Shown here one piece after another: positions 1-64,000 of a stretch of DNA of 64,000 nt (position 1 is the stretch's first letter; the number at the start of each line of letters is the position of its first letter). The translations under genes and the position numbers were made by a program. Under the pieces are notes generated by a model, which saw only the letters and a program-made list of their open reading frames with translations, did not search any database and was not told the origin of the DNA. Source of the stretch: Streptomyces rubrogriseus (GTDB lineage Bacteria; Actinomycetota; Actinomycetes; Streptomycetales; Streptomycetaceae); the NCBI RefSeq assembly GCF_027947575.1, contig NZ_CP116256.1, positions 7,130,001 to 7,194,000 of the forward strand, in the 5' to 3' direction.

Positions 1-1380
1 CGGACCGCCAAGCTCGCCGCGCTCCCGCTCGGCTTCGCCGGGCGGGCCACCTGGGGGCTGGGCAAGCGAATCGTCGGCGAGTCCGCGGAGATCGTCGGCC
101 AGCAGCTGCAGCAGCGCACCGCGGAGCAGTTGTTCAAGGTGCTGGGCGAGCTCAAGGGCGGGGCGATGAAGTTCGGGCAGGCCCTGTCCGTCTTCGAGTC
201 GGCACTGCCCGAGGAGGTCGCCGGCCCCTATCGTGCGGCGCTGACCAAGCTGCAGGAGGCGGCACCGCCGATGCCGACCCGCACCGTGCACTCCGTGCTG
301 GCGGAGCGGCTCGGTGAGGACTGGCAGGAGCTGTTCCTGGAGTTCGAGGACAAGCCCGCCGCGGCCGCCTCGATCGGCCAGGTGCACCGGGGGGTGTGGC
401 AGGACGGCCGCGAGGTGGCGGTCAAGGTGCAGTACCCGGGCGCCGGCGAGGCCCTGCTGTCCGACCTGAACCAGCTCAGCCGCTTCGCCCGCCTGCTCGG
501 CCCGCTGGTCCCCGGCATGGACATCAAGCCGCTGATCACGGAGTTGAAGGACCGGGTCTCGGAGGAGCTGGACTACGACCTGGAGGCGCAGGCCCAGCGG
601 ACGCATGCCGAGGTCTTCGACGACGACCCGGACATCGTGGTGCCGGACGTCGTCCACCAGTGCGACCAGGTACTGATCACCGAGTGGATCGACGGCATCC
701 CGATGTCGGAGATCATCTCGAACGGCACGCAGGAGCAGCGCGACCGGGCGGGTCAGTTGCTGGCCCACTTCCTGTTCTCCGGTCCCGTGCGCACCGGGCT
801 CCTGCACGCCGACCCGCACCCCGGCAACTTCCGGCTGCTGCCCGGCGGGCCTCTGGGCGAGGACGACTGGCGCCTGGGCGTCCTGGACTTCGGCACGGTC
901 GACCGCCTTCCGGGCGGTCTGCCGGAACCCATCGGCGAGGCCCTGCGCATGACGCTGGACGGCGAGGCGGAGGCCGTCTACGAGATGCTCTGCACGGAGG
1001 GCTTCGTCAAGGAGTCGATAGAGCTGGACCCCGACGCCGTTCTCGAGTACCTGCTTCCGATCATCGAGCCGGCCAGGGTCGACGCGTTCACCTTCACCCG
1101 CGGCTGGATGCGGAGCCAGGCCGCCCGCATCGGTGACCCCCGCTCCCCCGCGTACCAGCTGGCCAAGCAGCTCAACCTGCCGCCGGCGTATCTCCTGATC
1201 CACCGCGTGACCCTGAGCACCATCGGTGTGCTCTGCCAGCTGGGCGCCACGGTCCGGCTGCGCGACGAGTTGGAGGAGTGGCTGGTCGGGTTCGTCGCCG
1301 AGAGCGAGGCCGAGGCGGAAGAGGCCGAGGAAGCGGAAGAGGACGTGTACGAGGCGGAGGGGACGGCCGCGGAGGCCTGA
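1..1380 (+). CDS. ABC1/AarF (UbiB/ADCK) family atypical kinase, 5' partial
   Basis: The frame is open from base 1 to a TGA at 1378-1380, so the N-terminus lies outside the window. The 459 visible codons suggest little is missing. Family hallmarks are visible: a KFGQ motif, an Ala-rich AAASIGQVHRG nucleotide loop, VAVKVQYPG with the invariant Lys, a DPHPGN catalytic loop and LDFGTVDR in place of the DFG motif. Such proteins are atypical ATP-binding kinases or ATPases, often tied to quinone or lipid metabolism; the substrate in actinomycetes is unknown. The C-terminal 30 residues are almost pure Glu/Ala and probably disordered. It converges on the wblC unit and is followed by a strong hairpin. 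In mycobacteria a homologue also sits beside whiB7 (from memory). Confidence 0.93.
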   Translation, partial: RTAKLAALPLGFAGRATWGLGKRIVGESAEIVGQQLQQRTAEQLFKVLGELKGGAMKFGQALSVFESALPEEVAGPYRAALTKLQEAAPPMPTRTVHSVLAERLGEDWQELFLEFEDKPAAAASIGQVHRGVWQDGREVAVKVQYPGAGEALLSDLNQLSRFARLLGPLVPGMDIKPLITELKDRVSEELDYDLEAQAQRTHAEVFDDDPDIVVPDVVHQCDQVLITEWIDGIPMSEIISNGTQEQRDRAGQLLAHFLFSGPVRTGLLHADPHPGNFRLLPGGPLGEDDWRLGVLDFGTVDRLPGGLPEPIGEALRMTLDGEAEAVYEMLCTEGFVKESIELDPDAVLEYLLPIIEPARVDAFTFTRGWMRSQAARIGDPRSPAYQLAKQLNLPPAYLLIHRVTLSTIGVLCQLGATVRLRDELEEWLVGFVAESEAEAEEAEEAEEDVYEAEGTAAEA

Positions 1381-1411
1381 TCCACCGATCGACTGATCCA
1401 CCGGAGCCGAA

Positions 1412-1458
1412 CGCGCGGTGGGGGCCGGTCCGTTCGGACGGACCGGCCCCCACGCGCG
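1412..1458. terminator. bidirectional hairpin terminator between ABC1 kinase and the wblC unit
   Basis: A perfect 15-bp stem (1418-1432 pairs with 1439-1453, 6-nt loop) is extended by CGCGC/GCGCG with one bulged base. There is no U-tract, as usual for Streptomyces. It lies between convergent genes and could stop transcription from both sides. Confidence 0.8.
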
Positions 1459-1513
1459 GAGAGCTTCGTCTCCCGTAGGGAGACCACTGCTTCAGGTGTT
1501 TCAGGTGTGTCGG

Positions 1514-1837
1514 TTACTGCATGACCGCCATGGCCAGCGCACGCCGAGCACGCATCGAGGCGCGCTCCGCCCGGCGCTGCATCCGGCGAGCGGTCGCCAG
1601 GCGCAGCGCCCGGCGTTCCTGCTCGGCCTCGTGCAGGCGGTCGTGCATATGCGCACGTGCCAGGGCTTCTGGGATGAGTTGCATTTCACGGGTCCTGTTC
1701 TGACGCGAGTCCTTCGCGCCACTGGTGGTGAAGTCTTCAGGCGCGGTGCCTGCGATGTCGTGGGTGGACGGCTTCATCGGGGCCTGCTTCTGGGGGTCGT
1801 ACGTCAGGGGGCGGTCGATCGTTCCTGCGGTGTTCAT
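1514..1837 (-). CDS. small Arg-rich protein translationally coupled to wblC
   Basis: A 107-residue frame whose ATG overlaps the wblC TGA as ATGA (1834-1837), a classic sign of translational coupling. Residues 1-51 are unremarkable. From about residue 52 (MQLIPEALAR...) the protein is a strongly basic Arg/Ala/Met-rich helix. An internal ATG at 1684 with an upstream AGGAC would give a 56-residue protein of just this helical part and may be the true start. G+C at third positions in the N-terminal part is about 80%, compatible with coding but below its neighbours. Function unknown. Coexpression with WblC and the basic charge would fit a ribosome- or nucleic-acid-associated partner, but that is inference. 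Confidence 0.6.
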   Translation of the reverse strand: MNTAGTIDRPLTYDPQKQAPMKPSTHDIAGTAPEDFTTSGAKDSRQNRTREMQLIPEALARAHMHDRLHEAEQERRALRLATARRMQRRAERASMRARRALAMAVMQ

Positions 1838-2202
1838 GCCGAAACCGGGTTCTTGCGCGGGCGACCGCGGGGCCGCTTCCGGGCGACGACGACACCCTGG
1901 ACGAACAGCTCGCCACCCCAGACACCCCAGGGCTCACGCCGCTCCTTGGCACCGGCGAGGCAGGCCTCCATCAGCGGGCAGGTGCGGCAGAGGGACTTGG
2001 CGTACTCCACGTCCGCCGGGGACTCGGCGAAGAAGACCTCCGGGTCGTAGGAGCGGCAGGGGACGGGTACGCCGAGGTTCTCGATGGCGTCGTCGAGCGC
2101 GGTGAGCGCGGTGAGCGGGGTCAAGGTGGAGTCCTCCGTGGAACAGGGCTTGGGGATCGTGTCGGAAGGCGGTACGGACGGGGCGTGCGCTTCGAGTTGC
2201 AC
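1834..2202 (-). CDS. wblC: WhiB-family transcription factor WblC (WhiB7)
   Basis: A 122-residue Fe-S regulator. It has one Cys in PVPCRSYDP, then the CRTCPLMEAC cluster (four Cys ligands for a [4Fe-4S] centre), the GVWGGE turn, and a C-terminal AT-hook RGRPRKN, the feature that separates WhiB7/WblC from other WhiB proteins. WhiB7/WblC binds the primary sigma factor and AT-rich DNA next to the -35 box and activates intrinsic resistance to ribosome-targeting antibiotics. The start is GTG at 2202, with GAGGAAG 8 nt upstream. Expression is probably controlled by the long leader upstream (uORF 2379-2711, terminator 2321-2355) and by autoactivation at the promoter at 2823-2862. Confidence 0.95.
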   Translation of the reverse strand: MQLEAHAPSVPPSDTIPKPCSTEDSTLTPLTALTALDDAIENLGVPVPCRSYDPEVFFAESPADVEYAKSLCRTCPLMEACLAGAKERREPWGVWGGELFVQGVVVARKRPRGRPRKNPVSA

Positions 2203-2320
2203 GGGGTGGTCTTCCTCGTCTGTTCGTTCCGGCCGGTTGACCGGGTGGCGGCTTGGTACCGGGTTCTTTTCTTGTCCCGAGGCTCCTTCGTGCTGTTGCC
2301 CCCGTTCGGGGACAAACAGA

Positions 2321-2355
2321 AGGGCCGCGGATCCCGGGTGGGGTTCCGCGGCCCT
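2321..2355 (-). terminator. intrinsic terminator/attenuator in the wblC leader
   Basis: Read on the minus strand, an 11-bp perfect GC-rich stem (2345-2355 with 2321-2331) is followed directly by TCTGTTTGT, a genuine U-rich tract that is rare in Streptomyces. It lies between the uORF stop and wblC, so it should terminate wblC transcripts unless antitermination occurs. A second hairpin (2367-2373 with 2377-2383) spans the uORF stop codon, where a stalled or terminating ribosome would melt it. Confidence 0.85.
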
Positions 2356-2378
2356 GAAGGCGCCGGCCTGATCGGCGA

Positions 2379-2711
2379 TCAGGCTGGATCACTCCAGGGT
2401 TCTGGCCCACGGAAGGCCCACATCAGGTGGTGCTGCGTCGTCTGCTTCCGGAATCCGGCACCGGTCGCGGTAAAGGCATAGGCCTGCGCCTGTGCCGCTA
2501 CTGCTGCTTCCAGTGCCTTGGTCGGTCGCTCATTGCGCTCCCGGACGGGAAGGCCCGCGGGAGCAGCAGCGGCGGCAGCCGGACGCACGGCACGAATGCC
2601 GGACAGACCGGTGTCCGAGTGAGAAGCGCCGAGCGTGCACAGGGAGACGGCCGAGCGATCGGTCATTTTGGCGGTGGAGCTGACGACGAAGCTGCTGTTG
2701 ATGCTGATCAC
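2379..2711 (-). CDS. upstream ORF in the wblC leader (110 codons)
   Basis: The frame starts at GTG (2711) behind a strong GAGGAGG and begins VISINSSFVVSSTAK. It ends 23 nt before the attenuator stem. Actinobacterial whiB7/wblC leaders are known to carry uORFs whose translation status controls premature termination. The peptide is not a recognised protein, and its middle is Ala-rich. The likely role is as a sensor of ribosome inhibition rather than a product with its own activity. The unusually long uORF leaves room for several stalling positions. Confidence 0.75.
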   Translation of the reverse strand: MISINSSFVVSSTAKMTDRSAVSLCTLGASHSDTGLSGIRAVRPAAAAAAPAGLPVRERNERPTKALEAAVAAQAQAYAFTATGAGFRKQTTQHHLMWAFRGPEPWSDPA

Positions 2712-2822
2712 TGGGCTCGCCTCCTCTCGGCGTCTCGGGGGACTGGGACGAACCAGTCCGCGGATATGCAAGTACAACACGGATTCAGGGCCTCCGGGAA
2801 GGCCGCTGTTCCCGTGACCAAG

Positions 2823-2862
2823 AACCTATGGGGATTCCCGGGGCATGCGCAAACTATTTTTT
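2823..2862 (-). promoter_or_regulatory. predicted WblC-autoregulated promoter of wblC
   Basis: Minus strand: -10 TAGGTT (2823-2828), 18-bp spacer, -35 TTGCGC (2847-2852), with the A/T-rich tract GAAAAAATAG immediately upstream (2853-2862). An AT-rich block abutting the -35 is the recognised WhiB7 target architecture. The predicted start near 2815 gives a 5' UTR of about 100 nt before the uORF. Confidence 0.7.
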
Positions 2863-2875
2863 CGACGAGTTTGTA

Positions 2876-5086
2876 TCAGTCGTCCTCGTCAAGCCCCACA
2901 CCTTCCTGGCCTGCGCAGATGGCCAGCACGTCGGTCCCGTAGCGATTGAGCTTGCGCATCCCGACCCCCGGGATCCTGGCCAGCTCCCGCTCGTCCTCCG
3001 GGACGGACTCGGCGATCGCCATCAGCGTCTTGTCGGTGAAGACGCAGAACGCGGGCTGTCCGCTGCGCCCCGCCTGCACCGCCCGCCACTCGCGCAGCCG
3101 CTCGTAGACGCCCTCGTCCATGTCCGACGGGCACCCCTCGCAGCGCATCAGCTTCATCTCGCCGGCGTCGGTGAGCGTGCGCCCGCAGACCCGGCAGCGG
3201 GCCGGCGTCCGCTGGGTCCGTCTCGGCGCGGCAGCCGCGCCACCACCACCGCCGCCGCCTCGGAACCCGCGCTCCACACCTCCGGCACCCCCCGCGGTCG
3301 CCTGCCCGCCCGCCGTGCCCGAACCGGGCCGCAGCCCCTTCAGAAAGCGGCTGGGCCTGCGGTTCGGCCGGCCCCCGGGCGACCGGGCCAGTGCCCAGGA
3401 CAGGTGCAGGCGTTCACGGGCGCGGGTGACACCGACGTAGAGAAGGCGGCGTTCCTCCTCGATCTGCTCGTCGGTCTTTGCGTAGGTGATCGGCATCATG
3501 CCCTCGGCGACGCCGACCAGGAACACGACGTCCCACTCCAGGCCCTTGGCCGAGTGCAGGGAGGCGAGGGTGACGCCCTGCACCGTCGGGGCGTGCTGGG
3601 CGCCCGCGCGCTCGTCGAGTTCCACGACGAGGTCGCTCAGCGTGGCTCCCGCTCTGGCCGCGGCGAAGTCCTGGGCCAGTCCCACCAGGGCGGCCAGCGA
3701 CTCCCACCGCTCCCGGACGGCACCCGACCCGGCCGGGGGCTCGGTCGTCCAGCCCTCCCCGGACAGCACCGCGCGCACCTGCGAGGGCAGGTCGACGGCG
3801 TCGTCGAGGAGGGAGTCGTTGCCGCCGAAGCGGGCGGCGGCCCGCAGGGCACTGCCGGCCTTGCGCACCTCGGGCCGGTCGAAGAAGCGCTCCGCGCCCC
3901 GCAACTGGTACGGGACCCCGGCGTCGGCGAGTGCCTGCTCATAGGTCTCCGACTGGGAGTTGGTCCGGAACAGGACCGCGATCTCGGCGGCCGGAACGCC
4001 CGAGTCGATGAGCTCGCGGATGCGGCGGGCGGCTCCCTCGGCCTCGGCCGGCTCGTCGGAGTACTCGGCGTAGCCGGGCTCGGGGCCCGCGGGCCGCTGG
4101 GAGACCAGCTCCAGGCGGTGATCGGCGGCCCGGCCCCGGGCCTGGGCGAGCAGGCCGTTGGCGAGGTGGACGACCTGGGGGGTGGAACGGTAGTCGCGGA
4201 CCAGCTTGACGACGGTGGCGCCGGGGTGGCGGCCGCGGAAGTCGAGCAGATGGTCGGGGGTTGCTCCCGTGAACGAATAGATCGTCTGGCTGGCGTCGCC
4301 GACCACGCACAGGTCGTCGCGGTCCCCGAGCCACAGCTCCAGCAGACGCTGCTGGAGGGGGCTGACGTCCTGGTACTCGTCGACCACGAAGTGCTGGTAC
4401 TGGGCGCGGACCTGCTCGGCGACATCGTGCCGGTCCTGGAGGACGGCCACCGTCAGCAGCAGCACGTCCTCGAAGTCGATGACGGAGCGCGCGCGCTTGA
4501 GGTCCTCGTAGGCGGCGTACAGCTGCGCGATCTCCGCCGGGTCGCGGGGCGCCTCACGGCCGGCCTTGGCAGCCGCCGGGGCGTAGTCGGCGGGCACCGT
4601 CTGGGTCACCTTGGACCACTCGATCTCCGCGGTGACGTCGCGCAGCTCGCCCCGGTCGAGGCGGATGCGGCAGGCGGCGGCCGCGTCGGCGACGAGCTGG
4701 ATCTTGCGGTCGACGAGCCTGGGCAGGGAACCGCCGATCGCTTTCGGCCAGAAGTACTGGAGCTGCCGCAGCGCCGCCGAGTGGAAGGTGCGGGCCTGCA
4801 CACCGGCGGCGCCGAGCTGGCGCAGCCGACCGCGCATCTCGCCGGCCGCACGGTTGGTGAAGGTGACGGCGAGCACACTGGAGGGCTGGAGGATCCCGGC
4901 GCGCACCCCGTAGGCGATGCGATGGGTGATCGCGCGGGTCTTGCCCGTGCCGGCTCCCGCCAGCACGCACACCGGCCCGCGCAGGGCGGTCGCCACCTCG
5001 CGCTGCTCGGGGTCGAGCCCTTCGAGCACCGCGTCGGCCGAGTCCGGTACCTGCGGGAAGAGGGTGGAGTGCGTTGCTGCTGTCAC
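2876..5086 (-). CDS. uvrD2: ATP-dependent DNA helicase UvrD2 (SF1A, with HRDC domain)
   Basis: A 736-residue superfamily 1A 3'-5' helicase. Visible motifs are Walker A GAGTGKT (about 44-50), DEYQD Walker B, the GDASQTIYSFTGA motif III region and a C-terminal VTRARERL. After the motor domains comes a tetracysteine module (CRVCGRTL...RCEGCPSD) and an HRDC domain (ARIPGVGMRKLNRYG), the layout of mycobacterial UvrD2. A Gly/Pro-rich linker separates motor and zinc module. I chose the GTG at 5086 because upstream in-frame sequence lacks family resemblance; longer starts up to 5236 are possible. Divergent from mrx1. The wblC promoter begins just downstream of its stop. Confidence 0.93.
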   Translation of the reverse strand: MTAATHSTLFPQVPDSADAVLEGLDPEQREVATALRGPVCVLAGAGTGKTRAITHRIAYGVRAGILQPSSVLAVTFTNRAAGEMRGRLRQLGAAGVQARTFHSAALRQLQYFWPKAIGGSLPRLVDRKIQLVADAAAACRIRLDRGELRDVTAEIEWSKVTQTVPADYAPAAAKAGREAPRDPAEIAQLYAAYEDLKRARSVIDFEDVLLLTVAVLQDRHDVAEQVRAQYQHFVVDEYQDVSPLQQRLLELWLGDRDDLCVVGDASQTIYSFTGATPDHLLDFRGRHPGATVVKLVRDYRSTPQVVHLANGLLAQARGRAADHRLELVSQRPAGPEPGYAEYSDEPAEAEGAARRIRELIDSGVPAAEIAVLFRTNSQSETYEQALADAGVPYQLRGAERFFDRPEVRKAGSALRAAARFGGNDSLLDDAVDLPSQVRAVLSGEGWTTEPPAGSGAVRERWESLAALVGLAQDFAAARAGATLSDLVVELDERAGAQHAPTVQGVTLASLHSAKGLEWDVVFLVGVAEGMMPITYAKTDEQIEEERRLLYVGVTRARERLHLSWALARSPGGRPNRRPSRFLKGLRPGSGTAGGQATAGGAGGVERGFRGGGGGGGAAAAPRRTQRTPARCRVCGRTLTDAGEMKLMRCEGCPSDMDEGVYERLREWRAVQAGRSGQPAFCVFTDKTLMAIAESVPEDERELARIPGVGMRKLNRYGTDVLAICAGQEGVGLDEDD

Positions 5087-5125
5087 ACCGCCATGCTGCC
5101 AGGTCTCGCGGGACGGGTGCGTCGG

Positions 5126-5134
5126 TTGTCCACA
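5126..5134 (+). promoter_or_regulatory. DnaA-box sequence between uvrD2 and mrx1
   Basis: TTGTCCACA, an exact match to the preferred Streptomyces DnaA box, lies in the 194-bp divergent intergenic region. A single box is not an origin; it could link repair/redox gene expression to DnaA, or be chance. Confidence 0.4.
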
Positions 5135-5280
5135 GGCACGGACCGACAGTCGTACCAATGCGACAGGCATCACGCGGTGGGAGTGCGCGACGGGAATGGT
5201 CGTGCCGCCGCGGACGTTCACTTCGTGCGACCTCATCCCCGAGCCGCCGCTTTCCGAGTCGCCTAAGGAGCACGAGAGAC

Positions 5281-5523
5281 ATGTCGGGCACTGTGACGAT
5301 GTACAGCACCACCTGGTGCGGCTACTGCCGTCGGCTGAAGAGCCAGATGGACCGCGAGGGCATCGCGTACACCGAGGTCAACATCGAGCAGGACCCGGAG
5401 TCGGCCGCGTTCGTGGAGAAGGCGAATGGCGGAAACCAGACGGTGCCCACCGTGCTCTTCCCCGACGGCTCCACTCTGACGAACCCGTCGCTGGCGCAGG
5501 TGAAGCAGAAGATCGGCGCGTAG
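5281..5523 (+). CDS. mrx1: mycoredoxin-type glutaredoxin
   Basis: An 80-residue thioredoxin-fold protein with a redox-active CGYC near the N-terminus and the cis-Pro TVPT motif. This matches mycoredoxin-1, which reduces mycothiol mixed disulfides using mycothiol and mycothione reductase in the cytoplasm. ATG at 5281 is preceded by AAGGAG 11 nt upstream. Divergent from uvrD2, with the same neighbours in mycobacteria (from memory). Followed by a very strong hairpin. Confidence 0.93.
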   Translation: MSGTVTMYSTTWCGYCRRLKSQMDREGIAYTEVNIEQDPESAAFVEKANGGNQTVPTVLFPDGSTLTNPSLAQVKQKIGA

Positions 5524-5543
5524 CCGGCCGGCCGGACAGCACG

Positions 5544-5590
5544 ACGAGAGGGGAGGCCCTCCCCCGACGGGGGAGGGCCTCCCCTCTCGT
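5544..5590. terminator. perfect 22-bp hairpin between mrx1 and nudC
   Basis: Positions 5544-5565 are the exact reverse complement of 5569-5590 with a 3-nt loop. It lies between convergent genes, so it is a bidirectional terminator. There is no U-tract. Confidence 0.9.
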
Positions 5591-5610
5591 GGCGTCTACG
5601 GCGCCCGGGC

Positions 5611-6555
5611 TCAGAAGGCGTTGCGCGTCGGCAGTGGCCTGCCGTACCAGAGCTCGATGAGACGGGCCGCGATCGAGATGCCGTAGGGCGGCAGGACCTC
5701 GCCGGACTCGAAGGCGGCGCCCAGCTCCTCGCGGGAGAACCAGCGGGCCTCGTGGATCTCGTCGCCGTCCACGTTGATCTCGGTCGAGGTGGCGTGGGCC
5801 ATGAAGCCGAGCATCAGGCTGGACGGGAAGGGCCACGGCTGGCTCGCGACGTACTCGACCGGGCCGACGGTGACGCCGACCTCCTCCTGGACCTCGCGGC
5901 GCACCGACTGCTCGATGGACTCGCCGGGCTCCACGAAACCGGCGAGGGTCGAGAAGCGGCCCTCGGGCCAGTGCACCTGGCGGCCGAGCAGGATGCGGTC
6001 CTCGCCGTCCGTGACCGCCATGATCACCGCGGGGTCGGTGCGCGGGTAGTGCTCGGCGCCGCAGGCGGGGCAACGGCGGATGTGGCCGGCCGCGGCGATG
6101 ACGGTGCGTTCTCCACAGCGGGAGCAGAACCGGTGCAGACGCTGCCAGTTCTCCAGGGCGACCGCGTGGGCCATCAGCCCGGCGTCGCGGGGGGACAGGA
6201 GCAGGCCGGCCTCGCGCAGGCCGGCGGGGCGCGCGGACTGGTCCATGCGGCCGGGCAGGGAGTCCTTCTGGAGGGCGAAGTAGCTGGTCCCGTCCTCGTC
6301 GGTGCCCAGGAAGTAGCGGTGGGCCTCGGTGAGCGGGGCCTCGAAGGAGGGGGTCATGACGAGTTCGGTGGCCCCGTCGGGCGTCTCGTCGATGAGGACC
6401 TGGCCGCCGGAGACCACGAAGCAGCGCGTCGAGGGGTGACTCCACGCCGCCGCGAGCCAGGCCTCGTCGAGGCGGTGGTGGGCGGCGCGGTCGATGCCGC
6501 TGGGGGCGGTGAGCGAGATGGGACGGTCGGCGGTGTGGTCGGTCCAGGTGGTCAC
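5611..6555 (-). CDS. nudC: NAD(H) pyrophosphatase / RNA decapping enzyme NudC
   Basis: A 314-residue Nudix hydrolase. The zinc ribbon uses CSRCGE and CPACG; the Nudix box GFVEPGESIEQSVRREVQEEVGV is intact; and it is followed by SQPWPFPSS, the signature of NADH-specific NudC enzymes. It cleaves NADH to NMNH and AMP and can remove NAD caps from RNA. The GTG at 6555 has GGAAG 5 nt upstream. The frame stays open far upstream into the M20 gene, but that part is not NudC-like. Convergent with mrx1. Confidence 0.94.
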   Translation of the reverse strand: MTTWTDHTADRPISLTAPSGIDRAAHHRLDEAWLAAAWSHPSTRCFVVSGGQVLIDETPDGATELVMTPSFEAPLTEAHRYFLGTDEDGTSYFALQKDSLPGRMDQSARPAGLREAGLLLSPRDAGLMAHAVALENWQRLHRFCSRCGERTVIAAAGHIRRCPACGAEHYPRTDPAVIMAVTDGEDRILLGRQVHWPEGRFSTLAGFVEPGESIEQSVRREVQEEVGVTVGPVEYVASQPWPFPSSLMLGFMAHATSTEINVDGDEIHEARWFSREELGAAFESGEVLPPYGISIAARLIELWYGRPLPTRNAF

Positions 6556-6716
6556 GGGTGCTTCCAACTCCCCCGGTGAGCGGTTCGGTTCGGCAGGCGG
6601 TTTCGGCGGTTCGTACGGCGGGTGGTGACCGGGTCCGGGTGGGCTCGGCGGGTGCGGGGCGGCGTTTCCAGTGTGCCGCGCGCCGTGCCGGTCGGGTCCC
6701 GGACCGGGCACGGCGC

Positions 6717-8129
6717 TCAGGGCGCGTGACGCCAGTGCTCCCCCAGGTCGCCCCAGAGGTGGGCGGAGGTTTCGACGCCCTTGAGCAGGAGGTCCAGTTC
6801 CACCTTCTCGTCGGGGGCGTGCCAGCCGTCGGACGGGACCGAGATGCCCAGGAAGAGCACCGGGGTGCCGAGCACCTCCTGGAGGTCGGCGGCCGGGCCG
6901 GAGCCGCCCTCGCGGGTGAAGCGGACCGGTTTGTCGAAGGCCCGTCCCATCGCGCGGACGACCGACCGCAGCGCCGGGTGGTCCAGCGGCGTCAGGCACG
7001 GGCGGGTGGCGGAGCCGAAGACGACCTCGCAGCGGATGCCCGCGGGTACCTGCTCGTCGGCCCAGGCGCGGACGGCCTTCTCCACCTGATCGGGGTCCTG
7101 GCCCGCAACGAGGCGGAAGGAGAGCTTCACCATGGCGGACGACGGGATGATCGTCTTGCTTCCGGGGCCCTGGTAGCCGCCGCCGATGCCGTTGACCTCG
7201 GCGGTGGGGCGGGCCCAGATGCGCTCCAGGGTGGTGTGTCCGGCCTCGCCGTGGGCGGCGTACGACTTGGCCGTGCGCAGCCACTGCCGCTCGTCGAAGG
7301 GCAGCTCGGCGAAGAGCTCGCGCTCGCGGTCGGTGAGCTCGGCCACTCCGTCGTAGAAGCCGGGTATCGCCACGCGCGCGTGCTCGTCGTGCAGGGCGGC
7401 GACGAGGCGCGCGACGGCGGTGGCCGGGTTGGGGACCGCGCCGCCGAAGGAGCCCGAGTGGATGTCCTGGTCGGGGCCGTGCAGCCGGATCTCGCACTCG
7501 GCGAGGCCCCGCATGCCGGTGCAGACGGTGGGGGTGTCCTCGGACCACATGCCCGTGTCGGAGACGACGACCGCGTCGGCGGTGAGCCGCTCGGCGTGCT
7601 CCTCGACGAGGGCACGGAAGTGCGGGGAGCCGGATTCCTCCTCGCCCTCGATCAGCAGTTTGAGGTTCACGGCGGGAGTCGTACGGCCGGTGGCGGCGAG
7701 GTGGGCGCGGACGCCGAGTGTGTGGAAGAACACCTGCCCCTTGTCGTCGGCCGCCCCGCGCGCGTAGAGGCGGTTCTCGCGGACGACGGGGTCGAAGGGC
7801 TCGCTGGTCCAGCCGTCCTCGCGGGCGGCGGGCTGTACGTCGTGGTGGCCGTAGACGAGGACCGTCGGTGCCTGCGGGTCCCCGGAAGCCCACTCGGCGA
7901 ACACCGCGGGGGCGCCCCGGGTCGGCCAGACCTCGGCGGTCGGGAAGCCGGTCTCCTTCAGCTTGGCGGCGAGCCAGTCGGCGCTGCGGCGCACATCGGT
8001 CGCGTGGTCGGGCTGGGCCGACACGGACGGGATACGCAGCCATTCGGCGAGGTCGTCGAGGAAGGCGGCGCGGTGCTGCTCGATGTACGTGCGGACAGCG
8101 CTGACAGCATTGTCAACGGGGTGGCTCAT
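6717..8129 (-). CDS. M20 family metallopeptidase (dipeptidase)
   Basis: A 470-residue M20/CNDP-like peptidase with the first metal motif YGHHDVQP, a DDKGQ bridging-Asp region, catalytic EGEEESGS and a dimerisation lid domain. It probably hydrolyses cytosolic dipeptides with a di-zinc centre; substrate specificity cannot be read. The ATG at 8129 has no Shine-Dalgarno, but a TAGGCT element lies 7 nt upstream, which predicts a leaderless mRNA. That element overlaps the stop codon of adnB. Confidence 0.9.
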   Translation of the reverse strand: MSHPVDNAVSAVRTYIEQHRAAFLDDLAEWLRIPSVSAQPDHATDVRRSADWLAAKLKETGFPTAEVWPTRGAPAVFAEWASGDPQAPTVLVYGHHDVQPAAREDGWTSEPFDPVVRENRLYARGAADDKGQVFFHTLGVRAHLAATGRTTPAVNLKLLIEGEEESGSPHFRALVEEHAERLTADAVVVSDTGMWSEDTPTVCTGMRGLAECEIRLHGPDQDIHSGSFGGAVPNPATAVARLVAALHDEHARVAIPGFYDGVAELTDRERELFAELPFDERQWLRTAKSYAAHGEAGHTTLERIWARPTAEVNGIGGGYQGPGSKTIIPSSAMVKLSFRLVAGQDPDQVEKAVRAWADEQVPAGIRCEVVFGSATRPCLTPLDHPALRSVVRAMGRAFDKPVRFTREGGSGPAADLQEVLGTPVLFLGISVPSDGWHAPDEKVELDLLLKGVETSAHLWGDLGEHWRHAP

Positions 8130-8136
8130 GCTTACG

Positions 8137-8142
8137 AGCCTA
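8137..8142 (-). promoter_or_regulatory. -10 element TAGGCT, leaderless start of the M20 peptidase
   Basis: Minus-strand TAGGCT sits 7 nt from the ATG at 8129, the spacing expected when transcription starts at the start codon. It overlaps the adnB stop codon (8140-8142). Confidence 0.6.
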
Positions 8143-11100
8143 TCGGCCCGCGCGGACACCCCGGTCGTGCGGTTCGTCACCGACCGGCTCGGCCAGCAGC
8201 AGCTTCTCGAGCGCCGCGCGGTCCGGCAGCCCCTCGGGCCGTACGACCTCTCCGGTGCGCACGTACAGGAAGGCGGCCGTCACCGAGGCGGGCGGCACGC
8301 CCTGCTGCTCGGCCCAGGCGAGGCGGTAGAGCGCGAGCTGGAGCGGGTCGGCGGTGGCGGCGCGGTTGGTCTTCCAGTCGACGATCTCGTACGTAGCGGT
8401 GTCGCCGTCGCCCTCCTTGTAGACGGCGTCGATGCGGCCGCGTACGACCCGCCCGGCGAGCGAGAGCTGGAACGGCGCCTCGACACGGAACGGGGTGCGG
8501 CGGGCGTACTCGGTGCGCTCGAAGGCGTCCTTCAGGAACTCCAGGTCGTGGTCGTCGGCGATCTCGGCGTCGCCGCCGGGCAGCTCCTCCGGTTCGAGCA
8601 ACGGCAGGGTCAGCGGTTCGAACCGGGCCTCCACCCAGGCGTGGAACCGGGTGCCGCGGCGGGCGGCGGGCTGGGGCGGGCGGGGCATGGGCCGGGCCAG
8701 CTCCTGGGCGAACCCGTCCGGGTCGGCGGCCAGGCTCAGCAGCTGGGAGGCGGTCAGCGACGCCGGAAGGGGCACTTCGGTGACGCTCTCGCGGGCGCGC
8801 AGGAGCTCTCCGGTGAGCGCGTCGAGGTCGCGGTCCCAGGAGGCGACGGTGCGGGCCTCCTCCGGTGTGAGGCGAGCGGGAGCGGGGACGGGCGCGGTGC
8901 CCGGGGGCTGTTCGGGGGGCGGTGCCTGGTGCGGGACGGTGGGGCCGGCCTGCGGGGCGGCAGGGCTCTGCGGTGCGTTGGGGGCCTCCCGCGCGGCCTC
9001 GGGGCGGTCCGTGGTCCAGCTGTCCCAGTCGGCGGGGTCCCCGGCCCAGCCGGGCTCCGCTTCCTCCGGGAGACCCTCGTCGTCCTCCGGGGGCGGCGGC
9101 CAGTCCGGGTCCTCGTAGGCGGCTGGGACGGAGGGGAGACCGCCTTCCTGGGCGGCGAGTCCGTCCAGGTGGGCGAGGACCGTCTCGGCGGCGGCCCGGC
9201 GCCGCGCGAGTGCCGCGTCGTCCAGGGGCAGGGGCCAGACCTCGTCGGCGGTCGCCCGGTGCAGGGCGGGGTTCTCCTCGTCCTCCGCCGGTTCGTCCGC
9301 CCAGACCTCGATCTCGCCGTGTCCGGCCGCGCAGTGCTCGTACAGGGCCGTCAGGAAGTCGGACGGACCGCGGGGCTTCTTCTGGCTGGGCCCCCACCAG
9401 TGGCCGGAGCCGAGGAGCAGGGAGCGGGGGCGCGTGAAGGTGACGTAGCCGAGGCGGAGCTCCTCGGTGTGCTGGTGGTCCTTCATGGCCTCGTGGAAGG
9501 CCTTCAGACCGCGGGAGTCCCAGGAGGCGACGTCGGGCAGGGTCTCCGCGTCGCCGCGCAGGCCGTGCGGCAGCACCTTGCCCTGGGCGGTCCACTTCTC
9601 CCGGCCCTGACCGCTGGGGAAGGTGCCGGTGACGAGACCGGGCACGGCGACGACGTCCCACTCGAGGCCCTTGGACTTGTGCGCGGTCAGTACCTTGACG
9701 GTGTTCTCCCCGCCGGGCAGCGCGTTGTCCAGGCCCTTCTCGTACTGCGCGGCGGTGCGCAGGAAGCCCAGGAAGGCGAGCAGGGTGGCCTCGCCGTCGC
9801 CCGCGGCGAAGGACGCGGCGACGTCGAGGAAGTTCGACAGGGTCTCGCGGCGGCGGGCCGCCAGCGCGTGCGGGGACGCCGACAGCTCGACCTCCAGGCC
9901 GGTGACGGCGAGGACGCGGTGCAGGACGTCCATGAGCGGGTCGGACAGGGCTCGGCGCAGCTCGCGCAGTTCGGTGGCGAGCCGGGCGAACCGCACGCGC
10001 GCGTCGGCCGAGAAGGGCAGCCCGTCGTCGTCGCCGGTACCGTCCAGCGGCGTCTCCAGGAAGGTGTCGAGGGCGTCCGCGAGCGATATCACCTCGGACG
10101 GGTCGACCCCCTCGACGGCCTCGGCGAGCCTCCGGTCGGGGTCGTCGCCGCCCTCCACGCGCGCGTGGCTCACCAGCAGCCGGGCGCGGCGTCCCAGGAG
10201 GGCGAGGTCGCGCGGGCCGATGCGCCAGCGCGGGCCGGAGAGCAGCCGGACCAGGGAGGCGTTGGCACCCGGGTCCTGGAGGACTTCGCAGACGGCGACC
10301 AGGTCGGCCACCTCGGGCAGGTGCAGCAGCCCGGACAGGCCGACGACCTCCACGGGGACGTCACGGGCCACCAGCGCGCCCTGGATCTCCGCGAAGTCGG
10401 TCGCCGTGCGGCACAGGACGGCGATCTCACCGGGCGCCTTGCCGGTGCGCACGAGGTGGGCGACGGAGTCGGCGGTCCAGTCGATCTCCTCGGCGTGGGT
10501 GCGCAGCAGGGCGCAGCGGACCATGCCGTCGCGTTCGGCGCCCGGGGCGGGTCGCAGGGCCTCCACGCCCGCGTGCATGGCGCGCAGGGGCTCGGCGAGG
10601 CCGTTGGCGAGGTCGAGGAGGCGGCCGCCGCTGCGGCGGTTCTCGCTGAGCGCCTGGCGGGCCGCGGGCCGTCCGTCGGCGTGGGCGAAGTGTTCGGGGA
10701 AGTCGTCCAGGTTGGCGACGGAGGCGCCGCGCCAGCCGTAGATCGCCTGGCAGGGGTCGCCCACGGCGGTCACGGGATGGCCGGTGCCGCCGCCGAACAG
10801 GCCCGCCAGGAGGATGCGCTGGGCCACGGAGGTGTCCTGGTACTCGTCCAGCAGCACGACCCGGTAGTCGTCGCGCAGGACGCGGCCCACCTCGGGGAGT
10901 CCGGCGAGTTGCGCGGACAGGGCGATCTGGTCGCCGAAGTCGAGCAGGTCCTGCCGGCGTTTGGCGGCCCGGTAGCGGATCACCAGGTCGGCCAGTTCGC
11001 GGCGGGCGGCGGCGGCCTCGGGGACCTTGCGCAGGTCGGCGTTGCTGAGCCGGACGCCGTCCAGGGTGTCCAGGAGGCCGGCGTCCCAGGCGCGCAGGTC

Positions 11101-11751
11101 TTCGGGGCGCACGAGGTGCTCGGCCAGTTCGCCGTCGAGGGCGAGGAGGTCGCTGACCAGGTCGGCGAAGGACCGGGTGAGCGCCGGGTAGGGCCCGGGG
11201 GCCTCGCGCAGGACCCTCGCGGCGAGCTGGTAGCGGGTGGCGTCGGCGAGCAGGCGGGAGGTCGGCTCCAGTCCGAGGCGTAGACCGTGGTCGGTCAGGA
11301 GACGGCCCGCGAAGGCGTGGTACGTCGAGATCGCGGGCTCGCCCGGCGGGTGGTCCGGGTCGATCACGTCCGGGTCGGTCACGCCCGCTCGGATCAGGGC
11401 CGTGCGCACGCGTTCGGCTAGTTCACCGGCCGCCTTGTTGGTGAAGGTGAGCCCGAGGACCTGCTCCGGGGCGACCTGGCCGGTGCCGACCAGCCACACC
11501 ACGCGTGCCGCCATCACCGTCGTCTTGCCGGACCCGGCTCCGGCCACGATCACCTGCGGCGCGGGCGGCGCGACGATGCAGGCCGTCTGCTCGGGGGTGA
11601 AGGGGATGCCGAGGAGCTCCTTGAGCTGTTCGGGATCGGTGATGTGGGCGGGCACGTCAGAGAGGCTAGCGGCGGCCACTGACAGCGGGTGCCGGATCTC
11701 CTCCCGGGTCGGAGGGAAGCGCAGGTCAGCCCGCGTGGTGCGACGTGTCAC
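8140..11751 (-). CDS. adnB: helicase-nuclease subunit AdnB (UvrD-like motor plus RecB nuclease)
   Basis: Up to 1203 residues. The N-terminal SF1A motor has Walker A VAGAGSGKTT, DEYQD and GDPCQAIYGWRGAS; it is followed by the second RecA fold ending VTFTRPRS. A Pro/Ala-rich linker of about 120 residues leads to a RecB-family nuclease with GRIDAVY, EIVDWKT and QLALYRLAWA. AdnAB is the actinobacterial counterpart of RecBCD/AddAB, resecting double-strand breaks; mycobacterial AdnB is the dominant motor. The start is uncertain: GTG 11751 is the longest, and GTG 11655 (just before PAHITDPEQL) is plausible; neither has a good Shine-Dalgarno. About 108 bp from adnA, so probably cotranscribed. Confidence 0.88.
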   Translation of the reverse strand: MTRRTTRADLRFPPTREEIRHPLSVAAASLSDVPAHITDPEQLKELLGIPFTPEQTACIVAPPAPQVIVAGAGSGKTTVMAARVVWLVGTGQVAPEQVLGLTFTNKAAGELAERVRTALIRAGVTDPDVIDPDHPPGEPAISTYHAFAGRLLTDHGLRLGLEPTSRLLADATRYQLAARVLREAPGPYPALTRSFADLVSDLLALDGELAEHLVRPEDLRAWDAGLLDTLDGVRLSNADLRKVPEAAAARRELADLVIRYRAAKRRQDLLDFGDQIALSAQLAGLPEVGRVLRDDYRVVLLDEYQDTSVAQRILLAGLFGGGTGHPVTAVGDPCQAIYGWRGASVANLDDFPEHFAHADGRPAARQALSENRRSGGRLLDLANGLAEPLRAMHAGVEALRPAPGAERDGMVRCALLRTHAEEIDWTADSVAHLVRTGKAPGEIAVLCRTATDFAEIQGALVARDVPVEVVGLSGLLHLPEVADLVAVCEVLQDPGANASLVRLLSGPRWRIGPRDLALLGRRARLLVSHARVEGGDDPDRRLAEAVEGVDPSEVISLADALDTFLETPLDGTGDDDGLPFSADARVRFARLATELRELRRALSDPLMDVLHRVLAVTGLEVELSASPHALAARRRETLSNFLDVAASFAAGDGEATLLAFLGFLRTAAQYEKGLDNALPGGENTVKVLTAHKSKGLEWDVVAVPGLVTGTFPSGQGREKWTAQGKVLPHGLRGDAETLPDVASWDSRGLKAFHEAMKDHQHTEELRLGYVTFTRPRSLLLGSGHWWGPSQKKPRGPSDFLTALYEHCAAGHGEIEVWADEPAEDEENPALHRATADEVWPLPLDDAALARRRAAAETVLAHLDGLAAQEGGLPSVPAAYEDPDWPPPPEDDEGLPEEAEPGWAGDPADWDSWTTDRPEAAREAPNAPQSPAAPQAGPTVPHQAPPPEQPPGTAPVPAPARLTPEEARTVASWDRDLDALTGELLRARESVTEVPLPASLTASQLLSLAADPDGFAQELARPMPRPPQPAARRGTRFHAWVEARFEPLTLPLLEPEELPGGDAEIADDHDLEFLKDAFERTEYARRTPFRVEAPFQLSLAGRVVRGRIDAVYKEGDGDTATYEIVDWKTNRAATADPLQLALYRLAWAEQQGVPPASVTAAFLYVRTGEVVRPEGLPDRAALEKLLLAEPVGDEPHDRGVRAGR

Positions 11752-11859
11752 ACCGGCCGCTCGGCGCGGCGGCTCAGGCCGGCCGGGGGCGGCCAGGGCG
11801 GCTGGGGCGGCCGGGGCGGCTCCGGTCCACCCCCACGCCCGCCTGGCGGCACCCGTCGC

Positions 11860-14800
11860 TCACTCCACGACGTGCCGCCCCTCGGGGCGAGCGCTGCACG
11901 ACGCGCGGAACGAGCAGTGGGTGCAGTGCTGGCCCGCGGTCGGGGTGAACCGTTCGTCCAGGACCTTGCCGGCGGCCGTGGCCAGCAGGTCACCGACCCA
12001 CTCGCCCTCCGGCCCCTCCTGCGTCCCCTGTGCCTGCACCTTGGGCAGGGTCTCGCCGCCGTCCCGCTTGGGCGCGCCCTGGCGCAGGTGGACGAGCTCG
12101 GCGCCGCCCGGTTGCGGGCGCACGCCGTCGAAGGCCTCGTCGACGGCGCCCTCGCGGACGGCGAGCTGGTACACGGCGAGCTGGGGGTGGTGGGCCACCT
12201 CCGAGGAGGTGGGCGCCTGCTTGCCGGTCTTGAAGTCCACGACGTAGGCGCGGCCGTCGCCGTCGGCCTCCACGCGGTCCATCTGGCCCCGGATGCGCAC
12301 CTCGTAGTCGCCCGCTTCCAGGGTCACGTCGAAGTCGTGCTCGCTCGCCACCGGGGTGCGTCCGGCGCGGTCCATGACGTGCCACTTCAGGAAGCGTTCC
12401 AGCGCCACGCGCGCGTTGGCCTTCTCCTGGGCCGACTTCCACGGCGCGTCGAAGGCGAGCGCGTTCCACACGGAGTCCAGACGCTCCATGAGGACGGCGA
12501 GGTCGGCCGGGGTGTGTCCGGAGGCCACCTCGTCGGCGAGCACGTGCACCACGTTGCCGAAGCCCTGGGCGGTCGTCGCGGGCGTGTCGGCCTTCACCTC
12601 ACGGCCCAGGAACCACTGCAGGGCGCAGGTGTTGGCGAGTTGGTCCAGGGCACTGCCGGAGAGCGTGACGGGCTGGTCGCGGTCGCGCAGCGGCACCTTG
12701 CTCTCGGTCGGGTCCCACATGCCCCACCAGCGGTAGGGGTGGGCGGACGGCACCAGGGGACGGCCGTGCTCGTCGGTCAGGGCGGCGAGGCGGGCCAGAC
12801 GGCGCGCGGCTGCCTCTCTCAGCGGCTCGGAGACGCGGGGGTCGACGGTGGTGGCGCGCAGTTCCGCGACGAGCGCCGCGACGGCGAGGGGGCGGCGCGG
12901 ACGGCCCGTGACATCGGCGGGTTCGACACCGAGTTCGGTCAGGAAGCGGGACGGCTTGTCCCCGTCGTCGGCCGGTGCCTTCACCGCGGTCACGACGAGC
13001 CGTTCACGCGCGCGCGTGGCGGCCACGTAGAACAGGCGGCGCTCCTCGGCGAGCAGGGCTCCGGGGCTGAGGGGTTCGGCGAGTCCGTCGCGGCCGATCC
13101 GGTCGGCCTCCAGGAGGGAGCCGCGGCGGCGCAGGTCCGGCCACAGGCCCTCCTGGACGCCGGCCACGACGACGAGCCGCCACTCCAGGCCCTTGGAGCG
13201 GTGCGCGGTCATCAGGCGGACGGCGTCGGGGCGTACCGCGCGCCGCGCGAGCGTGTCGGCCGCGATGTCCTCGGCGTCGATCTCCTCCAGGAAGTTCAGG
13301 GCGCCCCGGCCACCGGTGCGCTCCTCCGCGCGGGCGGCGGTCGCGAACAGGGCGCACACGGCGTCCAGGTCGCGGTCGGCGTTCCGCCCGGCGGCGCCGC
13401 CGCGCCGGGCGGAGCGTTCCAGGCGGGTGGGCCAGGGGGTGCCGTTCCACAGGTCCCACAGCGCCTCCTCGGCGCTGCCGCCTCCCGCCAGGCGCTCACG
13501 GGCCTTGCGGAGGAGCGCGCCGAGCCGCTGGGCGCCGCGCGCGTACGCGGGGTCGTGCACGGCGAGCCGCTCCGGCTCGGCCAGCGCCCGGGCGAGCAGT
13601 TCGTCCGAGGGCGGCGGCAGCGGGTTGCCCGCGGCGCGCTGCTCGTCGCGCAGGGCGCGGCCGAGGCGGCGCAGGTCGGCGGCGTCCATCCCGGCGAGGG
13701 GCGAGGTGAGCAGGGTGAGAGCGGTCTCGGTGGACAGCCAGCACGGCTCGTCCGCGCGGTGCCCGCGTTCACCGCGCGGGGGCTTCGTCGCCGCGTCTCC
13801 GCCCTCGTCCTCGTACGCGTCGGCGTCGGCGTCGGGACCGATCTCGGGATCAGCGTCGGGATCGTCACCGGCGTCGGCGTCAGCGTCGGCGTCGGTGCGC
13901 GGACCAGCGTCGGCCTCGGACCCGACCGCCCCTGGCCCCTCACCCGCCCAGGCCCCCGTGTCGGCCTCCGCCTCCGCCACGGCTCGCAGCGCCATCAGCA
14001 GGGGCGCCACCGCGGGCTCGTGGCGCAGGGGGAGGTCGTCGCCGTCGATGTCCAGGGGGACGCCGGCCGCGGTGAGGGCACGGCGGAGCGTCGGGATGGT
14101 GCGCGAGCCGGCGCGTACCAGGACGGCCATGTCGCGCCACGGAACGCCGTCCTCCAGGTGCGCCCGGCGCAGGATGTCGGCGATGTTGTCCAGTTCGGTG
14201 CCGGAGGTCGGATACGTGTACGCCTCGACCCGCCCGCCGTCCCGCACCGGAGTCAGTTCACGGTGGGCACGCACCTTGTCGGCGGGGAGGCGGGTCAGCG
14301 GCATGCGCTGGGTCAGCAGCCTGGTGGCGGCCAGCAGGCCGGAGCCGGACCGGCGGGCGGTCCGCAGTACCCCGACCGGCGCCGGACGACCGTCCGCGCG
14401 CGGGAAGGCGGTCGGGAAGTCCAGGATGCCGTTCACGTCCGCGCCCCGGAAGGCGTAGATCGACTGGTCGGGATCGCCGAAGGCGACGAGGGTGCGCCCA
14501 CCGTCCGCCAGCGCGTGCAGCAGCCGTACCTGGGCGGGGTCGGTGTCCTGGTACTCGTCCACGTACACCGCGTCGTACTGGGCGGTCAGGTGTGCGGCGA
14601 CCTCGGGACGGCGGGCGAGGAGCACCGCGCGGTGGACGAGTTCGGCGTAGTCGAGCACGCCCTGGAGGTCCAGCACGTCGAGGTACTCGGCGAGGAAGAC
14701 GGCGGCGGCGCGCCAGTCGGGGCGGCCGATGCGGCGGGCGAAGGCCGCGAGCGCGTCCGGGCCGAGTCCCAGTTCGCGGCTGCGGGCGAGCACCGCGCGG

Positions 14801-15357
14801 ACCTCGTCGGCGAAGCCGCGGGTGGTCAGGCAGGCCCGCAGCTCGTCGGGCCAGCGCACATGGGCGAGCCCGAGCCGCTCCAGGTCCACCTGCCCGGCGA
14901 GCAGCTCGCGCACCGTCACGTCCTGCTCCGGGCCGGACAGCAGGCGCAGCGGCTCCACGAACAGCTCGCTGTCCTGGTGGGCGCGGACCAGGGCGTAGCC
15001 GAACGAGTGAAAGGTCGTCGCCCTGGGCGCCCGCGCGGCGCCGATGCGCAGCGCCATCCGGTCGCGCAGCTCGACGGCCGCCTTGCGGCTGAAGGTGAGC
15101 ACCAGGATGCGCTCGGGGTCACCGCCCCTGGCGATCCGGTCCGCCACCGATTCGACCAGGGTGGTGGTCTTCCCGGTGCCCGGCCCCGCCAGGACGAGCA
15201 GCGGTCCGGACCGGTGGTCAACCACGGCGCGCTGTGCGGCGTCCAGACGAGGGGGGTCCGTGCGAGCCGGCGGGGTACGCACCAGTCGGTAAGCGCCACG
15301 GCTCCCCCGTCGCACCTGGGGGTGCGACGGGTGTCCGGTGGAGGAAGAGGAGCTCAC
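11860..15357 (-). CDS. adnA: helicase-nuclease subunit AdnA (UvrD-like motor plus Fe-S nuclease)
   Basis: Up to 1165 residues. The motor domain carries LAGPGTGKTTT, DEYQDTDP and GDPDQSIYAFRGAD. The C-terminal nuclease has GQMDRVE, VVDFKTGK and QLAVYQLAV. It also has one upstream Cys (NTCALQW) and a terminal CTHCSFRASC, the four-Cys Fe-S arrangement of AddB/AdnA nucleases. Inside the motor is a low-complexity Asp/Ala insertion (about 13,770-13,950). It works with AdnB in double-strand break resection. The start GTG 15357 is the longest option; a GTG at the VRRGSRG position about 15 codons in is an alternative. A small hairpin (15308-15327) lies near this start. Confidence 0.88.
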   Translation of the reverse strand: MSSSSSTGHPSHPQVRRGSRGAYRLVRTPPARTDPPRLDAAQRAVVDHRSGPLLVLAGPGTGKTTTLVESVADRIARGGDPERILVLTFSRKAAVELRDRMALRIGAARAPRATTFHSFGYALVRAHQDSELFVEPLRLLSGPEQDVTVRELLAGQVDLERLGLAHVRWPDELRACLTTRGFADEVRAVLARSRELGLGPDALAAFARRIGRPDWRAAAVFLAEYLDVLDLQGVLDYAELVHRAVLLARRPEVAAHLTAQYDAVYVDEYQDTDPAQVRLLHALADGGRTLVAFGDPDQSIYAFRGADVNGILDFPTAFPRADGRPAPVGVLRTARRSGSGLLAATRLLTQRMPLTRLPADKVRAHRELTPVRDGGRVEAYTYPTSGTELDNIADILRRAHLEDGVPWRDMAVLVRAGSRTIPTLRRALTAAGVPLDIDGDDLPLRHEPAVAPLLMALRAVAEAEADTGAWAGEGPGAVGSEADAGPRTDADADADAGDDPDADPEIGPDADADAYEDEGGDAATKPPRGERGHRADEPCWLSTETALTLLTSPLAGMDAADLRRLGRALRDEQRAAGNPLPPPSDELLARALAEPERLAVHDPAYARGAQRLGALLRKARERLAGGGSAEEALWDLWNGTPWPTRLERSARRGGAAGRNADRDLDAVCALFATAARAEERTGGRGALNFLEEIDAEDIAADTLARRAVRPDAVRLMTAHRSKGLEWRLVVVAGVQEGLWPDLRRRGSLLEADRIGRDGLAEPLSPGALLAEERRLFYVAATRARERLVVTAVKAPADDGDKPSRFLTELGVEPADVTGRPRRPLAVAALVAELRATTVDPRVSEPLREAAARRLARLAALTDEHGRPLVPSAHPYRWWGMWDPTESKVPLRDRDQPVTLSGSALDQLANTCALQWFLGREVKADTPATTAQGFGNVVHVLADEVASGHTPADLAVLMERLDSVWNALAFDAPWKSAQEKANARVALERFLKWHVMDRAGRTPVASEHDFDVTLEAGDYEVRIRGQMDRVEADGDGRAYVVDFKTGKQAPTSSEVAHHPQLAVYQLAVREGAVDEAFDGVRPQPGGAELVHLRQGAPKRDGGETLPKVQAQGTQEGPEGEWVGDLLATAAGKVLDERFTPTAGQHCTHCSFRASCSARPEGRHVVE

Positions 15358-15623
15358 GTGGTTCGCCGGTCCTGGTGGGTGTGCTGGTGGGCCGTCCGCG
15401 CCGTGGGCGGGGCGGTGGCCACGGGATGAGGGGCACGCGTGCGGCCGACGCTACGCCGGGGAACGAGGCGGAAGCGGTGCTTCCTCTTCTTCCCTCGGGT
15501 CACTCGCGGCACGAGCGCCCCCTGTCCCACGAACGTACGTCATGCCACGGACATGCCCGAAGTGCGTGGTTTACCTCATACGGATCACCCGTCGCACATC
15601 GGCCGGTCACATGGCGGAAGCTG

Positions 15624-16031
15624 TCAGGTGTGACCCTGTGCGCGTCCGCCGTGCCCCTGTGGGCGTCCGTCGCCGTCCCACCGCGCCCGCTTCAGGTCGA
15701 GCCGCGGCAGGTGCCCCGCTGCGGCCCTGCTCGCCTCCTTCAGGGGCGTGCCCTCCTCCCGGTAGCGGTCGAGCGCCTCCAGTTCGCGCCCCGCGAGCAG
15801 GACCCCGTCCGCGCGGACGACACGCCACCAGGGAACGCCTCCCCCGTAGAGGGACATCACCCGGCCGACCTGGCGGGGTCCCCCCTCCTCCAAGTACTCG
15901 GCGACGTCTCCGTAGGTCATGACGCGGCCCGGCGGGATCAGTTCGGTCATGTCGAGGACCCGCTCGGCGTACTCGGGCAGCGCATCCGCGTTCTCCGGCC
16001 GGACGCCGTCCGGAAGGCTCTGCTCGCTCAT
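15624..16031 (-). CDS. alkyltransferase-like protein (ATL)
   Basis: A 135-residue protein of the O6-alkylguanine-DNA methyltransferase fold. It keeps GRVMTYGDVAEYL and GGGVPWWRVV, but the catalytic PCHR of true transferases is PWWR, so the acceptor Cys is replaced by Trp. ATL proteins bind O6-alkylguanine without repairing it and hand lesions to nucleotide excision repair. It lies upstream of adnA on the same strand (266-bp gap). The C-terminal 20 residues are Gly/Arg-rich. Start ATG 16031; the ribosome binding site is weak. Confidence 0.92.
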   Translation of the reverse strand: MSEQSLPDGVRPENADALPEYAERVLDMTELIPPGRVMTYGDVAEYLEEGGPRQVGRVMSLYGGGVPWWRVVRADGVLLAGRELEALDRYREEGTPLKEASRAAAGHLPRLDLKRARWDGDGRPQGHGGRAQGHT

Positions 16032-16216
16032 CCGCCCCATCCTGCCGCACCCGGCCGACAACGCGGCGCACTCCCGAGAGCCCACGTCCCTCGCCCACAG
16101 GCGGCGCTTCGGGCAGACTGTGCGGCCCGCACGGGCACCCTGATGCCTGCCGAGGCCGACGCGGCATGCCACCATCGTGCGGGCGGTGACCAGTGATACG
16201 AGAGCAAGAAGAGGCG

Positions 16217-18994
16217 ATGAAGCAGCAGGGTGTGCACCCCGAGGACGCCGAGGGCACCTCTGACGCTTCGTCGCGCCCGGACACCGCGGACGCGGGCGAC
16301 GGGGCGGCCGGCGAGCGCGCGGCCGAGGGCCCGTCGGCGACGGCCGCCGACCCCGACGACGTGGCGCACATCGACGAGGTCGAGGGCGACGAACCACTGC
16401 TCCCCGCGCGCGTGCACCGACCCTCCGACCTGGTGCGCCTCCTGGTGGGCGTACTCGCCGTCGCCGTACTCCTCGCCATCGCGGCCTTCGCGCACGGCAC
16501 CACGTCCGGTCTCGAACAGGACATCAACAAGGGCACCGGGCAGGCCCCCGACCTGCTCATCAAGATCGCCGGGCTGGCCTCCAGCATCGCGATCCTCCTG
16601 GTGCCCGTCGCGTTCGCGATCGAGCGGCTGATCAAGCGGGACGGCCTGCGGATCGCCGACGGCGTACTGGCGGCGGTCCTCGCGCACGGAGTGACCCTCG
16701 CCACCGACCTGTGGGTCGCCAAGGCCGCTCCCGGCTCCATCCAGGAGGCGCTCACCCAGCCGTCCCCGGGTGACATCCACGCGCTGACCGACCCCGTGCA
16801 CGGCTACCTCGCTCCGGTCATCGCGTACATGACGGCCGTCGGCATGTCCCGCAGACCCCGCTGGCGCGCGGTGCTGTGGATCGTGCTGCTCCTCGACGCC
16901 TTCTCGATGCTCGTCACGGGCTACACGACGCCGTTCTCGATCATCCTGACCGTCCTCATCGGCTGGACCGTCGCCTACGGCACCCTCTACGCCGTCGGCT
17001 CCCCCAACGTGCGCCCCACCGGCCGGACGCTGATGGCGGGCCTGCGGCACGTCGGCTTCCGGCCGGTGACCGCCGCCCGGCAGGAAGCGCCGTCCGACAA
17101 CGTCGAGACGGGTGACCGCGGACGCCGCTATTTCGTCACGCTGGAGGACGGCCGGCCGCTCGACGTGACGGTGGTGGACCGCGAGCAGCAGGCGCAGGGC
17201 TTCTTCTACCGCGCGTGGCGCAATCTGACGTTGCGCGGCTTCGCCACCCGCAGCAGCCTCCCTTCGCTGCGGCAGGCGCTGGAGCAGGAGGCGCTGCTCG
17301 CCTACGCGGCCATCGCGGCCGGCGCCAACGCGCCCAAGCTGATCGCGACGTCGGAGCTGGGTCCCGACGCCGTGATGCTCGTCTACGAGCACACCGGCGG
17401 GCGCTCCCTGGACTCGCTGGCGGACGAGGAGATCACCGACGACCTGCTGCGCGGGACCTGGGAGCAGGTACGGGCCCTGCAGTCCCGGCGCATCGCGCAC
17501 CGCAGGCTGGTGGGCGACGCGATCCTGGTGGATCGTTCCGGCACGGTGATCCTCACCGACCTGCGCATCGGTGAGATCGCCGCCGGCGACCTGCTGCTGC
17601 GCATGGACATCTCCCAGCTCCTGGTGACGCTCGGCCTGCGGGTCGGTGCCGAACGCGCGGTCGCGTCGGCGGTGGCGGTCCTCGGTCCCGACACGGTGGC
17701 GGACTGCCTGCCCATGCTCCAGCCCATCGCGCTCAGCCGTTCCACCCGCGCGACCCTGCGCAGGCTGGCGCGGGAGCGGGCCCAGCGCGAGCGCGAGGCG
17801 GTGCTGGAGTCGTCCCGGCAGGCCAAGCTGGCCCGCGCGGAGGCGGCCGGTCACGACGCCACGAGCCACCCGGCGGAGCAGACCGACAAGGCCACTCAGA
17901 CCGACAAAGCGGACAAAAAGGCCGTACGTGCCGAGCAGCGGGCCGAGAAGCGGGCCGTGGACGAGGCCATCGAGGAGGCTCGCGAGGAGGACCTGCTCAC
18001 CCAGATCCGCCACGCGGTGCTGCGCATCAGGCCGCAGGCCCCCGTCGAGCCGGCCCGGCTGGAACGGGTACGGCCGCGCACGCTGATCAGCTTCATCGCC
18101 GGCGCGATCGGCGCCTACTTCCTGCTCACCCAGCTCACCCACATCGAGTTCGGCCCGCTGATCTCGAACGCCCAGTGGGGGTGGGTGGCCGCGGCCGTAC
18201 TGTTCTCGGCGGCGAGCTATGTCGCGGCGGCGATGTCCCTGCTGGGTTTCGTGCCCGAGCGGGTGCCGTTCCTGCGGACCGTGGCCGCGCAGGTCGCCGG
18301 CTCGTTCGTGAAGATCGTCGCCCCCGCAGCCGTCGGCGGCGTCGCCCTGAACACCCGCTTCCTGCAACGCGCGGGCGTGCGCCCCGGGCTCGCGGTGGCG
18401 AGTGTCGGCGCGTCCCAGCTGTTCGGGCTCGGCTGCCACATCCTGATGCTGCTGTCCTTCGGCTATCTGACGGGCACCGAGAAGACACCGTCGCTGTCGC
18501 CGTCCCGGACCGTCATCGCGGGTCTGCTGACGGTGGCGGTGCTGGTGCTCGTGGTGACGTCGGTGCCGTTCCTGCGCAAATTCGTCGTCACGCGCGTGCG
18601 GTCGCTCTTCGCCGGGGTCGTGCCGCGCATGCTGGACGTGCTGCAGCGGCCGCAGAAGCTGATCACCGGCATCGGTGGCATGCTGCTGCTCACCGCCTGT
18701 TTCGTGATGTGCCTGGACGCCTCGATCCGCGCCTTCGGCGACGAGTCGTCGTCCATCAGCCTGGCCAGCGTCGCGGTCGTCTTCCTCGCGGGCAACGCGC
18801 TCGGGTCCGCCGCGCCGACGCCCGGCGGTGTCGGCGCGGTGGAGGCGACGCTGACGGTCGGTCTGATCGCCGTCGGCCTGCCCAAGGAGGTCGCCGCGCC
18901 CGCGGTGCTGCTGTACCGGCTGCTCACCCTGTGGCTTCCGGTGCTGCCGGGCTGGCTGGTCTTCAACCACCTCACGCGCAAAGAGGCTCTGTAA
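16217..18994 (+). CDS. membrane protein: N-terminal TM bundle, pseudokinase-like domain, UPF0104/LPG-synthase TM domain
   Basis: A 925-residue protein. An acidic disordered N-terminus (about 1-60) is followed by roughly six hydrophobic segments (about 65-260). Next is a soluble region (about 290-540) with kinase-like fold cues: VMLVYEHTGG as hinge, and HRRLVGDAILV with ILTDLRIGE where HGDxHxxN and DFG would be. Both catalytic motifs are degraded. A charged Ala/Lys linker follows, then a C-terminal multi-TM domain of the YbhN/UPF0104 type found in lysyl-phosphatidylglycerol flippases (MprF). No aminoacyl-transferase domain is present. The likely role is lipid or polymer translocation gated by the pseudokinase. 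The ATG at 16217 follows GAAGAGG. Confidence 0.85.
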   Translation: MKQQGVHPEDAEGTSDASSRPDTADAGDGAAGERAAEGPSATAADPDDVAHIDEVEGDEPLLPARVHRPSDLVRLLVGVLAVAVLLAIAAFAHGTTSGLEQDINKGTGQAPDLLIKIAGLASSIAILLVPVAFAIERLIKRDGLRIADGVLAAVLAHGVTLATDLWVAKAAPGSIQEALTQPSPGDIHALTDPVHGYLAPVIAYMTAVGMSRRPRWRAVLWIVLLLDAFSMLVTGYTTPFSIILTVLIGWTVAYGTLYAVGSPNVRPTGRTLMAGLRHVGFRPVTAARQEAPSDNVETGDRGRRYFVTLEDGRPLDVTVVDREQQAQGFFYRAWRNLTLRGFATRSSLPSLRQALEQEALLAYAAIAAGANAPKLIATSELGPDAVMLVYEHTGGRSLDSLADEEITDDLLRGTWEQVRALQSRRIAHRRLVGDAILVDRSGTVILTDLRIGEIAAGDLLLRMDISQLLVTLGLRVGAERAVASAVAVLGPDTVADCLPMLQPIALSRSTRATLRRLARERAQREREAVLESSRQAKLARAEAAGHDATSHPAEQTDKATQTDKADKKAVRAEQRAEKRAVDEAIEEAREEDLLTQIRHAVLRIRPQAPVEPARLERVRPRTLISFIAGAIGAYFLLTQLTHIEFGPLISNAQWGWVAAAVLFSAASYVAAAMSLLGFVPERVPFLRTVAAQVAGSFVKIVAPAAVGGVALNTRFLQRAGVRPGLAVASVGASQLFGLGCHILMLLSFGYLTGTEKTPSLSPSRTVIAGLLTVAVLVLVVTSVPFLRKFVVTRVRSLFAGVVPRMLDVLQRPQKLITGIGGMLLLTACFVMCLDASIRAFGDESSSISLASVAVVFLAGNALGSAAPTPGGVGAVEATLTVGLIAVGLPKEVAAPAVLLYRLLTLWLPVLPGWLVFNHLTRKEAL

Positions 18995-19074
18995 CCCGGT
19001 ACGAGAACGGCGCTCCGTACCTCGTACGGCCCTGGCCCCGCGCGGGTGCTCGCGCGCGACCGCACGATGGACGC

Positions 19075-20625
19075 ATGCCGAATCCCTCCCGGCTGCGCGC
19101 CGCCGCCCTGACCGCCACCGCCGCCGCGCTGTCCGTCCTGCTGGCGGGCTGCGGCGGCGGGTCGCAGGAGGACGACGAGGACCTGTCGGGCCAGAAGCTG
19201 CACTGGAAGGACTGCCCGGCACCGTCCGAGGCCGAGGGCGGCGGCGCCGCCCCCTCCCCGCTGCCGGACGGCGACGAGTGGCAGTGCGCCACCATGAAGG
19301 CGCCGCTCGACTGGGACGACCCCGGGGGCGACACGATCGGCCTCGCGCTGATCCGGGCCGAGGCGAGCGGCGCGGCGGACCGGCGGATCGGATCGCTCGT
19401 CTTCAACTTCGGCGGTCCGGGCGGATCGGGCGTCACCACACTGCCCGCCTTCGGCCAGGACTACGCGAAGCTGCGCACCCGCTACGACCTGGTCAGCTTC
19501 GATCCGCGCGGTGTCGGCCGCAGCGACCCCGTCGAGTGCCTGGACGACAAACAGCTCGACACCTATTTCCAGCAGGACGCCACGCCCGACGACCGGGCCG
19601 AGCGCACCGAGTTCGTGGACAACACGGAGGAGTTCAACGCGGCCTGCGAGAAAAACTCGAAGAAGATCCTTCCGCATGTCCGCACGACCGACGCCGCCCG
19701 CGACATGGACCTGATGCGCCAGGTACTCGGCGACGAGAAGCTGCACTACTTCGGCATCTCCTACGGCACCGAACTCGGCGGCGTCTACGCCCACCTCTTC
19801 CCCAAGCACGTGGGCCGCGCCGTCTTCGACGCGGTCGTCGACCCGACGCAGACCGCGGAACAGGGCTCGTTGGGCCAGGCCAAGGGTTTCCAGCTGGCGC
19901 TCGACAACTTCGCCGAGGACTGCGTGTCGAAGGTCGAGGACTGTCCCGTCGGGGACACGGCCGAGGACGTCGAGGCGCGCATCGCCCGCCTGTTGAAGGA
20001 CCTCGACCGCAAGCCGATCCCGGGGGTCTTCCCCCGCGAACTCACCGAGACCGCCGCGACCGGCGGCATCGCGCAGGCGCTGTACTCGAAGGACTTCTGG
20101 GAGTACCTCACCGAGGGCCTGGAGCAGGCGTACGACGGGGACGGGCGGGTCCTCATGGTGCTGTCGGACGCGTTGAACGGACGCAACGAGGACGGCGAGT
20201 ACAGCAACATCACCGCCGCCAACGTCGCCATCAACTGTGCCGACGACAAACCGCGGTACGACCCGGCTTACGTGGAGGACAAGCTCCCCGAGTTCCGGGA
20301 CGCCTCCCCGCTGTTCGGCGACTACCTCGCCTGGTCCATGCTCAGCTGCACGGACTGGCCGGTCGCCGGAGCCGCCGACCACCCGGACGTCCACGCGCCG
20401 GGCGCGGCGCCGATCCTGGTGATCGGCAACACCGGCGACCCGGCGACGCCCTACGAGGGCGCCGGGAGGATGGTGGACGCGCTCGGCAAAGGCGTCGGCG
20501 TCGAACTCACCTACAAGGGCCAGGGCCACGGTGCCTACGACAGCAAGAACAGGTGCGTGCAGGACGCGGTGCACGGCTACCTGCTCGACGGAAAGGTGCC
20601 GGCGGCCGAGACCGTGTGCTCCTGA
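19075..20625 (+). CDS. secreted lipoprotein alpha/beta hydrolase, tripeptidyl-aminopeptidase type (SlpD/E-like), first copy
   Basis: 516 residues with a type II signal peptide ending LLAGC, so a membrane-anchored lipoprotein on the outer face. The alpha/beta-hydrolase triad is visible: Ser in GISYGTELG, Asp in GNTGDPATPYEGA and His in GQGHGAYD. The family (Tap, SlpD, SlpE) removes N-terminal tripeptides from secreted proteins or peptides. It is a close paralogue of the next gene and was probably duplicated in tandem. No clear Shine-Dalgarno precedes the ATG at 19075; an alternative start is not apparent. Confidence 0.9.
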   Translation: MPNPSRLRAAALTATAAALSVLLAGCGGGSQEDDEDLSGQKLHWKDCPAPSEAEGGGAAPSPLPDGDEWQCATMKAPLDWDDPGGDTIGLALIRAEASGAADRRIGSLVFNFGGPGGSGVTTLPAFGQDYAKLRTRYDLVSFDPRGVGRSDPVECLDDKQLDTYFQQDATPDDRAERTEFVDNTEEFNAACEKNSKKILPHVRTTDAARDMDLMRQVLGDEKLHYFGISYGTELGGVYAHLFPKHVGRAVFDAVVDPTQTAEQGSLGQAKGFQLALDNFAEDCVSKVEDCPVGDTAEDVEARIARLLKDLDRKPIPGVFPRELTETAATGGIAQALYSKDFWEYLTEGLEQAYDGDGRVLMVLSDALNGRNEDGEYSNITAANVAINCADDKPRYDPAYVEDKLPEFRDASPLFGDYLAWSMLSCTDWPVAGAADHPDVHAPGAAPILVIGNTGDPATPYEGAGRMVDALGKGVGVELTYKGQGHGAYDSKNRCVQDAVHGYLLDGKVPAAETVCS

Positions 20626-20642
20626 CCGCGGGCGCCGCCACA

Positions 20643-20698
20643 GGTCGACAGAAGCAGCGGGTCGACAGAAGTAACAGGTCGACAGAAGTGGCAGGTCA
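20643..20698. repeat. three-and-a-half copies of a 17-bp direct repeat
   Basis: Units start at 20643, 20660, 20677 and 20694 (partial). The shared core is GGTCGACAGAAG, with the last 5 bases varying. It lies in the 175-bp gap between the two hydrolase genes. Exact spacing suggests a regulator array or slippage product. Confidence 0.75.
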
Positions 20699-20703
20699 GA
20701 GCG

Positions 20704-20712
20704 TTATCCACA
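20704..20712 (+). promoter_or_regulatory. DnaA-box sequence upstream of the second hydrolase
   Basis: TTATCCACA, a perfect consensus DnaA box, sits directly after the 17-bp repeats and 88 bp before the ATG at 20801. Function not established. Confidence 0.35.
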
Positions 20713-20800
20713 GGCGTCGGCGGGTGCTGCCCGCGCCACCTACCATGGCAGGAACGCCATCCGCCGCACGGCGCGGACGGCTTGCCAGGGGGGAGAGGAC

Positions 20801-22342
20801 ATGGCGCGTCTCGTCCGGTGGACGGCTCTGACGGCCGCCGCCGCACTGCTGACGGCGGGCTGCAGCGGCGGCTCGTCCGACGAGGACAAGGACGACGGGG
20901 GCAGGAGCAGCGCGGGACCTTCGGCGGCGGCCCCGTCCGGAGTGCCCAAGGCACTGGCGTCCCAGACGCTGGACTGGGCCCGTTGCGAGGGCACCGACGA
21001 TGCCCCGGCACCGGACGGCGACTGGCGGTGCGCCACGCTGAAGGCACCGCTGGACTGGTCCGACCCGGACGGCGAGACGATCGATCTCGCGCTGATCCGG
21101 TCCCGGGCGAGCGGGGACGACCGCATCGGCTCCCTGCTGTTCAACTTCGGCGGCCCGGGCGCTTCCGGCGTCTCCACGATGCCCTCCTACGCCGACATCG
21201 TCTCCTCCCTGCACCAGCGGTACGACCTGGTGAGCTGGGACCCGCGCGGGGTGGCCGCCAGCGAGGGCGTCCGCTGCCGCACCGACGAGGCGATCGAGGC
21301 CGCCGAGTCGGTGGACTCCACACCGGACACACCGGCCGAGGAGCAGGCCTACCTGAAGGACGCCGCCGACTTCGGCAGGGGCTGCGAGAAGGCCGCCGGC
21401 AAGCTCATGGGACACGTCTCGACCACGGACACCGCCCGCGACATGGACCTGATGCGGCACGTCCTGGGCGACGAGAGAATGCACTACTTCGGCATCTCCT
21501 ACGGCACCGAGCTCGGCGGCGTCTACGCCCACCTCTTCCCCAAGCACGTGGGCCGCGTGATCCTCGACGCGGTGGTGGACCCGGCCGCCGACACGATGGG
21601 CCACGCCGAGAACCAGGCCAGGGGTTTCCAGCGCGCGCTGGACGACTACCTGGAGTCGACCGGGCAGGAACCCGAGCAGGGGTCGCGGAAGATCGCCGAC
21701 CTGCTGGAGCGGCTGGACGCCGAGCCGCTGCCCACGTCCTCGCCGGGGCGGGAGCTGACGCAGACCCTCGCGTTCACCGGCATCGTGCTGCCGCTGTACA
21801 GCGAGAGCGGCTGGCCGGCCCTGACCAGTGCGCTGAAGGCGGCCGAGGAGGGCGACGGCTCGGAGTTGCTCGCCCTCGCCGACGGCTACAACGAGCGTGA
21901 TGCCTCGGGGCGCTACGGCACGACGACCCACTCGCAAAGGGTCATATCGTGCCTGGACGACAAGCAGCGGCCGACCGCGGAGGAGACGAAGAAGCTGCTG
22001 CCGAGGTTCGAGAAGGTCTCTCCCGTCTTCGGCGCCTTCCTCGGCTGGGACACGGCCGGGTGGTGCTACGACTGGCCGGTGGCCGGTCAGCACGAGACCG
22101 CGGAGGTGAGCGCGCCCGGCGCGGCCCCGATCCTGGTGGTCGGCAACACGGGCGACCCGGCCACGCCCTACGAGGGCGCCCGCAGGATGGCGGACGAGTT
22201 GGGCAAGGACGTCGGCGTGGTGCTGACCTGGAAGGGCGAGGGGCACGGTGCCTACGGGAACGGGAGCGACTGTGTCGACTCCGCGGTGGACGCCTACCTG
22301 TTGAAGGGGACGGTGCCGAAGGACGGCAAGGTCTGCTCATGA
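20801..22342 (+). CDS. secreted lipoprotein alpha/beta hydrolase, tripeptidyl-aminopeptidase type, second copy
   Basis: 513 residues with lipobox LTAGC and a Ser/Asp/Glu-rich spacer. The triad is Ser in GISYGTELG, Asp in GNTGDPATPYEGA and His in GEGHGAYG. It shares most of its length with the preceding gene, including the DMDLMR and YAHLFPKHVGR blocks. ATG 20801 follows GGGGGAGAGG. Located on the outer cell surface; it probably trims peptides from secreted proteins. It ends inside a terminator hairpin shared with moeZ. Confidence 0.92.
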   Translation: MARLVRWTALTAAAALLTAGCSGGSSDEDKDDGGRSSAGPSAAAPSGVPKALASQTLDWARCEGTDDAPAPDGDWRCATLKAPLDWSDPDGETIDLALIRSRASGDDRIGSLLFNFGGPGASGVSTMPSYADIVSSLHQRYDLVSWDPRGVAASEGVRCRTDEAIEAAESVDSTPDTPAEEQAYLKDAADFGRGCEKAAGKLMGHVSTTDTARDMDLMRHVLGDERMHYFGISYGTELGGVYAHLFPKHVGRVILDAVVDPAADTMGHAENQARGFQRALDDYLESTGQEPEQGSRKIADLLERLDAEPLPTSSPGRELTQTLAFTGIVLPLYSESGWPALTSALKAAEEGDGSELLALADGYNERDASGRYGTTTHSQRVISCLDDKQRPTAEETKKLLPRFEKVSPVFGAFLGWDTAGWCYDWPVAGQHETAEVSAPGAAPILVVGNTGDPATPYEGARRMADELGKDVGVVLTWKGEGHGAYGNGSDCVDSAVDAYLLKGTVPKDGKVCS

Positions 22343-22345
22343 CGG

Positions 22346-22388
22346 CGGCGGGGGCTTCGGGCACCTGCGGTGCGCGAAACCCCCGCCG
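22346..22388. terminator. bidirectional hairpin between the second hydrolase and moeZ
   Basis: 22346-22359 pairs with 22375-22388 (14 bp, one mismatch), with a further inner stem. It begins 4 nt after the hydrolase stop, between convergent genes. Confidence 0.75.
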
Positions 22389-22413
22389 TCCGGAAAGCGG
22401 GTTGGGGAGCCGG

Positions 22414-23592
22414 TCAGTAGACGGGCTTCTCCGGCTCGATCTGGTTGACCCAGCCGATCACGCCGCCGCCGACGTGGACGGCGTCCGAGAAGCCGGCGGA
22501 CTTGAGGACCGCGAGGACTTCCGCACTGCGGACACCCGTCTTGCAATTCAAGACGATCTTCTTGTCCTGCGGGAGGTTCTCGAGGGCCGAACCCATGAGG
22601 AACTCGTTCTTCGGGATCAGCCGGGCGCCCGGGATGGAGACGATCTCGAACTCGTTCGGCTCGCGGACGTCGATGAGCTCGATGTTCTCACCGTCGTCGA
22701 TCCACTCCTTGAGCTGCTTGGGAGTGATCGTGGAGTCGGCGGCGGCCGCCTGGGCCTCCTCGGACACGACGCCGCAGAAGGCCTCGTAGTCGATGAGCTC
22801 GGTGACGGTCGGGTTCTCGCCGCAGACCGCACAGTTGGGGTCCTTGCGGACCTTGACCTGGCGGTAGGTCATCTCCAGGGCGTCGTAGATCATCAGGCGG
22901 CCGACCAGCGGCTCGCCGATGCCCTGGAGGAGCTTGATGGCCTCGTTGGTCTGGATGGAGCCGATGGAGGCGCACAGCACGCCCAGGACGCCGCCCTCGG
23001 CGCAGGACGGGACCATGCCGGGGGGCGGGGGCTCCGGGTAGAGGCAGCGGTAGCAGGGCCCGTGCTCGGACCAGAAGACGGAGGCCTGGCCGTCGAAGCG
23101 GTAGATCGAACCCCAGACGTAGGGCTTGTTCAGCAGCACGCAGGCGTCGTTGACCAGGTAGCGGGTCGCGAAGTTGTCGGTGCCGTCGACGATCAGGTCG
23201 TACTGGCTGAAGATGTCCATCACGTTGTCGGCCTCGAGCCGCTCCTGGTGAAGGATCACCTCCACCAGCGGGTTGATGCCCTGGATGGTGTCACGGGCGG
23301 ACTCGGCCTTGGGCCGGCCGATGTCGGCCTGGCTGTGGATGACCTGCCGCTGCAGGTTCGACTCGTCGACCTCGTCGAACTCGATGATGCCGAGCGTGCC
23401 GACACCGGCTGCCGCCAGGTACATCAGGGTCGGCGAACCGAGGCCGCCCGCGCCCACGGCGAGCACCTTGGCGTTCTTCAGCCGCTTCTGCCCGTCCATC
23501 CCCACATCGGGGATGATCAGGTGGCGGGAGTACCTGCGGACCTCGTCTACGGTGAGCTCGGCGGCCGGCTCGACCAGGGGTGGCAGCGACAC
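22414..23592 (-). CDS. moeZ: adenylyltransferase/sulfurtransferase MoeZ (ThiF plus rhodanese)
   Basis: 392 residues. An N-terminal ThiF/MoeB ATP-binding fold (GAGGLGSP, DGTDNFATRYLVND) is followed by a zinc site of CYRC and CAVC and a C-terminal rhodanese domain with active-site Cys in NCKTGVRS. MoeZ adenylates and thiocarboxylates sulfur-carrier proteins for molybdopterin, thiamine, cysteine and thio-sugar pathways. GTG 23592 has GGAG 6-7 nt upstream. It lies 63 bp after the spherulin-like gene on the same strand and may be partly cotranscribed. Confidence 0.93.
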   Translation of the reverse strand: MSLPPLVEPAAELTVDEVRRYSRHLIIPDVGMDGQKRLKNAKVLAVGAGGLGSPTLMYLAAAGVGTLGIIEFDEVDESNLQRQVIHSQADIGRPKAESARDTIQGINPLVEVILHQERLEADNVMDIFSQYDLIVDGTDNFATRYLVNDACVLLNKPYVWGSIYRFDGQASVFWSEHGPCYRCLYPEPPPPGMVPSCAEGGVLGVLCASIGSIQTNEAIKLLQGIGEPLVGRLMIYDALEMTYRQVKVRKDPNCAVCGENPTVTELIDYEAFCGVVSEEAQAAAADSTITPKQLKEWIDDGENIELIDVREPNEFEIVSIPGARLIPKNEFLMGSALENLPQDKKIVLNCKTGVRSAEVLAVLKSAGFSDAVHVGGGVIGWVNQIEPEKPVY

Positions 23593-23655
23593 GGGGACTC
23601 CGTTGGTCGGTCAGTAATTACGGTTGTTCTCCAAGTAACACTGCCATGGCCTTTT

Positions 23656-24405
23656 TCATTCCGAGACACCCGTCCCGACCCGCGAGACGATTTCGTCCCA
23701 GTAACCGGGCATCGTCTCCCAGGGGTCGGTCCGGCCGCCGTGATCCGTGCGGTCGGTGAAGCAGATCGTCGCGGCCCCCTGCCAACGGGCGATGCGCAGC
23801 GCTTCCTCCAGGTGCCCGCGCGGCAGGCCGTGCACGAAGTGGCAGAAGCGCTCGGGCGGATAGTCCGCGCTCCACTCGGCCGCCTGGGACCAGCGGTAGT
23901 CGGCCCAGGTGCCCGAGAAGGTGACGAGCTGGTCGGCGTTCTCGGCGTAGCCCGGGCAGGGGTGGGTGCCGTGACCGAGGACGATGTGGGCATCGTCACG
24001 GACCGCCCGCAGGGTGGTGACCGTACGGCGGACCTCGGGGAGGGCGGCCCGGTCGGAGGGGCAGTGGGCGAGGAGGAACCCGTCGACCTGGTACCAGTCG
24101 AGGTATCGGCGGGCGTCGGAGATCTGCTCGCCGAGGCTGCGGGCTCCGTACGCGGCGTCGAGGTGGCCGAGGACGCGGATGCCCGCGTTGCGCAGGCGGC
24201 CGGCGGCCTCCAGGCATCGCGGGTCGGGGTGCGCACCGGGTCCGTCGGCGATGTTGAGGACGACCCAGTGCAGCGGGGTGCCGGGGCAGGTGAGGCCGGC
24301 CCACTCGTCGGGGGCGACGAGGGGGTGGGCCAGCCCCGGGACACCGAGGCCGGTGTGGACGCCGGTGCTCGCGACGCCTGCTTTGGTGCTGGTCAGATAC
24401 GACAT
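23656..24405 (-). CDS. spherulin-4 family protein (Sph3/GH135-like fold), apparently cytoplasmic
   Basis: A 249-residue TIM-barrel protein of the spherulation-specific family 4 type. Conserved blocks are HWVVLNIADGPG, RVLGHLDAAYGARS, DWYQVDGFLLAHCP and the terminal MPGYWDEI. Fungal Sph3 (GH135) cuts galactosaminogalactan. Two oddities: there is no signal peptide, and the segment that usually holds acidic catalytic residues (DGxFxDE type) reads DGFLLAHCP. It may be a binding or regulatory relic, or use other residues. Its start overlaps the epimerase end by 13 bp, so they are coupled. Confidence 0.75.
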   Translation of the reverse strand: MSYLTSTKAGVASTGVHTGLGVPGLAHPLVAPDEWAGLTCPGTPLHWVVLNIADGPGAHPDPRCLEAAGRLRNAGIRVLGHLDAAYGARSLGEQISDARRYLDWYQVDGFLLAHCPSDRAALPEVRRTVTTLRAVRDDAHIVLGHGTHPCPGYAENADQLVTFSGTWADYRWSQAAEWSADYPPERFCHFVHGLPRGHLEEALRIARWQGAATICFTDRTDHGGRTDPWETMPGYWDEIVSRVGTGVSE

Positions 24406-25451
24406 GCCGCCTCCATCCAGATGTCGGCGAGGGACTCTTCGAGGGCGATCCGGGGCCGCCAGCCGAGCCGGTCGCGTGCGGTGCGCACATCGGCCTGCTG
24501 CCAGCTGCCGCAGCCGTCGGGGTACGGGTGCGGGGCCGGGGTCGCGTGCTCGGGGTCGGCGCGCTCGCCGCGGCTTTGCAGGGGGTCCGGGCGGTGATGA
24601 CCGAGGGCGTCGCTCCGGTGGTGACCGAGGGCGTCGACACGATGGCCGAGGGACTCGGTACGGGGGTGGCCGATCGTGGGCCGCAGCGCGCCGGGGGGGC
24701 CGTCGAGTTCGTGCAGGGCACCGCCGTAGCCGGCGACCCTGGCGAGGGTGGCGGCGGCGTCGCGCAGCCGGACGGCGCGGCCGGAGCCGATGTTGATGAC
24801 GCCCTGCGCGGCGGAGAGCGAGGCGGCGTGCACCGCTCGCGCGACGTCCCGGACGTCGACGAAGTCCCGCTGGGCGCCCAGGCCGCCGAGCCGGAGTTCG
24901 CCGTCGCCGGACTGCATCGCGCGGCGCATGGCCTCGGCGAGCCTGCCCAGCGGGGAGCCGGCGGGCGTACCGGGCCCCGCGGGCGAGAAGACCCGCAGCA
25001 CGACGGCGTCCAGACCGGAGCCGAGGACGAGCTCGGTCGCGGCGAGCTTGCTGACGCCGTAGGGACCGCCGGGGCGGGGGACGGCGTCCTCCGCGGTCGA
25101 GGAACCGGGCTGGCTGGGTCCGTACTCCGCGCTGCAGCCGACCTGCACCAGGCGGGCGCCGCAGCCGCTGCGGCGCAGGGCCTCGCAGACGGTCGCGACG
25201 GCGACGGTGTTGTGCCGGGTGAGTTCGCGGGCACCGCCCCGGGTCGCGCCCGCGCAGTTGACGACCACTCCGGGATGGACCGCGTCCAGGAAGCGGGTGA
25301 GGGCGCCCGGGCTACCGGTGGCGAGGTCGAAGCGGACGTCGGCGTCGTCACCGCGGCCGAGGGCGGTGAGCTGGACGGCGGGGTCGGCGAGCAGACGGTC
25401 GGCGACGAAGCGGCCGATGTAGCCGTTGGCTCCGATCAGCAGGACTCTCAT
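24393..25451 (-). CDS. NAD-dependent sugar-nucleotide epimerase/dehydratase (extended SDR)
   Basis: 352 residues with the Rossmann motif IGANGYIG at the N-terminus, SAEYGPS in place of the TSxxVYG block, and catalytic YGVSK (YxxxK). This is the GalE/RmlD-like fold, acting on nucleotide sugars in the cytoplasm. Residues about 260-285 are an inserted low-complexity LGHHRxDA repeat coded by 24-bp DNA repeats. ATG 25451 follows GGGAG 8 nt away. It overlaps the spherulin-like gene and lies 111 bp after the membrane protein gene. Confidence 0.88.
   Translation of the reverse strand: MRVLLIGANGYIGRFVADRLLADPAVQLTALGRGDDADVRFDLATGSPGALTRFLDAVHPGVVVNCAGATRGGARELTRHNTVAVATVCEALRRSGCGARLVQVGCSAEYGPSQPGSSTAEDAVPRPGGPYGVSKLAATELVLGSGLDAVVLRVFSPAGPGTPAGSPLGRLAEAMRRAMQSGDGELRLGGLGAQRDFVDVRDVARAVHAASLSAAQGVINIGSGRAVRLRDAAATLARVAGYGGALHELDGPPGALRPTIGHPRTESLGHRVDALGHHRSDALGHHRPDPLQSRGERADPEHATPAPHPYPDGCGSWQQADVRTARDRLGWRPRIALEESLADIWMEAACRI
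24593..24662. repeat. 24-bp tandem repeats inside the epimerase gene
   Basis: Units 24593-24616 and 24617-24640, plus a degenerate third to about 24662. They code for reiterations of LGHHRxDA. The reading frame is preserved because 24 is a multiple of 3. Confidence 0.75.
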
Positions 25452-25562
25452 CGGGCGGCTCCCGGTGCCGAGGCGTCGGGTCGGGAGGTGGTCATCTGGG
25501 GGCTCCTTCAGGGGGTGATGCGAGGGTGTTGCGGACGGTTGAGGGGCTGTCCGTGTGCGCGC

Positions 25563-26807
25563 TCACCGCGTTCGCTCCGTCGAAGCGTGGGCCGAGGCCC
25601 TGGTCAGGCGACGGCACGCGTGGACGAGGAGGGTGAGGGCGCCGATGCCGCAGGCGGCCGTCGGGACACCGGCCGGGCCGCAGGCGGCGACGAGTGCCTC
25701 CACGGGGGCGGACAGGAAGCCGCAGCCGGGGAGGCGGCCGGCGAAGACCGTGGCCAGGGCGGCCGCCTCCGCCGCGGCCGTGGCGGTGAGGACGAGCGGA
25801 CCGGCGTGGGTGTGGCCGTGCACGCCGAGCAGCCGGGCGAGCAGCAACAGGGCGCCCAGACTGAGGCCCTGGGACCAGTAGGCGGGTTCGCCGAGCACGG
25901 CGCCGGTCAGCGTGAGCAGAGCCGACAGGGCTCCCAGGTACAGGGCGAACGTGCCGAGCAGCAGGGGGCGCACGGAGGCGGAGAAGTCGGTGAGACCCCG
26001 GCTGGACGACAGCTTGCGGCGGGCACCCGCGGCGAAGAGGTGGGCGCAGCCGGCTGCGGGCGCGTAGGACAGCGTGAGCGCCAGGACGGGGGCGAGGGTG
26101 ACGGGCCACGCCCCGTCGGGGGAGCCGTCCGGGAGGCCGTCGGGGCCGCCGCTGACCGCGGTCCGCAGGAGCCCGTCGCCGAGGAGGGCATAGCCGAGGA
26201 GCCAGCAGGTCCAGGTGCTGGTGGTGCGCGTCGCGGCGCTCAGCGGCCCGCGGCGCAGTGCCGCGCCCAGGGCCAGGCTCACCGCGAGGACTGCGACGGC
26301 GGCCGTGATCAGGCGCGGCCTGCCGTCGGTCAGGCGCAGTCCGGCCACGGCGGCGGCGCACAGCACGCCGGGCATCAGGGCGAGGACGAATCCGGCGGCG
26401 CGGGGCCCGACCGGCCGGGGCGCCGGCCCGTCCTCGGGGCGTGCGGGGGTGTCGCCGTCGCGCGGGACCCGGGCGTACATCTCCTCCGCGAGGGAGAAGA
26501 CGTCCCGGTGGCGGAAGCGTGCGGCGGTCCGGTCGGTGACGCCGTGCGCCTCCAGGCCCGCCGCGATCTCCAGCGGGTCCACGGCACGTTCGCACAGTTC
26601 GCGGTGCCGGTGCAGCAGCCCTTTCACCGGGTCCGCGGCGGAGCGGCGGACTGCGGACGCGGGCGGCGACTGCCTGCCGCCGCGGCCCGCCCGGCCGGCG
26701 TCTTCACCACCGACGTCTTCGCCACTGACGTCTTCACCATCAACGCCTTCGCGAGGGCCCGGGCCGCGCGGGGTCTCGGGCCGGTCCAGTTCGCCGAGGC
26801 CGCTCAT
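25563..26807 (-). CDS. multi-pass integral membrane protein coupled to the PelF-like transferase
   Basis: 414 residues. The Gly/Asp/Glu-rich N-terminus (about 1-55) includes short acidic repeats (EDVSGEDVGGEDAG). A small helical segment follows (CERAVDPLEIAAGLEAHGVTD), then 8-9 hydrophobic segments to the end. I do not recognise a named family with certainty. Its ATG overlaps the glycosyltransferase stop as ATGA (26804-26807), so the two are translationally coupled, as PelF and the membrane protein PelG are in Pel operons. A role in glycan export or as membrane anchor for the transferase is inferred. Confidence 0.8.
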   Translation of the reverse strand: MSGLGELDRPETPRGPGPREGVDGEDVSGEDVGGEDAGRAGRGGRQSPPASAVRRSAADPVKGLLHRHRELCERAVDPLEIAAGLEAHGVTDRTAARFRHRDVFSLAEEMYARVPRDGDTPARPEDGPAPRPVGPRAAGFVLALMPGVLCAAAVAGLRLTDGRPRLITAAVAVLAVSLALGAALRRGPLSAATRTTSTWTCWLLGYALLGDGLLRTAVSGGPDGLPDGSPDGAWPVTLAPVLALTLSYAPAAGCAHLFAAGARRKLSSSRGLTDFSASVRPLLLGTFALYLGALSALLTLTGAVLGEPAYWSQGLSLGALLLLARLLGVHGHTHAGPLVLTATAAAEAAALATVFAGRLPGCGFLSAPVEALVAACGPAGVPTAACGIGALTLLVHACRRLTRASAHASTERTR

Positions 26808-28552
26808 CGGGACGCTCCCTCGGCCGCCGAAACCGATGTCGTGGCCCGGACCGGGCCGTCGTCCGTCGCCCAGCCGGGACCGGTGCGGACCGCGCCGGGA
26901 CCACCCCGGGCAGCGACCCGGGCCGTGGCGTCGCTCCAGCGACCGGGGACGTGGGCCTCGGCGGGGACGCCGAAGGGCAGGGGTTCGCCGGCGCCGTCGA
27001 GGACGACGCGGCGTACCGGTGTACGAGAGAGGATCTCCAGGTAAATGCCGTGAAATGCCGTGATGTTCTGCTCGACGGTGAACAGCTCCAGTGCGCGGGC
27101 GCGTGCGGCGGCGCCCAGGCGTTCGCGGCGCTCGGGGTCGCGCAACAGCGCGACGCACGCCTCGGCGAGCGCCCGCGGATTGCGCGGGGGCACGACGAGT
27201 CCGGTGCCGCCGATGGCCTCCACCACCGCGCCGACGTCCGTGGACACCGTCGCCCGGCCGCAGAACATGGCCTCGACGAGCCCGGTCGGGAACCCTTCGA
27301 CGACGCTGGAGAGCACCACCAGGGCCCCCGAGGCGTAGGCGTCGGCGCGGGAGGGCAGTTCGGGTCCGCCGGTCTCCTCGAAGGAGACCGGGTTGCGGCC
27401 CACGGCGTGCGGACCGTCGGCCTCGTCCGGGAAGAGCTGCGCCGCCAGTCCCTTGCAGTGGGCCAGGTAGGCGACGCCCTCGGGGCCGGAGGGGGCACCG
27501 ACGATCCTGAGCCGCGAGCCGGGCTCCGCCCTGCGGACCTCCGCGAAGGCGTGCAGCAGGGAGACCAGGTCCTTGGCCGGTTCGACGCGGCCGACCCAGA
27601 CGAGGGTCTGCGGGTCGGCGCACTCCGGGGACTCCCCCGCCTCCGCGAAGGGAGCCGCGTCCATGCCCGGGTGGACCGTGCGCAGTTTGGCGCGGTCGGC
27701 GCCGCAGCGCTCCTGCCAGCGACGGGTATGGGTGTTGCCCGGGGTGATCACGGCCGCGCGCCGGTAGGTCTCGGCGGCCAGCCGACCGTGGAAGGCGGCG
27801 AGCAGCGACCGTATCGCGGGCGAGGAATCGGGTTCCGTGAGGTAGTGCGTCCGCAGCCGCACGCCGTACTCGGTGACGAGCAGCGGCACGTCGCAGAAGT
27901 GCCGGGCGAGCAGGCCCGGGAGGGCGCCGGTGCCTCCGGAGGCCGCGTGGCACAGGTCCACCGAACCGAGGTCGTCGTCCTCGTACCAGTCGAGGGACAG
28001 GGGGCGCAGGGCGCGTTCGAGGCGCGCGGCGACGGCCAGCAGATCGGGAACGCGCGCCTCGCGCGCGGAGCGGTGGGCGCCGGGCGCGCGACAGGCGCGT
28101 TCCAGGGCGCGTACGGCGGTCTCCGAGCGGAGCGCGGTGGGCAGTCCGCCCTCGTCGCGGGCGAGTTCGGCGAGGCCGTACAGCGCACTGGCGAAACGGT
28201 CCGCCTCAAGGGCCGACTGCCCCTCCGGCTCCCCGTCCGCGCTCCTGGACGGATCCCCGGGGGCGGCGCACAGAGCCGTGGCCAACTCGCCGTAGCACTC
28301 GGCGAAGCGCCGGCGCGCGCGCCGTCCGTGGACGATTCCGTCGTCCACGGATTCCCACAGCGGGGCGGTGCGCACCCGGCCGACCTGCGGCGGCAGCGGC
28401 ACCCAGCCCCCGTCCTCCTCGCGCTCGCTGCGGCTGAGCGCGTAGACGTCGAACTCGTGGTGCTCCAGGCCGCGCACGAGCCGGTCGCACCAGAGCCCGG
28501 CCTCACCGCTCACATACGGATAGCCACCCTCCGTAAGCAGTCCGATGCGCAC
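26804..28552 (-). CDS. PelF-like glycosyltransferase (GT4 family, DUF3492-type N-terminus)
   Basis: 582 residues. It opens RIGLLTEGGYPYVSGEAG, closely resembling the PelF N-terminus, followed by a long insert and LLVTEYGVRLRTHYL (PelF: TEHGIYxRER). The C-terminal GT-B half has WVGRVEPAKDL, the VVLSSVVEGFPTGLVEAM donor-site motif with Glu, and TDVGAVVEAIG. PelF polymerises UDP-GalNAc/GlcNAc into Pel polysaccharide in the cytoplasm; the substrate here is unknown. I chose the GTG at 28552 because family similarity starts there; a frame start at 28657 would lie inside a hairpin. Confidence 0.85.
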   Translation of the reverse strand: MRIGLLTEGGYPYVSGEAGLWCDRLVRGLEHHEFDVYALSRSEREEDGGWVPLPPQVGRVRTAPLWESVDDGIVHGRRARRRFAECYGELATALCAAPGDPSRSADGEPEGQSALEADRFASALYGLAELARDEGGLPTALRSETAVRALERACRAPGAHRSAREARVPDLLAVAARLERALRPLSLDWYEDDDLGSVDLCHAASGGTGALPGLLARHFCDVPLLVTEYGVRLRTHYLTEPDSSPAIRSLLAAFHGRLAAETYRRAAVITPGNTHTRRWQERCGADRAKLRTVHPGMDAAPFAEAGESPECADPQTLVWVGRVEPAKDLVSLLHAFAEVRRAEPGSRLRIVGAPSGPEGVAYLAHCKGLAAQLFPDEADGPHAVGRNPVSFEETGGPELPSRADAYASGALVVLSSVVEGFPTGLVEAMFCGRATVSTDVGAVVEAIGGTGLVVPPRNPRALAEACVALLRDPERRERLGAAARARALELFTVEQNITAFHGIYLEILSRTPVRRVVLDGAGEPLPFGVPAEAHVPGRWSDATARVAARGGPGAVRTGPGWATDDGPVRATTSVSAAEGASR

Positions 28553-28632
28553 GCGCGCACCCCCGATCTCCCGTTTGGGGAGCCGCCGTTGGCCCGGCGG
28601 CTCGCAGCGGGACGAACGTATGCGGACAAGGA

Positions 28633-28666
28633 GGTGGCGCGATGGACGGTTGTCCATCGCGCCACC
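28633..28666. terminator. perfect 15-bp inverted repeat upstream of the PelF-like gene
   Basis: 28633-28647 pairs exactly with 28652-28666, 4-nt loop. On the minus strand it lies after DUF3152 and 81 nt before the transferase start. It could terminate the upstream unit or act as an attenuator in the transferase leader. Confidence 0.6.
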
Positions 28667-28685
28667 AAAAGGGGTGAACGGTCGT

Positions 28686-28710
28686 AACTTTCCCGTGCGA
28701 GGCGCGTTCC
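28686..28710 (-). promoter_or_regulatory. possible ECF-sigma promoter of the PelF-like operon
   Basis: On the minus strand GGAAC (28706-28710) is followed after 17 bp by GTT (28686-28688), the pattern used by stress ECF sigma factors such as SigE/SigR types. No good -10/-35 of the primary sigma factor is seen in this 214-bp gap. If it is used, the transcript would start upstream of the hairpin. Confidence 0.35.
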
Positions 28711-28766
28711 GTCGCGCTAAGAGATCAATCGGTCACCACGTGTGATGCGCGGGCCCGAACTGGCCG

Positions 28767-30452
28767 TCAGCCGTTCGGATAGGCCCAGGCGTTGGGGCGG
28801 CAGTCGATTCCGTCGTGGTCGACGAATTTCGTCTGCTGTTGCATGACCGGGGCGAGTTCGCCGTCCTTGTCGCAGGTGACGTGGTTGTAGCCGATGCGGT
28901 GACCGACCTCGTGGTTGATCAGCATCTGCCGGTACGCGTGGATCGCGTCGCCGTACGGCGCGGCGCCCTGGGCCCAGCGGTAGGCGTTGATCATCACGCG
29001 CTGGGTGGCGGCCGAGTCGCAGGAGACGTTGTCCTCGGTGGTGTCCAGGCCCGACTTGGCGCACCACTCGGCGGTGGTGCCGGGGCTGGCCAGTGTGATG
29101 ACGAAGTCCGGCTGGCCCGATTCGACGCGCTCGAAGGTACGGGCGCCGTTGTGGGCCCAGCTCCGGTCGTCGTTGAGGGTCTTCTGCACAGCCTCCGCGA
29201 AGAGTCCGCCGTCGAGGCCGAGCCCCTGCTCCACGTCGATGCGGTAGGTGTACTTCTGCCCCTTCCCGGTCCCCTTGGCGATGCCCGGGACCGCGTCGAA
29301 CTTCCCGGAGGCCTTGAGGGTGGCACCCAGCGGGTAGGTCTTGCCCATCTTCTGCTCGTACGTCAGCGGTTTCGCGGAGGCGGACGCGGAGGGCGTCGGC
29401 CGTTCGTCGTCCCGTGACGCCGGGTCGTGGGCACCGCGGGCCTGGTCGGTGGCGGACTGCGCGCGCATGTCGCTCCCGTCCGACCCGTCGGCGACCTGAC
29501 CGGCCACGACGACGGCCAGCACGGTGGTGACGGCGGCCGCCGCGATACCGGTGAAGGTCCGGCCCCTGGCCCCCTTGACCGGTGCGGGTTCGCCCGTGGG
29601 CGGCTCGTCGTCGGCGTCCGCCTCGGCACCACCGGGGATGCCGCCGCCTCCGGAGGCGCCCCCGTCCGCGGCGCTCCAGTCGGTGACGGAGGCGTACGGG
29701 TCGGCGGGCCGGGCCGCACCGGGGGTACGTCCGCGTGGGCGGACCGCGAAGACGTCGCCGTCCGCGCCGAAGGCGTCCAGGTAGTCCTGCCGCGGCCCCT
29801 CCCCCGGCGCCTGCCGCTGCCTCGGAAAGGGCGAGGCCGGTCCGGAGGGCGAGACCGGTCCGGAGGGCGAAGGCGGCGCGAAGGACGCGGGGGCCCCGTT
29901 GCGCGGTCCCGTCACCGAGCCGTACCCGTCACCGGGCCGCCCGCCCGGCTCGCCCCAGCCTCCGCCGGGTTCCCGCTGCTCGGGGTGACCGCCCCGGACC
30001 CGCGGCACACCGTGCGCCGGGGTGCCGTCGGAGAACCTGGGAACGCCGCGCGCCGGAGTGCCGTCGGGGAACCCGGGGACGCCGTGCGCGGGCGTGCCGT
30101 CCGCCGTCCGCGGAAAACCGTGGGCCGGCGTCTCGTCGCCGGGAAATCGCGCCCCCGGGGCGGGACCCGGGCCCCGCCCCGGACCGGGACCGGGGCCCGC
30201 GTACCCCTGGCGGGCACCCGGGACGTCACCCGGAGCCGCCCCGCGTGGCGCCGCCCCCTCGCCCCCCTGTGACTGGTGGGGCCACTGCGCCTGATGAGGT
30301 CCCTGCGGCCGGTACGGCCCCTGTGGCTCCTGCGACGGCCCGTCCGTCCGGCGCGGGTCGGGCCGGACGGCCCGGCTCTCACGTGCGCGTGCTGCGGCGG
30401 TGTCCGCGGCGTCTGCCTTGGGAGCGGGCCCGCGGCGGCTGTGGCGTCCCAC
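28767..30452 (-). CDS. membrane-anchored DUF3152 zinc-protease-like protein
   Basis: 561 residues. A Pro/Gly-rich disordered cytoplasmic part (about 1-300) includes four 12-residue repeats. One TM segment follows (TGIAAAAVTTVLAVVVAG), then the extracytoplasmic DUF3152 domain. That domain contains NHEVGHRIGYNH, a full HExxHxxGxxH zinc motif, followed by APVMQQQ, which could be a metzincin Met-turn. Four or more Cys may form disulfides. GTG 30452 follows GAGG, 8 bp after the hydrolase stop, so the two form an operon. Family function unknown; extracytoplasmic metalloprotease activity is inferred. Confidence 0.85.
   Translation of the reverse strand: MGRHSRRGPAPKADAADTAAARARESRAVRPDPRRTDGPSQEPQGPYRPQGPHQAQWPHQSQGGEGAAPRGAAPGDVPGARQGYAGPGPGPGRGPGPAPGARFPGDETPAHGFPRTADGTPAHGVPGFPDGTPARGVPRFSDGTPAHGVPRVRGGHPEQREPGGGWGEPGGRPGDGYGSVTGPRNGAPASFAPPSPSGPVSPSGPASPFPRQRQAPGEGPRQDYLDAFGADGDVFAVRPRGRTPGAARPADPYASVTDWSAADGGASGGGGIPGGAEADADDEPPTGEPAPVKGARGRTFTGIAAAAVTTVLAVVVAGQVADGSDGSDMRAQSATDQARGAHDPASRDDERPTPSASASAKPLTYEQKMGKTYPLGATLKASGKFDAVPGIAKGTGKGQKYTYRIDVEQGLGLDGGLFAEAVQKTLNDDRSWAHNGARTFERVESGQPDFVITLASPGTTAEWCAKSGLDTTEDNVSCDSAATQRVMINAYRWAQGAAPYGDAIHAYRQMLINHEVGHRIGYNHVTCDKDGELAPVMQQQTKFVDHDGIDCRPNAWAYPNG
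29988..30131. repeat. four tandem 36-bp repeats in the DUF3152 gene
   Basis: Units at 29988, 30024, 30060 and 30096, coding TPAHGVPxxxDG reiterations. They lie in the disordered cytoplasmic segment. Confidence 0.85.
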
Positions 30453-30460
30453 GTCGCGCC

Positions 30461-31537
30461 TCAGCCTCCTGATGTCTGGTTGGCGGGCTCGTCGTCGACG
30501 GCCCCGTCGGTCCTCTCGCCACCCGCCGGCTTCCCGGTACCCACCGCGTCCGCGGCGCCCCCCGTGTCCGAGGCAGCCGTGCTGTCCGCGGTGTCCGCGA
30601 GGAGTTCGCGGAACGCCGTGGCAACGGCCTCCGGATACTCCATCATCGCCACGTGCCCCGCGTCCGGCAGGGTCAGCAGCCGGGAGGCACGGAAGGCGCG
30701 GGCGGCCCGTAGGGCCATGCGGTAGCCGACGAGTTGGTCCCGTCCACCGTAGACCAGGAGCGTGGGTGCGAGAACCCGCTCGGCCTGTCGCCACAGTCCG
30801 TGCTGGCCGCCCACCGTGTACGCGTTGACGAGTCCCCGGGTGGAACGCGCCATCGCGTCCCAGAAGTACGGCAGCCGCAGCCGCCGCTCCATCTCCTCCA
30901 CCGCGTTGCGGAAGCCTTCCGGCGTCACCCGCGCCGGGTCCCCGTGGCAGAGCGCCGTCACGCCACGGACCCGCTGCTCCGCGGTCCACTCCCGGGTGAG
31001 CCGGTTGAACAGCTGGACCACCCCTGGCAGCGCCAGCAGCCCCGTCGGTACGGCGCTGCGCTGCACGCGGATCTCCGGCAGCGCGGGCGACACGAGGGTC
31101 AGCGTCCGCACCAGGTCGGGACGCACGGCGGCGACGCGGGTGACGACGGCACCGCCGAGCGAGTTCCCGAACAGGTGCACGGGACCGCGCCCGGCCGCGT
31201 CGAGGTGGCGGACGACCGCGCGCGCGTGGCTCGTGATCGAGTAGTCGCCGTCGTCCGGTGGCGGGGAGTCGCCGAAGCCGGGCAGGTCGAGGGCCTCGCT
31301 GTGGACGACGCCGTCCAGCAGCGGCATGAGCGCCGACCAGTTCTGCGAGGAGCCGCCGAGGCCGTGGACGTAGAGAGCGGGCGGCAGTCCCTCGCGGGCG
31401 GGCCGTCTCGACCGCACCGTCAGGGTGATGCCGGGGAGGTGGACCGACCTGAGCCGCTCCCCGTCCGCGACCTTGACGGCCGCGACCTTCGGCAGCGCGT
31501 TGGCGGGCGGCACGGACGGCGGCTCGGTCGAAGGCAT
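30461..31537 (-). CDS. alpha/beta-fold hydrolase
   Basis: 358 residues with LYVHGLGGS oxyanion region, GNSLGG nucleophile Ser, acid in YGGRDQLV and His in DAGHVAMM. The C-terminal 50 residues are disordered (Ala/Asp/Gly). Substrate unknown; esterase or lactonase activity is plausible. The ATG at 31537 has no Shine-Dalgarno, but TAATAT lies 6 nt upstream, which indicates a leaderless mRNA. Followed 8 bp later by the DUF3152 gene. Confidence 0.9.
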   Translation of the reverse strand: MPSTEPPSVPPANALPKVAAVKVADGERLRSVHLPGITLTVRSRRPAREGLPPALYVHGLGGSSQNWSALMPLLDGVVHSEALDLPGFGDSPPPDDGDYSITSHARAVVRHLDAAGRGPVHLFGNSLGGAVVTRVAAVRPDLVRTLTLVSPALPEIRVQRSAVPTGLLALPGVVQLFNRLTREWTAEQRVRGVTALCHGDPARVTPEGFRNAVEEMERRLRLPYFWDAMARSTRGLVNAYTVGGQHGLWRQAERVLAPTLLVYGGRDQLVGYRMALRAARAFRASRLLTLPDAGHVAMMEYPEAVATAFRELLADTADSTAASDTGGAADAVGTGKPAGGERTDGAVDDEPANQTSGG

Positions 31538-31543
31538 GCGGCA

Positions 31544-31549
31544 ATATTA
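31544..31549 (-). promoter_or_regulatory. -10 element TAATAT, leaderless start of the alpha/beta hydrolase
   Basis: Minus-strand TAATAT, a near-perfect -10 hexamer, is separated by 6 nt from the ATG at 31537. The surrounding sequence is unusually AT-rich for this genome. Confidence 0.65.
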
Positions 31550-31765
31550 CGAGATGATCACACAGTGGTTCGTGTGTTCGCAGTCACAAGCGGTGCTGCG
31601 GCGGCGCGTCGGCCGGGTACGGATGCCGTCGGCGCCGGAAGCGGGCGCGCAGGACCGGGACCGGCGACGCATGGCGTCCGGATCGGGTGTCTCCTAGGCT
31701 CGTGAAGTGGGCACCCGCCGTGTGACCCCTGCACCCCGGGGACGTCCGTAGGAAGGGAGCCCAGC

Positions 31766-31993
31766 ATGACCGTCGACCCGACCGACCCCGACACCTTCGA
31801 CGACGAGGCGCAGGCACCGGATCCGGAGGACCGCGACGTCGAGGCGCCCGACGCCGACGCCGCCGAGCAGCGGGCGGAGGTCGGACAGGAGCGCGACGAG
31901 CCGCTGACCGACGTCGAGCCGGACCGGGCCAACGAGGCCGACCTGGCGGAGCAGGCCCGGGTCGTCTCGCACGACGAGGACGACTACCGCTGA
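31766..31993 (+). CDS. small highly acidic protein
   Basis: 75 residues, nearly half Asp/Glu, with no hydrophobic core and no recognised domain; expected to be disordered in the cytoplasm. ATG 31766 has AGGAAGGGAG upstream, a strong ribosome binding site that argues it is real. It lies between the divergent hydrolase and the tetR gene. Function unknown. Confidence 0.75.
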   Translation: MTVDPTDPDTFDDEAQAPDPEDRDVEAPDADAAEQRAEVGQERDEPLTDVEPDRANEADLAEQARVVSHDEDDYR

Positions 31994-32155
31994 CCACCGG
32001 AAGGGAGGCCGATCTTTGCCCGGTCTGACTCCTTTTGAAACCTGTTGTGCGGCTTTCGCCACCGTCCGGTCCGTGAAATTCTGCGCTCTCAGCACACACA
32101 CCACGGTTACCGAAAAGTACGATGTCGACGCGGCGCACACCGCACGAGGACGACT

Positions 32156-32809
32156 ATGGGAGGCGGCGTGACAGCCATCGAGCAGACAGAGGCGGTACGC
32201 CCGCGGGGCACACGCCTTCCCCGCCGAGCCCGACGCAACCAGCTGCTGGGCGCCGCACAGGAAGTGTTCGTGGCCCAGGGCTACCACGCGGCCGCGATGG
32301 ACGACATCGCCGAGCGGGCCGGCGTCAGCAAGCCCGTGCTCTACCAGCACTTCCCCGGCAAGCTCGACCTCTACCTCGCCCTGCTGGACCAGCACTGCGA
32401 GGCACTGATCCAGTCCGTGCGCAGCGCGCTGGCGTCGACCTCCGACAACAAGCAGCGCGTCCGGGCGACGATGGACGCGTACTTCGCCTACGTCGAGGAC
32501 GACGGCGGTGCCTTCCGCCTGGTCTTCGAGTCGGACCTGACCAACGAGCCCGCCGTGCGCGAGCGCGTGGACAAGGTGACGAACGAGTGCGCGGAGGCGA
32601 TCTGCGACGTCATCGCCGAGGACACCGGCCTCTCGCGCGCGGAGTCGATGCTCCTGGCCTCGGGACTGGGCGGTCTCGCGCAGGTGGTGGCGCGCTCCTG
32701 GCTGCACAGCGACCGCAGCGTGCCCCGCGACCAGGCGGTGCAGCTGCTGACCTCGCTGGCCTGGCGGGGCATCGCCGGCTTCCCGTTGCACGGTACCGAG
32801 CAGCACTGA
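32156..32809 (+). CDS. TetR-family transcriptional regulator
   Basis: 217 residues. The N-terminal helix-turn-helix reads AGVSKPVLYQHFPGKLDLY, typical TetR. The C-terminal ligand-binding domain (about 75-215) is all-helical and contains DDGGAFRLVFESDLTN. ATG 32156 has GAGGA 5 nt upstream; a GTG at 32168 is an alternative. It precedes the TB9.4-like gene, an arrangement also known in mycobacteria (from memory). Ligand and targets unknown. Confidence 0.92.
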   Translation: MGGGVTAIEQTEAVRPRGTRLPRRARRNQLLGAAQEVFVAQGYHAAAMDDIAERAGVSKPVLYQHFPGKLDLYLALLDQHCEALIQSVRSALASTSDNKQRVRATMDAYFAYVEDDGGAFRLVFESDLTNEPAVRERVDKVTNECAEAICDVIAEDTGLSRAESMLLASGLGGLAQVVARSWLHSDRSVPRDQAVQLLTSLAWRGIAGFPLHGTEQH

Positions 32810-32890
32810 GGGCGGCGGCTCCGGTTCTGTTCCCGGCGGCTGTTCGCTCCTGGCGTTCTCCGACGCTGCGTGTACGTCCCCTCACCGGGC

Positions 32891-32896
32891 TAATGT
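32891..32896 (+). promoter_or_regulatory. candidate -10 for the TB9.4-like gene
   Basis: TAATGT sits about 55 bp before the GTG at 32952. It would give a roughly 50-nt 5' UTR containing the GGAGGG ribosome binding site. No strong -35 is visible. Confidence 0.4.
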
Positions 32897-32951
32897 GTGC
32901 TGGTACGGCGCGGAAGATCGCGCACTTACTGACCGTCGGAGGGACATAGCC

Positions 32952-33179
32952 GTGGAGGTCAAGATCGGCGTGCAGCACGCGCCCCGCGAGATCGTTCTGG
33001 AGAGCGGTCAGAGCGCCGAGGAGGTCGAGCGCGTGGTGAGCGAGGCACTGGCCGGCAAGTCGCAGCTGCTGAGCCTCGTGGACGAACACGGCCGCAAGGT
33101 CCTGGTGCCGGCCGACCGGCTCGCCTACATCGAGATCGGCGAGCCGGCCCCGCGCAAGGTGGGCTTCGGCGCGCTGTAG
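32952..33179 (+). CDS. DUF3107 small protein (TB9.4-like)
   Basis: 75 residues beginning VEVKIGVQHAPREIVLESGQ, matching the actinobacterial DUF3107 family (mycobacterial TB9.4). GTG 32952 follows GGAGGG 8-9 nt upstream. Soluble and cytoplasmic, role unknown. It lies downstream of the TetR gene and ends before a strong terminator. Confidence 0.85.
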   Translation: MEVKIGVQHAPREIVLESGQSAEEVERVVSEALAGKSQLLSLVDEHGRKVLVPADRLAYIEIGEPAPRKVGFGAL

Positions 33180-33210
33180 CCGCCGGACGCGGGACGACGG
33201 ACGTAGCACG

Positions 33211-33247
33211 GGTGGGGCCCGGCGGTGACACACCGCCGGGCCCCACC
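33211..33247 (+). terminator. perfect 17-bp hairpin after the TB9.4-like gene
   Basis: 33211-33227 is the exact complement of 33231-33247 with a 3-nt loop; flanks GTAGCA/TGCTAC extend it with a mismatch. No U-tract. Confidence 0.85.
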
Positions 33248-33345
33248 GTTGCTACCCGCGCTACCCGTGCTACCTGTTCCACCCGTGCGTGGTACCTGGT
33301 CCACCCGTGCGTGGTACCTGTTCCACCCGTTCCACGTGTTCTCGC
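33248..33345. repeat. degenerate tandem repeats in intergenic DNA
   Basis: Short reiterated blocks: GCTACCCG three times, then CCACCCGTGCGTGGTACCTG twice with flanking TGTTCCACCCG elements. The 294-bp gap (33180-33473) holds the terminator, these repeats and, near its end, the ribosome binding site of the next gene. Confidence 0.65.
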
Positions 33346-33473
33346 TCCCACCCCTGCTCCCGTTCACGGACGGAGCACAGTTCACCCACAGGGGGAGGAT
33401 TGCATTCCGCAGGTCAGGGGTAAGTCGGCTGTGACCGTTTGGGGCAGGCCGGCCATGTGGGAGGGACCCCGAC

Positions 33474-33743
33474 ATGATCTTGGAAGCGCTCAGCGCCGCA
33501 CTCCTCGGCCTCGCCCTGGCATGGGCGGCCGCGCGCCGTCTGCCCCACCGCCTGCCCGCCCCGCTCCTCGTCCTGCCGACCGGTGTCGCCGGGGCCCTCT
33601 TCGGGGCGTTCGTCACGCACACCGCGCTGGGTGCCGGGGGGCTCGTGCCGGTGCTGCTGGGTTCGGCGACGGTCTCCGCGGCCTCGCTGTCGCTGCTGCT
33701 GCGCCCCGCGGGAAGGCTCCGCCGCAGTTCGGCGACCGCCTGA
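33474..33743 (+). CDS. small two- to three-TM membrane protein
   Basis: 89 residues. Hydrophobic segments cover LEALSAALLGLALAWAAA, LLVLPTGVAGALFGAFVTH and GLVPVLLGSATVSAASLSLLL, ending in a basic tail. ATG 33474 follows GGGAGGGA. No recognised family. Convergent with the ferritin-like gene. Confidence 0.7.
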   Translation: MILEALSAALLGLALAWAAARRLPHRLPAPLLVLPTGVAGALFGAFVTHTALGAGGLVPVLLGSATVSAASLSLLLRPAGRLRRSSATA

Positions 33744-33782
33744 CCGGCGGGCCGCCGTACCACTCGGGCCCGGGTGACGGCG

Positions 33783-34556
33783 TCAGGCCGCCAGACCCAG
33801 CGCCGCCATCCGCTTGGTGTGCGCCTCGGTGATCCGGGAGAACATCTTGCCGACCTCGGCCAGGTCGAAGCCGTCCGCGACCCCGCCCACGAGCATGGTC
33901 GACAGCGCGTCCCGGTCGGCCACCACCCGCTGGGACTGCGAGAGCGCCTCCCCCATCAGCCGCCGCGCCCACAGCGCGAGCCGCCCGCCCACCCGCGGGT
34001 CGGCGTCGATCGCCGCGCGCACCTTCTCCACGGCGAAACCGGCGTGCCCGGTGTCGTCGAGCACGGCGAGCACCAGCTCGCGGGTGTCCGTGTCGAGGCG
34101 GGCGGCGACCTCGCGGTAGAAGTCGCTGGCGATGGAGTCGCCGACGTAGGCCTTGACGAGACCCTCCAGCCAGTCCGAGGGGTCCGTCTGCTTGTGGAAG
34201 CCGTCGTAGGCGGCCACGAACGGCTCCATGGCCCCCGTCGGCTCCTCGCCGATCTCGGCCAGCCGGTCGCGCAGCCGCTCGAAGTGGTGGAACTCCGCCG
34301 ACGCCATCTTCGCCAGCTCCGCCTTGTCCGCCAGCGTGGGCGCCAGCTTGGCGTCCTCCGCGAGCCGCTCGAACGCCGCCAGCTCGCCGTACGCGAGCGC
34401 GCCGAGCAGGTCCACGACCGCGGCGCGGTACTGCGGGTCGGCCGCGGCCGCCGCCCAGTCGCGGGCGGCGACCGGGGTGGCTCCGGCGGTACCGGCGGTT
34501 CCAGCGGTCTCGGCGGGGGCGTCTGCGGCGGTGCCAGGCTTGTCAGAGCTCGTCAT
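33783..34556 (-). CDS. ferritin-like-fold protein (MiaE-type)
   Basis: 257 residues. After an Ala/Thr-rich N-terminus comes a four-helix bundle with ALAYGELAAFERLAED, MASAEFHHFERL (ExxH) and LDDTGHAGFAVEKV, the ligand pattern of diiron ferritin-like tRNA-hydroxylase relatives. Substrate unproven. It sits between TB9.4 and the DEAD helicase as in mycobacteria. The ATG at 34556 lacks a Shine-Dalgarno but has TATTGT 7 nt upstream, suggesting a leaderless mRNA. Confidence 0.85.
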   Translation of the reverse strand: MTSSDKPGTAADAPAETAGTAGTAGATPVAARDWAAAAADPQYRAAVVDLLGALAYGELAAFERLAEDAKLAPTLADKAELAKMASAEFHHFERLRDRLAEIGEEPTGAMEPFVAAYDGFHKQTDPSDWLEGLVKAYVGDSIASDFYREVAARLDTDTRELVLAVLDDTGHAGFAVEKVRAAIDADPRVGGRLALWARRLMGEALSQSQRVVADRDALSTMLVGGVADGFDLAEVGKMFSRITEAHTKRMAALGLAA

Positions 34557-34563
34557 GCAGCGC

Positions 34564-34569
34564 ACAATA
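34564..34569 (-). promoter_or_regulatory. -10 element TATTGT, leaderless start of the ferritin-like gene
   Basis: Minus-strand TATTGT lies 7 nt from the ATG at 34556. Confidence 0.6.
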
Positions 34570-34822
34570 GCCCGCTCTTCGGCGGTGGTAAGGCCCTGGT
34601 CAGTCAGTGTGACGACGACTACGTGAGCAAATCGGCCATCGCGTGTGCGCGAATCCGGGGTATGGTGGTAATGCGCCTGCCGAGTATGTGACGTACGGGT
34701 ACGTGACATCGTCGTCGGGCCGCACGCATGAGGATGCCCGGTCGGTGGCCCGATCGGCTCCGACCCGACAGCCCTCCCTGCCGTACGCCACACCGCGTAC
34801 GGAATCCGGAGGGGGACCCTCA

Positions 34823-34960
34823 GTGGTACGAGCGCTGGAGCGTCGACAGAGGTCCCGTGTCCTACGGCTCACCCGTAAGGGCAGCCGACGTCCCCGACAC
34901 GGTCCGGCACGACCCGCGCGCTCGCCTCGCACCACGTACACAGAAGAGGCAGCACCCTGA
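34823..34960 (+). CDS. Arg-rich leader peptide overlapping the DEAD-box helicase start
   Basis: A 45-residue frame starting at GTG 34823, with GGAGGGGG 7 nt upstream, the best ribosome binding site in the region. It contains more than ten Arg and many Pro/Ser residues and ends TEEAAP. Its TGA (34958-34960) overlaps the helicase CTG start as CTGA. It is probably a leader that delivers ribosomes to the weak CTG codon. The remainder of the divergent gap (34557-34822) is moderately AT-rich with TACGTAC-type repeats and no firm promoter. Confidence 0.55.
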   Translation: MVRALERRQRSRVLRLTRKGSRRPRHGPARPARSPRTTYTEEAAP

Positions 34961-37674
34961 CTACGACGTTCCGATCCCTCGGGATCCTCCCCGAGACCGC
35001 CGAAGCCCTCGAAGCCGTCGGCATCACCACTCCCTTCCCGATCCAGGAGCTGACGCTCCCCGTGGCCCTCTCGGGCACGGACGTGATCGGCCAGGCCAAG
35101 ACCGGCACCGGCAAGACGCTGGGCTTCGGCCTCCCGCTCCTCGAGCGCGTCACCGTCCCCGCCGACGTCGAGGCGGGCCGCGCGGCGCCCGAGTCCCTTA
35201 CCGGCGCCCCGCAGGCCCTCGTCGTCGTCCCGACGCGCGAGCTGTGCCAGCAGGTCACCAACGACCTCCTGACCGCCGGCAAGGTCCGCAACGTACGCGT
35301 CCTCGCGATCTACGGCGGCCGCGCCTACGAGCCGCAGGTCGAGGCCCTGAAGAAGGGCGTCGACGTGATCGTCGGCACCCCCGGCCGACTGCTGGACCTC
35401 GCGGGCCAGAAGAAGCTGAGCCTCAAGCACATCAAGAGCCTGGTCCTGGACGAGGCCGACGAGATGCTCGACCTGGGCTTCCTGCCCGACGTAGAGAAGA
35501 TCATCAACATGCTGCCGGCCCGGCGTCAGACGATGCTGTTCTCGGCGACCATGCCGGGTGCGGTCATCGGGCTCGCCCGCCGTTACATGTCGCAGCCCAC
35601 CCACATCCGCGCCACCTCGCCGGACGACGAGGGCGCGACGGTCGCGAACACGAAGCAGTTCATCTACCGCGCGCACAACATGGACAAGCCCGAGATGGTG
35701 GCGCGCATACTGCAGGCCGAAGGCCGTGGACTGGCCATGGTCTTCTGCCGCACCAAGCGCACCGCGGCCGACCTCGCCGACCAGCTCAAGCAGCGCGGCT
35801 TCGCCTCCGGCGCGGTCCACGGCGACCTCGGCCAGGGCGCCCGCGAGCAGGCCCTGCGCGCCTTCCGCAACGGCAAGGTGGACGTGCTCGTCTGCACCGA
35901 CGTCGCCGCCCGCGGCATCGACGTCGAGGGCGTGACGCACGTCATCAACTACCAGTCGCCGGAAGAGGAGAAGACGTACCTGCACCGCATCGGCCGCACC
36001 GGCCGCGCGGGCGCGAAGGGTACGGCGATCACGCTGGTCGACTGGGACGACATCCCGCGCTGGCAGCTGATCAACAAGGCGCTGGACCTGGGCTTCAACG
36101 ACCCGCCGGAGACGTACTCCACCTCCCCGCACCTGTACACCGACCTGGGCATCGCCGAGGGCACCAAGGGCGTCCTGCCGCGCTCGGAGCGCACCCGCGC
36201 CGGGCTGGACGCGGAGGAGCTCGAGGACCTGGGCGAGCCGGGCGGCCGCGGTGGCCGCGGGCGTGGCGACCGAGGTGGCCGGGGTGGGCGCGACGACTCG
36301 CGTTCCGGCAACCGCGAGCGCGACCGTTCGTCCGGTACGACGCCGCGCCGCCGCCGTCGGATGCGCGGCGGTGCGCCGGTGGACGCGGAGGCCTCCGTGG
36401 CCCCCGCGGCCGAGGCCGTGACCGGTGGTGCGGCCGACGCGGGCACCGACACCGACAAGGGCCCCCGCACGCTGCGCCGCCGGCGCCGGACGCGGAGCGG
36501 TGAGCCCTCGCGCCGCCAGGAGACCGCCGCGACGCCCGCCGCCGACGGCCCGGCGGCGCAGGCCGCCGAGGACGCCGCGCTCGCGCCTTCCGCGGCTCCG
36601 GTCGTGGAAACGGTGGTGGCCGAATCGGTGGCGGCCCCGGAGGCCGTGGAGGCCCCGGCGAAGCCGCGCCGCCGCACCCGCACCCGCAAGACGGCCGAGA
36701 CCCCGGCCGCCCCGCTGGAGACCGCTCCGACGGCGGCGCCGACGGCCACCGAGGAGTCGATCGTGGCTCCGGCGGTCGTCGAGACCCCGACGGTGGAGGC
36801 TCCCGCCGAGAAGCCGCGCCGCCGCACCCGCAAGGCCACGGCCGCCGAGGCGACGGTCGACACGGCCGAGGGAGCGGCCGAGCCCGCGTCCGAGCCGGCC
36901 GAGACCAAGCCGCGCCGCCGGACCCGCAAGGCGGCCGAGCCCGCCGTGCAGGCTCCGGACGTCGAGGCGGAGACCGAGGTCAAGCCGCGCCGCACGCGGA
37001 AGACGACGGCCACCAAGACGGCCGCCGCCAAGGCGGAAGCCGCCGCCGACACCGCCGAGGCAGCGGAGGCGAAGCCCAAGGCCCGCCGCACCCGCAAGGC
37101 CGCCGAACCGGCCGAGGTCACCGAGGCCGCAGCCGACGTTCCGGCGCAGCCGGAGCAGGCTCCGGAAGCGACCGAGGCCAAGCCGCGCCGGACCCGCAAG
37201 GCGGCCGCCACCAAGACGGCCGCCGCCAAGGCAGAGGCCGCCGCCGACACCGCCGAGGCGACGGAGGCGAAGCCCAAGGCCCGCCGCACCCGCAAGGCCG
37301 CCGAACCGGCGGTGCAGGCCGCTACGGACGCCGAGGCGGAGGCCGAGGCCAAGCCGCGCCGCACCCGCAAGACGGCGGCCACCAAGACGGCCGCCGCCAA
37401 GGCGGAAGCCGCCGCCGACACCGCAGAGGCAGCGGAGGCGAAGCCCAAGGCCCGCCGCACCCGGAAGACGGCCGCGGCCGTCGAGGCCGCCGCCGAGATT
37501 CCGGCACAGGCCTCGCAGGAGCCGGAGGCCGCGCCGCGACGCCGGACCCGTAAGGCCGCGGTTGCCGTCGAGGCGCCCGCGGTGGGAGCCGACACTGCGG
37601 AGGCGAAGCCGAAGGCCCGTCGTACCCGCAAGACGGCCGCCGCCGCGCAGCCCGCGGAGGCCGGCGAGAGCTGA
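34957..37674 (+). CDS. DEAD-box RNA helicase with long basic repeat tail, CTG start
   Basis: 905 residues. The Q-motif region FRSLGILPETAEALEAVGITTPFPIQ is present only if translation starts at CTG 34957. No ATG, GTG or TTG lies in frame between the upstream stop at 34876 and GTG 35062, and the latter would delete the Q motif. Core motifs are AKTGTGKT, PTREL, TPGRLLD, DEAD, SAT and HRIGRTGRAG. From about residue 420 the protein is a disordered Gly/Arg, then Ala/Lys/Arg-rich tail with many KPRRRTRK units, expected to bind RNA. RhlE-like; acts in RNA structure remodelling and ribosome assembly. AGAGG lies 8 nt before the CTG. Confidence 0.9.
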   Translation: MTTTFRSLGILPETAEALEAVGITTPFPIQELTLPVALSGTDVIGQAKTGTGKTLGFGLPLLERVTVPADVEAGRAAPESLTGAPQALVVVPTRELCQQVTNDLLTAGKVRNVRVLAIYGGRAYEPQVEALKKGVDVIVGTPGRLLDLAGQKKLSLKHIKSLVLDEADEMLDLGFLPDVEKIINMLPARRQTMLFSATMPGAVIGLARRYMSQPTHIRATSPDDEGATVANTKQFIYRAHNMDKPEMVARILQAEGRGLAMVFCRTKRTAADLADQLKQRGFASGAVHGDLGQGAREQALRAFRNGKVDVLVCTDVAARGIDVEGVTHVINYQSPEEEKTYLHRIGRTGRAGAKGTAITLVDWDDIPRWQLINKALDLGFNDPPETYSTSPHLYTDLGIAEGTKGVLPRSERTRAGLDAEELEDLGEPGGRGGRGRGDRGGRGGRDDSRSGNRERDRSSGTTPRRRRRMRGGAPVDAEASVAPAAEAVTGGAADAGTDTDKGPRTLRRRRRTRSGEPSRRQETAATPAADGPAAQAAEDAALAPSAAPVVETVVAESVAAPEAVEAPAKPRRRTRTRKTAETPAAPLETAPTAAPTATEESIVAPAVVETPTVEAPAEKPRRRTRKATAAEATVDTAEGAAEPASEPAETKPRRRTRKAAEPAVQAPDVEAETEVKPRRTRKTTATKTAAAKAEAAADTAEAAEAKPKARRTRKAAEPAEVTEAAADVPAQPEQAPEATEAKPRRTRKAAATKTAAAKAEAAADTAEATEAKPKARRTRKAAEPAVQAATDAEAEAEAKPRRTRKTAATKTAAAKAEAAADTAEAAEAKPKARRTRKTAAAVEAAAEIPAQASQEPEAAPRRRTRKAAVAVEAPAVGADTAEAKPKARRTRKTAAAAQPAEAGES
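36982..37500. repeat. long tandem repeats in the helicase tail
   Basis: Three copies, starting at 36982, 37180 and 37351, of a block coding KPRRTRK..ATKTAAAKAEAAADTAEA followed by KPKARRTRK. Spacing is 198 and 171 bp, both in frame. Near-identity at DNA level implies recent duplication or gene conversion. Confidence 0.8.
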
Positions 37675-37694
37675 TCCGCGCCGCTCGTCCGAGA

Positions 37695-37737
37695 CCGTCG
37701 GCCCCGTCCCGCCACTCACGCGGGACGGGGCCGACGG
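37695..37737. terminator. perfect 17-bp hairpin after the DEAD-box helicase
   Basis: 37695-37711 pairs with 37721-37737, 9-nt loop, no U-tract. It lies 20 bp after the stop codon. Confidence 0.8.
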
Positions 37738-37772
37738 CGTTGGGCGTCGTCGCTCCCGTGCGCATCGCCCGA

Positions 37773-37778
37773 TAGCCT
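37773..37778 (+). promoter_or_regulatory. -10 element TAGCCT, leaderless start of the hydrolase at 37785
   Basis: TAGCCT is separated by 6 nt from the GTG at 37785; no Shine-Dalgarno is present. Confidence 0.6.
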
Positions 37779-37784
37779 CTGCCC

Positions 37785-38681
37785 GTGAGCAGGAACGCCG
37801 CCTTCAGCCCGCCCCCGGACGCCCGCGCGTACCGGCTGCGTACCGCACGCGGTGAGTTCGCCGTCGTCGACTCGCCCGTGGCCGCCGGGGTCGCGCCGAG
37901 GGGCGTGGTGATGATGCTGCCCGGCTTCACGGGGAGCAAGGAGGACTTCACCCTGCTGCACCGGCCGCTCGGGGCGCGCGGCTACCGCACGGTCGCCGTG
38001 GACGGACGGGGGCAGTACGAGTCGGACGGGCCCGAGCACGACGAGGCAGGGTACGCGCGGGCCGAGCTGGCCCGGGACGTGCTGGCGCAGGCCGCCGCCC
38101 TCGGGACGCGTGTGCACCTCGTCGGGCACTCCCTGGGCGGCCAGATCGCACGGGCCGCCGTCCTGCTCGACCCCGCCCCGTTCCTGTCCCTCACCCTGAT
38201 GTCCTCCGGCCCGGCGCGGATCTCCGAGTCGCAGCGGCAGCGGGTGAAGCTGCTGCGGGACGCGCTGGAAACGATGACGATGGCGGAGGTCTGGGACGTG
38301 ATGCAGGCCATGGGACCGCCGGAGGAGGCCGGCGCCCCGGCCCCCGCCCACGGACCGGAGGACCCGGTACGGCTGCGCGACCGCTGGCTGGGCACCAGAC
38401 CGGCGCAACTGCTCGCCACGGGACGCCAGTTGTGCACCGAGCCGGACCGTGTCGCCGAGCTGGCCGCCGTGCCGCTGCCGTTCCACGTGCTGTCGGGCAC
38501 CTATGACGACACCTGGCCCGTGCCGCTCCTGGACGAGATGGCCCTGCGGCTGGACGCGCGCCGGACGGTCGTCGCGGGCGCCGAGCACTCCCCCAACACC
38601 GACCAGCCCCTGCCGACCGCCCGCGCCCTCGCCGACTTCTGGGACGACCATCCCGTGCCGCCCCGGCCGTACGTGCGCTGA
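37785..38681 (+). CDS. alpha/beta-fold hydrolase
   Basis: 298 residues with MLPGFTGSKEDF (oxyanion), GHSLGGQ nucleophile, Asp in GTYDDTWP and His in GAEHSPN. Resembles cytoplasmic esterases or peroxidase-like hydrolases; substrate not deducible. GTG 37785 is probably the transcription start itself (see the TAGCCT element). Convergent with the NYN-domain gene; the gap carries (CGCTCCC)4 at 38706-38733. Confidence 0.88.
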   Translation: MSRNAAFSPPPDARAYRLRTARGEFAVVDSPVAAGVAPRGVVMMLPGFTGSKEDFTLLHRPLGARGYRTVAVDGRGQYESDGPEHDEAGYARAELARDVLAQAAALGTRVHLVGHSLGGQIARAAVLLDPAPFLSLTLMSSGPARISESQRQRVKLLRDALETMTMAEVWDVMQAMGPPEEAGAPAPAHGPEDPVRLRDRWLGTRPAQLLATGRQLCTEPDRVAELAAVPLPFHVLSGTYDDTWPVPLLDEMALRLDARRTVVAGAEHSPNTDQPLPTARALADFWDDHPVPPRPYVR

Positions 38682-38784
38682 GACCGCGGCGGCGCTCCCG
38701 CGACCCGCTCCCCGCTCCCCGCTCCCCGCTCCCCGCCGGAACAGGCCCCGATACTCCGCTACTCGGCAACTCCGCGGACAGGCC

Positions 38785-39690
38785 CTAGTACTGCGCCCGC
38801 AGGTGCTCCCAGAAGCCGTCCCGCAGCGCCCGGCGCAGGTCGGCCTGGCCGCGCAGCGAGTACTGCAGCAGTCCCTCGGCCTCCACCAGCAGGTCCTGGT
38901 CCACTGAACCGGGGAGGTAGGGGTGGCCGGGGAGCAGCTCGACGAGGGACTCGCGCCCCCGGGACGCCAGCCATTTCGCCGCGATCTGCGCGCCCACGAA
39001 GCGGACGTCCTCCCGGGCCGGGCGGCTGAGGCCCGTCGCCTCGACGGCGGGGGCCGTGCGCCGGGAGACGTACGGCTTGAAGAAGTCGAGGTCGAGGGTG
39101 CGCTGGCTGTCGACCTCCCAGAGCAGCGGCTCGGCCTGGTTGCGGCCCTCGGGGGCCTCGATGCCCCACAGGTGGACGCGGGCGCCGAACCCCTGGGCGG
39201 CCTCGACCGCCGACACGAGGTCCTCGTCGCCGCCGAGCAGGGCCGCGTCGCTGATGGCGCGGTGCCGGGCGAGGGACTCCAGGTCGGTGCGGATGAGGGA
39301 GTCGACGCCCTTCTGCTGGTTGTTGGCGTTGAGGTTGCCCAGGCGCACCTTGACGTCCGGCAGCTCGGCGATGGACTGCTGCTCGGCGGTGTGGATGCGG
39401 CGGCGGGCGCCGTCGTACCAGTAGACGCGCAGCAGGCGGCTGTCCGCGAAGATGGTCCGGGCCCTGTCGATGAGGGCCTCGATGAGCCCCTCGGCGTCCA
39501 GGTCGAAGGCCCGGCGGTCCTCGGTCCCGGCCACCAGTCGCCCCGCCGCCGCGTAGAGGTACCCGGCGTCGACGAAGATCGCGTGCGTCGAGGGGGTCTT
39601 CGCCACCTCGGCGAGCATGCGCTGGAGCAGCTCGTTCGTGCGATCGATACGAGCGTTCAGGGGCGCGAGGTCGTCGTTCATCGCCTCCAT
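38785..39690 (-). CDS. NYN-domain (PIN-like) nuclease-family protein
   Basis: About 301 residues. Conserved acidic positions of the NYN fold are in HAIFVDAGYLY, KGVDSLIRTDL and LLGGDEDLVSAVEAAQ, with LRVYWYDGA between. NYN proteins are metal-dependent RNases. The C-terminal 80 residues may bind partner or nucleic acid. Start choice is ATG 39690 or ATG 39681; neither has good spacing to a ribosome binding site. Upstream on the minus strand there is a TAGCGT hexamer, a possible -10. Confidence 0.85.
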   Translation of the reverse strand: MEAMNDDLAPLNARIDRTNELLQRMLAEVAKTPSTHAIFVDAGYLYAAAGRLVAGTEDRRAFDLDAEGLIEALIDRARTIFADSRLLRVYWYDGARRRIHTAEQQSIAELPDVKVRLGNLNANNQQKGVDSLIRTDLESLARHRAISDAALLGGDEDLVSAVEAAQGFGARVHLWGIEAPEGRNQAEPLLWEVDSQRTLDLDFFKPYVSRRTAPAVEATGLSRPAREDVRFVGAQIAAKWLASRGRESLVELLPGHPYLPGSVDQDLLVEAEGLLQYSLRGQADLRRALRDGFWEHLRAQY

Positions 39691-39793
39691 TCTCCCGGCG
39701 GTCACGCTACGAATACAACCGGTCCCGGTCAGTCTTGTACCGGACACCTGTCGCGCCGTAACGAGCGGCTTACTTGTCAGTAATTAGTCGTGC

Positions 39794-39811
39794 GAAAATT
39801 TTCCTTAGCGT
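39794..39811 (+). promoter_or_regulatory. AT-rich palindrome and candidate -10 upstream of a 50-aa protein
   Basis: GAAAATTTTC (39794-39803) is a perfect 10-bp palindrome in very GC-rich DNA, followed by TAGCGT (39806-39811), a plausible -10. It probably controls the small gene at 39926. The palindrome would lie in the -35/-10 spacer, where a repressor could act. Confidence 0.4.
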
Positions 39812-39925
39812 AGGGAATGTTTGCAGAGGGCATCCCGTTGACCATTACGGAAGCCCGGGCACCGACGACCCAGGAGCCACACCAGTAGTTCTCCGCAGGA
39901 GGATGACCAGATCAAGGGAGAGGCC

Positions 39926-40078
39926 ATGCGCTTTGAAGTCATGCGACTCGACGACGTCGACGGGACCCCCGTGGACACGACTGTCGTGGACGCCGCCTCC
40001 GTGAACCGCATCGTTCAGCAGGCCGCCGCCATCGGGCAGCGCCTGTGGATCCGCCCCGCCGACACCTCGGCCTTGTAA
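39926..40078 (+). CDS. conserved-looking 50-residue protein
   Basis: 50 residues, MRFEVMRLDDVDGTP...RIVQQAAAIGQRLWIRPADTSAL, a mixed alpha/beta pattern without TM segments. ATG 39926 follows GGGAGAGG at good spacing. The gene has its own AT-rich promoter region and a strong terminator, which supports it as a real gene. Function unknown. Confidence 0.75.
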   Translation: MRFEVMRLDDVDGTPVDTTVVDAASVNRIVQQAAAIGQRLWIRPADTSAL

Positions 40079-40099
40079 CGCGGACCGTTCGCACATGCT

Positions 40100-40135
40100 C
40101 AGGGCCCCCGCACGGAACACCGTGCGGGGGCCCTG
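40100..40135. terminator. perfect 16-bp hairpin between the 50-aa gene and marC
   Basis: 40100-40115 pairs with 40120-40135, 4-nt loop AACA. It serves convergent genes. Confidence 0.85.
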
Positions 40136-40144
40136 CCGCTGCGC

Positions 40145-40750
40145 TCACGCGCCCTGGATCACCTGCGTGACGCCGTTGATGATCTGCTGCACGGCGATCG
40201 CGGAGAGCATCATGCCGGCCAGGCGGGTCACCAGGACCACGCCGCCGTCCTTGATGACCCGGATGATCAGCAGCGAGTACCGCATCACCAGCCACAGCAC
40301 CACGTGGATGGCGAGGATCGCCGCCCACACCGAGACCTGCGTGGTCACGCTGTCCGCCTTCTGCACGGCCAGGATGACCGACACGATCGCTCCGGGCCCG
40401 GCCAGCAGCGGCATGCCCAGCGGTACGAGGGCGACGTTGACGTCCTTGGTCTGCTTCGGCTCGTCCGTCTTGCCGGTGAGCAGGTCGAGGGCGATCAGCA
40501 GGAGCAGCAGCCCGCCCGCGATCATCAGGGCGGGCACGGACACGTGCAGGTAGTCGAGGATCTGGTGCCCGAGCAGACCGAACACCGTGATCACACCACC
40601 GGCGACGCAGACGGCCTGGAGGGCCATCCGCTTCTGCACCTTGCCGGGGCGGCCGGAGGTGAGTGCGAGGAAGATCGGGGTGATCCCGGGGGGATCCATG
40701 ATGACAAAAAGGGTCAGGAAGAGGGAGCCGAAGACGGCGACGTCGAACAT
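40145..40750 (-). CDS. MarC-family integral membrane protein
   Basis: 201 residues with six hydrophobic segments. The opening FGSLFLTLFVIMDPPGITPIFLAL and central PLLAGPGAIVSVIL match the MarC/NAAT family. Members are inner-membrane proteins of unclear transport function. ATG 40750 has no clear ribosome binding site. It lies 64 bp after the PHP gene on the same strand and is probably cotranscribed. Confidence 0.9.
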   Translation of the reverse strand: MFDVAVFGSLFLTLFVIMDPPGITPIFLALTSGRPGKVQKRMALQAVCVAGGVITVFGLLGHQILDYLHVSVPALMIAGGLLLLLIALDLLTGKTDEPKQTKDVNVALVPLGMPLLAGPGAIVSVILAVQKADSVTTQVSVWAAILAIHVVLWLVMRYSLLIIRVIKDGGVVLVTRLAGMMLSAIAVQQIINGVTQVIQGA

Positions 40751-40814
40751 GGGTGAGCTACTGGCCTTGCGGAGGAGGGGGAAGAGTGGAAGGAGGTCGC
40801 GCGGAGGGTGCGGT

Positions 40815-41672
40815 TCAGGCCCCGCCGGCCCCGGGCACGGGGAACGCCCCGAACGCCCGTCGCGTGATCTCCCCGTACACCTCGGGGTCGGTCGTGTACT
40901 CGCCGAGCACACAGGTCTTCCGGCTGCCGTGGTAGTCGCTCGAGCCGGTCACCAGGAGCCCCAGCTCCTTCGCCGCCCCGCGCAGCCTGGTCCGCGTGTC
41001 CGCGTCGTGGTCCATGTGGTCGACCTCGATGCCGTCGAGCCCGGCGGCCGCCAGGTCGGCGATCGCGGCCTCGGACACCGTCCGGCCCCGCTTGACGGCG
41101 GCCGGGTGCGCGAAGACGGCGACCCCGCCCGCGCCCTTGATCAGCCGAATCGCCTCGAAGGGGTCGGTCTCGTGCTTCTCCACGTGGGCCCGGCCGCCGT
41201 CGGCCAGCCAGTCCTGGGTGAAGGCGTCGTTCACGGTCGGGACGACGCCCAGTTCCACCAGGGCGGAGGCCACGTGCGGCCGGCCGACCGAGCCGCCACC
41301 GGCGATTCTGGCGACCTGCTCCCAGGTGACGGGCACGCCCAGCTCGTTGAGCCTGGCGACCATGGCCCGGGCCCGCGGCACCCGGTCGTCCCGGACCAGC
41401 TCGCGCTCGGCGAGCAGGGCGGGCTCCTCGGGGTCGAAGAGGTAGGCCAGCATGTGCATGCTGACGCCGTCGAGGCGGCAGGAGAGCTCGGCGCCGGTGA
41501 CGAGGGTGAGCCCCTCGGGCAGGGCGGCGACGGCCTCGGCGTGGCCGCGGGTGGTGTCGTGGTCGGTCAGCGCGACGACGTCGAGCCCGGCCGCGGCGGC
41601 CTTGCGCACCAGCTGGGCCGGTGAGTCCGTGCCGTCGGACGCGGTGGAGTGGGTGTGCAGATCGATGCGCAC
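40815..41672 (-). CDS. PHP-domain phosphoesterase
   Basis: 285 residues. Metal-binding motifs of the PHP superfamily are intact: DLHTHSTASDG, LTDHDT, HPAAVKRG and SSDYHG. Close relatives (YciV/RNase AM) hydrolyse 3',5'-nucleotide bisphosphates and short RNAs from the 5' end. GTG 41672 has GGAG 8 nt upstream. First gene of a PHP-marC pair. Confidence 0.9.
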   Translation of the reverse strand: MRIDLHTHSTASDGTDSPAQLVRKAAAAGLDVVALTDHDTTRGHAEAVAALPEGLTLVTGAELSCRLDGVSMHMLAYLFDPEEPALLAERELVRDDRVPRARAMVARLNELGVPVTWEQVARIAGGGSVGRPHVASALVELGVVPTVNDAFTQDWLADGGRAHVEKHETDPFEAIRLIKGAGGVAVFAHPAAVKRGRTVSEAAIADLAAAGLDGIEVDHMDHDADTRTRLRGAAKELGLLVTGSSDYHGSRKTCVLGEYTTDPEVYGEITRRAFGAFPVPGAGGA

Positions 41673-41794
41673 GACGCTGACTCCAAGCGGTGACGGGACG
41701 GACGGGGACGCTCAAGGATAACCGGAACTCGACCCCCCGCCGTCACACCCGCAGCACCCCTGCGCCCCCTACGCACCCACCGCCCCCGGCGTCG

Positions 41795-42445
41795 CTACGG
41801 CGCCGTCGGCTCGATCAGCCGCGGCGACAGCGCCCCGCACGGCACCAGGTCCACCTCGGCACCGGCGTCCCGCAGGTCGGTCAGTACCAGCTCCTCGTAC
41901 ATCAGCAGCCCGGACCGCTCGGGCCACACCACGGCCCACAGCCACATGCCGAGGGCCTCCCCGGCGAAGACGGCACGGTCGACCGGACCGCCGGAGACGT
42001 GCCAGAGGGGGGTGGGGCGGCCCGCGGCCAGCACCTTGACCTGGGGCGGCTTCTCGACGTCCAGATACGGTCCGGGGTCCGGGCCGTCGAGGCCCGCGTA
42101 GCGCGCGCCGAGGCCGACGCCGAGTTCCTCGGCGACCAGGATCAGCTCACCGACGCCGCCGAGCGGACCGGGTCCGGAACAGGCGACGGCGGTGGCCCGG
42201 CCGCCGCTGCGGTCGTCGCCCGCACAGGCCACGCCGGTGAACAGCCAGCCGACCGGCAGCGGCCAGGGCATCCACAACGGCACCTGTGTGCGGTGCACCA
42301 CGACGCCGAGCGCCTCGACGCTGGGCGGAAGTACGGGCTGGACCGGGTGCACGGTGCCGTGCAGGTCGCACTGCCAGGAATCGGCGAAGAGGCCGGGAGC
42401 CCTGACCCGGCCACCACACTTCGGGCAACTGGGTTCGCCCCTCAT
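41795..42445 (-). CDS. zinc-ribbon hypothetical protein
   Basis: 216 residues starting MRGEPSCPKCGGRV, with CxxC and a third Cys in SWQCDLHG, possibly a zinc ribbon. The remainder is a Trp/Pro/Gly-rich globular domain (WMPWPLPVGWLFTGVA). No family with known function recognised. A GTG at 42469 is an alternative start. It is not in an obvious operon. Confidence 0.75.
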   Translation of the reverse strand: MRGEPSCPKCGGRVRAPGLFADSWQCDLHGTVHPVQPVLPPSVEALGVVVHRTQVPLWMPWPLPVGWLFTGVACAGDDRSGGRATAVACSGPGPLGGVGELILVAEELGVGLGARYAGLDGPDPGPYLDVEKPPQVKVLAAGRPTPLWHVSGGPVDRAVFAGEALGMWLWAVVWPERSGLLMYEELVLTDLRDAGAEVDLVPCGALSPRLIEPTAP

Positions 42446-42546
42446 AGAGCCCCACGGTCCTACCCTCACTCCCCCACGTCAAGGACGATCACCCATCCGG
42501 AGGGAAGGGCACTGGCCGGGCCGGCTCCCGAGTGACTAGATGTACG

Positions 42547-42600
42547 TTGCATTAATTAGCAGAGCTAACTTACTATGTGTATACGCCAACCATTTGGCGT
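42547..42600 (+). promoter_or_regulatory. MFS promoter with palindromic operator and leader hairpin
   Basis: -35 TTGCAT (42547-42552), 18-bp spacer and -10 TACTAT (42571-42576) form a good promoter. The spacer contains TTAGC-AGA-GCTAA (42556-42568), a perfect interrupted palindrome placed for repressor occlusion. Just after the predicted start, ACGCCAA-CCAT-TTGGCGT (42583-42600) is a second perfect inverted repeat. Confidence 0.65.
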
Positions 42601-42636
42601 GCATCTCGTCCCCCTCGTCCCCATTGGAGAGCAAGC

Positions 42637-43860
42637 ATGGATCCCTTCGACGCGGGTGCGGGCGGCATCCTGCGGCAGCCCAAGGCCGTGTGGGCGACCG
42701 CGGGCGCGTCCGTCGTGGCGTTCATGGGCATCGGGCTGGTCGACCCGATCCTCCCGTCCATCGCCAAGGGCCTGGACGCGAGCGCCGGGCAGGTCTCGCT
42801 CCTGTTCACCTCGTACTTCCTCATCACCGCCCTGGCCATGCTGGTCACCGGCTTCGTCTCCAGCCGTATCGGCGGCCGCAAGACCCTGCTGCTCGGCCTG
42901 GCCTTCGTCGTGGTCTTCGCGGGCCTCGCCGGCACCTCCGACACCGTCGGCCAGCTCGTCGGCTACCGGGCGGGCTGGGGCCTGGGCAACGCGCTGTTCG
43001 TCTCGACGGCCCTCGCGGTGATCGTCGGCGCGGCGGCCGGCGGCAGCGCCGCCGCGATCCTGCTCTACGAGTCCGCCCTCGGCCTCGGCATGGCCTGCGG
43101 CCCGCTGCTGGGCGCACTGCTCGGCGACGCCAGCTGGCGCTACCCGTTCTTCGGCACGGCCTTCCTGATGGCGATCGGCTTCCTGTGCATCACGGTGTTC
43201 CTCAAGGAGCAGCCGAGGCCGGCCCGGAAGACCTCGCTGCTCGACCCGATCAGGGCGCTGGGCCACGGCGGCCTCGCCTCCGCCGCGGTCTCGGCGTTCT
43301 TCTACAACTACACGTTCTTCACCGTGCTGGCCTTCACGCCCTTCGTGCTGAACATGACGCCGTACAAGTCCGGCGCCGTGTTCTTCGCCTGGGGCGTGCT
43401 GCTCGCCGTCTTCTCCGTGCTGGTGGCACCGCGCATGCAGCGGCGCTTCGGCTCGCTCAAGGTGCTCGGCGGTTCACTCGTCCTGCTCGCGGCCGACGTC
43501 CTGGTCCTCGGGTACGGGAACCACACCGCGGCGATCGTCTGCACCATCCTGTCCGGCGCGTTCATCGGGGTGAACAACACCGTCTACACCGAGCTGGCTC
43601 TCGGGGTCTCGGACGCGCCGCGTCCGGTGGCGAGCGCGGGCTACAACTTCGTGCGCTGGTTCGCCGCGGCGGCCGCCCCCTACTTCGCGCCGAAGATCGA
43701 GGAGTGGACCGACGTCCACATCCCGTTCGTGGTGGCCGCGGTGACCGCCCTGCTCGGCGCGGTCGTGGTCGTCGTACGACGCCGGGCGCTGACCCACGAC
43801 GCCGAGGAGCTGGAGCCGAAGCACGCGAGCGAGGACTCGGTCACGGTCTTCGCCAACTGA
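42637..43860 (+). CDS. major facilitator superfamily drug/metabolite exporter
   Basis: 407 residues with about 12 TM segments. The first-half motif SSRIGGRKTLLLGLAF between TM2 and TM3 is a motif-A relative, and GMACGPLLGALLG in TM5 resembles the drug-antiporter motif C. Probably a proton-coupled exporter in the plasma membrane. ATG 42637 follows GGAGAG. No regulator gene is adjacent, so the operator upstream must be read by a protein coded elsewhere. Confidence 0.9.
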   Translation: MDPFDAGAGGILRQPKAVWATAGASVVAFMGIGLVDPILPSIAKGLDASAGQVSLLFTSYFLITALAMLVTGFVSSRIGGRKTLLLGLAFVVVFAGLAGTSDTVGQLVGYRAGWGLGNALFVSTALAVIVGAAAGGSAAAILLYESALGLGMACGPLLGALLGDASWRYPFFGTAFLMAIGFLCITVFLKEQPRPARKTSLLDPIRALGHGGLASAAVSAFFYNYTFFTVLAFTPFVLNMTPYKSGAVFFAWGVLLAVFSVLVAPRMQRRFGSLKVLGGSLVLLAADVLVLGYGNHTAAIVCTILSGAFIGVNNTVYTELALGVSDAPRPVASAGYNFVRWFAAAAAPYFAPKIEEWTDVHIPFVVAAVTALLGAVVVVVRRRALTHDAEELEPKHASEDSVTVFAN

Positions 43861-43909
43861 CGAGACGGAACCGGTGAGTTGCGTCACTCCGGTGCGTCGG
43901 CCGACCGTG

Positions 43910-44506
43910 TCAGTCCAGCGGGACGGACCTGCGCGAGGGATCGCGCAGGTCCGTCCCGTGGTTCAGCCAGCGCTCCTGGAGGGCGGGCGCGCCGTGCACG
44001 CGCTTCCAGGCGGCCTCGTTCGGCGTCATCGGCAGCAGCGGCAGGAACCGCACCGGGTCCAGCGGGGCGTCCAGCTCCAGGTCCTCGACCAGGCCCCCCG
44101 GCTCGGCGACCAGCACCGAGGTGAACGGGGCCCCGGGCCACAGCGGCTCACCGACGTCCAGCGAGGCGCCGGGCGCCACGATCACGCCCTCGACCTGCGG
44201 GGACGCGGCCAGTACGGCGAGTGGGCGCAGCACCTTGTCGGTGTCGGCCGCCCCGGAGCGCACGGAGAGCACCAGCTCGGCGCGGGGGCCCTTGACCGGG
44301 TCGGCGAGCGCGGCCGTGGGGTCCGCCATGGGCTGGGCCGACATGCCGAGGGTGGCGTAGCGGACGACGTCGCCCTCCTGGCCGGCGGCGGGGAAACGCA
44401 GCACCTCGATGCGGTCGGTGCCGAGGAAGGTGACCGCCGCGCGCGCGTCCGGCTCGCCCAGCGCGCTGTGCAACCGGGCCTCGACCAGAGGAAGAACATC
44501 AGCCAT
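43910..44506 (-). CDS. suppressor-of-fused (SUFU) domain protein
   Basis: 198 residues. Blocks VLRFPAAGQEGDVVRYATLGMS and the terminal LLPMTPNEAAWKRVHG are typical of bacterial SUFU-domain proteins, whose role is unknown (often linked to polymorphic-toxin immunity or protein interaction). ATG 44506 lacks a ribosome binding site, with TATGCT 6 nt upstream, so leaderless. The MFS terminator lies within its 3' coding end. Confidence 0.85.
   Translation of the reverse strand: MADVLPLVEARLHSALGEPDARAAVTFLGTDRIEVLRFPAAGQEGDVVRYATLGMSAQPMADPTAALADPVKGPRAELVLSVRSGAADTDKVLRPLAVLAASPQVEGVIVAPGASLDVGEPLWPGAPFTSVLVAEPGGLVEDLELDAPLDPVRFLPLLPMTPNEAAWKRVHGAPALQERWLNHGTDLRDPSRRSVPLD
43920..43957. terminator. 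perfect 17-bp hairpin inside the 3' end of the SUFU gene
   Basis: 43920-43936 pairs with 43941-43957, loop GGGA. It serves the convergent MFS gene and is embedded in coding sequence of the opposite strand. Confidence 0.75.
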
Positions 44507-44512
44507 GCGGCG

Positions 44513-44518
44513 AGCATA
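44513..44518 (-). promoter_or_regulatory. -10 element TATGCT, leaderless start of the SUFU gene
   Basis: Minus-strand TATGCT is 6 nt from the ATG at 44506. Confidence 0.6.
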
Positions 44519-44579
44519 GAACTCGTCGGGAAGAGGCAAAGCGGCGCCTTGACACGTCGGGTGACTGGTACTCTGGCCC

Positions 44580-45017
44580 AGCGGTTCGGGGCAGCACGCA
44601 GAGCGTCGCGATCAAGTCCCCGACACTGTGAACACTCCCCTACGGGGAACCCCTCCAAACAAGGGGAATGGATCGTCCCTCACGAGGGACCGGCCGGAGG
44701 AGGTGGGGCTGGCATGGACCGAAGTCGACCGTGCAGTACCACCCGCTCTTCCGGCCGCTGACGCAGCCGCACCGGCTTTCTTCCCGTCGCCGCTGTCCGT
44801 ACGCGCGCCCTCGCAAGGAAGAGCACTTCGTCTCGTTTCGTCTGACCCTGCCGTCGGTCCGGGTCAGCAGCTGAATCAGCAGCGAAGTCGGCCACCGCGA
44901 CGGTGCGGTGCCCCCCGCTTTGTGGACGCGCCGAGCACGCGTGGTCTGGACGTCCTCATTCCGGGTGGTTCCACCCGTCTCCGGCCTCGTTCGCCGCCCG
45001 CCGCGAAGGAGCCTGCC
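44580..45017 (+). promoter_or_regulatory. long corA leader with hairpins and a 15-aa uORF
   Basis: About 440 nt without a conventional gene. It contains short stems (CCCC/GGGG near 44638; GTCCCT/AGGGAC at 44675-44690). It also has a 15-codon frame at 44714-44761 (MDRSRPCSTTRSSGR) behind AGGAGGTGGGG. A 68-codon frame (44668-44874) overlaps it. No match to the M-box or other Mg riboswitch could be recognised. The promoter is probably near 44550-44575. Confidence 0.4.
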
Positions 45018-46133
45018 ATGTCGATGATCCGTGACCTGCGCGCCGCGGTCCGCCCGTCCCGCGTCTCACTGCGCAAGGACGGCGGTGCCTACGACACCAC
45101 CCGTGACCCGGCGACGGCCTCCGCCGTCGTCGACTGCGCCGTCTACCGCGACGGCACCCGCGTCGAGACGGACGTGCCGCTGACCCCGCACACGGCGATG
45201 CGCCAGGTGCGTCGCGACGGCGGGTTCGTGTGGATCGGCCTGCACGAGCCCACCGAGGACGAGTTCGCCGGTATCGCCCGCGAGTTCGGGCTGCACCCGC
45301 TGGCCGTGGAGGACGCGGTCCAGGCCCACCAGCGGCCCAAGCTGGAGCGCTACGACGACTCCCTGTTCACGGTCTTCAAGACCGTCCACTACGTCGACCA
45401 CGACCAGCTCACCGCCAACAGCGAGGTCGTCGAGACCGGCGAGGTCATGTGCTTCACCGGCCGGGACTTCTTCATCACCGTCCGGCACGGCGGGCAGGGC
45501 TCGCTGCGCGCGCTGCGCCGCCGCCTCCAGGAGGACCCGGAGCTGCTGCTCAAGGGCCCCTCCGCGGTGCTGCACGCCATCGCCGACCACGTCGTCGACG
45601 GCTACATCGCGGTCGCCGACGCGGTGCAGGACGACATCGACGAGGTCGAGACGGAGGTGTTCTCGCCGGGGCGCAAGGGCTCCCCGCGCGGCACGGACGC
45701 CGGGCGGATCTACCAGCTCAAGCGCGAGGTGCTGGAGTTCAAGCGGGCGGTGGCGCCGCTGCTGCGTCCCATGCAGCTGCTCAGCGAGCGGCCGATGCGG
45801 CTGGTCGACCCGGAGATCCAGAAGTACTTCCGGGACGTGGCCGACCACGTGGCCCGGGTGCAGGAGCAGGTCATCGGGTTCGACGAGTTGCTCAACTCCA
45901 TTCTCCAGGCCAACCTCGCCCAGGCGTCCGTGGCGCAGAACGAGGACATGCGCAAGATCACCTCGTGGGCCGCGATCATCGCCGTACCGACGATGGTGTG
46001 CGGGGTCTACGGCATGAACTTCGACTACATGCCGGAGACGCACTGGAAGTTCGGCTACCCGCTGGTCCTGTCGATCACGGTCGGCATCTGTCTGGGCATC
46101 CACCGCACCCTCAAGCGCAACGGCTGGCTCTGA
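45018..46133 (+). CDS. corA: CorA-family magnesium/cobalt channel
   Basis: 371 residues. A soluble N-terminal alpha/beta domain (about 1-260), a long stalk helix (YFRDVADHVARVQEQVIGFDELLNSIL) and two C-terminal TM segments, with the selectivity motif YGMNF between them. It mediates Mg2+ uptake through a pentameric plasma-membrane channel. ATG 45018 has AAGGAG upstream. The long leader suggests post-transcriptional control. Confidence 0.94.
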   Translation: MSMIRDLRAAVRPSRVSLRKDGGAYDTTRDPATASAVVDCAVYRDGTRVETDVPLTPHTAMRQVRRDGGFVWIGLHEPTEDEFAGIAREFGLHPLAVEDAVQAHQRPKLERYDDSLFTVFKTVHYVDHDQLTANSEVVETGEVMCFTGRDFFITVRHGGQGSLRALRRRLQEDPELLLKGPSAVLHAIADHVVDGYIAVADAVQDDIDEVETEVFSPGRKGSPRGTDAGRIYQLKREVLEFKRAVAPLLRPMQLLSERPMRLVDPEIQKYFRDVADHVARVQEQVIGFDELLNSILQANLAQASVAQNEDMRKITSWAAIIAVPTMVCGVYGMNFDYMPETHWKFGYPLVLSITVGICLGIHRTLKRNGWL

Positions 46134-46154
46134 ACCCGCCGCCGGGCCCCTGGA

Positions 46155-46160
46155 TAGGCT
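46155..46160 (+). promoter_or_regulatory. -10 element TAGGCT, leaderless start of the gene at 46167
   Basis: TAGGCT is 6 nt before ATG 46167, and there is no Shine-Dalgarno. Confidence 0.6.
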
Positions 46161-46166
46161 GACCGC

Positions 46167-46679
46167 ATGACAAGCGAGCTGCTCGACCAGGCCCTCGTCG
46201 AGGAGGCCACCAAGAAGTCCGGCCTCGTCTGGGTCAAGGGCCCCGGGGTGCCCGCCCGGGCGCTGTGGCACGTCTGGCACGACGGCGCGGCCTGCGTCGT
46301 CGGCGACGGGCCGGGCGAGCAGCCGCTGCCGGGTCTTGCCGACGGGGCCGCGGCCGAGGTGACGGTGCGCAGCAAGGACAAGGGCGGCCGGCTGGTCTCC
46401 TGGGCCGCCCGGGTGGTGGAGCTGCCGTCCGGTTCCGAGGCGTGGCAGGCGGCGGTGGGCGACCTGAAGGGCAAGCGGCTGAACGCTCCGGACGGCGAGG
46501 CCATGACGGGCCGCTGGGCCCGCGAGTGCCGGGTGCTGCGCCTGGAGCCGACGGGGGCCACGGCGCCGCTGCCCGACGCCTCGCTGGCCGAACCACCGCT
46601 GCCGAGCCCGGCGACGACCCGGCAGCCGGTGCCGGCGGGACTGCCGCGCCTGCTGCTGAAGCGCCGCAAACGGCGCTGA
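46167..46679 (+). CDS. hypothetical protein with possible FMN-binding split-barrel fold
   Basis: 170 residues. The ordered part (about 1-125) has beta-rich segments (SGLVWVKGPGVPARALWHVWHDGAACVVGDG, AEVTVRSKDKGGRLVSWAARV) like pyridoxamine-oxidase-type barrels. A Pro-rich tail ends in KRRKRR. Function unknown. Convergent with the lipoprotein gene. Confidence 0.75.
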   Translation: MTSELLDQALVEEATKKSGLVWVKGPGVPARALWHVWHDGAACVVGDGPGEQPLPGLADGAAAEVTVRSKDKGGRLVSWAARVVELPSGSEAWQAAVGDLKGKRLNAPDGEAMTGRWARECRVLRLEPTGATAPLPDASLAEPPLPSPATTRQPVPAGLPRLLLKRRKRR

Positions 46680-46693
46680 CGGCCCGGGACGCC

Positions 46694-47431
46694 TCAGGAG
46701 GACGGCAGCTGCTTGCCGTAGTCCAGGGTGTCGTCCTTCGCCGGCTGCTCCAGCGCGAAGTCCTTGTTCCAGTCCGAGAAGCCGATCGTGCCCGCCCTGC
46801 CCGCCCGCACCAGGCGCAGCGGGTACGGGGTGCCCTCCAGGGAGACGTCCAGCGAACCGCCCGCGCCGTCGTCGCCGGTGATCCGGATGGTGCGCACCCC
46901 GGCCTGCTCGTGCCGGCCGTCCGTCTTCACCGTGCCGTGCAGGGTCAGCAGACCGCCGAGGAGGACGTCCTTGTCCGTGAAGCCGCTGAACTTCTTGTAC
47001 ACGGGGTCGCTCTGCGGCACCTTCACGTACTTGCCGGCGAGCTTGTCGGCCGCCTTGGCGTCACCGCCGTCGTGGCTCCAGAACCCGGCGTCGGCCTTGA
47101 GGAAGAGCTGCTCGCCGACGCGCAGCAGCCCGAAGGTGGCCCCCTCGGCCGCGACCGAGCCGGTCCCTCCGTCGGCCTTCAGCCGCATGTCGAGGGTGTA
47201 CGTGCTGCCACCGGCCTCCACGGAGCCGTGCAGGCGCACCGTCCGGGCGGCCTCGGCGGCCGTCCCGGCCTTCGCCTGGATCTTGTCGGCCGACAGCTTC
47301 CCGAGGCCGTTGGTGCCCGCGTCGGGGTCCTCGCTGCTGCATCCCGTCAGCCCGGCTCCCGTCACGGCCAGGGCGCACACCGCACCCAGCCAGGCGGCCC
47401 TGCGGATTCGGCGCCGGGGAGTCACAGACAC
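46694..47431 (-). CDS. secreted lipoprotein (LppX/LprG-like)
   Basis: About 245 residues, basic N-terminus then a hydrophobic stretch ending LTGC, a lipobox. The mature domain (DKIQAKAGTAAEAARTVRLHGSVEAGG..., then YTLDMRLKADGG) resembles actinobacterial LolA-like/LprG lipoproteins that carry lipids or act in envelope biogenesis. GTG 47431 or 47425 is the start. The 309-bp divergent gap to the next gene holds a TAGCCT hexamer at 47585-47590, a possible -10 for the plus strand. Confidence 0.85.
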   Translation of the reverse strand: MSVTPRRRIRRAAWLGAVCALAVTGAGLTGCSSEDPDAGTNGLGKLSADKIQAKAGTAAEAARTVRLHGSVEAGGSTYTLDMRLKADGGTGSVAAEGATFGLLRVGEQLFLKADAGFWSHDGGDAKAADKLAGKYVKVPQSDPVYKKFSGFTDKDVLLGGLLTLHGTVKTDGRHEQAGVRTIRITGDDGAGGSLDVSLEGTPYPLRLVRAGRAGTIGFSDWNKDFALEQPAKDDTLDYGKQLPSS

Positions 47432-47740
47432 AGGTGAAACTGCCTTTCTGACAGGGCTGACACGGGGCCGACGGGCATCGGCATCGCGCCGACCGGGCCA
47501 GGCCGCAGCGTACCGGGGCGGTGCGGGGCCGACGGAGCCAGTCCGTCCGGACCGGCCACCAGGGCGAGGGCGATCGGGACGGGCTAGCCTGAAGCGCGTC
47601 CGAGCGGGCAATTCGGAAAAGGGACACCGTACGAATCAGCTTTCACGCACTCCCACTCGACTCACTCGACTCTCTCGTACTTCCGCGTCCTCGCGCTCGG
47701 CTCCGTGCAGCGCGAGGACGTGAGGAAAGGAGCCGCGGCC

Positions 47741-49045
47741 ATGGCAGCGGGCGCCCCCCGGATCTTCGTCTCCCACCTCTCCGGCATCGCCGTCTTCGAC
47801 CCGGCCGGCGACCAGGTGGGGCGCGTCCGCGATCTGGTCGTCATGCTCCGCGTCGGCCGCAAACCCCCGCGCGTGCTCGGGCTGGTCGTCGAACTCACCA
47901 CCCGCCGCCGGATCTTCCTGCCCATGACCCGGGTCACCGGCATCGAGTCCGGCCAGGTGATCACCACCGGCGTCCTCAACGTCCGGCGTTTCGAGCAGCG
48001 GCCCACCGAGCGCCTGGTCTTCGGCGAGCTGCTCGACCGGCGGGTCACGCTCACCGAGACGGGCGAGGAGGTCACGGTGCTCGACCTGTCGGTGCAGCAG
48101 TTGCCCGCCCGACGGGACTGGGAGATCGACAAGGTCTTCGTCCGCAAGGGCAGGAAGGGCGGCGCCTTCCGCCGCAACAAGGGCGAGACGCTCACCGTCG
48201 AGTGGTCCGGCGTCTCCGGCTTCTCCGTCGAGGAACAGGGGCAGGGCGCCGAGAACCTGCTGGCCACCTTCGAGCAGCTGCGCCCCGCCGACCTCGCCAA
48301 CGTCCTGCACCACCTGTCCGCCAAGCGCCGCGCCGAGGTCGCCGCCGCCCTCGACGACGACCGGCTGGCCGACGTGCTGGAGGAGCTGCCGGAGGACGAC
48401 CAGATCGAGATCCTCGGCAAGCTGAAGGAGGAGCGCGCCGCAGACGTCCTGGAGGCGATGGACCCCGACGACGCCGCCGACCTGCTCGGCGAGCTGCCCG
48501 AGGCGGACAAGGAGCGGCTGCTGAGCCTGATGCAGCCCGACGACGCGGCCGACATGCGGCGCCTGATGGCGTACGAGGAGCACACGGCCGGCGGTCTGAT
48601 GACGACCGAGCCGATCGTGCTGCGCCCCGACGCGACCGTCGCCGACGCCCTGGCCCGCATCCGCAACCCCGACCTGTCCCCGGCGCACGCCGCCCAGGTC
48701 TACGTCTGCCGTCCGCCCGAGGAGACGCCGACCGGCAAGTACCTGGGCACCGTCCACTTCCAGCGCCTGCTGCGCGACCCCCCGTACACGCTGGTCGGCT
48801 CGATCCTCGACGACGACCTCCAGCCGCTGGAGCCGGACGCCGCGCTGCCCGTGGTCGCCGGGTTCTTCGCCGCGTACGACATGGTAGCGGCGCCCGTCGT
48901 GGACGACTCGGGGTCGCTGCTCGGCGCGGTCACCGTGGACGACGTACTGGACCACATGCTGCCCGACGACTGGCGGGAGACCGAGTACCACCTGGACGGG
49001 ACGACGGGGACGACGACGGGGGAGGTGGGCGCCGATGGTGCCTGA
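47741..49045 (+). CDS. soluble MgtE-N/CBS-domain protein with PRC barrel
   Basis: 434 residues. A PRC-barrel-like N-terminus (GIAVFDPAGDQVGRVRDLVVML) is followed by a MgtE N-terminal superhelix (LEELPEDDQIEILGKL, MDPDDAADLLGELPE) and paired CBS motifs (AAPVVDDSGSLLGAVTVDD). No TM pore follows, unlike MgtE. It may be a Mg2+ or nucleotide sensor. ATG 47741 has AAAGGAG upstream. It overlaps the DUF1003 gene by 11 bp, so the two are coupled. Confidence 0.88.
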   Translation: MAAGAPRIFVSHLSGIAVFDPAGDQVGRVRDLVVMLRVGRKPPRVLGLVVELTTRRRIFLPMTRVTGIESGQVITTGVLNVRRFEQRPTERLVFGELLDRRVTLTETGEEVTVLDLSVQQLPARRDWEIDKVFVRKGRKGGAFRRNKGETLTVEWSGVSGFSVEEQGQGAENLLATFEQLRPADLANVLHHLSAKRRAEVAAALDDDRLADVLEELPEDDQIEILGKLKEERAADVLEAMDPDDAADLLGELPEADKERLLSLMQPDDAADMRRLMAYEEHTAGGLMTTEPIVLRPDATVADALARIRNPDLSPAHAAQVYVCRPPEETPTGKYLGTVHFQRLLRDPPYTLVGSILDDDLQPLEPDAALPVVAGFFAAYDMVAAPVVDDSGSLLGAVTVDDVLDHMLPDDWRETEYHLDGTTGTTTGEVGADGA

Positions 49046-49634
49046 GCGCGAGACGACGACACGGGAGCGGGCCACGTCGGGGGCGACCGCGTCCTCCCGG
49101 GCCCGGGCCCGCCTCGACCAGCCGCGCCCGCCGCGCCGCAGGCTGCTGCCCGAGTGGGACCCGGAGTCCTTCGGCCGGCTGTCGGAGCGCGTCGCGCGCT
49201 TCCTGGGCACCGGGCGGTTCATCGTCTGGATGACGGTCGTCATCATCCTGTGGGTGGTGTGGAACGTGTCCGCGCCGAGCGGCCTGCGCTTCGACGAGTA
49301 CCCCTTCATCTTCCTGACGCTGATGCTGTCGCTCCAGGCCTCCTACGCGGCCCCGCTGATCCTGCTCGCGCAGAACCGGCAGGACGACCGGGACCGGGTC
49401 AACCTGGAGCAGGACCGCAAGCAGAACGAGCGGTCGATCGCCGACACCGAGTACCTGACCCGGGAGATCGCCGCCCTGCGCATCGGGCTCGGCGAGGTCG
49501 CGACCCGGGACTGGATCCGCTCCGAGCTCCAGGACCTCGTCAAGGACCTGGAGGAGCGGCAGAACGGCCATCACCCCGACCGCGGGGTATTCCCGGCGGA
49601 TCGGTCCGCGGGGCGTGACGTACACGACCGCTGA
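49035..49634 (+). CDS. DUF1003 membrane protein
   Basis: 199 residues with two TM segments (FIVWMTVVIILWVVWN and FIFLTLMLSLQASYAAPLILL) and the conserved QNRQDDRDR block, then a charged helical tail. It overlaps the upstream MgtE-like gene. The pair may form a membrane complex in which DUF1003 supplies the membrane part. Function unknown. Confidence 0.88.
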   Translation: MVPERETTTRERATSGATASSRARARLDQPRPPRRRLLPEWDPESFGRLSERVARFLGTGRFIVWMTVVIILWVVWNVSAPSGLRFDEYPFIFLTLMLSLQASYAAPLILLAQNRQDDRDRVNLEQDRKQNERSIADTEYLTREIAALRIGLGEVATRDWIRSELQDLVKDLEERQNGHHPDRGVFPADRSAGRDVHDR

Positions 49635-49665
49635 CGGGGCTTTCCGTGCCCCGTGGGCGGCGCCG

Positions 49666-49671
49666 TACCAT
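49666..49671 (+). promoter_or_regulatory. -10 element TACCAT, leaderless start of mrp
   Basis: TACCAT is 7 nt from the ATG at 49679; no Shine-Dalgarno is present. Confidence 0.6.
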
Positions 49672-49678
49672 CGACCCT

Positions 49679-50812
49679 ATGGCTACGGAAGACGCGGTGC
49701 GCGAAGCACTGGCGACGGTGAACGACCCCGAGATCAACCGGCCCATCACCGAGCTGGGGATGGTCAAGTCGGTGGAGATCGGCGCGGACGGAGCGGTCGC
49801 GGTCGCGGTGTACCTGACGGTCTCCGGCTGTCCCATGCGCGACACCATCACGCAGCGAGTGAACGACGCGGTGTCGCGGGTCGAGGGCGTCACGCGCGTC
49901 GACGTCGAGCTGGACGTGATGAGCGACGAGCAGCGCAAGGAGCTGGCCACCGCCCTGCGCGGCGGGCAGACCGAGCGCGAGGTGCCCTTCGCCAAGCCCG
50001 GCAGCCTGACCCGGGTGTACGCGGTGGCGTCCGGCAAGGGCGGCGTCGGCAAGTCCTCGGTGACGGTGAACCTGGCGGCCTCGATGGCGGCCGACGGTCT
50101 GAAGGTCGGTGTCGTCGACGCCGACATCTACGGCCACTCGGTGCCGCGCATGCTGGGCGCCGACGGGCGTCCCACCCAGGTCGAGAACATGATCATGCCG
50201 CCTTCGGCCCACGGGGTGAAGGTCATCTCGATCGGCATGTTCACCCCGGGCAACGCGCCGGTGGTCTGGCGCGGCCCGATGCTGCACCGCGCGCTCCAGC
50301 AGTTCCTGGCGGACGTGTACTGGGGCGACCTGGACGTCCTGCTGCTCGACCTGCCGCCCGGCACCGGCGACATCGCGATCTCGGTGGCGCAGCTGGTGCC
50401 GAACGCCGAGATCCTGGTCGTGACGACCCCTCAGCAGGCCGCCGCCGAGGTGGCGGAGCGGGCCGGCGCCATCGCCGTGCAGACCCACCAGAAGATCGTC
50501 GGCGTCGTCGAGAACATGTCGGGGCTGCCCTGCCCGCACTGCGGCGAGATGGTCGACGTCTTCGGCACCGGCGGCGGGCAGATGGTCGCCGACGGCCTGA
50601 CCCGCACGACCGGTGCGTCGGTGCCGGTGCTCGGCGCCATCCCGATCGACGTCCGGCTGCGCGAGGGCGGCGACGAGGGCAAGCCCGTCGTCCTGTCCGA
50701 CCCGGACTCCCCGGCGGGCGCGGCCCTGCGCTCGATCGCGGGCAAGCTCGGCGGCCGTCAGCGGGGCCTCTCCGGGCTGTCCCTGGGGATCACGCCGAAG
50801 AACAAGTTCTGA
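49679..50812 (+). CDS. mrp: Mrp/ApbC/NBP35-family iron-sulfur cluster carrier ATPase
   Basis: 377 residues. A DUF59 (MIP18) domain at the N-terminus (TVNDPEINRPITELGMV) is followed by the deviant Walker A SGKGGVGKSS, VDADIYGHS switch and the C-terminal MSGLPCPHCGE with the CxxC that bridges an Fe-S cluster at the dimer interface. Cytosolic Fe-S cluster delivery. Convergent with the next gene, which is separated by a terminator. Confidence 0.94.
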   Translation: MATEDAVREALATVNDPEINRPITELGMVKSVEIGADGAVAVAVYLTVSGCPMRDTITQRVNDAVSRVEGVTRVDVELDVMSDEQRKELATALRGGQTEREVPFAKPGSLTRVYAVASGKGGVGKSSVTVNLAASMAADGLKVGVVDADIYGHSVPRMLGADGRPTQVENMIMPPSAHGVKVISIGMFTPGNAPVVWRGPMLHRALQQFLADVYWGDLDVLLLDLPPGTGDIAISVAQLVPNAEILVVTTPQQAAAEVAERAGAIAVQTHQKIVGVVENMSGLPCPHCGEMVDVFGTGGGQMVADGLTRTTGASVPVLGAIPIDVRLREGGDEGKPVVLSDPDSPAGAALRSIAGKLGGRQRGLSGLSLGITPKNKF

Positions 50813-50835
50813 CGTTCCGTTTCCGTACGGGAGTG

Positions 50836-50863
50836 GGGGCGCTGTCCACGGGGACGGCGCCCC
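50836..50863. terminator. hairpin between mrp and the convergent hypothetical gene
   Basis: 50836-50847 pairs with 50852-50863, 12 bp including one G-T pair. Confidence 0.65.
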
Positions 50864-50885
50864 TCCTCGTACCCGCGACCGCCTG

Positions 50886-51557
50886 CTAGGCGTACGCGGC
50901 GATGTCCTTGACGACGGCGAAGGCCAGCCCGTACGCGCTCATGCCCCGTCCGTACGCGCCGAGGTGGACGCCCTGCTCGGTCGAACCGGCCAGCACCCAG
51001 CCGAACTCGGACTCCCGGTAGTGGAAGGGCGTCGGCACGCCGTCCACCGGCAGGGACAGCGTCGTCCAGTCCTCGCCGTCGAGGTCGTCCGCGAGGACCC
51101 ACGCGGTCTCCGTCTGCTGCTCCAGCCAGTCGTCGCGCAGCGAGTGGTCCATCTGGCCGGGCCAGGTGAAGGACAGCAGCCCCACGCCGGCCAGCCAGGC
51201 CGCCGAGGACACCGAGGTGGCCTCCAGCAGGCCGGTGCCGTCGGCGCTGCGCCGGTCGGGGTTGGCCGCGACGGTCACGACGACCGCGAACTTCTCCTTG
51301 GCGTCCTGCTCGTCGCCCGCCACGTGCTCGTTGCGCACCGACGGTTCGTCGCCGTGCCCGATCGAACCGTGCTCCACGGCCCCGTCGGCCGCCGTACCGA
51401 TCTGCATCAGCCAGCGCCGCCCCGTGAAGGCCTCGTCGAGGCCGTACCACGGGAAGGGCGCACGCAGGTAGCCGTCGACCGTACGCCGGCCGGAGGGGGA
51501 CTGTGGTCCGCCCTCCGCGGCCGGCGCCTGCGCGACTGCCCGACTCGTCGTCTCCAT
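50886..51557 (-). CDS. hypothetical protein
   Basis: 223 residues, no TM segment or signal peptide. Sections such as RAPFPWYGLDEAFTGRRWLMQIG and VPTPFHYRESEFGWVLAG suggest a globular beta-rich fold. No family recognised. ATG 51557 is chosen; the frame extends upstream to 51632 with weaker candidates. The 239-bp gap to tatB shows nothing definite. Confidence 0.75.
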   Translation of the reverse strand: METTSRAVAQAPAAEGGPQSPSGRRTVDGYLRAPFPWYGLDEAFTGRRWLMQIGTAADGAVEHGSIGHGDEPSVRNEHVAGDEQDAKEKFAVVVTVAANPDRRSADGTGLLEATSVSSAAWLAGVGLLSFTWPGQMDHSLRDDWLEQQTETAWVLADDLDGEDWTTLSLPVDGVPTPFHYRESEFGWVLAGSTEQGVHLGAYGRGMSAYGLAFAVVKDIAAYA

Positions 51558-51796
51558 GTGCCCGGACGCCTCCTCGCTCTCGTCGGACCGGAACGGCCCG
51601 CCCCCCTTCGGGCGCACTCGTCCGGTCCGCACAACAACTCGGGCAGCATAGCCACCCCGCTGGCGGCAGCCGGGAAATCGCCCGGCGCGTGAGCCGCGCG
51701 GGCGTCGCCTTCAGGGCCTGTGCGCCCCGTCCGGAGTATGAGACACGTCACGTTCCCGGCTCGCGGGCCGGGCGTGGGCCGGGCGTGGGAGCAGGG

Positions 51797-52273
51797 TCAG
51801 GTGGCGTCCATGTCGAAGGGCGGGCGGTCGTCGGCGGCGGGCTTGTCGGTCTTCCCGGGCTTCTCGGGCTTCTTCGACATGTCGACGCGGCCGTTGCCGG
51901 ACGCGGCGGACGACGATCCGGAGGACGACCCCGAGGACGAGGGCTCCGCGTCGCGGCCGTGCACGGCGTCGGTGACCTCGGCCATCTCCTTCTTCAGGTC
52001 GAAGCCGTTGCGGATCTCCTTGAGCCCCAGCTCGTCGTTGTCCAGCTGCTTGCGGAGAAACGTCTTGGGGTTGAGGTCCTCGAACTCGAAGTCCTTGAAC
52101 TCGGGGCCCAGCTCCTGGCGGATGTCCTGCTTGGCGCTGTCCGAGAACTCCCGGATCTTCCGGATCGTGCGGGTCACGTCCTGGATGACCTTGGGGAGCT
52201 TGTCCGGACCGAAGACGAGCACGGCGAGGACGACGAGCGTCACCAGCTCTAGTGCGCCTATGTCATTGAACAC
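51797..52273 (-). CDS. tatB: Sec-independent translocase subunit TatB
   Basis: 158 residues starting MFNDIGALELVTLVVLAVLVFGPDKLPKVI, the TatB TM helix and amphipathic hinge with FGPDKLP. A charged helix and a Ser/Lys/Pro-rich tail follow. Part of the twin-arginine export receptor in the plasma membrane. GTG 52273 follows AAGGAG. Last gene of the sigma/anti-sigma/HtrA/TatB set. Confidence 0.93.
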   Translation of the reverse strand: MFNDIGALELVTLVVLAVLVFGPDKLPKVIQDVTRTIRKIREFSDSAKQDIRQELGPEFKDFEFEDLNPKTFLRKQLDNDELGLKEIRNGFDLKKEMAEVTDAVHGRDAEPSSSGSSSGSSSAASGNGRVDMSKKPEKPGKTDKPAADDRPPFDMDAT

Positions 52274-52419
52274 CTGAAGCTCCTTGGGATGTCCGGGCCG
52301 CCACCACGGTACCCGCCGATCCCGTCCGACCGGTACCGTCCCGTGAGCCCCGAGTGGGTGTACGTGAGCGCTTTCCGAATTGTTTGCCTTCCTGGCGCCT
52401 TGTCGGGACCTTCCGGCGG

Positions 52420-54429
52420 TCAGTCGTCGCCGGAGGAGCCGAGCACCAGTGAGACCTTCGTCTCCTTGCCGTCGCGTTCCAGGGTCAGTTCCAGGCGGTC
52501 GCCGGGGCGGTGGGCGCGGGTCTTGACGATGAGTTCCTCGCCGGAGTGCACGCGCTGTCCGTCGACCGCGGTGATCACGTCCCCGGGCTTGATGCCGGCC
52601 TTCGCGCCGGGGCCGCCGGTGGTGACCGCGGGTCCGCCGTCGCCGCCCTTGGCACTCACGCGGGCGCCGTCACCCGTGTAGTTCATGTCGAGGGTGATGC
52701 CGATGACGGGGTGGGCGGCCCTGCCGGTGTTGATCAGTTCCTCGGCGACGCGCTTGCCCTGGTTGATGGGGATGGCGAAGCCGAGGCCTATGGAACCGGC
52801 CTGCCCGTCGTCCGACTCGGCGCTGCCGCTGTCGGCGGAGCGGATGGCGGAGTTGATGCCGATGGCCCGGCCCCGCGCGTCCAGGAGGGGGCCGCCGGAG
52901 TTGCCGGGGTTGATGGGCGCGTCGGTCTGCAGGGCGTCGACGTACGAGATGTCGCTGCCGTCGCCCTCCTCGCCGCCCGCGGTGATGGGCCGTTCCTTGG
53001 CGCTGATGATGCCGGAGGTGACGGTGCCGGCCAGGTCGAAGGGGGCGCCGATGGCGACGACGGGGTCGCCGACGCGCACGTTCTCGGAGTTGCCGAGGGG
53101 CATGGGGGTGAGGCCGGTGACGCCCTTGACCTTCACCACGGCGAGGTCGTATCCGCTGTCCCGGCCGACGACCTCGGCCTCGGCGGTGTCGCCGCTGTTG
53201 AAGGTCACGGTGATCTCGCCGCCGGAGCCGGCGGGCTCCACGACGTGGTTGTTGGTCAGGATGTGGCCGCGGCCGTCGAGTACGAACCCGGTGCCGGTGC
53301 CGGCCGCCTCGCCGCCGCTCACGTGCAGGGTCACCACGCTGGGCAGGGCACGCGCGGCGATGCCCGCGACGCTGTCCGGGTCCCGCTCGGCCGCCTCGGG
53401 TCCGGCCTGGGGCAGCTCGACGGTGCCCACGCCGCCGTTCCGTTCCAGGTACGCGCCCACGCCGCCGCCGATGCCGCCGGAGACCAGGGCGATGAGCAGC
53501 GCCCCGCCGACGAGCGCCTTCGCACGCGGCCCGCGTCGCCGCTTAGGCGCGCGCCCGGCCGCGTCGTGGTGCTGCGCGGAGGCGGCCCAGGGGTCGTAAC
53601 GCCCCCACGGATCGGCGGGCGCGCCCGCGTCGTGGGGCACCGGGGCGGCCGGCGCCGGATGCCGCTCCTGCGCCGTCGGCGGCACCGGGGGCGGGGCGTC
53701 CGCGAAGGCCGGGTCGGGCACCGCACCCGCGGGCGAAGACACCGACGACCCGCTCGGGCGCGGCACGTGCGCGTGCGGGCCCTCCGCCGCGGGCGTGACC
53801 GGGGCCGCCTGCGGCACCCCTCCCACGGCCGTCACCGTGCCGTGTGCCGGGGTGGCCGCCGGGTGCTGGACGGGCGGTGCGGGAGCCCAGGGGCCGGGCT
53901 CACCGTACGGCGGGGTGCTGTACGGGTCGGGTTCGTGCAGCGGCTTGGGCCGCCCGGTGTCGGACGTGCCGTCGGCGGCCGGAACGGAGCCGGTCCCCGC
54001 GTGGGACCGCGACCCCGCGTCCACCGCCGGGGCGGCTTGCCGGTCCCAGTCGTCCTGACGGGGCAGACCGGCATCCGGAAGTTCGGCGGCGCCGACACCT
54101 CCCGGCCTCGGCGAACCGGCGGCCACCGCTGGGCCGGCCGCCGGGTCGGCGCCGGCTTCGTCGGCCGTGCGTGGATGCGGGGGCGCGTCCGTCGGTTCGT
54201 TTCTCTCGGGCAGAGGCAGGTCCAGCTCGTAGTCGCCCGCTTCGGGGGAGCGGGGGGTCGCCGCCGCCGGGCGGGCCAGTTCGAAGTCGCCCCCGTCGGT
54301 CGCCGGATCGTCGGTGCCCGGGGTGGGGGCCGGGCGAGGGCGTTCCAGTTCGAAGTCGCCGTCGGGTGCGTCCTCGGACGTGCGGGGACGACTCCACCAC
54401 TTCGCCTTCGTGGGCTTCCCCTCGTTCAT
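52420..54429 (-). CDS. htrA: HtrA/DegP-like trypsin-family serine protease with PDZ domain
   Basis: 669 residues. The cytoplasmic Pro-rich region (about 1-305) carries three DFEL/DYEL repeats near the start. One TM (about 312-335) is followed by the protease: His in TNNHVV, Asp in GYDLAVVKV and Ser in GNSGGPLL. A C-terminal PDZ (GIKPGDVITAVDGQRV) completes it. Envelope quality control outside the membrane. Located between anti-sigma and tatB as in mycobacteria (from memory). Confidence 0.93.
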   Translation of the reverse strand: MNEGKPTKAKWWSRPRTSEDAPDGDFELERPRPAPTPGTDDPATDGGDFELARPAAATPRSPEAGDYELDLPLPERNEPTDAPPHPRTADEAGADPAAGPAVAAGSPRPGGVGAAELPDAGLPRQDDWDRQAAPAVDAGSRSHAGTGSVPAADGTSDTGRPKPLHEPDPYSTPPYGEPGPWAPAPPVQHPAATPAHGTVTAVGGVPQAAPVTPAAEGPHAHVPRPSGSSVSSPAGAVPDPAFADAPPPVPPTAQERHPAPAAPVPHDAGAPADPWGRYDPWAASAQHHDAAGRAPKRRRGPRAKALVGGALLIALVSGGIGGGVGAYLERNGGVGTVELPQAGPEAAERDPDSVAGIAARALPSVVTLHVSGGEAAGTGTGFVLDGRGHILTNNHVVEPAGSGGEITVTFNSGDTAEAEVVGRDSGYDLAVVKVKGVTGLTPMPLGNSENVRVGDPVVAIGAPFDLAGTVTSGIISAKERPITAGGEEGDGSDISYVDALQTDAPINPGNSGGPLLDARGRAIGINSAIRSADSGSAESDDGQAGSIGLGFAIPINQGKRVAEELINTGRAAHPVIGITLDMNYTGDGARVSAKGGDGGPAVTTGGPGAKAGIKPGDVITAVDGQRVHSGEELIVKTRAHRPGDRLELTLERDGKETKVSLVLGSSGDD

Positions 54430-54523
54430 GCTCTCCCCCGCAGCCGGCCGCAGATCGTCGGCTCCGAGAACTCCGGCGCCACCCCGGATTCAATCAGGTT
54501 CACGGACCGGCGCGCAGATCCCG

Positions 54524-55513
54524 TCAGCGAAGCGGAGGGGAGGAGGCGGCCGGCGAAGCCGCCGGGTAGGGGGACGGAGCGGGGTCGGGGGCGGCGAGCA
54601 GGCCGGGCGGCCTGACCTCGGGGGCCGCCGACCATGAGCTCAGGGAGAGCGGCGGAACGGCTTCCAGCGGACGTATCAGCGGGGACATGGCGGCGGCACC
54701 GGCCGTCACCGGAGTGGTCAGCGCTCGGACGGCCTGCTGTCGTGCGTCACCCCCGGCGGGGGCCGGCATCCCGGGCAGCAGTGGCGCCGAGGCCGTGGTG
54801 GAGGCGACGGGGAGGTCACCGAGCGCGCGCTGCCCCTGCCCGAGCAGCGGCCCGGCCGTGCGGCGGCGCTGGCTCTCGGAACCGGTGGCCGCGGCCGAGC
54901 CCGGGGTGCGCAGCGGCGTCACATTGCTGCCGCTGCCCGAGCCGCGTGCCTCGGTGGTGGTGTCCGGTGTGCCGAGGGTGACGCCGCCCAGCGCGATCGC
55001 GGCCAGCGACACCGCTCCGGCGGCGGCGAAGGCGAACCGCAGGCCGCGCGAGGCCGAACGGTCGGACTCCGGCCTGCTCACCTCGTGGATGCGGAAGCCG
55101 CGCCCCGACGTGGCGGACGGCAGCACCGGGGCGTGCGACCCGGCGGGGACGTAGCCGAACTCGAACCGCTCGTCCCGCCGCGGGCCGAAGACACCGGAGG
55201 CCGCGGACGCGCCGAAGCCTTGGGGCAGCCCGCTGAACGGCGAGCCGCCACCGTCGGAGTCCCCGCCTCCGGGAAGCCCCTGGAGGCGGGCCAGGAAGCT
55301 CTCGGACGGAGCCGGCGGGGCCGCTTCCGCGAAGACGTTCTTCAACCGGCGCTGCGCGTCGACCTCCGCCTTGCACTTCGGGCAGGTCGCCACGTGCGCC
55401 AGCACGCGCTCGCGCGCGTCATGACCGAGCTCTCCGTCCACCAGGGCGGAGAGTCGGTCTCCCAGGTGCTGCTCTGCGAGGTGTCCCTCGGACTCAGGCC
55501 GTGACCCACTCAC
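54524..55513 (-). CDS. zinc-binding anti-sigma factor (ZAS family, RseA-like)
   Basis: 329 residues. The N-terminus has the ZAS domain with HVATCPKC (HxxxCxxC) that holds zinc and the sigma factor. A linker, one TM helix ([19 protein letters not shown]) and an extracytoplasmic Pro/Ala-rich tail follow. GTG 55513 overlaps the sigma stop as GTGA, so the two are coupled. Likely a redox- or proteolysis-controlled inhibitor of the adjacent sigma factor. Counterpart of mycobacterial RseA; much longer tail. Confidence 0.9.
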
Positions 55514-56295
55514 GCGCTCGTGCCCCCTCCTCCCAGTGCGGGCACACCGGCCGCCAGCGAGCGACGGTCGGCCCGCGCCTTCGGGGACCGGTGCGCGAGC
55601 GCCTTGCGCAGCTGGGAACGGCCGCGGTGGATGCGGGAGCGCACCGTGCCCAGCTTGACGCCGAGGGTCGCGGCGATCTCCTCGTACGACAGCCCTTCGA
55701 TGTCGCACAGGACGACGGCGGCGCGGAACTCGGGCGCGAGGGTGTCCAGCGCCTGCTGGACGTCCGCGTCGAAGTGGGCGTCGTGGAAGAGCTGCTGCGG
55801 GGTGGGCTCCCTGCTGGGCAGCCGCTCGGCCGCGTCGTCGCCCAGGGCGTCGAACCGGATGCGCTGCTTGCGGCGCACCATGTCCAGGAAGAGATTGGTC
55901 GTGATGCGGTGCAGCCAGCCCTCGAAGGTGCCCGGCGTGTAGGTCGACAGGGAGCGGAAGACACGGACGAAGACCTCTTGGGTGAGGTCCTCGGCGTCGT
56001 GCTGGTTGCCCGTGAGGCGGTAGGCGAGGCGGTAGACCCGGCCGCTGTGGGTGCTGACGATCTCCTCCCAGGTGGGCGGAGTCCACGCCTGCCCGTCCGC
56101 GTCGCCGGAGAAGGTCGCGGTCTGGGCGTGTCCCGTGGTGGGACCGTCGGCGTGGCTGTGGTCAGCAGCGGTGTCGTTCACGGATTTCGGCCTGCCTGCC
56201 GATCCGAGGAAGCGCCTCAGCACTCCACCCCGATCCGCGGGTGCGGCCGCACCTCCCCTGTCGGCTCTGGTGGTGTCCAGTGGAGCCCCTACCAT
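55510..56295 (-). CDS. sigE: ECF RNA polymerase sigma factor (SigE-like)
   Basis: 261 residues. Sigma-2 region [28 protein letters not shown] and sigma-4 [26 protein letters not shown] are intact. The N-terminus of about 85 residues is disordered. Operon with anti-sigma, HtrA and TatB points to envelope stress. ATG 56295 has GAGG 5 nt upstream. The symbol follows the M. tuberculosis SigE context; S. coelicolor uses sigE for another gene, so naming should be checked. Confidence 0.92.
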
Positions 56296-56492
56296 AGCCA
56301 CCTCGCCCGTTAGCTCCGGATAAGCGGTTTTACGAGAATTTGATCTGGGCCGGTACGGCTCGTCCCGGCCCGCTCGACCGCCTCTCGGCGCCGCCTCTTT
56401 GCTTCCCCCTTTAAACGACTGGTCCCATCTGCGGGTTCCCGACGCCAACGGATACAGTCACGCCGAGGCAACGACGGGGACAGGAGAGGGTC

Positions 56493-57125
56493 ATTACCGG
56501 CAACCGGCAGACGAGCTGGGCGTTCGCCGACGCCTATGTCGCCGAGGACGACGCGCTGCTCTGGGCACGCGACCGGGCCCGCGAGGCCGGCCTGCGCTCG
56601 GTGACCCCGGGCACGGGTTCCGCCCTGGGGCTGCTCGCCGCCGCCGTGGACGCCAAGGCCGTCGCGGAGATCGGCACCGGCTGCGGCGTCTCCGGTATCC
56701 ATCTGCTGCACGGCATGCGGCCGGACGGGGTACTGACCACCGTCGACCCGGAGCCGGAGCACCAGCAGTTCGCCCGCCAGGCCTTCCGGGCCGCGGGCTT
56801 CGCGAGCAACCGGGCCCGGTTCATCCCCGGGCGCGCCCTGGACGTGCTGCCCCGGCTCGCGGACGCCGGATACGACCTGGTCTTCTGCGACGGCGACCGG
56901 CTGGAGTACCTGGACTATCTCGCTGAATCGTTGCGTCTGCTGCGCCCGGGAGGTCTCGTCGCCTTCGAGGGCGTCTTCGGCGCCGGCCGCACGATCGACT
57001 CGGGACCGCAGCCCACCGAGGTGCTCCGGGTGCGGGAACTCCTGCGCGCGGTGCGGGAGAGCCAGGAACTGGTGCCGTCACTGCTGCCGGTGGGCGACGG
57101 ACTGCTGTGCGCCGTGAAGCGCTGA
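56493..57125 (+). CDS. SAM-dependent O-methyltransferase, ATT start
   Basis: 210 residues. SAM motif I is VAEIGTGCGVSG; a later YDLVFCDGDR block matches the caffeoyl-CoA O-methyltransferase type. Conserved N-terminal residues (ITGNRQTSWAFADAYVAEDDALLWARDRA) lie upstream of the first GTG (56601). From the in-frame TAA at 56412 to 56601 there is no ATG, GTG or TTG. ATT 56493 is preceded by AGGAG at 6 nt, so it is the probable initiator. Next to sigE as in mycobacteria; substrate unknown. Confidence 0.85.
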   Translation: MTGNRQTSWAFADAYVAEDDALLWARDRAREAGLRSVTPGTGSALGLLAAAVDAKAVAEIGTGCGVSGIHLLHGMRPDGVLTTVDPEPEHQQFARQAFRAAGFASNRARFIPGRALDVLPRLADAGYDLVFCDGDRLEYLDYLAESLRLLRPGGLVAFEGVFGAGRTIDSGPQPTEVLRVRELLRAVRESQELVPSLLPVGDGLLCAVKR

Positions 57126-57181
57126 CCCGAAACGCCGGAGAAAAGCCCCGCGCACCGGGAAAGGCAGCGGAAGAACAATCA

Positions 57182-57207
57182 CCCCGGCACCGCGAACGGT
57201 ACCGGGG
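57182..57207. terminator. hairpin after the O-methyltransferase
   Basis: 57182-57192 pairs with 57197-57207 (10 of 11 bp), loop CGAA. Lies between convergent genes. Confidence 0.7.
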
Positions 57208-57235
57208 CGACTGAACGGGTATGGTCGCTCGCGCG

Positions 57236-57403
57236 TCAGCCGACGACCTTCTTGAGGGCGTCGCCGAGCGCGTCGGCCTCATCGGGGGTCAGCTCGACGA
57301 CGAGCCGCCCGCCGCCTTCGAGCGGAACGCGCATGACGATGCCCCGCCCCTCCTTGGTCACCTCGAGCGGGCCATCGCCCGTCCGCGGCTTCATGGCCGC
57401 CAT
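57236..57403 (-). CDS. DUF3117 small protein
   Basis: 55 residues, MAAMKPRTGDGPLEVTKEGR... with VELTPDEADALGDALKKVVG at the end. Highly conserved small cytoplasmic protein of actinobacteria, function unknown. ATG 57403 has AAGGGG 7 nt upstream. Confidence 0.88.
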   Translation of the reverse strand: MAAMKPRTGDGPLEVTKEGRGIVMRVPLEGGGRLVVELTPDEADALGDALKKVVG

Positions 57404-57516
57404 GCTCGTTCCCCTTCCTGATACCAGCTCACCGTCACCGCCGACGGCCCGTGAGGGCACGCGCAGTCCGGCTTGGACGCGCGACACCGGCATCGAACAC
57501 ATTGCTTCCCAGCCAT
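57391..57516 (-). CDS. possible Cys-rich leader peptide overlapping DUF3117
   Basis: A 41-residue frame starting MAGKQCVRCRCRASKPDCACP, with five Cys in its first 20 residues. Its stop lies inside the DUF3117 gene, overlapping its first codons by 13 bp. The ribosome binding site is weak. It resembles cysteine-responsive uORFs known in mycobacteria, but could be chance. The rest of the 360-bp gap (57404-57763) carries AT-rich patches and probably two divergent promoters that I could not place. Confidence 0.3.
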   Translation of the reverse strand: MAGKQCVRCRCRASKPDCACPHGPSAVTVSWYQEGERAWRP

Positions 57517-57763
57517 TATCCCGCATCCCAGGACCCGATGACCAACATCGGTCGGCATCGCTTGGGCAACGCGCGCGAGCAAAACCACTCAATTCGGCGA
57601 TGTGACTGCGATACTGCGCGCCCTCACGCACTTCCACCGAATGGATACGGACCGGATTTCTTTGACGCAGGTCACACCTCGTGAGTGATCCGTTCCCGGT
57701 GATCTCCGTCATGCTGTCTCCCGGACACATGCCACTGCATGCCACGACGCGGAGGGGATCTCC

Positions 57764-58567
57764 ATGGCCGACACCGTGCTCTACGAAGTGAGCGACGGGC
57801 TCGCGACGATCACGCTGAACCGCCCCGAGGCGATGAACGCGCTGAACATCGAGTCCAAGGTCGCGCTCCGGGACGCGGTGCGCTCCGCGGCGGCGGACGA
57901 CGCCGTACGGGCGGTGCTGCTGACCGCGGCCGGGGACCGGGCGTTCTGCGTCGGCCAGGACCTCAAGGAGCACATCGGGCTGCTGGCCGCCGACCGGGAG
58001 ACGGGCTCGGGGCAGACGATGAGCACGGTGCGCGAGCACTACAACCCGATCGTCCGGGCGCTGGCCGGCGCCGAGAAGCCGGTGGTCGCCGCCGTGAACG
58101 GCGTGGCGGCCGGCGCGGGGCTCGGTTTCGCGCTCGCCGCGGACTACCGGCTCGTCGCGGACACGGCGGCGTTCAACACGTCCTTCGCGGGCGTGGCGCT
58201 CACCGCGGACTCCGGCATCTCGTGGACGCTGCCGCGCGTCGTCGGCCCCGGCCGCGCCGCCGACCTGCTGCTCTTCCCACGCAGTATCCGCGCGCAGGAG
58301 GCGTACGAGCTGGGCATCGCCACCCGCGTCGTCCCCGCCGCCGACCTGCGCGCCGAGGCCGAGAAGACGGCGCGGGCGCTGGCCGAGGGCCCGACGGTGG
58401 CGTACGCGGCGCTGAAGGAGGCGATGGCGTACGGGCTGACGCACTCGCTGTCCGAGACGCTGGACAAGGAGGACGAGCTGCAGTCGCGGGCGGGCGCCTC
58501 CGAGGACCACGCGATCGCGGTGCGGGCGTTCGTCGAGAAGGAGAAGCCGAAGTACCTGGGCCGGTAG
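57764..58567 (+). CDS. enoyl-CoA hydratase/isomerase family protein
   Basis: 267 residues of the crotonase fold. Oxyanion-hole segments are FCVGQDLKEH and GVAAGAGLGFALAADYRL. The DSGISWTLPRVVG segment resembles PaaG-type isomerases. Probably acts on acyl-CoA in fatty-acid or phenylacetate-type degradation. ATG 57764 follows GGAGGGGAT. Confidence 0.9.
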   Translation: MADTVLYEVSDGLATITLNRPEAMNALNIESKVALRDAVRSAAADDAVRAVLLTAAGDRAFCVGQDLKEHIGLLAADRETGSGQTMSTVREHYNPIVRALAGAEKPVVAAVNGVAAGAGLGFALAADYRLVADTAAFNTSFAGVALTADSGISWTLPRVVGPGRAADLLLFPRSIRAQEAYELGIATRVVPAADLRAEAEKTARALAEGPTVAYAALKEAMAYGLTHSLSETLDKEDELQSRAGASEDHAIAVRAFVEKEKPKYLGR

Positions 58568-58599
58568 GCGGGGCGACCATCGGCAGGCACGTCCCGCCG

Positions 58600-58921
58600 T
58601 CAGGCACCCTGCGACGGGCGGCACGCGACCGGTGACAGGCGGCCCGGTGACAGGCGCAGGGCGGCCGGTGACGAGCGGCCCGGCGGCCGGCGCCAGGCCG
58701 CGTGCGGCCGGTGACGGCGACAAGCGGCCCGTTGACAGACCGCGGACGTCCGACGGCGGGCGGCAAGGGCCCGGCGGCTGACGGCGGGCCGCCGGGGAGA
58801 CCGCGGGTGGCCGGTGACTACGACAGGCGGCCCGGTGAATGCGTGCGGCCCGGTGACACGCCGCGGGCGGCCTGCGACCCGGCCGCGGGCGGTCCGGCCG
58901 CCGGTGACGGGTGGCCCACCT
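58600..58921. repeat. GC-rich degenerate intergenic repeat field
   Basis: About ten variants of GCGGCCCGGTGAC/GCGGCCGGTGAC recur at irregular spacing through the 354-bp gap between the convergent hydratase and Tag genes. No gene-like frame is seen. Possible terminator or nucleoid-protein region. Confidence 0.6.
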
Positions 58922-59506
58922 TCAGGGTCTGCGGGCCGCGCACGCCGCCAGGTGGTCGTCGACCAGTCCGCACGCCTGCATCAGCGCGTACGCCGTCGTC
59001 GGGCCGACGAAGCGCAGGCCCCGCTTCTTCAGGGCCTTGGACAGGGCCGTGGACTCCGGGGTCACGGCCGGGACGTCGGTGAGGGTCTTCGGGGCCGGTC
59101 GGCCGGCCGGGTCCGGGGCGTGCGACCAGATCAGCTCGTCCAGGTCGCCGGGGGCCCAGTCGGCCAGCACGCGCGCGTTGGCGAGGGTCGCGTCGATCTT
59201 GGCGCGGTTGCGGATGATGCCGGTGTCGGCGAGCAGCCGCTCGCGGTCGGTGTCGGTGAAGGCCGCGACCTTGGCGATCTCGAAGCCGGCGAAGGCGCTG
59301 CGGAAGCCGGTGCGCCGGCGCAGGATCGTGATCCAGGAGAGACCGGACTGGAAGGCCTCCAGGCTGAGCCGCTCGTACAGCGCGTCGTCCCCGTGGACCG
59401 GGCGGCCCCACTCTTCGTCGTGGTACGTGACGTAGTCCGCGGTGGACAGCGCCCAGGGGCAGCGCAGCGCGCCGTCCGGGCCCGCGACGGCCTCCCCGGC
59501 GCTCAC
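58922..59506 (-). CDS. tag: DNA-3-methyladenine glycosylase I (Tag)
   Basis: 194 residues. Family signatures are RCPWALSTADYVTYHDEEWG, LEAFQSGLSWITIL and FVGPTTAYALMQACG. Removes 3-methyladenine from DNA in base excision repair. A zinc-binding pattern at the ends (Cys/His) is partly visible. GTG 59506 overlaps the upstream stop as GTGA, so it is coupled to the DivIVA-like gene. Confidence 0.93.
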   Translation of the reverse strand: MSAGEAVAGPDGALRCPWALSTADYVTYHDEEWGRPVHGDDALYERLSLEAFQSGLSWITILRRRTGFRSAFAGFEIAKVAAFTDTDRERLLADTGIIRNRAKIDATLANARVLADWAPGDLDELIWSHAPDPAGRPAPKTLTDVPAVTPESTALSKALKKRGLRFVGPTTAYALMQACGLVDDHLAACAARRP

Positions 59507-59862
59507 TGCTGCTCCTCCCGGTCCGGCTTGTCCATGACGACGTGGCGGTGGGCCGCCGCGGCCCGGGCGCCCGCCAGCGCGGACTCCAGGTCGGCGATCC
59601 GGGCCTCGCGCTCGGCCAGCTCGGCGCCGAGGCGGCCGAGCGCGTCGTCGACGTCGGCCATCCGGTAGCCGCGGACCACGAGCGGGAAGCGCAGCCGCTC
59701 CACGTCCCCGCGGCCCACCGGTCGGTCCGGGGGCAGCGCGTCCCTCACCCGCTCGGGTGCGGCGTCGGGCAGCGGCCCGCTCTCGCCGCCGCCCACCACG
59801 GCGAGCGTCACCGCGGCCACCACGACGGCCAGCGCGATGACGAGGAACAGGAACATGACCAT
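59503..59862 (-). CDS. DivIVA-domain membrane protein
   Basis: 119 residues. A TM helix at the N-terminus (MFLFLVIALAVVVAAVTLAVV) is followed by RFPLVVRGYRMADVDDALGRL, the DivIVA-type membrane-binding motif, and a coiled coil. A small DivIVA relative placed by tag in mycobacteria too (from memory). Could link to polar growth or division; inference only. Confidence 0.85.
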   Translation of the reverse strand: MVMFLFLVIALAVVVAAVTLAVVGGGESGPLPDAAPERVRDALPPDRPVGRGDVERLRFPLVVRGYRMADVDDALGRLGAELAEREARIADLESALAGARAAAAHRHVVMDKPDREEQQ

Positions 59863-60006
59863 CGCTGGGCCCCCATGGTCGGGTCGGCGTCGGTTGTGCC
59901 GGAGTCGGTTGTGTCGGGTCCGATCGTGCCATGCGAGTCTGACAGTCGGGGCCGCGGCGGTCGAAGGACCGCCCGCCCGGGGTCGAGAGCGGCACGAGAG
60001 AACGGT

Positions 60007-60891
60007 GTGGACCAGGAGATGTCACAGGGGATGCTCAGGCTGGGCAGGCGCGAATTCGCGGCGCACGAGCCGGTGATCATGGCCATCGTGAACCGTACCC
60101 CGGACTCCTTCTACGACCGGGGAGCGACCTTCGGCGACGAGCCCGCCCTCGCGCGCGTGGAGCAGGCCGTGGCCGAGGGCGCCGCGATCATCGACGTCGG
60201 CGGGGTGAAGGCCGGTCCCGGGGACGAGGTGTCGGCCGCGGAGGAGGCGCGGCGGACGGTGGGGTTCGTCGCGGAGGTGCGACGTCGGCACCCGGACGTC
60301 GTGATCAGCGTGGACACCTGGCGGCACGAGGTCGGCGAGGCGGTGTGCGAGGCCGGGGCGGACCTGCTGAACGACGCGTGGGGCGGCGTCGACCCGAAGC
60401 TCGCGGAGGTCGCGGCCCGGTACGGGGTCGGGCTGGTGTGCACGCACGCGGGCGGCGCCGAGCCGCGGACCCGGCCGCACCGGGTGACGTACGACGACGT
60501 CGTGGCCGACGTCCTGCGGGTGACGCTGGGGCTGGCCGAGCGGGCGGTGGGGCTGGGGGTGCCGCGGGAGTCGGTGCTGATCGACCCCGGGCACGACTTC
60601 GGGAAGAACACCCGGCACAGCCTGGAGGCGACGCGACGGCTCGGGGAGATGGTGGAGACGGGGTGGCCGGTGCTGGTGTCCCTGTCGAACAAGGACTTCG
60701 TCGGGGAGACGCTGGACCGGCCGGTGAAGGAACGGCTGATCGGCACGCTGGCGACCACGGCCGTGTCGGCGTGGCTGGGGGCCAGGGTGTACCGGGTGCA
60801 CGAGGTGGCGGAGACCCGGCAGGTGCTGGACATGGTGGCGACGATCGCCGGGCACCGGGAGCCGGCGGTGGCGCGGCGGGGGCTGGCCTAG
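60007..60891 (+). CDS. folP2: dihydropteroate synthase homologue (FolP2-like)
   Basis: About 294 residues. MAIVNRTPDSF and the DPGHDFGKN motif place it in the pterin-binding fold. The pterin-loop motif usually DIGGESTRPG is DVGGVKAGPG, as in mycobacterial FolP2, which lacks synthase activity. Its role may lie in another pathway. Starts at GTG 60007 or ATG 60019; neither has ideal spacing. Confidence 0.88.
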   Translation: MDQEMSQGMLRLGRREFAAHEPVIMAIVNRTPDSFYDRGATFGDEPALARVEQAVAEGAAIIDVGGVKAGPGDEVSAAEEARRTVGFVAEVRRRHPDVVISVDTWRHEVGEAVCEAGADLLNDAWGGVDPKLAEVAARYGVGLVCTHAGGAEPRTRPHRVTYDDVVADVLRVTLGLAERAVGLGVPRESVLIDPGHDFGKNTRHSLEATRRLGEMVETGWPVLVSLSNKDFVGETLDRPVKERLIGTLATTAVSAWLGARVYRVHEVAETRQVLDMVATIAGHREPAVARRGLA

Positions 60892-60950
60892 GACCTCGTC
60901 CTCGTCCGCGCCCGGCCCGGGACCTCGTCCGCGCCCGGCCCGGACCTCAC
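60892..60950. repeat. short tandem repeats between folP2 and the LOG gene
   Basis: The segment ACCTCGTCCGCGCCCGGCCCG occurs twice, with a partial third copy. It lies in a 78-bp gap between convergent genes. Confidence 0.6.
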
Positions 60951-60969
60951 CCCCGCCCGTGACCGGCCG

Positions 60970-61728
60970 TTACCGGCCCGCCTCCTTGGAGACCAGGGCG
61001 ACCGCCTCGTCCACGTCGTCGGTGACGTGGAAGAGCATGAGGTCCTTCTCCGCGGCCTTGCCCTGGGCCACCAGGGTGCCGCGGAGCCAGTCCACCAGGC
61101 CGCCCCAGTACTCCGAGCCGAACAGGACGATGGGGAAGCGGGTCACCTTCTGGGTCTGCACCAGGGTGAGGGCCTCGAAGAGTTCGTCCAGGGTGCCGAG
61201 GCCGCCGGGCAGCACGACGAAGCCCTGCGCGTACTTCACGAACATCATCTTGCGGACGAAGAAGTAGCGGAAGTTCAGGCCGATGTCGACGTAGGGGTTG
61301 AGCCCCTGCTCGAAGGGCAGCTCGATGCCGAGGCCGACCGACGTGCCCTTCGCCTCCAGGGCGCCCTTGTTGGCCGCCTCCATGGCGCCGGGCCCGCCGC
61401 CGGTGATGACGGCGAAGCCCGCCTCCACCAGGCCGCGGCCCAGCCGCACGCCCGCGTCGTACTCCGGTGAGTCCGTCGGCGTCCGGGCGGAGCCGAAGAC
61501 GCTGATGGCGGGCGGCAGTTCGGCCAGCGTGCCGAAGCCCTCGATGAACTCCGACTGGATGCGCAGCACCCGCCAGGGGTCGGTGTGGACCCAGTCCGTC
61601 GGAGCACGCTCGTCCAGCAGGCGCTGGTCCGTGGTGCTCTCCTGCACCTGGTCCCGCCGCCGGAGGACGGGACCCAGGCGCTGCTCCTCCGGTGGCCGCT
61701 TCTTGCCCTCGGGGTTGCCGGTAGCCAT
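60970..61728 (-). CDS. LOG-family protein (lysine decarboxylase-like fold)
   Basis: 252 residues with GGGPGAMEAANKGA and PGGLGTLDELFEAL, the two LOG signatures (nucleoside 5'-monophosphate phosphoribohydrolase). Plant and mycobacterial members release cytokinins or purine bases from nucleotides. An N-terminal tail of about 40 residues is charged and disordered. ATG 61728 has GGAGGGAG upstream. Confidence 0.93.
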   Translation of the reverse strand: MATGNPEGKKRPPEEQRLGPVLRRRDQVQESTTDQRLLDERAPTDWVHTDPWRVLRIQSEFIEGFGTLAELPPAISVFGSARTPTDSPEYDAGVRLGRGLVEAGFAVITGGGPGAMEAANKGALEAKGTSVGLGIELPFEQGLNPYVDIGLNFRYFFVRKMMFVKYAQGFVVLPGGLGTLDELFEALTLVQTQKVTRFPIVLFGSEYWGGLVDWLRGTLVAQGKAAEKDLMLFHVTDDVDEAVALVSKEAGR

Positions 61729-61762
61729 GCGCGCTCCCTCCAGTTGCAGGTTCTTCCACCTC

Positions 61763-61777
61763 AGCGTAGATCTACGC
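61763..61777 (-). promoter_or_regulatory. 14-bp palindrome overlapping a candidate -10 of the LOG gene
   Basis: GCGTAGATCTACGC (61764-61777) is a perfect palindrome. On the minus strand TACGCT (61763-61768) is a possible -10 about 35 nt before ATG 61728. A dimeric regulator could bind here. Confidence 0.45.
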
Positions 61778-61845
61778 GGGTTACGTACGAGGGACCTCAG
61801 CATGTCCGCCACGCTGCGGCATAAACCCGCCGCGGCTGCCGTGGA

Positions 61846-62925
61846 TCATGCCGTCAGCCAGGAGCGCAGGCGCTCCTCCCCCGCGAGGATCTTCGCCACC
61901 TCGACCCGCTCGTCGCGCTTGTGCGCCAAGTGCGGGTTGCCGGGGCCGTAGTTGACCGCCGGGACGCCGAGCGCCGAGAAGCGGGACACGTCCGTCCAGC
62001 CGTACTTCGGCTGCGGGGTGCCGCCCACCGCCTCGATGAAGGCCGCCGCGGCCGGGTGGGACAGGCCGGGCAGGGCCGCGCCGCTGTGGTCGTCGACCAC
62101 GAAGTCCGTCACCCCGCAGCCGTCGAAGACCTCGCGCACGTGGGCGAGTGCCTCCTCGGGACTGCGGTCCGGGGCGTAGCGGAAGTTGACGGTGACCACG
62201 CACTCGTCGGGGATGACGTTGCCGGCCACGCCGCCCGTGATGCCGACCGCGTTGAGGCCCTCGCGGTACTCCAGGCCGTCGATGACCGGGTAGCGGGGCT
62301 CGTACGCCGCCAGGCGCGCGAGGATCGGGGCGGCGGCGTGGATGGCGTTGGAGCCCATCCAGGAGCGCGCCGAGTGCGCCCGCTCCCCCGAGGTCTTCAG
62401 CAGCACCCGCAGGGTGCCCTGGCAGCCGCCCTCCACCTGGCCGTCGGACGGTTCGAGGAGCACCGCGAAGTCGCCCTCCAGCCACTCGGGGTGCGCCTCG
62501 GCGACGTGCTTCAGGCCGTTCAGCTCGGCGGCGACCTCCTCGTTGTCGTAGAAGACGAAGGTCAGGTCGCGGTTGGGGGCGGGGACGGTGGCCGCGATGC
62601 GCAGCTGGACCGCGACGCCCGCCTTCATGTCGCAGGTGCCGCACCCCCACAGGACGCCGTCCTCGTCCAGCCGGGACGGGACGTTGCCGGCGATCGGCAC
62701 GGTGTCGATGTGGCCCGCCAGGATCACGCGCTCCGCCCGGCCCAGGCCGGTGCGCGCGACGACGTTGTTGCCGTACCGCTCGACCGACAGGTGGGGCAGG
62801 GACCGCAGGGCGCTCTCGATCGCGTCCGCCAGGGGCTTCTCGGTGCCGCTCTCGGACGGGAAGTCGACGAGCCGCGCGGTAAGCTCCGCGGCGTCCAGCG
62901 TGAGGTCAAGCGGGGTATCGGCCAT
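61846..62925 (-). CDS. dapE: succinyl-diaminopimelate desuccinylase
   Basis: 359 residues of the M20 family: AGHIDTVPI, CGTCDMKAG and the catalytic YDNEEV segment are visible. DapE removes succinate from N-succinyl-LL-diaminopimelate in lysine and peptidoglycan synthesis. ATG 62925 has no ribosome binding site, and TAGGGT lies 7 nt upstream (leaderless). 117 bp separate it from the LOG gene on the same strand. Confidence 0.93.
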   Translation of the reverse strand: MADTPLDLTLDAAELTARLVDFPSESGTEKPLADAIESALRSLPHLSVERYGNNVVARTGLGRAERVILAGHIDTVPIAGNVPSRLDEDGVLWGCGTCDMKAGVAVQLRIAATVPAPNRDLTFVFYDNEEVAAELNGLKHVAEAHPEWLEGDFAVLLEPSDGQVEGGCQGTLRVLLKTSGERAHSARSWMGSNAIHAAAPILARLAAYEPRYPVIDGLEYREGLNAVGITGGVAGNVIPDECVVTVNFRYAPDRSPEEALAHVREVFDGCGVTDFVVDDHSGAALPGLSHPAAAAFIEAVGGTPQPKYGWTDVSRFSALGVPAVNYGPGNPHLAHKRDERVEVAKILAGEERLRSWLTA

Positions 62926-62932
62926 GGCCCCG

Positions 62933-62938
62933 ACCCTA
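62933..62938 (-). promoter_or_regulatory. -10 element TAGGGT, leaderless start of dapE
   Basis: Minus-strand TAGGGT is 7 nt from ATG 62925. Confidence 0.6.
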
Positions 62939-62996
62939 GCGCCCTGCCCTTTCGGGCAAGGTCCGCACCCGGCGGACACCGGACCCTACCCTCCAG

Positions 62997-63002
62997 TACC
63001 TT
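62997..63002 (+). promoter_or_regulatory. -10 element TACCTT, leaderless start of the gene at 63009
   Basis: TACCTT is 6 nt before GTG 63009. Together with the dapE element it makes a compact divergent pair of leaderless starts 83 bp apart. Confidence 0.55.
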
Positions 63003-63008
63003 GTACGC

Positions 63009-63977
63009 GTGCTCCAGCCGTCCCCACCTCGCAAACGCCGTGGCCGCCTCGCCCGTTCGGGCGCCGCCTCCATGGTCCTGCTCGCGGTCGCCGGGTATCT
63101 GGCCGTGCAGTACGTCACCGGGGGCGCGGGCGCTCCGGGGTGCAAGGTGGCCGGCGGCGAGGGCGACCGGACGACCTACGAGTTCACGCCGGAGCAGGCG
63201 GTGAACGCGGCCACGATCACCGCCGTGGGCACCGCCCGCAAGCTCCCCGACCGGGCCGTGACGATCGCGCTGGCGACCGCGCTGCAGGAGTCGTCGCTGC
63301 GCAACCTGGACCACGGCGACAAGGACTCGCTCGGCCTGTTCCAGCAGCGGCCCTCGCAGGGCTGGGGCAAGCCCGAGGAGATCATGGACCCGGCGTACTC
63401 GGCGGGCCTGTTCTACGACCACCTGGTCGAGGTGCCCGGCTACCTGGACCTGCCGCTGACCGACGCCGCCCAGCGGGTGCAGCGCAGCGCCTTCCCGTAC
63501 GCCTACGCCAAGCACGAACCGGACGCCGAGTTGCTCGCCGCCGCGCTCACCGGACGGTCGGCGGCCACGCTGACCTGTGACGGGCGCCCCGGCGCGACCC
63601 CGGAGAAGGGGCCGGACGGGGTCCGCGCGGCGCTGGTGCGGGACTTCGGGCACGACGTGCTGCGACCGGCCGGCGCGGAGGTGGGCGGCGACGCCGCGTC
63701 CCGGCGGCCCGCGACCGGCTCCGACGAGCGGACCGTGACACTGCCGGTGACCGGCGGCACCGGTTCCGGCTCGGCCCGGGAGCATGTGCGGCGCGGCTGG
63801 CAGTTGGCGCACTGGGCGGTGGCCAACGCCTCCTCGCTGCACATCCAGCGGGTCACCTACGCGGGCCGGGAGTGGACCGCGGGCAACACCGACAGCAAGT
63901 GGTATTCGACGGGCGCCGCGGACGCCAAGGGTGCGGAGCGGGCTGCGGAAGCGGTGCGGATCACCTCCGCCCGGTAG
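63009..63977 (+). CDS. membrane-anchored lysozyme-like-fold protein
   Basis: 322 residues. A basic N-terminus and one TM (SMVLLAVAGYLAVQYVTGG) anchor it outside the membrane. The segment TALQESSLRN...DSLGLFQQRPSQGWG resembles the catalytic Glu and following core of soluble lytic transglycosylase/goose-lysozyme folds. The C-terminal 120 residues are a separate region. Peptidoglycan cleavage is inferred, and divergence from dapE fits a cell-wall role. Confidence 0.8.
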   Translation: MLQPSPPRKRRGRLARSGAASMVLLAVAGYLAVQYVTGGAGAPGCKVAGGEGDRTTYEFTPEQAVNAATITAVGTARKLPDRAVTIALATALQESSLRNLDHGDKDSLGLFQQRPSQGWGKPEEIMDPAYSAGLFYDHLVEVPGYLDLPLTDAAQRVQRSAFPYAYAKHEPDAELLAAALTGRSAATLTCDGRPGATPEKGPDGVRAALVRDFGHDVLRPAGAEVGGDAASRRPATGSDERTVTLPVTGGTGSGSAREHVRRGWQLAHWAVANASSLHIQRVTYAGREWTAGNTDSKWYSTGAADAKGAERAAEAVRITSAR

Positions 63978-64000
63978 CGCGCCCGTACGAAGCGTCATCT

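Follow-up and report, generated by a model that had tools for sequence, protein, structure and literature searches.

Operons of the agd3/Pel type are thought to produce galactosamine-rich surface polymers. Four genes in the window analysed here, a 64-kb stretch of Streptomyces rubrogriseus DNA, raise the question of whether they form such a polymer-making cluster, as an earlier note had proposed. All four genes were verified on the minus strand, as were the other features located below. The first, at positions 26804..28552, encodes a PelF-type glycosyltransferase (GT4; DUF3492 + GT4, 582 aa); it starts with GTG, and an in-frame ATG is also present at 28657. Its stop codon overlaps the start of the gene for a 414-aa membrane protein (TM; 25563..26807) in an ATGA at 26804..26807. 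The third gene (24393..25451) encodes an extended SDR, an RMD-like nucleotide-sugar enzyme of 352 aa, and overlaps by 13 bp (24393..24405) the gene for SPH, a 249-aa protein with a spherulin-4 fold (23656..24405). The close packing and the two overlaps are thus as the earlier note described them. A nearly invariant 63-bp spacer (23593..23655) separates SPH from moeZ (22414..23592), a conserved downstream neighbour outside the claimed pathway, which encodes an adenylyltransferase/sulfurtransferase scoring 754.9 bits against the MoeZ equivalog model (cut-off 647). The upstream neighbour of the block is a DUF3152 gene (Pfam).

Among the papers listed by literature searches, none describes the locus. 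We examined how widely the block occurs. With SPH as query, matches were obtained in 59 of 61 Streptomyces genomes, two (G001 and G028) at paralogue level only; with the SDR as query, 191 of 199 Streptomyces genomes match at E ≤ 1e-80, including 188 of 194 good assemblies. From the 59 SPH-matching genomes we picked 40 core loci, with protein starts set by alignment and the nearest start codon. SDR, SPH and moeZ are each present in 40 of 40, GT4 in 40 of 40 (fragmented in L052, L056 and L070) and TM in 39, often at partial length; the counts include L070, a masked, disrupted locus. The −13 spacing between SDR and SPH is kept in 39 of the 40. A second set takes the SPH alignment as query and comprises the best 80 of 574 matches (79 Streptomyces and one titled Kitasatospora aureofaciens); it is therefore biased toward close relatives, and it overlaps the other genome sample, so that the two sets are not independent. 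Among these best 80, the −13 spacing occurs in 79, the SPH–moeZ gap is 63 bp in 77, and moeZ lies next to the block in all 80, as it does in five further loci. The block recurs far beyond chance, and its conservation across Streptomyces, named earlier as a point to check, is borne out, with the four genes kept together in nearly all sampled genomes (40 loci examined).

The transferase had been claimed to be PelF-like; our data agree and set it apart from trehalose and sucrose synthases. It matches DUF3492 (PF11997) with 97.4 bits (cut-off 23.3) and Glyco_trans_1_4 with 78.5 bits, and among NCBIfam models it scores 95.7 bits for PelF versus 20.6 for TreT and 13.7 for sucrose synthase. In the GT4 tree, it groups with PelF-type GT4s, separate from seven other GT4s of the same genome (support 94), and the moeZ-linked rows form a single clade (98) nested among PelF-type rows. 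It is 41–45% identical to the Streptomyces accessory copies and narrowly misses the PelF equivalog cut-off of 100, which the accessory GT4 of L115, the only one tested, exceeds with 166.6. E419 and E427 (EX7E), R322 and K327 are retained in the window, and the corresponding residues are mostly retained in core rows, except that the Arg/Lys loop is absent from L064, L065 and L071. The glycine loop is remodelled: it reads Gly-Gly-Val-Ser (GGVS) in 18 of 18 rows of PelF-type relatives and mostly G-E/D-A/S/G-x in core rows, with Gly-Glu at residues 16–17 of the window protein (28502..28507). As an observation apart, GT4 keeps most of its catalytic residues despite the lack of support, set out below, for a polymer-making role. 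The window genome contains one PelF-type transferase (3e-89), the next GT4 matching at 4.9e-21, and the GT4 search found no second PelF-type transferase in the genome.

TM consists of a conserved soluble N-domain of ~60 aa and about nine predicted membrane helices, matches no Pfam family, and is suggested to have a MOP/MATE-like fold. The core and accessory TM profiles match each other (E 1e-35 over 319 columns), and in hhalign comparisons with PelG they reach probabilities of 0.45% and 0.15%, respectively. The PelG model (PF16933) has 0 matches in the genome, and PelD, PelE and the PelA deacetylase are all absent from the four-gene block. Across 346 actinobacterial genomes, full-length PelG occurs in three, none of them Streptomyces, and a fragment in a fourth. 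In two of these three genomes, a spherulin-4 homologue with a signal-like N-terminal stretch is located near PelF and PelG, a few kilobases off and on the opposite strand.

The SDR, the most highly conserved of the four proteins, matches the Pfam Epimerase family with 130.5 bits. The proposal that it is a GalE-type epimerase does not hold: its TIGR galE (TIGR01179) score of 32.7 stays below the cut-off of 262.3, and its closest solved relative is the GDP-6-deoxy-D-lyxo-4-hexulose reductase RMD (PDB 2pk3; 5.5e-21, or 3.4e-23 with a profile), from which it differs in having Cys106 (codon 25134..25136) where extended SDRs carry their catalytic Ser. Ser occupies this position in the solved relatives 2pk3, 6x3b, 6kv9 and 6wjb (Ala in 6wj9, which is near-identical to 6wjb) and in all 15 examined copies without moeZ linkage. 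Cys106 is found in 40 of 41 core copies, in 80 of 80 from the best 80 of 574 SPH matches, and in 5 of 5 further copies, and the Cys rows form one clade in the SDR tree, with L254 as sister. The glycine motif is intact in 41 of 41 core copies and the Tyr/Lys pair in 40 of 40 readable ones; among accessory copies, the triad Lys is replaced by His in one of eight (L123).

SPH matches Spherulin4 with 70.4 bits (cut-off 30.2) and conforms to the GH135 TIM-barrel fold, in line with the spherulin-4 assignment made earlier. We take the Sph3 nucleophile to be Asp166. PMC12054363 gives the GH135 catalytic pair as a nucleophile Asp (printed there as Asp196) and the acid/base Glu222. In the alignment with Sph3 (PDB 5c5g, 5d6t), both residues are present in 17 paralogues and the two PelG-linked copies (19 of 19), and nine more copies in other genera also carry them. 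In contrast, an acid at the acid/base position is found in 0 of 41 core copies, 0 of 80 from the best 80 of 574 SPH matches, and 0 of 5 further copies; the site holds S, A, R, T, Q, C, N or L, with Ser164 (codon 23914..23916) in the window. The nucleophile Asp is retained in 29 of 41 core copies and in 70 of the best 80 of 574, and is replaced in the window by Ala113 (codon 24067..24069). The residue after the nucleophile, Glu in Sph3, was also considered as a marker; it is not diagnostic, because the 17 paralogues likewise carry Gln, Arg, Gly or Cys there. By eye, the SPH alignment rows show no hydrophobic N-terminus and the window protein no signal peptide. SPH is the one spherulin-4 match in the window genome and is predicted to be catalytically inactive, which departs from the earlier analogy with Sph3; the gene should not be annotated as a Pel/GAG hydrolase.

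Divergent copies of the locus (SPH 29–45% identity) occur elsewhere in Streptomyces and other Actinobacteria. The fuller loci run in the order of a secreted-looking protein of ~710–780 aa, GT4, TM, dehydratase, nucleotidyltransferase, SDR and SPH. The L114 dehydratase is LegB-like (454.6 bits, cut-off 475). L123 ends in a gene that weakly resembles GH114 (16.6 bits, cut-off 27) and shows no likeness to spherulin. The first protein of L123 is Agd3 by both Pfam models (CBM87 53.5 and CE18 43.5 bits, cut-offs 27.6), those of L114 (15.7) and L259 (13.6 and 10.9) fall below the 27.6 cut-off, and those of L115 and L130 match neither Agd3 model. The L259 protein matches the L115 type at 51% and, at 25% (5e-19), the L123 protein that Pfam confirms as Agd3; this bridge indirectly suggests that the Streptomyces-type first gene is Agd3-like. 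With the accessory Agd3-like protein of L115 as query, no match was found in the window genome, and the control, L259, matched at 51%.

According to Bamford et al. 2020 (PMC7229062), bacterial agd3 operons encode a cytoplasmic glycosyltransferase together with a multi-span membrane protein; GH114 is a common further member, and spherulin-4 genes occur in some Actinobacteria. The fuller loci share this gene set and are therefore of the published kind. Measured against the same description, the window block has in common a related cytoplasmic GT, the multi-span TM and spherulin-4, but lacks Agd3, the dehydratase, the nucleotidyltransferase and GH114, and its SPH, SDR and GT4 active sites are altered. 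The Gram-positive Pel operon pelDEADAFG (Whitfield et al. 2020, PMC7112168) has galE and PelA-hydrolase-like genes beside it, the analogy that underlay the earlier note. The window block shares with it the PelF-type GT4, but is without PelG by Pfam and profile comparison, and its SDR is not GalE-like and its SPH has neither the acid/base Glu nor a visible signal peptide. As far as sequence comparison goes, we can show the block to be related to the actinobacterial agd3/Pel-type operon, linked to moeZ and spread across the genus. The claim of a Pel/galactosaminoglycan-like cluster accordingly survives in its evolutionary tie to agd3-type operons and in the PelF-type GT4; it fails for GalE and the GH135 residues, and PelG and Agd3 were not found in the genome.

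Because the SDR is not GalE-like, the SPH residues are lost, and PelG and Agd3 were not found, the data do not show the making and trimming of a Pel/GAG-like polymer. That this copy still produces a GalNAc polymer, with GT4 as polymerase and SPH as a weak or altered hydrolase, is in our estimate unlikely. The kinship with agd3 operons, a PelF-type GT4 that mostly retains EX7E, Arg and Lys, and a nucleophile Asp that most SPH copies still carry speak for it, and the hydrolase may be dispensable for polymer synthesis. However, besides the searches for PelG, Agd3 and a second PelF-type GT, the missing acid in every examined core SPH and the SDR without GalE likeness, it has to contend with a GT4 that falls just short of the PelF cut-off met by the accessory enzyme and that is less conserved than the accessory GT4 in the same five genomes with both loci (mean identity 73.1 vs 84.0%).

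Loci outside Streptomyces indicate the order in which the changes arose. The comparison covers 20 loci of the same family from genera other than Streptomyces, and 11 of these are moeZ-linked. Three moeZ-linked loci from three genera (L239, L240 and L254) have the SDR Ser together with an acidic SPH residue (D, E and E), and the other eight have the SDR Cys and an SPH without the acid, such that the two states co-vary in 11 of 11. Genome G681 (L240/L259) keeps the GGVS loop intact within a complete operon, in the order Agd3-like gene (51% to the L115 type), PelF-type GT4, TM, dehydratase, nucleotidyltransferase, SDR, SPH and GH114 (275.8 bits, cut-off 27), which resembles the fungal GAG cluster (Agd3, Ega3/GH114, Sph3/GH135, synthase, epimerase). 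Its moeZ linkage is looser, since moeZ lies 3.6 kb past SPH and other genes intervene. In L254, the GT4 loop reads SGPG, and GGVS is thus already gone while the SDR Ser and the SPH acid are kept, which puts the change in the GT4 loop ahead of the other two; in L239/L260, GT4 and TM were not seen. By parsimony, the moeZ site would ancestrally have held a full operon, as G681 of the sister genus still does beside moeZ; the dehydratase, nucleotidyltransferase, GH114 and Agd3-like deacetylase genes would then have been lost in the Streptomyces line.

Despite these losses, median dN/dS values for 15–16 close relatives, every pair including the window sequence, are 0.09 for SDR, 0.15 for moeZ, 0.19 for GT4, 0.21 for SPH and 0.41 for TM, which as estimates show purifying selection on all four genes. 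The missing partner genes and catalytic residues, and the drift at the SPH acid/base site, might be taken as signs that an agd3 operon is decaying here into a relic; with a dN/dS range of 0.09–0.41, an SDR in 191 of 199 Streptomyces genomes, and fixed order and overlap, we consider this highly improbable. In the five genomes with both loci, mean identity of core versus accessory copies is 91.3 vs 74.1% for SDR and 73.5 vs 74.5% for SPH; together with the GT4 values, constraint seems to have shifted from the transferase to the SDR. The SDR Cys, invariant in readable rows, looks chosen, and the drifting SPH acid/base site looks abandoned.

Taken as aligned, the core copies show an SPH without the acid/base Glu (in several lineages also without the nucleophile Asp), an SDR with Cys for Ser, and a GT4 without the GGVS loop. 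With the SPH catalytic residues lost and two partner active sites altered, the operon seems to be kept for a changed job. We assign a probability of roughly 0.65 to the block being a repurposed agd3/Pel-type operon, on the strength of kinship, altered sites and selection; the order of losses follows from parsimony, and the present chemistry is conjectural.

Regarding that chemistry, we tentatively propose that the four present-day proteins work together as a glycosylation unit of cytoplasm and membrane. Specifically, the SDR, with its NAD motif and Tyr/Lys intact, would supply a nucleotide sugar; GT4, with EX7E and Arg/Lys mostly intact, would transfer the sugar to a changed acceptor; the MOP-like membrane protein would move the product; and SPH, whose gene overlaps that of the SDR, would be a subunit that binds glycan or enzyme without catalysing a reaction. 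The locus would neither trim nor deacetylate the product. In the searches of the window genome for spherulin-4, PelG, Agd3-like and PelF-type proteins, no intact copy turned up that could replace the one in the window.

The same substitutions could instead mark the whole block as a non-enzymatic nucleotide-sugar/glycan sensor or adaptor complex at the membrane, controlling another envelope or developmental process. Three of the four proteins are substituted at otherwise invariant active-site positions while under purifying selection, the SDR is conserved far above its accessory copy with a Cys that is invariant rather than drifting, and L064, L065 and L071 have also lost the GT4 Arg/Lys loop. 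We nevertheless regard this as improbable, since the preserved SDR glycine motif and Tyr/Lys and the mostly kept EX7E of GT4 would be needless for a pure sensor. A glycosylation unit with a non-catalytic spherulin subunit is, we think, somewhat likelier than a pure sensor or a working Pel-like synthase.

Nearly all members of this heavily studied genus carry the locus, in which it can be read from the sequence how the enzymes of a catalytic operon were altered at several active sites yet stayed under selection. Material for comparison exists in the apparently ancestral complete operon beside moeZ in a sister genus and in residue-intact paralogues within some of the same genomes. More speculatively, a polysaccharide operon may have been converted stepwise at the base of Streptomyces into a partly or wholly non-catalytic set, in which the SPH pseudo-hydrolase and the Cys SDR would serve as a glycan/nucleotide-sugar-sensing unit retained by most Streptomyces for mycelial life.

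The SDR-containing operon of Streptomyces has a fuller relative in a sister genus, where a complete GAG-like operon lies near moeZ (L259:6805-9750 and L240:247-8886, loci of one genome), encoding an Agd3-like protein, a PelF-type GT4, a membrane protein, a dehydratase, a nucleotidyltransferase, an SDR, and GH135 and GH114 proteins.

In the window, the spherulin-4 gene is separated from moeZ by a 63-bp spacer (23593-23655). Among the best 80 of 574 matches to the spherulin-4 alignment, the spacer is 63 bp long in 77 and its sequence hardly varies, and it is perhaps a moeZ promoter or leader. Elsewhere in the window, the upstream DUF3152 gene contains a 36-bp tandem repeat (29998-30101) encoding a Pro/Gly-rich stretch, and an imperfect tandem array (36964-37287; 102-bp unit, 3.2 copies) lies where the GC content is very high (0.78) and the AT skew is 0.36.

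The alignment reveals that the GT4 Arg/Lys loop is absent from three Streptomyces rows (L064, L065 and L071); lacking it, these proteins may be inactive transferases.

In two actinobacterial genomes, spherulin-4 homologues (L092:11381-11941 and L093:11266-11826) lie close to PelF/PelG genes, on the opposite strand; both keep their catalytic residues and have a signal-like N-terminus. In the otherwise similar agd3-type operon of L123, a weakly GH114-like gene (13566-14267; 16.6 bits, below cut-off) occupies the position of the spherulin gene. Perhaps one galactosaminidase-type barrel has been exchanged for another there.
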